NCBI GenBank assembly: GCA_030612485.1
Contig: JAUWNS010000053.1
Location: forward strand, 1-14,070
Source: Candidatus Bipolaricaulota bacterium
GTDB taxonomy: Bacteria > Bipolaricaulota > Bipolaricaulia > UBA7950 > UBA9294
Direction: 5' to 3'
DNA length: 14,070 nt
The notes beneath the pieces were generated by a model. The model saw only the letters and a program-made list of their open reading frames with translations, ran no database searches and had not been told where the DNA came from. Below, piece by piece: positions 1 to 14,070 of the stretch. The position numbers and the translations under genes were made by a program. Positions within the stretch are counted from its first letter, which is position 1. The number at the start of each line of letters is the position of its first letter.

Positions 1-1668
1 CACATCTTCCTCCAGACAATCGCGTCCCACTACGGAGCGCTCTTCTCAAAGAACGGGAATGGGGTCTGTCATCAGCTTCATTACGAGCGCTTCGGTGCAC
101 CGGGGAAGCCTCTTCTCGGTTCTGATTCCCATACTCCAACCGCGGGTGGGCTGGGGATGCTCGGAATCGGTGCCGGCGGGGTGGATGTAGCCGTAGCGAT
201 GGGAGGGGGACTCTTCTACCTTACTGTCCCTAAGATGATGCGGGTCGTCCTCACTGGCGAGTTTCTGTGGGGTGTTTCGGCGAAGGATGCGGCATTGGAG
301 CTCCTGCGACGGATCTCGGTGAAGGGCGGTGTCGGCTACTTCATCGAGTTTGCGGGACCCGGGGTGAAGACCCTCTCCGTTCCGGAGCGGGCAACGATTA
401 CCAACATGTGCACCGAGACGGGAGCTACCTCGTCGATCTTCCCTGCAGACGAGATCACCGCTGTATTCTTGAAGATGCAGGGACGCGAAAAGGACTTCAC
501 CGAACTCTCCCCTGACGAGGATGCGACCTACGATCAGACGATCGAGATCGACCTTTCAACGTTGAAGCCGCTCGTCGCGATGCCCGGGATGCCGGACAAC
601 GTCTATGACATCGAAGAGGTCCTCGGGACGAAGATCGATCAGGTGTTCATCGGGTCTTGCACCAACGGTAGTTTCCGCGATATCAAGACCGTCGCGGAGA
701 TGCTTAAAGGGAAGCATGTCTCAACTGCAATTGATGTGATCGTCTCCCCTGGTTCGCGTCAGGCTTGGGAGATGTTGATGGAGGACGGTAGCTTCCTCGC
801 CCTCACCAAGGCTGGTGTGCGGATGATCGAGCCGGGGTGCAACGCCTGCATCGGGATCGGGTTCGTCCCTGGGAACGAGCACCTGTCGTTGCGCACGGTC
901 AACCGAAACTGGAAGGGACGTGGCGGGAACAAATTCGGGAAGCTCGCCCTGTGTAGCCCACAGGTCGCGGCTGCGTCCGCCCTCACCGGACGGATTGCCG
1001 ACCCACGGGAACTTCCGCCAGTATCGGTCAGTATTGACCGACTCACGGTGGACGACTACCTGATCCTCGATCCAGTGGGAGATCGGATGGAGATCAGACG
1101 CGCGCCGAATATTGTCCAACTCAAACCGCAAGAGCCACTCTCTCCGATCCTGAAAGGCGAGGTGTTGCTCAAGCTGGGGGACGGGATCTCAACCGACGCG
1201 ATCATGCCGGCTGGACCGCTCACCCAGCACCTGCGCAGCAATCTCCCCGAGATCTCTAAATTCACCTTCTTCTACGAGGACAAGGAATTTGCGACCCGTG
1301 CTCAAGAGAAGAAAGGTGGGTTCATCGTCGGAGGGGATAACTACGGCCAGGGTTCCTCGCGCGAACACGCTGCACTTGCGCCGTGGCAGCTGGGGATCAA
1401 GGCGGTCTTTGCCAAGACCTACGCCCGCATTCACCGGTCCAACCTGATCAACGTGGGGATCATCCCTTTCCTCTGCGATACCGACGCCTTAGATCAGGGT
1501 GATCAACTGGAGATCGATGTCTCCAGCCTGGATGATGGCATGATTCTTACCAACAAGACAAAGGGCGAGACGCTCGCTGTTCATCACGATCTCTCTCCGC
1601 GTGAGGTGGAGATGATAAAGATGGGAGGGCTCCTCTCCTATACAACAGCGCAAAACAAGAAAGGTTAA
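1..1668 (+). CDS. Aconitate hydratase (5' end beyond window)
   Basis: Interconverts citrate and isocitrate through cis-aconitate using a [4Fe-4S] cluster in the cytoplasm. The open frame runs from the first base, so the start lies outside the window. The 555 visible residues look like the single-chain bacterial 'Aquifex type' aconitase of roughly 640-660 residues, so about 85-100 N-terminal residues are missing. Visible motifs are GSDSHTPTAGG (about codons 40-50), the first cluster cysteine in GSCTNG (codon at 658), the second and third in GCNACIG (codons at 838 and 847), and the swivel-domain GQGSSREHAAL with catalytic Ser and Arg (about 1351-1370). It stops at TAA 1666-1668 and is followed by a hairpin, so it is probably transcribed apart from the iclR-icd-aclBA operon that it serves. 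The internal ATG at 157 is not the start, because conserved sequence continues upstream of it. Homoaconitase or isopropylmalate isomerase is less likely given the full-length one-chain architecture. Confidence 0.95.
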   Translation, partial: HIFLQTIASHYGALFSKNGNGVCHQLHYERFGAPGKPLLGSDSHTPTAGGLGMLGIGAGGVDVAVAMGGGLFYLTVPKMMRVVLTGEFLWGVSAKDAALELLRRISVKGGVGYFIEFAGPGVKTLSVPERATITNMCTETGATSSIFPADEITAVFLKMQGREKDFTELSPDEDATYDQTIEIDLSTLKPLVAMPGMPDNVYDIEEVLGTKIDQVFIGSCTNGSFRDIKTVAEMLKGKHVSTAIDVIVSPGSRQAWEMLMEDGSFLALTKAGVRMIEPGCNACIGIGFVPGNEHLSLRTVNRNWKGRGGNKFGKLALCSPQVAAASALTGRIADPRELPPVSVSIDRLTVDDYLILDPVGDRMEIRRAPNIVQLKPQEPLSPILKGEVLLKLGDGISTDAIMPAGPLTQHLRSNLPEISKFTFFYEDKEFATRAQEKKGGFIVGGDNYGQGSSREHAALAPWQLGIKAVFAKTYARIHRSNLINVGIIPFLCDTDALDQGDQLEIDVSSLDDGMILTNKTKGETLAVHHDLSPREVEMIKMGGLLSYTTAQNKKG

Positions 1669-1697
1669 CCCGTTTTCCTTTACAAACCTGAGTCCGC

Positions 1698-1734
1698 GCG
1701 CACCGCTCGATCATGAGCGGTGCGCTTCTCTCTT
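1698..1734 (+). terminator. Hairpin terminator after aconitase
   Basis: An 11-bp perfect stem (GCGCACCGCTC at 1698-1708, GAGCGGTGCGC at 1715-1725) with a 6-nt loop is followed by a pyrimidine-rich stretch, TTCTCTCTT. The U-tract is imperfect, but position (30 nt after the aconitase stop) and stem strength fit a Rho-independent terminator separating aconitase from the next operon. Confidence 0.7.
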
Positions 1735-1741
1735 GCAGCCC

Positions 1742-1770
1742 TTGAAAAGGGGCGATCGAGGAACTATCAT
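1742..1770 (+). promoter_or_regulatory. Candidate sigma70-type promoter of iclR-icd-aclBA
   Basis: TTGAAA (1742-1747) and TATCAT (1765-1770) are separated by exactly 17 nt, a good match to a housekeeping promoter. Transcription would start near 1777, leaving a leader of about 38 nt before the GTG at 1815. It lies just after the aconitase terminator and before the first operon gene. Inferred from pattern only. Confidence 0.55.
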
Positions 1771-1781
1771 ACTCACATAGT
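1763..1781. promoter_or_regulatory. Inverted repeat overlapping the -10 box (candidate operator)
   Basis: ACTAT (1763-1767) and ATAGT (1777-1781) are inverted with a 9-nt spacer and cover the -10 element and predicted transcription start. Many IclR regulators bind a palindrome at their own promoter, so this is a possible autoregulatory site. The arms are only 5 bp, so chance is a real alternative. Confidence 0.3.
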
Positions 1782-1814
1782 AAGATCGCATTCTCGTAAT
1801 GGGAGAACAAACTC

Positions 1815-2582
1815 GTGGGACGAGGGCGCTTGAACACACTGGATAAGTTCGTCAACATCTTGACTCTGTTCACCGAAGGGACGCCTGTAATGAGCGTTCC
1901 CGAGATCGCAATGAGCCTTAAACTTCCCACAAGCACAGCCTACCGCTACGTCTCCGCATTGAAACGTGCCGGACTGATCGAAGAGGCGGCAGGAACAGAT
2001 GGCTACTCCCTCGGTACAAAGATTCTCGAACTTGCCCGCGCTGTCCCTAAGAAGACCCTCCAACAGATCTCAATTCCCATCATGGCTCAACTGGCCAAAG
2101 AGACAGGAGAGAGCATCATCCTCTGTGGACTACGCGACCATGACGGGGTCTGCCTGGAGAAGGTGGAGGGACACCATGTTCTGCGCGTTTCTCATCGGCG
2201 CGGGGCGACCTTTCCGCTGCACGCAGGGGCTTCAGGGAAGGTCCTACTGGCCTACCTTGATACCAGCGAGCGCGATGAGATCATCAACCGGATCGAATTC
2301 ACCAAGTTCTCCGAGACCACAATCACCGATTTGCGCAAACTGAAGGAAGAGCTCCGGAAAATCAGGGCCCAGGGGTATGCGGAGAGTGATGGCGAGGTCA
2401 TCCGCGAAACCTACGGGATCGGCGCACCTATCTTGTCTCAGTCGGGGAAGGCCCTCGCAGCGTTGAGCATCTCCGCTCCGACGCATCGGCTTGAGGGGAA
2501 GAAACGTGAACAGACTATTAAACTGGTGGTCACCGCTGCCAGAAGGATCACGAAAGGACTGTTGACGCAAGAGGTTCAATGA
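1815..2582 (+). CDS. IclR-family transcriptional regulator, first gene of the icd-aclBA operon
   Basis: Cytoplasmic DNA-binding regulator of 255 residues, the usual IclR length. The N-terminal winged helix-turn-helix is at about residues 8-60 (recognition region around 27-50, [20 protein letters not shown]). The C-terminal effector-binding GAF-like domain follows from about 80 to 250, with the family signature [15 protein letters not shown] and a late GIGAPI / ALSISAP segment. The GTG start is chosen because GGGAGA (1801-1806) sits upstream and the frame begins just before the winged helix; no in-frame ATG lies nearby upstream. It is followed after 34 nt by icd and shares its promoter, so it probably controls the citrate-cleavage genes and itself. 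The ligand is unknown; a TCA or 2-oxo acid would be a reasonable guess from context only. Confidence 0.9.
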
Positions 2583-2616
2583 GACACAAGCCACGAAGCA
2601 AAGGAGAGTAAGGTCA

Positions 2617-3909
2617 ATGAGTAACAACCAAGCAGAGAGCGGCACCGCGATTACGATCACCAAGGGGCACCTGAACGTCCCGGATCGACCGATTATCCCT
2701 TACATCCGCGGGGATGGTATCGGGATGGATGTCACCCCGGTGATGTTGAAGGTGGTCGATGCCGCGGTGGAGAAGGCTTACAACGGCAAGAAGAAGATCG
2801 AGTGGCTGAAGGTTTTGGCCGGGGATGAGGCGATCGCCAAGAACCACCCCGATCTATCCGAGGAGGAAATTGCTGCGATCCCTCCCGACGAGCGGCAGAA
2901 TCTCTATCTCCCTGAGGAGACGATCCAGGCGGTCCGCGATTACCTGGTTGCGATCAAGGGGCCACTAACCACACCGGTGGGGGGCGGAATTCGCAGCCTG
3001 AACGTGGCCATGCGTAAGATCCTCGACCTCTTCGCCTGTGTGCGGCCGGTCTGCCACATCGGGACCCCGGCTCCGGTGAAGCGCCCGCAGGACCTGGACA
3101 TCGTCTTCTTCCGCGAAAATACTGAGGACGTTTACTCCGGAATTGAGTGGCGTGCCGGAACCCCGGAAGCGGACAAGGTGATCGCCTGGCTCCGCGATGA
3201 GATGGGCGTTACAAGCATCCGTTTCCCAAAAATGTGCGGGATCGGGATCAAGCCGATCAGCGAGGAAGGGACGAAGCGCCTTGTGCGCGCGGCGATCGAC
3301 TACGCAATCGCTAACGGACGCGAGTCGGTCACCCTCGCCCACAAGGGGAACATCATGAAGTTCACCGAGGGTGCCTTCCGCGACTGGGGGTACGAGGTCG
3401 GACGTGAGTACGAGGAGATCATCACCGAAGACGAGGTGTACAAGAATCATGGGGGGACCGTTCCTGCGGGGAAGATCCTCCTCAAGGATCGCATCGCGGA
3501 TCAGTTCTTCCAGCAGATGCTCCTTCGCCCGGATGAGTACGATGTGGTAGCCACGATGAACCTGAACGGTGATTACATGTCCGACGCAGCCGCGGCCCAG
3601 GTCGGCGGGCTCGGCGTCGCTCCTGGAGCGAACATCAACTACACCACCGGGATAAGCCTGTTCGAGGCGACACACGGGACGGCACCCAAGCACGCCGGCA
3701 AGGACAAGGTCAACCCGGGGAGTCTCATCCTCTCTGCAGTGGAGATGCTCCGCTACATGAAGTGGAACGAGGCAGCAGAGATGGTCCTATCCGGGATAAA
3801 GCGCGCGATCGCGTCCAAACGGGTGACTTACGACCTCGAACGGCAGATGGAAGGGGCGACGCTACTCTCCTGCTCTGCGTTCGGCGACGAGATAATCAAA
3901 AACCTTTAA
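2617..3909 (+). CDS. icd: Isocitrate dehydrogenase, NADP-dependent type
   Basis: Interconverts isocitrate with 2-oxoglutarate and CO2 in the cytoplasm; next to ATP-citrate lyase it may run as a reductive carboxylase. The 430 residues match the E. coli Icd type (416) over the whole length. Visible are the substrate loop [10 protein letters not shown] with Ser127 (equivalent to the E. coli phosphorylated Ser113), catalytic Tyr173 ([12 protein letters not shown]) and Lys243 ([12 protein letters not shown]), and the metal-site region [18 protein letters not shown]. In the coenzyme pocket, Lys358, Tyr405 and Arg409 match the E. coli NADP determinants Lys344, Tyr391 and Arg395. Position 359 is His where E. 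coli has Tyr345. The ATG follows AAGGAGAG (2601-2608) at normal spacing. It is the second gene of the operon; aclB begins 17 nt after its stop. Confidence 0.95.
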
Positions 3910-3926
3910 AAGAGGGTGAATGACTG

Positions 3927-5204
3927 ATGGCACAGAAAGGGATACGTGAATACGACGCCAAGCGCCTGATCGCGAAAGCGCTACCTGAGTATTCGAACGG
4001 AGCATTCCGCTTCGATGGACAGCTGGTGCTTGTCTCCCCGGAGACGGACCTCCCTGCCCTGGTAGCGGAGAATCCATGGCTGAAGAGAGAGCGGCTGGTC
4101 GTAAAACCGGATCAGCTGTTCGGAAAGAGGGGGAAGAACAACCTTCTTCTCCTCGATGCCGATTTCGATCAGGCACGTGCGTGGATCGGAGAACGGATGA
4201 ATAAAGCGGTGACGATCGTGCAGACGACCGGCGAGACCACCGGACGGTTGACACACTTCTTGATCGAGCCGTTCGTTCCCCACGAGGAGGAGTACTACCT
4301 AGCGTTCACCTCCAAGGCCAATGCGGATATCATCCATTTCTCCACTAAGGGCGGAGTGGACATCGAGGCGGTGTGGGATTCTGTCGTGACGATCGAGGTA
4401 CCGGTGGCCGCCGATGCAGCAGAGGTCGACATCATCTCTCACCTACCCGACATAGCCAAGAAGGAGACGATCGCCAAGTTTATCAAGGCTCTTTTCGCGA
4501 TCTACCGCGACTACTACTTTGCCTATCTTGAGTTCAACCCGATCGCCTTCTCAGGCGATACCGTCGTCCCCTTGGACACGGTGGCGAAACTCGACGACAC
4601 CGCTGCGTTCCAGTGCACCGAGAAGTGGGGGAAGATCGAGTTCCCCAAGGCGTTTGGGAGCAGTTCCACCAAGGAAGAGGCGTACATCGCTTCCCTTGAC
4701 GAGAAGACAGGGGCATCGCTCAAGCTGACCCTCCTCAATCCCGAGGGACGCGTGTGGACGCTCGTTGCCGGCGGAGGGGCGAGTGTCATTTACGCGGACA
4801 CGGTCGTCGATCTGGGGTACGGAAAAGAACTCGCAAACTACGGGGAGTACAGTGGAAACCCGACAACTGAGTTGACCTACGAGTACACCAAAACGGTTCT
4901 CGATCTGATGACGCGGAAGCCGGATCCGGACGGTCAGCCAAAGTACCTCTTGATCGGTGGTGGGATCGCCAACTTTACCGATGTTGCCAAGACCTTCACC
5001 GGGATCATCAAGGCACTCGAGGACTACAAGGACAAACTGCGCGAGAACAACGTAAAGATCTACGTGCGTCGCGGTGGCCCCAACTACAAGGAGGGGCTGG
5101 AGAACATGCGACGGGTCGGAGAACGGATTGGGGTTCCCCTCGAGGTCTACGGCCCGGAGACCCACATGACCCGCATCGTATCACTCGCACTGGAGGCCAA
5201 GTGA
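3927..5204 (+). CDS. aclB: ATP-citrate lyase, small/beta subunit (ATP-grasp and citrate-binding)
   Basis: Subunit of ATP-citrate lyase, which cleaves citrate with CoA and ATP to acetyl-CoA and oxaloacetate, the diagnostic reaction of the classical reductive TCA cycle. The 425 residues align with the N-terminal part of animal ACLY and with AclB of green sulfur bacteria (about 400). The order is an ATP-grasp domain (LVVKPDQLFGKRGK near residue 55, FLIEPFVPHEEEYY near 112, YLEFNPIA near 200), then GASLKLTLLNPEGRVWTLVA, then the citrate-binding segment with NYGEYSGNPTTE (Tyr308) and VRRGGPNYKEG, ending in ETHMTRIVSLALEAK. It starts 17 nt after icd, and its TGA overlaps the aclA ATG by one base. 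Naming follows the Chlorobium convention. Succinyl-CoA synthetase beta is excluded by the ACLY-like C-terminal half. Confidence 0.96.
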   Translation: MAQKGIREYDAKRLIAKALPEYSNGAFRFDGQLVLVSPETDLPALVAENPWLKRERLVVKPDQLFGKRGKNNLLLLDADFDQARAWIGERMNKAVTIVQTTGETTGRLTHFLIEPFVPHEEEYYLAFTSKANADIIHFSTKGGVDIEAVWDSVVTIEVPVAADAAEVDIISHLPDIAKKETIAKFIKALFAIYRDYYFAYLEFNPIAFSGDTVVPLDTVAKLDDTAAFQCTEKWGKIEFPKAFGSSSTKEEAYIASLDEKTGASLKLTLLNPEGRVWTLVAGGGASVIYADTVVDLGYGKELANYGEYSGNPTTELTYEYTKTVLDLMTRKPDPDGQPKYLLIGGGIANFTDVAKTFTGIIKALEDYKDKLRENNVKIYVRRGGPNYKEGLENMRRVGERIGVPLEVYGPETHMTRIVSLALEAK

Positions 5205-5206
5205 TG
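5192..5206 (+). promoter_or_regulatory. Ribosome binding site and TGATG junction deciding the aclA start
   Basis: GGAGG (5192-5196) lies inside the last codons of aclB. It is 7 nt from the ATG at 5204 and only 4 nt from the GTG at 5201, so the ATG is the better start. TGA (5202-5204) and ATG (5204-5206) share one base, a layout for translational coupling that would help keep the two lyase subunits in balance. Confidence 0.7.
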
Positions 5207-7051
5207 GAAGACTACAGGCTGTTCACAAGAGAGACTAAAGCCTTCATCTATGGAGGGCAGACCCGCGCAGTGCAGCGCATGCTCGACTTCGACTACATGT
5301 GTCGCAAGGAATCCCCGAGCGTGGTGGCGATGATCACCCCCGAACGAGGCGGGTTCGAGAAGTTCTTCTGGGGAACCAAGGAGGTCCGCATCCCACGCAT
5401 CACGGGCATTGCAGAGGCGACCGCGCGGTTCCCGGAGGCCGATGTGATGGTGAACTTCGCCTCACAGCGATCGGCGTATGACGTGACGATGGAGGCACTC
5501 GATAGCGATACGATCCGCACGGTGGCCGTCATTGCCGAGGGTATTCCCGAGCGGCAAGCACGGATCATGTCCGTAACGGCGAAGAAGAAGGGTAAATGGA
5601 TCATCGGTCCGGCCACCGGCGGTGGAGGCACAGCCGGTGCGTTCAAGATTGGGAACGCTGCCGGGACGATGGAGAACATCAAGATGGCAAACCTCTATCG
5701 CCCTGGCTCAGTCGGCTTCGTCTCCGTCTCCGGGGGGCTCTCCAACGAGATGTACAACGTCATCGCCCGCAATACAGATGGGTTGTACGAAGGGATCGCC
5801 ATCGGCGGTGATGCCTTCCCTGGTTCCTCTCTCCTCGATCACTTGCTCCGCTACGAGGTGAATCCGGAGATCAAGATGGTAGTCTGTCTCGGTGAGTTAG
5901 GAGGGACGGCTGAACTCGAGATCGCGCAAGCCGTCAAGGATGGGCGACTGAAGAAACCACTCGTGATGTGGGTAACCGGAACCTGTGCCAAGGTTCTTCC
6001 CGGCCAGGTTCAGTTCGGACACGCTGGCGCCAAGGCCGATTCGGCCGCGGAGACGGCCGACGCCAAGAACGCCGCCCTGCGCGAGGCGGGGGTAATCGTT
6101 CCCAGTTCGTTCGACGATTACCACCTGAAGATCAAGGAGACCTACGACAAGCTTGTTGCCGACGGTGCGATCACCCCGGCCGAGGACTTCACCCCGCCGA
6201 ACATCCCGATGGACTATAAGCAGGCCGTGGCCGAGGGGCTCGTGCGCAAGCCAACCGGGTTCATCAGCACGATCTGCGATGAGTCGGGAGAGGTTCACAA
6301 CTACTGCGGTATCCCTATCGATGAAGTGATCGACAAGAAATATGGGATTGGTGGCGTTGTCGGACTCCTGTGGTTCAAGAAGGATATCCCGGTCTACGCG
6401 CGTGAGTTTATCGAGATCGTCCTGCAGATCATCGCCGACCATGGCCCGGCAGTCGCTGGGGCGCACAACACCATCGTCACCGCACGCGCGGGCAAAGACT
6501 TGATCAGTTCCCTTGTGAGTGGGCTATTGGCGATCGGCCCCCGCTTCGGCGGCGCGGTGAACGGTGCGGCCGAGCACTTCCTCTACGGATTCCGTAATCA
6601 GCTTCCCCCACGGGAGTTCGTCAATGCGATGAAACAGAGGAACGTGCGGATCCAAGGGATCGGCCACCGCCTACACACGGTGGAGAATCCGGACAAACGC
6701 GTGGAGATCATGAAGGGATACGCGAAAGCACACTTCAAGAAGACCGAACTTCTCGACTACACGCTATCGGTCGAAGCGGTGACGACGCAGAAGAAGAGCA
6801 ACCTGATCATGAACGTCGACGGCTGCATCGGTGTATTGCTCGTCGATCTGTTGAAGGAGCTTCAGTTCTCCGACGCCGAGATCGACGAGATGATCGCCGC
6901 GGGTCTGTTCAACGCCCTGTTCGTCCTCGGTCGTTCGATCGGTTTCATGGGGCACTATTTCGACCAGAAGCGGCTCAAGCAACCGCTCTACCGCCATCCC
7001 ATGGACGAGATCCTCTACGATGTCCCGGACCGACCAGAGAAGGTGGGGTAG
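5204..7051 (+). CDS. aclA: ATP-citrate lyase, large/alpha subunit (phospho-His and citrate synthase-like domains)
   Basis: Carries the phosphorylated histidine and the carbon-carbon bond-cleaving domain of ATP-citrate lyase. The 615 residues align with the C-terminal part of animal ACLY and with AclA of green sulfur bacteria (about 608). The succinyl-CoA synthetase-like N-terminal half has TRAVQRMLDFDYMCRKE near residue 25, GGTAGAFKIGNAAG, RPGSVGFVSVSGGLSNEMYN, and phospho-accepting His273 in QFGHAGAKA. The citrate synthase-like C-terminal half has ADHGPAVAGAHNTIVTARAG, RFGGAVNGAAE, catalytic His488 in GIGHRLHT, Asp539 in MNVDGCIGV, and the conserved end GRSIGFMGHYFDQKRLKQ. The key residues are all present, so the enzyme should be active. 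A gapless junction with aclB and a strong hairpin downstream make it the last operon gene. Plain citrate synthase or succinyl-CoA synthetase alpha is excluded because both domains are joined in one chain. Confidence 0.96.
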   Translation: MEDYRLFTRETKAFIYGGQTRAVQRMLDFDYMCRKESPSVVAMITPERGGFEKFFWGTKEVRIPRITGIAEATARFPEADVMVNFASQRSAYDVTMEALDSDTIRTVAVIAEGIPERQARIMSVTAKKKGKWIIGPATGGGGTAGAFKIGNAAGTMENIKMANLYRPGSVGFVSVSGGLSNEMYNVIARNTDGLYEGIAIGGDAFPGSSLLDHLLRYEVNPEIKMVVCLGELGGTAELEIAQAVKDGRLKKPLVMWVTGTCAKVLPGQVQFGHAGAKADSAAETADAKNAALREAGVIVPSSFDDYHLKIKETYDKLVADGAITPAEDFTPPNIPMDYKQAVAEGLVRKPTGFISTICDESGEVHNYCGIPIDEVIDKKYGIGGVVGLLWFKKDIPVYAREFIEIVLQIIADHGPAVAGAHNTIVTARAGKDLISSLVSGLLAIGPRFGGAVNGAAEHFLYGFRNQLPPREFVNAMKQRNVRIQGIGHRLHTVENPDKRVEIMKGYAKAHFKKTELLDYTLSVEAVTTQKKSNLIMNVDGCIGVLLVDLLKELQFSDAEIDEMIAAGLFNALFVLGRSIGFMGHYFDQKRLKQPLYRHPMDEILYDVPDRPEKVG

Positions 7052-7091
7052 GAGAATAAACCTCTAGCTTCACTCAGCTTGGAACATCATG

Positions 7092-7124
7092 CGACCGGGC
7101 CCACGTGGCCCGGTCGTTGCTTTG
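7092..7124 (+). terminator. Hairpin terminator at the end of the iclR-icd-aclBA operon
   Basis: A perfect 10-bp GC-rich stem, CGACCGGGCC (7092-7101) with GGCCCGGTCG (7107-7116) and loop CACGT, is followed by TTGCTTTG. It lies 40 nt after the aclA stop. The U-tract is modest, but the stem is very strong. Confidence 0.75.
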
Positions 7125-7172
7125 TGGACGGTTACGATTTGGGGGTCTTTTTGAGTGGGGTAATGCGGCAGC

Positions 7173-7201
7173 TTGACACGATAGCCATAGGCGTATATTA
7201 T
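7173..7201 (+). promoter_or_regulatory. Near-consensus sigma70 promoter of the second iclR gene
   Basis: A perfect -35 TTGACA (7173-7178) is followed after exactly 17 nt by TATTAT (7196-7201). This is the best promoter match in the window. The expected start is near 7208, which gives a leader of only about 17 nt before the ATG at 7225. An inverted repeat overlaps the -10. Confidence 0.7.
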
Positions 7202-7207
7202 GATACG
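7192..7207. promoter_or_regulatory. Inverted repeat across the -10 box (candidate operator of second IclR)
   Basis: CGTAT (7192-7196) and ATACG (7203-7207) are inverted with a 6-nt AT-rich spacer centred on the -10 element. Such a site would let a dimeric regulator block the promoter. Short arms keep confidence low. Confidence 0.35.
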
Positions 7208-7224
7208 GTGTTTACATAGTCAAA

Positions 7225-8010
7225 ATGGGGTGGGTAAAACTGTCGAGACAGTACATCAACAAGTCCTTGGATCGAGCGCTTCGAATTCTCGATCTATTTA
7301 GCGAATCAAGAGAAATACTGACGGCCTCGGAGATTGCATCGATACTCAGTACAACTCCTGCGACACTCTATCCAACACTCTACACGCTGAAAGCACATGG
7401 ATACTTGAGCCGAGACGATCGGAAGCGGTATCGCCTCGGCCTCAAGCTGCTCGAAAGAAGCGGGCAGGTTCTTGCCCAGCTTGACGTACGCCGCGTGGCG
7501 CACCTGCATCTTCGTGAACTGGCTCGAAGATGGCAAGTGACCGCCGATCTAGCGGTCCTTTATGGAAATGAGGTCCTCTATCTCGCACGGGAAACCGGAC
7601 ACCCAACAGCAATCCTCAGCGAGGTAGTAGGACGCCGGGTTCCTCTTCATTGCACGTCGTTGGGCAAGGTCCTGCTTGCCCACCTCTCGGATCAGGAGCG
7701 ACTGGAATTGATACAATCCCTCGAGTTGATGGCGTATACTCCACACACCATCACCGAAGCAAAACGACTGACCGCCGAACTGAGTAAGATTCGGGAGCGC
7801 GGATACGCATTGGACATTCAGGAATTCCACCTTGGCATTGCGTGTGTTGGGGCTCCCGTACGGGGATACGACGGGCGTGTAGTGGCCGCGATCAGCCTCA
7901 TGCTTCCTGTCGATGATGAGGTTCGGAACCACGGACACGAGGCGGCGGCCGCTGCTGTAGTTGAAACAGCAGCGGCAATATCGGCTGAATTGGGATTCAC
8001 GACTTCGTAG
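7225..8010 (+). CDS. IclR-family transcriptional regulator (second copy)
   Basis: IclR regulator of 261 residues. The winged helix-turn-helix lies at about residues 14-70 (ASEIASILSTTPATLYPTLYTLKAHGYL around 34-61). The effector domain spans about 85-255, with VPLHCTSLGKVLLAHLS as the family signature and GIACVGAPVRGYDGRVVAAISL near the end. No Shine-Dalgarno precedes the ATG and the predicted leader is about 17 nt, so initiation may be near-leaderless, or the true start may lie slightly further in (the helix-turn-helix begins after residue 10). It is clearly diverged from the IclR at 1815-2582 (different helix and linker), so it is not a recent duplicate. By eye its base use is more AT-rich than that of the acl genes. 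It probably controls the oxidoreductase remnant (17 nt downstream) and the dehydrogenase; the ligand is unknown. Confidence 0.9.
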   Translation: MGWVKLSRQYINKSLDRALRILDLFSESREILTASEIASILSTTPATLYPTLYTLKAHGYLSRDDRKRYRLGLKLLERSGQVLAQLDVRRVAHLHLRELARRWQVTADLAVLYGNEVLYLARETGHPTAILSEVVGRRVPLHCTSLGKVLLAHLSDQERLELIQSLELMAYTPHTITEAKRLTAELSKIRERGYALDIQEFHLGIACVGAPVRGYDGRVVAAISLMLPVDDEVRNHGHEAAAAAVVETAAAISAELGFTTS

Positions 8011-8026
8011 AAAGGTTAATCCAATA

Positions 8027-8425
8027 GTGACACAGAGCAGCCCCTTAGATTGCCATACTTTTGATGTAGTCGTCATCGGTGCTGGCGTGGTCGGATCCGC
8101 CATCGCTCGTTATCTGAGTCGCTGTGCCTGTTCAGTTGCCGTTGTGGAGAAAGAGTCCGATGTCGGAATGGCGGCGAGCTGCCGCAATTCGGGCGTAATC
8201 CACGCCGGCATTAACTACCCGCCTTGCAGCTTGAGAGCCCGATTTCGAGCGCAAGTCCGAGGAAGCGCTTCAGGTCAGGCGATTCTCAAAGCAAGAGAAG
8301 AGCTGCGAGGTACAATCGTAATCGCACCCGTATCCATAGGTGACACAATCCTAAGAGACGTTGCGGGCACGGACATCGATATCGTTGCTACACGCGCGGT
8401 GGAGAGGAAACCGCCTCGGAGGTAA
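8027..8425 (+). pseudogene. Deletion-fusion remnant: N-terminus of GlpA/LhgO-type FAD oxidoreductase joined to C-terminus of a DUF1667 protein
   Basis: This 132-codon frame starts at GTG 8027 behind GAAAGG (8010-8015). Residues 11-73 are a normal FAD-binding start: FDVVVIGAGVVGSAIARYL (GxGxxG at 18-23), VVEKESDVG and SCRNSGVIHAGINYPP. These are typical of L-2-hydroxyglutarate oxidase and glycerol-3-phosphate dehydrogenase-like enzymes, which run to about 400-500 residues. After about residue 73 the similarity ends. The remainder, ILKAREELRGTIVIAPVSIGDTILRDVAGTDIDIVATR (in two parts, 85-94 and 95-123), reads like the last 40-50 residues of DUF1667 proteins, with the N-terminal cysteine motif missing. 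In many anaerobes a GlpA-like FAD protein, a second NAD/FAD oxidoreductase and a DUF1667 protein are adjacent, so one deletion would produce this joint. It lacks the substrate domain and is unlikely to be an active oxidase. The DUF1667 assignment is from memory of the family pattern. Confidence 0.7.
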
Positions 8426-8462
8426 TCCAACATTGAGAACGTACATGCTTGCCCCCGAATGA
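8418..8462 (+). other. Ancestral ribosome site and start of the dehydrogenase, ended by an in-frame TGA
   Basis: GGAGG (8418-8422) precedes TTG 8433 by 10 nt. From there the frame of the downstream dehydrogenase reads LRTYMLAPE, then TGA (8460-8462), then YIVGSGAVDQLAEII without a break. The family's usual start pattern is APxKY or APxRY then V-x-G-x-G-A, so the stop sits where Arg or Lys is expected; CGA to TGA is a single C-to-T change. The site now serves a nine-codon reading frame. Confidence 0.65.
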
Positions 8463-8483
8463 TACATTGTAGGATCCGGGGCC

Positions 8484-9506
8484 GTGGATCAGCTTGCTGA
8501 AATTATCGGCGACCTTGGTCAGCGGGCGCTTGTCTTGGCGGACAGGATGGCCCTTTCCGTTTCCGAGAAAACCATTACTGAACTGAGGAGCAACCTCAAG
8601 GATGTGTACATCGAGGAGTTCAGTGGAGAGTGTACAGAAGCTGCGATTCAACGCACGACAAAGATGCTCAGCGGATTCGACGTGGCCGTGTGCCTTGGCG
8701 GAGGGAAGGCAATCGACACCGGCAAAGCGGCTGCATGTGCCGCCAGTCTTCCGTACGTCACGGTTCCTACCAGCGCCGCTACGTGTGCGGCCTACACACC
8801 CCTTTCCATCCTCCACACTGGCGACGGTGCCTACATGGAGAGTCGGCGACTCAGCTCTCCCCCGGCCGCGCTCGTTCTCGATCCGCTCCTTACGATCACC
8901 GCTCCACCGCGCTTGCTATCCGCGGGCGTAGTCGACGCAGCGGCCCGTGCGTTCGACACGATTCTTGCCGCACGAATCTCCGTCCCGACCATCGAGGCCT
9001 CTCTCTCCCTCGCTGTCTGCCGAAACTACTGGAAGGACGTGCTCCTCCTCGATGCGGAAGCCGCACTTCGGCACAACAAGGACCAAAACGTCAGCGAGCT
9101 CTATACACGCGTTGTCGAAACCTGTATCGTTGGCGCAGGCTTTGCCGGCGAGATAGGAGCTCGGTTCTTTGGACGTAGCTTCAGCCATGCCATAGGATAC
9201 GCCCTGGGCGACATCGTTGACCCCGGTAGTGTCCTGCACGGTGAGACCGTCGGACTCGGAATCCTCGTTCAGTGCGCGTTGGATCCTAGTTTGGAGATCT
9301 CGCTCACCGAGATGCGCGAACTCTTTGAACGCTGGGACGCGCCAACCCGGTTTGCCTTGCTGGGCGTCACCGACATCCGCGGTTCCACGGGACGAACCCT
9401 TGCCGCACGCGCCTACTCGTACCTCGATCTCGTCCGAGCGGTTCCGTTTGACATCACCGCCGAAGATCTCTATCAGGCGATGATTCGAGTCGAAGAAGAA
9501 GCGTAA
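8484..9506 (+). CDS. Iron-containing alcohol dehydrogenase family protein (GldA/HcxA-like), N-terminus interrupted
   Basis: NAD(P)-dependent dehydrogenase of the glycerol dehydrogenase / hydroxycarboxylate dehydrogenase group. From GTG 8484 it has 340 residues; with the 17 codons upstream, including the TGA at 8460, it would be about 357, the normal family length. Visible are the nucleotide-binding GGGKAIDTGKAAA (near residue 72), the segment VPTSAATCAAYTPLSILHTGDG that resembles E. coli HcxA (TIAATCAAWTPLS), metal-ligand Asp in AGVVDAAARAFD, and metal-ligand His residues in FSHAIGYAL and VLHGETVGLGILVQ. The active site is therefore intact and only the first strand is cut off. AGGA (8471-8474) 9 nt before the GTG could allow restart after the TGA. 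The substrate is uncertain: a 2-hydroxy acid, glycerol or another polyol. The HcxA likeness and the LhgO-like remnant upstream favour a 2-hydroxy acid. It may be a recent pseudogene. Confidence 0.8.
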   Translation: MDQLAEIIGDLGQRALVLADRMALSVSEKTITELRSNLKDVYIEEFSGECTEAAIQRTTKMLSGFDVAVCLGGGKAIDTGKAAACAASLPYVTVPTSAATCAAYTPLSILHTGDGAYMESRRLSSPPAALVLDPLLTITAPPRLLSAGVVDAAARAFDTILAARISVPTIEASLSLAVCRNYWKDVLLLDAEAALRHNKDQNVSELYTRVVETCIVGAGFAGEIGARFFGRSFSHAIGYALGDIVDPGSVLHGETVGLGILVQCALDPSLEISLTEMRELFERWDAPTRFALLGVTDIRGSTGRTLAARAYSYLDLVRAVPFDITAEDLYQAMIRVEEEA

Positions 9507-9535
9507 TCGGGATTAGGAAAGATCGCCAATGGTCC

Positions 9536-10912
9536 CTAACTATCGTTGCTTATCGCTACATCCGGAGGCGGCGCGATGTGTCCCGCATGCATCAGGATCT
9601 TCGTCTCTTCTTGCGCGTGACGGATCTTCTCCTCGGCTTCGCGGCGCAGTTCCTTTTCCGAAAGGATCCGGCGGGCGATCCCCTGTTCGATCGCTTTCAA
9701 CCCCACGGCTACAGCCTCGTTGATGAACACCTCGGTCTCCATCATCGTGGGGACGACATAATCCTCGGATAGCCCCTTCTCTTCCGCCGTCTTGGCAATA
9801 GCGCACGCGGCGGCGATCGCCATCTCGTCGGTGATCGTCGTAGCGAAGACGTCGAGGGTCCCACGGAAGATCCCGGGGAAGCCGATCGAGTTGTTCACCT
9901 GGTTAGGGAAGTCGGAGCGACCGGTCCCCACTATCCGCACCCCTGCCTCTTTCGCTTCCCACGGCCAGATCTCAGGGATCGGATTGGCCATCATGAACGC
10001 GATCGCATCACTGCTCATCCCGGCGAGCCACTCCTTCTTGATCGTTCCCGGCCCGGGACGGGTAAAGGAGATCATGACATCGGCCCCACTCAGAGCCTCG
10101 GCAATCCCACCGCGCACTCCTTCGTCATTGGTGGAGGCGAGCATCTCCCCGCGGTAAGGGAAGAGCTTCTCCAGGTCCATCTCGGGGGTCAATAGGGTGG
10201 GACTCCCGTCTATGAGATCGACCACGCGGATCCTTTCAGCGGGGACTCCAGCCTTGATCAACACACGAACGACGGCGGTACCGGCAGCACCAATTCCTAG
10301 TTGGGTAACCCGGACATCGGAGAGGTCCTTTCCGACGAATTTGAGCGCGTTGATGACCCCTGCAAGGGTGATTGCGGCTGTCCCCTGTTGGTCGTCGTGC
10401 CAGACCGGGATATCAAGTTCCTCGCGTAGCCGGTCGAGGATGTAGAAACACTTAGGACTGGAGAAGTCCTCCAGGTTGATCCCACCGAACCCTGGGGCGA
10501 TCCACTTGACGGCCTGGATGATCTCATCGGGGTCCTGCGTATCGAGCATGATCGGGAACGCTCCCACCCCGCCCAAGTACTTGAACAGGAGCGCCTTCCC
10601 TTCCATTACCGGCAACCCGGCGTGCGGCCCGATGTTTCCCAGTCCAAGGACGCGCGAGCCATCGGATACGACCGCAACTGTGTTCGCCTTGTTCGTATAG
10701 TCGAAGACCTTGCTCGGGTCGGCTTCGATCTCGCGGCAGGGAGCCGCAACCCCCGGCGTATACCAGATGCCAAAATCTTCGATTTCCGCAACAGAACACT
10801 TGAGAGCCGTCTCCACCTTTCCATGGTAGTGCGCGTGCCACGCCGGAGCCTTCTTCCCGGGAATTTGGGCTTTCTGTTTCATCTTCTCGATATTGACGAG
10901 TGCGTCCAACAT
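9536..10912 (-). CDS. Malic enzyme (malate dehydrogenase, oxaloacetate-decarboxylating)
   Basis: Converts malate and NAD(P)+ to pyruvate, CO2 and NAD(P)H, or the reverse. It has 458 residues, close to the usual size of the short bacterial type lacking the phosphotransacetylase tail. Visible are catalytic Tyr51 in WYTPGVAAPCREI, catalytic Lys106 in VMEGKALLFKYLGG, metal ligands Glu148 and Asp149 in NLEDFSSPKCF and Asp173 in WHDDQQGTA, a Rossmann GIGAAG at 206-211, and the NNSIGFPGIFRGTLD segment. The cofactor preference cannot be read with confidence. The ATG is 1 nt after the fumarase beta stop, with GAGGAGG in the end of that gene 6 nt upstream, so translation is coupled. It ends 29 nt from the convergent dehydrogenase with no hairpin in the gap. 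Lactate-type malolactic enzyme is a remote alternative. Confidence 0.93.
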   Translation of the reverse strand: MLDALVNIEKMKQKAQIPGKKAPAWHAHYHGKVETALKCSVAEIEDFGIWYTPGVAAPCREIEADPSKVFDYTNKANTVAVVSDGSRVLGLGNIGPHAGLPVMEGKALLFKYLGGVGAFPIMLDTQDPDEIIQAVKWIAPGFGGINLEDFSSPKCFYILDRLREELDIPVWHDDQQGTAAITLAGVINALKFVGKDLSDVRVTQLGIGAAGTAVVRVLIKAGVPAERIRVVDLIDGSPTLLTPEMDLEKLFPYRGEMLASTNDEGVRGGIAEALSGADVMISFTRPGPGTIKKEWLAGMSSDAIAFMMANPIPEIWPWEAKEAGVRIVGTGRSDFPNQVNNSIGFPGIFRGTLDVFATTITDEMAIAAACAIAKTAEEKGLSEDYVVPTMMETEVFINEAVAVGLKAIEQGIARRILSEKELRREAEEKIRHAQEETKILMHAGHIAPPPDVAISNDS

Positions 10913-10913
10913 T

Positions 10914-11519
10914 CTATGCCTCCTCTTCGATGCGAGCGTAAATCTTCTTCATGTTATCATCGATCAAAACCGCCAAATTCTTGTATAGGTCGTTTCCGCG
11001 AGCATCCATCGTAACCAAGAGCGGTCCGAACCTCTCGACCTCAAGTAGCCACACGGCTTCCGGCATTCCAAGTTTCTCCAACCAGTGAACACCGGTGATC
11101 CTGTGGATCGCGCGTGCGGCGAGCGCCCCGGCTCCCCCGGTGAAATGCGTGTAGACAGCACCAACGTCGGAGAGCGCCTCCAGGGTCCGGGCCCCCATCC
11201 CTCCCTTTCCGATGATCAGGCGAGTGGAGTAGGTGCGGAGAAACTCCGCCTCAAACATCTCCATCCGGATGCTCGTGGTCGGACCGGCGGACACAACGTT
11301 CCATCCGGATGCTTCCTTCTGCACAACAGGGCCACAGTGGAACATGGCCATCTCTCCCGGGTGAAACGGAAGCTCCTCGCCGCTATGCGCGGCCTGGAGC
11401 AAGACCTGGTGAGCCTCATCTCGCGCCGTGAAGACGCTCCCCGTAATGTAAATCGTGTCACCGGCGCGTAGATCTCGTATCGCCCGTTCGTCGAACGGCG
11501 TCCTTAGGATCGTGTCCAT
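10914..11519 (-). CDS. Class I fumarate hydratase, beta (C-terminal) subunit
   Basis: Half of the two-subunit [4Fe-4S] fumarase that interconverts fumarate and malate. The 201 residues carry the family hallmarks in order: GSVFTARDEAH (25-37) with the TxRD active-site motif, FHCGPVV (60-66), SAGPTTSIRM (77-86), IIGKGGM (102-108) and HFTGGAGALAA (125-135). Its ATG directly follows the TAG of the alpha subunit with no gap, behind a strong GGAGGTGA, and malic enzyme follows after 1 nt. L-tartrate dehydratase beta belongs to the same family and cannot be excluded from sequence alone, but the malic enzyme partner favours fumarase. Confidence 0.92.
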   Translation of the reverse strand: MDTILRTPFDERAIRDLRAGDTIYITGSVFTARDEAHQVLLQAAHSGEELPFHPGEMAMFHCGPVVQKEASGWNVVSAGPTTSIRMEMFEAEFLRTYSTRLIIGKGGMGARTLEALSDVGAVYTHFTGGAGALAARAIHRITGVHWLEKLGMPEAVWLLEVERFGPLLVTMDARGNDLYKNLAVLIDDNMKKIYARIEEEA

Positions 11520-12380
11520 CTAGCTCACCTCCACATGGCCGGCTCCATCGACGGTGACGATCTTGCGTCGATCAGCCCAGCACTGGTATACGAGACCGAC
11601 GGGCAGCGATGCCGGATGTCGATGGGCGAACTCTATATGGACATCCAGGGCCGTCGTTCGTCCGCCGAGGCCCATCGGACCCACCCCACTCTCGTTGATC
11701 AAGCCGAGCAACTCTTCTTCCATCCGCGCGACACTCATGTTGGGATGCCGATCTCCCACGGGGCGCAATAGCGACAGCTTGGCGAGCTTCATCGCTAGAT
11801 CGGCACCACCACCGATACCTACGCCAATTACACCGGGCGGACAAGGTTTCCCTCCGCATGCAACGACATGATCGACAACGAAACGTTTGACCCCTGCGAG
11901 CCCGGCACCCGGAGGAAGCATGCGGAGTGCACTACAGTTCTCGCTTCCTCCCCCTTTTGGAAGAAGATGAATGAGGCATGCGTCGCCCTCTTCAAGCTCC
12001 CACAGGATATAGGGAATGTGATACCCTGTATTGTCCCCAGGGTTTTGTCCCGTGAATGGATCGACCGTATTGGGGCGCAGCGGAACGTCACGTGTCGCGC
12101 AACGCACAGCCTCTTCGATAACGCAACGTAGCGAAGAGAGGAGTGGAAATTTCACCCCTACACGGACAACAAAGGTCTGGATCCCCGTATCTTGACACAT
12201 CGGGACCGAGTTACGCCGGGCGACTTCGGTGTTCTCCAAGATGGCGCTAAGTTGTACAGCGCCGGTGCTCTCTTCTTTATCTCTTGCCCGGTTTATAGCG
12301 TCTACAACATCAACAGGAAGTTCGGTTGCCGCAGCCCGTATAGCTTCTTGGAGGCCCTCCAATAAAATACGTTCATCCAT
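11520..12380 (-). CDS. Class I fumarate hydratase, alpha (N-terminal, Fe-S) subunit
   Basis: Carries the oxygen-sensitive [4Fe-4S] cluster of the two-subunit fumarase. From ATG 12380 it has 286 residues, the usual size. The three cluster cysteines are Cys62 in PMCQDTG, Cys149 in GGSENCSAL and Cys180 in GGKPCPPGVIGVGIGG; a conserved NTVDPFTGQNPGDNTGYHIPY segment lies between, near residues 104-124. An in-frame GTG at 12389 would add three residues. The ATG is preferred because GGTGA is 6 nt upstream and the protein then opens MDERILLEG. It is the first gene of the alpha-beta-malic enzyme operon, with 0- and 1-nt junctions downstream. Upstream lies a 153-nt gap holding inverted repeats. Tartrate dehydratase alpha is the alternative within the family. 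Confidence 0.92.
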   Translation of the reverse strand: MDERILLEGLQEAIRAAATELPVDVVDAINRARDKEESTGAVQLSAILENTEVARRNSVPMCQDTGIQTFVVRVGVKFPLLSSLRCVIEEAVRCATRDVPLRPNTVDPFTGQNPGDNTGYHIPYILWELEEGDACLIHLLPKGGGSENCSALRMLPPGAGLAGVKRFVVDHVVACGGKPCPPGVIGVGIGGGADLAMKLAKLSLLRPVGDRHPNMSVARMEEELLGLINESGVGPMGLGGRTTALDVHIEFAHRHPASLPVGLVYQCWADRRKIVTVDGAGHVEVS

Positions 12381-12533
12381 GTAGGTCACCGTCTTTGCCT
12401 GAGAATAAACAATCGTACCCCTTGAGGTCTAGAATGAGAGTTGTCTCATGCAAGATGAGCATGAAGCGGCAGACCTGATGCAAGTTTCCAGGGCGAGAAG
12501 TAGATATAACGCGCGATTTACCCTGGCCATCTC
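12381..12533 (-). promoter_or_regulatory. Leader of the fumarase operon with two overlapping inverted repeats
   Basis: This 153-nt gap is read on the minus strand into fumarase alpha. It holds a perfect ATGAGA-N4-TCTCAT inverted repeat (12434-12449) and, overlapping it, TCATGC-N7-GCATGA (12446-12451 with 12459-12464). Either could be an operator or a small RNA hairpin. A wider CCAGGG / CCCTGG pair (12488-12493, 12521-12526) is too far apart to be convincing. I see no clear -35/-10 pair on the minus strand, so the promoter position is not called, and no clear terminator for the upstream aminotransferase. Confidence 0.4.
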
Positions 12534-13709
12534 TCATTTATCCCATCGAGAAAGGCTAGTGTTGCGTAAGCGCTGGCACGCCTGCTCGATCCTCTCGCCC
12601 GCGGTGGTGACTGACAGGCGAACATATCCTTCTCCTCCTGGGCCGAAGAACGATCCCGGGGCAACGGCAACGCCCGTCTTTTCGAGCAACGCCAAGGCGA
12701 ATTCTTCCGCTCCCCACCCGTCCGGCACCCTCGCCCACACGTACAAAGTTGCTCGGGGAGGGGCGGCAGCAAGCCCGAACGCACGTAGCGCAGCGATGAC
12801 GCGCTCTAGTCGTTGGCGATATATCTCGTTGCGGGCGGCGATCCACTCTCTCTTGACACCAAGGGCACGAACAGCCGCTTCCTGCAGCGGCAGGAAGATC
12901 CCGGAATCGATGTTTGACTTCAGCCGTGCCAATAGCGCAAGGGCGGGCGCGTTCCCCACCGCCATCCCCATCCGCCATCCGGCCATGTTGAACGTCTTGG
13001 ACAGGGAGTTAAACTCCACCGCTACCTCCTTCGCTCCGGGAACCTGGAGGATACTGGGAGCGGTGTAGTCGCCGTAGGTGACGTCACTGTACGGGGCGTC
13101 ATGAAACAGGAGGATGTCGTGTGTACGGGCAAAGTGCACCGCGCGCGCGAAGAAATCAAGATCAGCAATGGCCCCGGTGGGGTTATTAGGATAGTTGAGC
13201 CACAGCAGTGAGGCACGCCTGGCGACATCAACGGGAATGGCATCGAGATCGGGGAGGAACCCATTCTCGTGTCGCAGCGGAACGCGGTGGATGCTCGCGC
13301 TGGCAAGGAGCGCTCCCCTAGTGTAGGGGGCGTAACCAGGATCGGGTATAAGAGCGACGTCGCCCTCATCGAGGAAGGATAAGGACATATTGATGATCCC
13401 TTCCTTCGACCCGAGGAGGGTGACGACTTCACTCTCTGGATCGAGGGTCACGTCGAACCGCCGCGCGTAGTAGTTGGTAATCGCCTCCCGCAGGGCGGCG
13501 ATACCGCGGTAGCCAGGGTAGTCGTGTTGATCGAGGCGCTGCGCCGATCGGCAGAGGGCGTCGATGACCGGTTGCGGTGGGGGAAGGTCGGGATTACCCA
13601 TGTCCAGTCGGATTACGTCCCTTCCTTCCTGTTGAACGCGCCTTACTTCCTGGTTCCAGCGGGCGAACGGATACAGGGGGATGGACGCCAATCTCGCTGC
13701 TGGTTTCAT
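12534..13709 (-). CDS. dapL: LL-diaminopimelate aminotransferase-like class I/II aminotransferase
   Basis: PLP-dependent enzyme that most likely converts tetrahydrodipicolinate and glutamate to LL-diaminopimelate in one step, for lysine and peptidoglycan. The 391 residues match the family length. Visible are [10 protein letters not shown] near 36, [14 protein letters not shown] near 64, [27 protein letters not shown] (100-125), NYPNNPTGA (Asn175), HDAPYSD (Asp204, Tyr207), PLP-binding Lys238 in [14 protein letters not shown], and [17 protein letters not shown], a stretch characteristic of DapL. It overlaps the upstream dehydroquinase by ATGA (4 nt), so the two are co-translated. Alanine or aspartate aminotransferases are related, but the SNIDSGIF and [10 protein letters not shown] motifs favour DapL. 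The role is assigned from motifs, not experiment. Confidence 0.85.
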
Positions 13710-14070
13710 CCCTCGTCCTCTTTGCGCACAGAAAGGATCTCCAAAAGCGCGGTCAGTCCCAGCAGGTAGCTTTGCCAGCCAAAACCTGAAATCTGCCCCA
13801 CGCAGACCGGAGCAATGAGCGAGCGGTGGCGGAACGCCTCTCTCGCGTAGATGTTCGACAGGTGTACCTCCACCGCAGGCAGGTTCACCCCGGCGAGAGC
13901 ATCCCGCAGGGCAACGCTAGTGTGGGTGGACGCCCCGGCATTGATCAGGATCCCGTCGGCCCAGTCGATGACAGCGTGGATCGCGTCGATGAGGACCCCC
14001 TCGTGGTTCGATTGTACGATGCGCAGCGCCACATCGTGCCTATTTGCCTCCTCGGTGAGAGCGGCGTCGA
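13706..14070 (-). CDS. aroQ: Type II 3-dehydroquinate dehydratase (N-terminus beyond window)
   Basis: Shikimate-pathway enzyme that dehydrates 3-dehydroquinate; cytoplasmic, normally a dodecamer of about 145-residue chains. The open frame continues to the right edge, so about 25-30 N-terminal residues, including the catalytic-Tyr region, are outside. Visible are [30 protein letters not shown], and [33 protein letters not shown], which contain the Asn, His, Ser and Arg residues of the type II active site. The GTG at 14032 is not the start, because conserved sequence ([21 protein letters not shown]) runs through it. Its TGA overlaps the aminotransferase ATG by four bases. Confidence 0.93.

Follow-up and report, generated by a model that had tools for sequence, protein, structure and literature searches.

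The window, the whole 14,070-nt stretch of contig JAUWNS010000053.1 that we analysed, carries a 132-codon open reading frame directly downstream of an IclR-family regulator gene, and in this frame the start of a DAO-family flavoenzyme gene runs into the end of a DUF1667 gene. The features at and around the fused ORF are:

7225..8010, plus strand: IclR-family regulator, intact, 261 aa, the retained left flank (PF01614, E 1.5e-41; PF09339)
8011..8015, plus strand: AAAGG, a possible ribosome-binding site by reading of the sequence, 11 nt upstream of the GTG
8027..8425, plus strand: fused ORF, 132 codons, GTG start, TAA stop; probably what is left of an operon for DAO, a second FAD oxidoreductase and DUF1667
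8027..8245, plus strand: residues 1-73, N-terminus of a DAO-family flavoenzyme (PF01266), 90% identical to P0033 and 95% to P0089
8246..8275, plus strand: junction stretch, 30 nt, residues 74-83, resembling neither parent protein by alignment
8276..8425, plus strand: residues 84-132 and stop, C-terminus of a DUF1667 protein (PF07892), 85-94% identical to 13 DUF1667 proteins
8445..9506, plus strand: iron-containing alcohol dehydrogenase (Fe-ADH), glycerol dehydrogenase-like (PF00465), with an in-frame stop near its start
8460..8462, plus strand: TGA at codon 6 of the Fe-ADH frame, from translation beside P0144 and P0145, which both have Arg there
9536..10912, minus strand: malic enzyme, right flank common to relative G096; shares 79% identity with the gene that follows DUF1667 in locus L075 of that genome
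10914..11519, minus strand: putative fumarase-like hydro-lyase beta, right flank common to G096; 68% identical to the L075 gene
11520..12389, minus strand: putative fumarase-like hydro-lyase alpha, right flank common to G096; 77% identical to the L075 gene

The best NCBIfam match of the malic enzyme was the NADP-dependent malic enzyme, under that model's cut-off, and the gene pair at 10914-12389, which we take to encode a fumarase-like hydro-lyase, stands in the same order in L075 as in the window. Upstream, positions 1-7051 hold in a row an aconitase gene that runs off the window start, an IclR gene, an NADP isocitrate dehydrogenase gene and the genes for both ATP-citrate lyase subunits. This order was also found in Bipolaricaulota loci L008 and L035, and by its gene content the stretch is read as a reductive-TCA-like cluster that cleaves citrate and has an IclR gene of its own. 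The large subunit of ATP-citrate lyase was 80-84% identical to that of 11 loci, with the next one at 71%; nine of the 11 carry the label Candidatus Bipolaricaulota or Acetothermia, the other two are labelled 'uncultured bacterium' and Neomarinimicrobiota, and judged by this protein the window is closest to Candidatus Bipolaricaulota. In locus L101 (G002), a 129-codon ORF at 6284-6673 lies downstream of ATP-citrate lyase and matches large-subunit residues 530-573 at 77%, perhaps as the leftover of a tandem duplication.

The sequence-only reading had taken residues 11-73 of the fused ORF for an FAD-binding N-terminus and the remainder for a DUF1667 C-terminus, and had proposed that residues 1-73 and 74-132 be searched separately. 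Scanned apart against Pfam, the halves indeed fell into different families: residues 1-73 matched the beginning of PF01266 (DAO; E 1.2e-16, 61.7 bits against a gathering cut-off of 27.9, profile 1-55 of 353), and the sole match of residues 74-132 was PF07892 (DUF1667; E 1.8e-8, 34.7 bits against a cut-off of 27, profile 44-82 of 82), which reaches the profile end. Both matches are well beyond chance, and the failure of the C-terminal half to match DUF1667, which had been named in advance as a refutation, did not occur. Both domains are incomplete, the DAO match extending only to profile position 71 when the whole ORF was scanned and the DUF1667 match being confined to the second part of its profile. 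The nearest NCBIfam models of the whole ORF were L-2-hydroxyglutarate oxidase and type 2 glycerol-3-phosphate oxidase, at about 60 bits; these scores lie far under the cut-offs of 299 and 460, as a fragment would be expected to score. We take GTG 8027 as the start because homologues P0001, P0002, P0033 and P0089 share this start Met and begin at the same place.

Phe73 (base 8245) is the last residue at which the ORF resembles flavoenzymes, and its similarity to DUF1667 proteins begins at Gln84 (base 8276). The break therefore covers 8246-8275, near the 8246-8258 that had been proposed. When we used blastn-short to compare 8241-8280 with the rest of the window and the retrieved loci, no source for the junction was found: the best 20 rows were matches of 10-16 nt with E of 1.1 or worse.

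Close intact homologues exist for both halves. The 90% match to residues 1-73, P0033 (502 aa, 34 member sequences), is a full DAO protein with a Fer2_BFD domain; PF01266 covers profile 1-352 in this protein and 1-351 in the intact DAO of G008, which also has Fer2_BFD. On the other side, the 13 DUF1667 proteins that match the second half (P0004-P0012 and P0014-P0017) are 121-128 aa long, with P0004-P0012 and P0014-P0016 at 128 aa each and P0017 showing a 7-residue gap; P0005, 94% identical to the C-terminal half, was found on 28 contigs. The closest intact relatives of the two halves appear to belong to one clade, and with intact genes present in such close relatives, the loss was probably recent. 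The same longest contig is listed for P0007 and P0089 (5027 bases) and likewise for P0010 and P0144 (3082 bases), so that, from these lengths, DUF1667 may lie near DAO and near Fe-ADH in the relatives. Two other close DAO sequences depart from the pattern: the end of P0089 (365 aa, the 5027-base contig) diverges as by a frameshift, and P0002 (117 aa, contig of 7254 bases) seems to go out of frame part-way in the same manner. These seem to be further broken alleles or sequencing errors.

The fusion itself was found a second time. P0001 (132 aa, on an ENA contig of 2074 bp) carries the whole of it, with a junction identical residue for residue to that of the window, and the sole difference between the two proteins is at residue 11, Thr in the window and Ile in P0001. 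Among 23 matches to the whole ORF, drawn from candidates of 0.55 to 1.75 times the query length, only P0001 covers the query (99%). Full-length homologues in unrelated genomes had been named in advance as the observation that would tell against a deletion product; what was found was this one near-identical copy, and we rejected a widespread conserved fusion gene, P0001 being the only full-length homologue among the 23. A plasmid collection queried with 7225-9506 returned no match, and a scan of viral_contigs with P0005 for progenitor DNA returned no relative. In the parts of the DUF1667 literature reached by full-text search (sections of PMC9239216 and PMC7282089), such a fusion is not described.

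An intact three-gene operon had been predicted for sister genomes, and relatives do carry it. In G096 (L075), an IclR gene (3246-4181) and an EamA transporter gene (4275-5192) precede a DAO gene (5246-6763, 505 aa), a second FAD/NAD oxidoreductase gene (6744-8003) and a DUF1667 gene (7994-8392), after which come a malic enzyme gene and then two fumarase-like genes on the opposite strand. The window runs from IclR (7225-8010) through the stub (8027-8425) and Fe-ADH to the same malic enzyme and fumarase-like genes, which here lie on the minus strand. G096 therefore has the flanks of the stub on both sides; the two differ in that EamA is found only in G096 and Fe-ADH at that place only in the window. 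The trio is also intact in G084 (L074) and G094 (L072). The contig of G008 (L098) ends inside the second oxidoreductase gene and so holds no DUF1667 gene; there, 15 nt separate the IclR stop from the full DAO gene, compared with 16 nt ahead of the stub in the window. An IclR gene lies upstream of the operon in G096, G084 and G008, the latter two agreeing with the window on this side. In the 10.3-kb stretch from G094 none was seen; EamA stands between IclR and DAO in both G096 and G084. The window IclR is 75% identical to the IclR before DAO in G008, 66% to that in G096 and 67% to that in G084, and the full-length DAO proteins of the four relatives are 491-505 aa long. Near the operon or Fe-ADH in sister loci we also observed genes for a Zn-alcohol dehydrogenase and an Ldh_2 dehydrogenase (both by Pfam in L099 of G008) and a creatininase-family gene (by Pfam in L075 of G096), with look-alikes of these recognised by eye across L099, L075 and L074, hinting at a larger catabolic cluster.

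Across 100 Bipolaricaulota genomes, DUF1667 matched (E <= 0.001) in 40, and the best of these proteins was only 62% identical to P0005, which means that the species of the window is absent from those 100 genomes. We examined 33 of the 41 DUF1667 places, in loci that reach about 1.5 kb and show only the end of DAO. The second oxidoreductase and the DAO end lay just upstream of DUF1667 in 28 of them, so the adjacency of the trio, which the sequence-only reading had called frequent in anaerobes, is usual in the phylum. Four of the five exceptions end too early, L042, L048 and L062 within 340 bases upstream and L050, in which the second oxidoreductase is present, before DAO. G050 has a DUF1667 gene with no recognisable DAO or second oxidoreductase gene in L063 or in the 16-kb stretch L081 of the same contig.

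The relatives also allowed us to measure what the window would have lost. Counted from the DAO motif LRARF up to the position in DUF1667 with which the restart aligns, the missing interval comes to 2757 bp in G094 and 2751 bp in G096; it was measurable in these two of five loci tried, the motif not being found in the other three. A deletion of roughly 2-2.5 kb had been estimated, which is slightly below the measured value of about 2.75 kb. In G094 and G096 both genes are in the same frame (the interval is divisible by three), and an open frame after the deletion thus needs no special cause. An origin in a single deletion is not proven, because the 30 junction bases match neither parent; a deletion with filler, or one followed by later small changes or indels, is a possible fit.

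The gene after the stub carries a lesion of its own. Two intact Fe-ADH relatives of 353 aa, P0144 (10 member sequences) and P0145 (26), are 95% identical to the window gene and begin MLAPERYIVGSGA; from ATG 8445 the window encodes the same residues save the TGA in place of Arg. The open part of the gene spans 8484-9506 (340 codons), and translation could possibly restart at GTG 8484, preceded by AGGA with nine bases between, at the loss of 13 residues. In the window haplotype, the two enzyme genes next to the regulator thus both look damaged. Fe-ADH was not accepted as a fixed part of the operon: a match was found in six of the 100 phylum genomes, and the only close one (59%, in G008) lies on a different contig.

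What is left of the two redox proteins is small. About 85% of the flavoenzyme is missing from the stub, which retains the GxGxxG unit but has lost the remaining flavin domain along with the substrate part and the [2Fe-2S] domain. In the DAO fold, an FAD site takes more than a single beta-alpha-beta unit, and since only the first such unit of the flavin fold remains, we found no support for the suggestion that a small FAD-binding chimera might be made. The N-terminal cysteines of DUF1667, CxxCxxxC and a fourth in close relatives, which presumably bind a metal, are absent; in P0005 all of them precede the junction. On these grounds neither redox protein would be expected to work from the stub. 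An AlphaFold2 model, built with 13 aligned sequences only, was of low confidence, with a mean pLDDT of 52, a pTM of 0.43 and no residue at 90 or above, and is a weak test. Both fusion copies, in the window and in P0001, carry G67C and G116D at sites that homologues conserve, with Cys found at the first position in none of 117 homologues and Asp at the second in none of 47. Of 29 well-conserved N-terminal columns, however, one is altered in the stub, against 0-4 in the 120 homologues. The N-terminal half taken together has no excess of changes, so that this comparison does not favour decay and relaxed constraint is only weakly supported.

Solved structures matching the G008 DAO protein were an uncharacterised exported protein (3dme), FI05204p (8w75), L-alpha-glycerophosphate oxidase (4x9m) and glycine oxidase (4ysh), and those matching the second oxidoreductase of G096 were thioredoxin reductases, NfnA and glutamate synthase small chains; P0005 had no significant match among solved structures (best E 0.22). 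In the available part of PMC7282089, a GlpA/LhgO-like FAD protein, an FAD oxidoreductase and a DUF1667 protein of Pseudoclostridium thermosuccinogenes (CDQ83_RS11610/11605/11600) form a putative oxidoreductase complex whose genes adjoin glycerol kinase. As far as that account goes, the gene kinds are the same three, and the stub corresponds to the beginning and the end of such a cluster; in the window, unlike there, the middle gene is missing, the outer genes are joined in truncated form, and the neighbours are IclR and Fe-ADH. Going by the family matches together with this partial account, the product of the intact operon is probably a dehydrogenase complex of the glycerol-3-phosphate or 2-hydroxyacid type.

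Because the window may be a metagenome record, we considered that loci or strains had been joined by the assembler and that the genome truly has an intact operon. Mixing of strains is plausible since close intact relatives exist (P0005 on its 28 contigs), and P0003 (149 aa, contig of 831 bases), a different chimera in which a DAO start is joined to an elongation factor G end (PF00679), looks artefactual and is probably an assembly chimera. The identical junction of P0001 on a separate ENA contig argues against this, as a chance mis-join would hardly recur, with the caveat that both contigs could stem from related samples; the gene order beyond the break also agrees with G096, except for Fe-ADH and EamA. 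Given P0001, we rejected mis-assembly as the main reading and consider it very unlikely. A true deletion in a genome that keeps the function through a second intact operon elsewhere, an explanation that overlaps with a scar, draws on the same existence of close intact relatives and is somewhat easier to entertain, yet still unlikely: the stub sits at the ordinary locus, since the operon of G096 has the same place, and only one of the 40 positive genomes (G027) has two DUF1667 matches, the second of them weak (E 6.1e-5).

The open frame, the retained start, the possible ribosome-binding site and the presence in two assemblies could instead point to a small functional fusion protein under selection, for example an ADP- or flavin-binding regulator. 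We regard this as highly improbable, given that about 85% of the flavoenzyme and the DUF1667 N-terminal cysteines are gone, that no copy other than the near-identical P0001 appears among the 23 matches, that the predicted model, for what this weak test is worth, is poor and that the neighbouring Fe-ADH is damaged too. There is equally little chance that translation from the old start yields a fusion protein retained for a new role, such as binding of a nucleotide cofactor or interference with the remaining flavoenzymes.

Together, these data argue that ORF 8027-8425 is very probably the deletion scar of the operon in a decaying catabolic locus; a new protein is not favoured, with a young pseudogene as the most likely nature of the stub. 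The intact operons uphold the original proposal of a deletion over most of the first gene, all of the second and the front of the third. In the ancestor, the order would have been IclR, DAO (about 500 aa, with a BFD-type [2Fe-2S] domain), a Pyr_redox_2 oxidoreductase (about 417 aa), DUF1667 (128 aa) and then Fe-ADH, the last of which we infer to have stood after DUF1667. A deletion of about 2.75 kb, the presumed origin of the fusion, would have begun at codon 73 in the first gene and reached into the third, to about its codon 79, leaving 30 unexplained bases at the join and the frame open. The remainder would be the first beta-alpha-beta unit of the flavin domain and a DUF1667 end without its N-terminal cysteines. 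With an early stop in the Fe-ADH after the stub as well, the function of the locus seems to be on its way out, and the stub and the TGA may be parts of one decay. Against a scar stand the fully open frame with its old start, the open P0001 in another assembly, by which the fusion was not broken at once, the single altered column among the 29 conserved N-terminal ones, the 340 open codons of Fe-ADH after GTG 8484 and the unexplained junction bases.

The fusion is thus real and most likely ordinary, a gene remnant, and it serves as a warning for annotation that a clean-looking small protein of two domains may be no more than a scar. Expression and selection of the stub, if they occurred, would make it a traceable case of gene birth by deletion. 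As a scar, it would show a catabolic operon of an uncultured phylum caught soon after its loss, with intact and fused forms coexisting in databases at about 90-95% protein identity.
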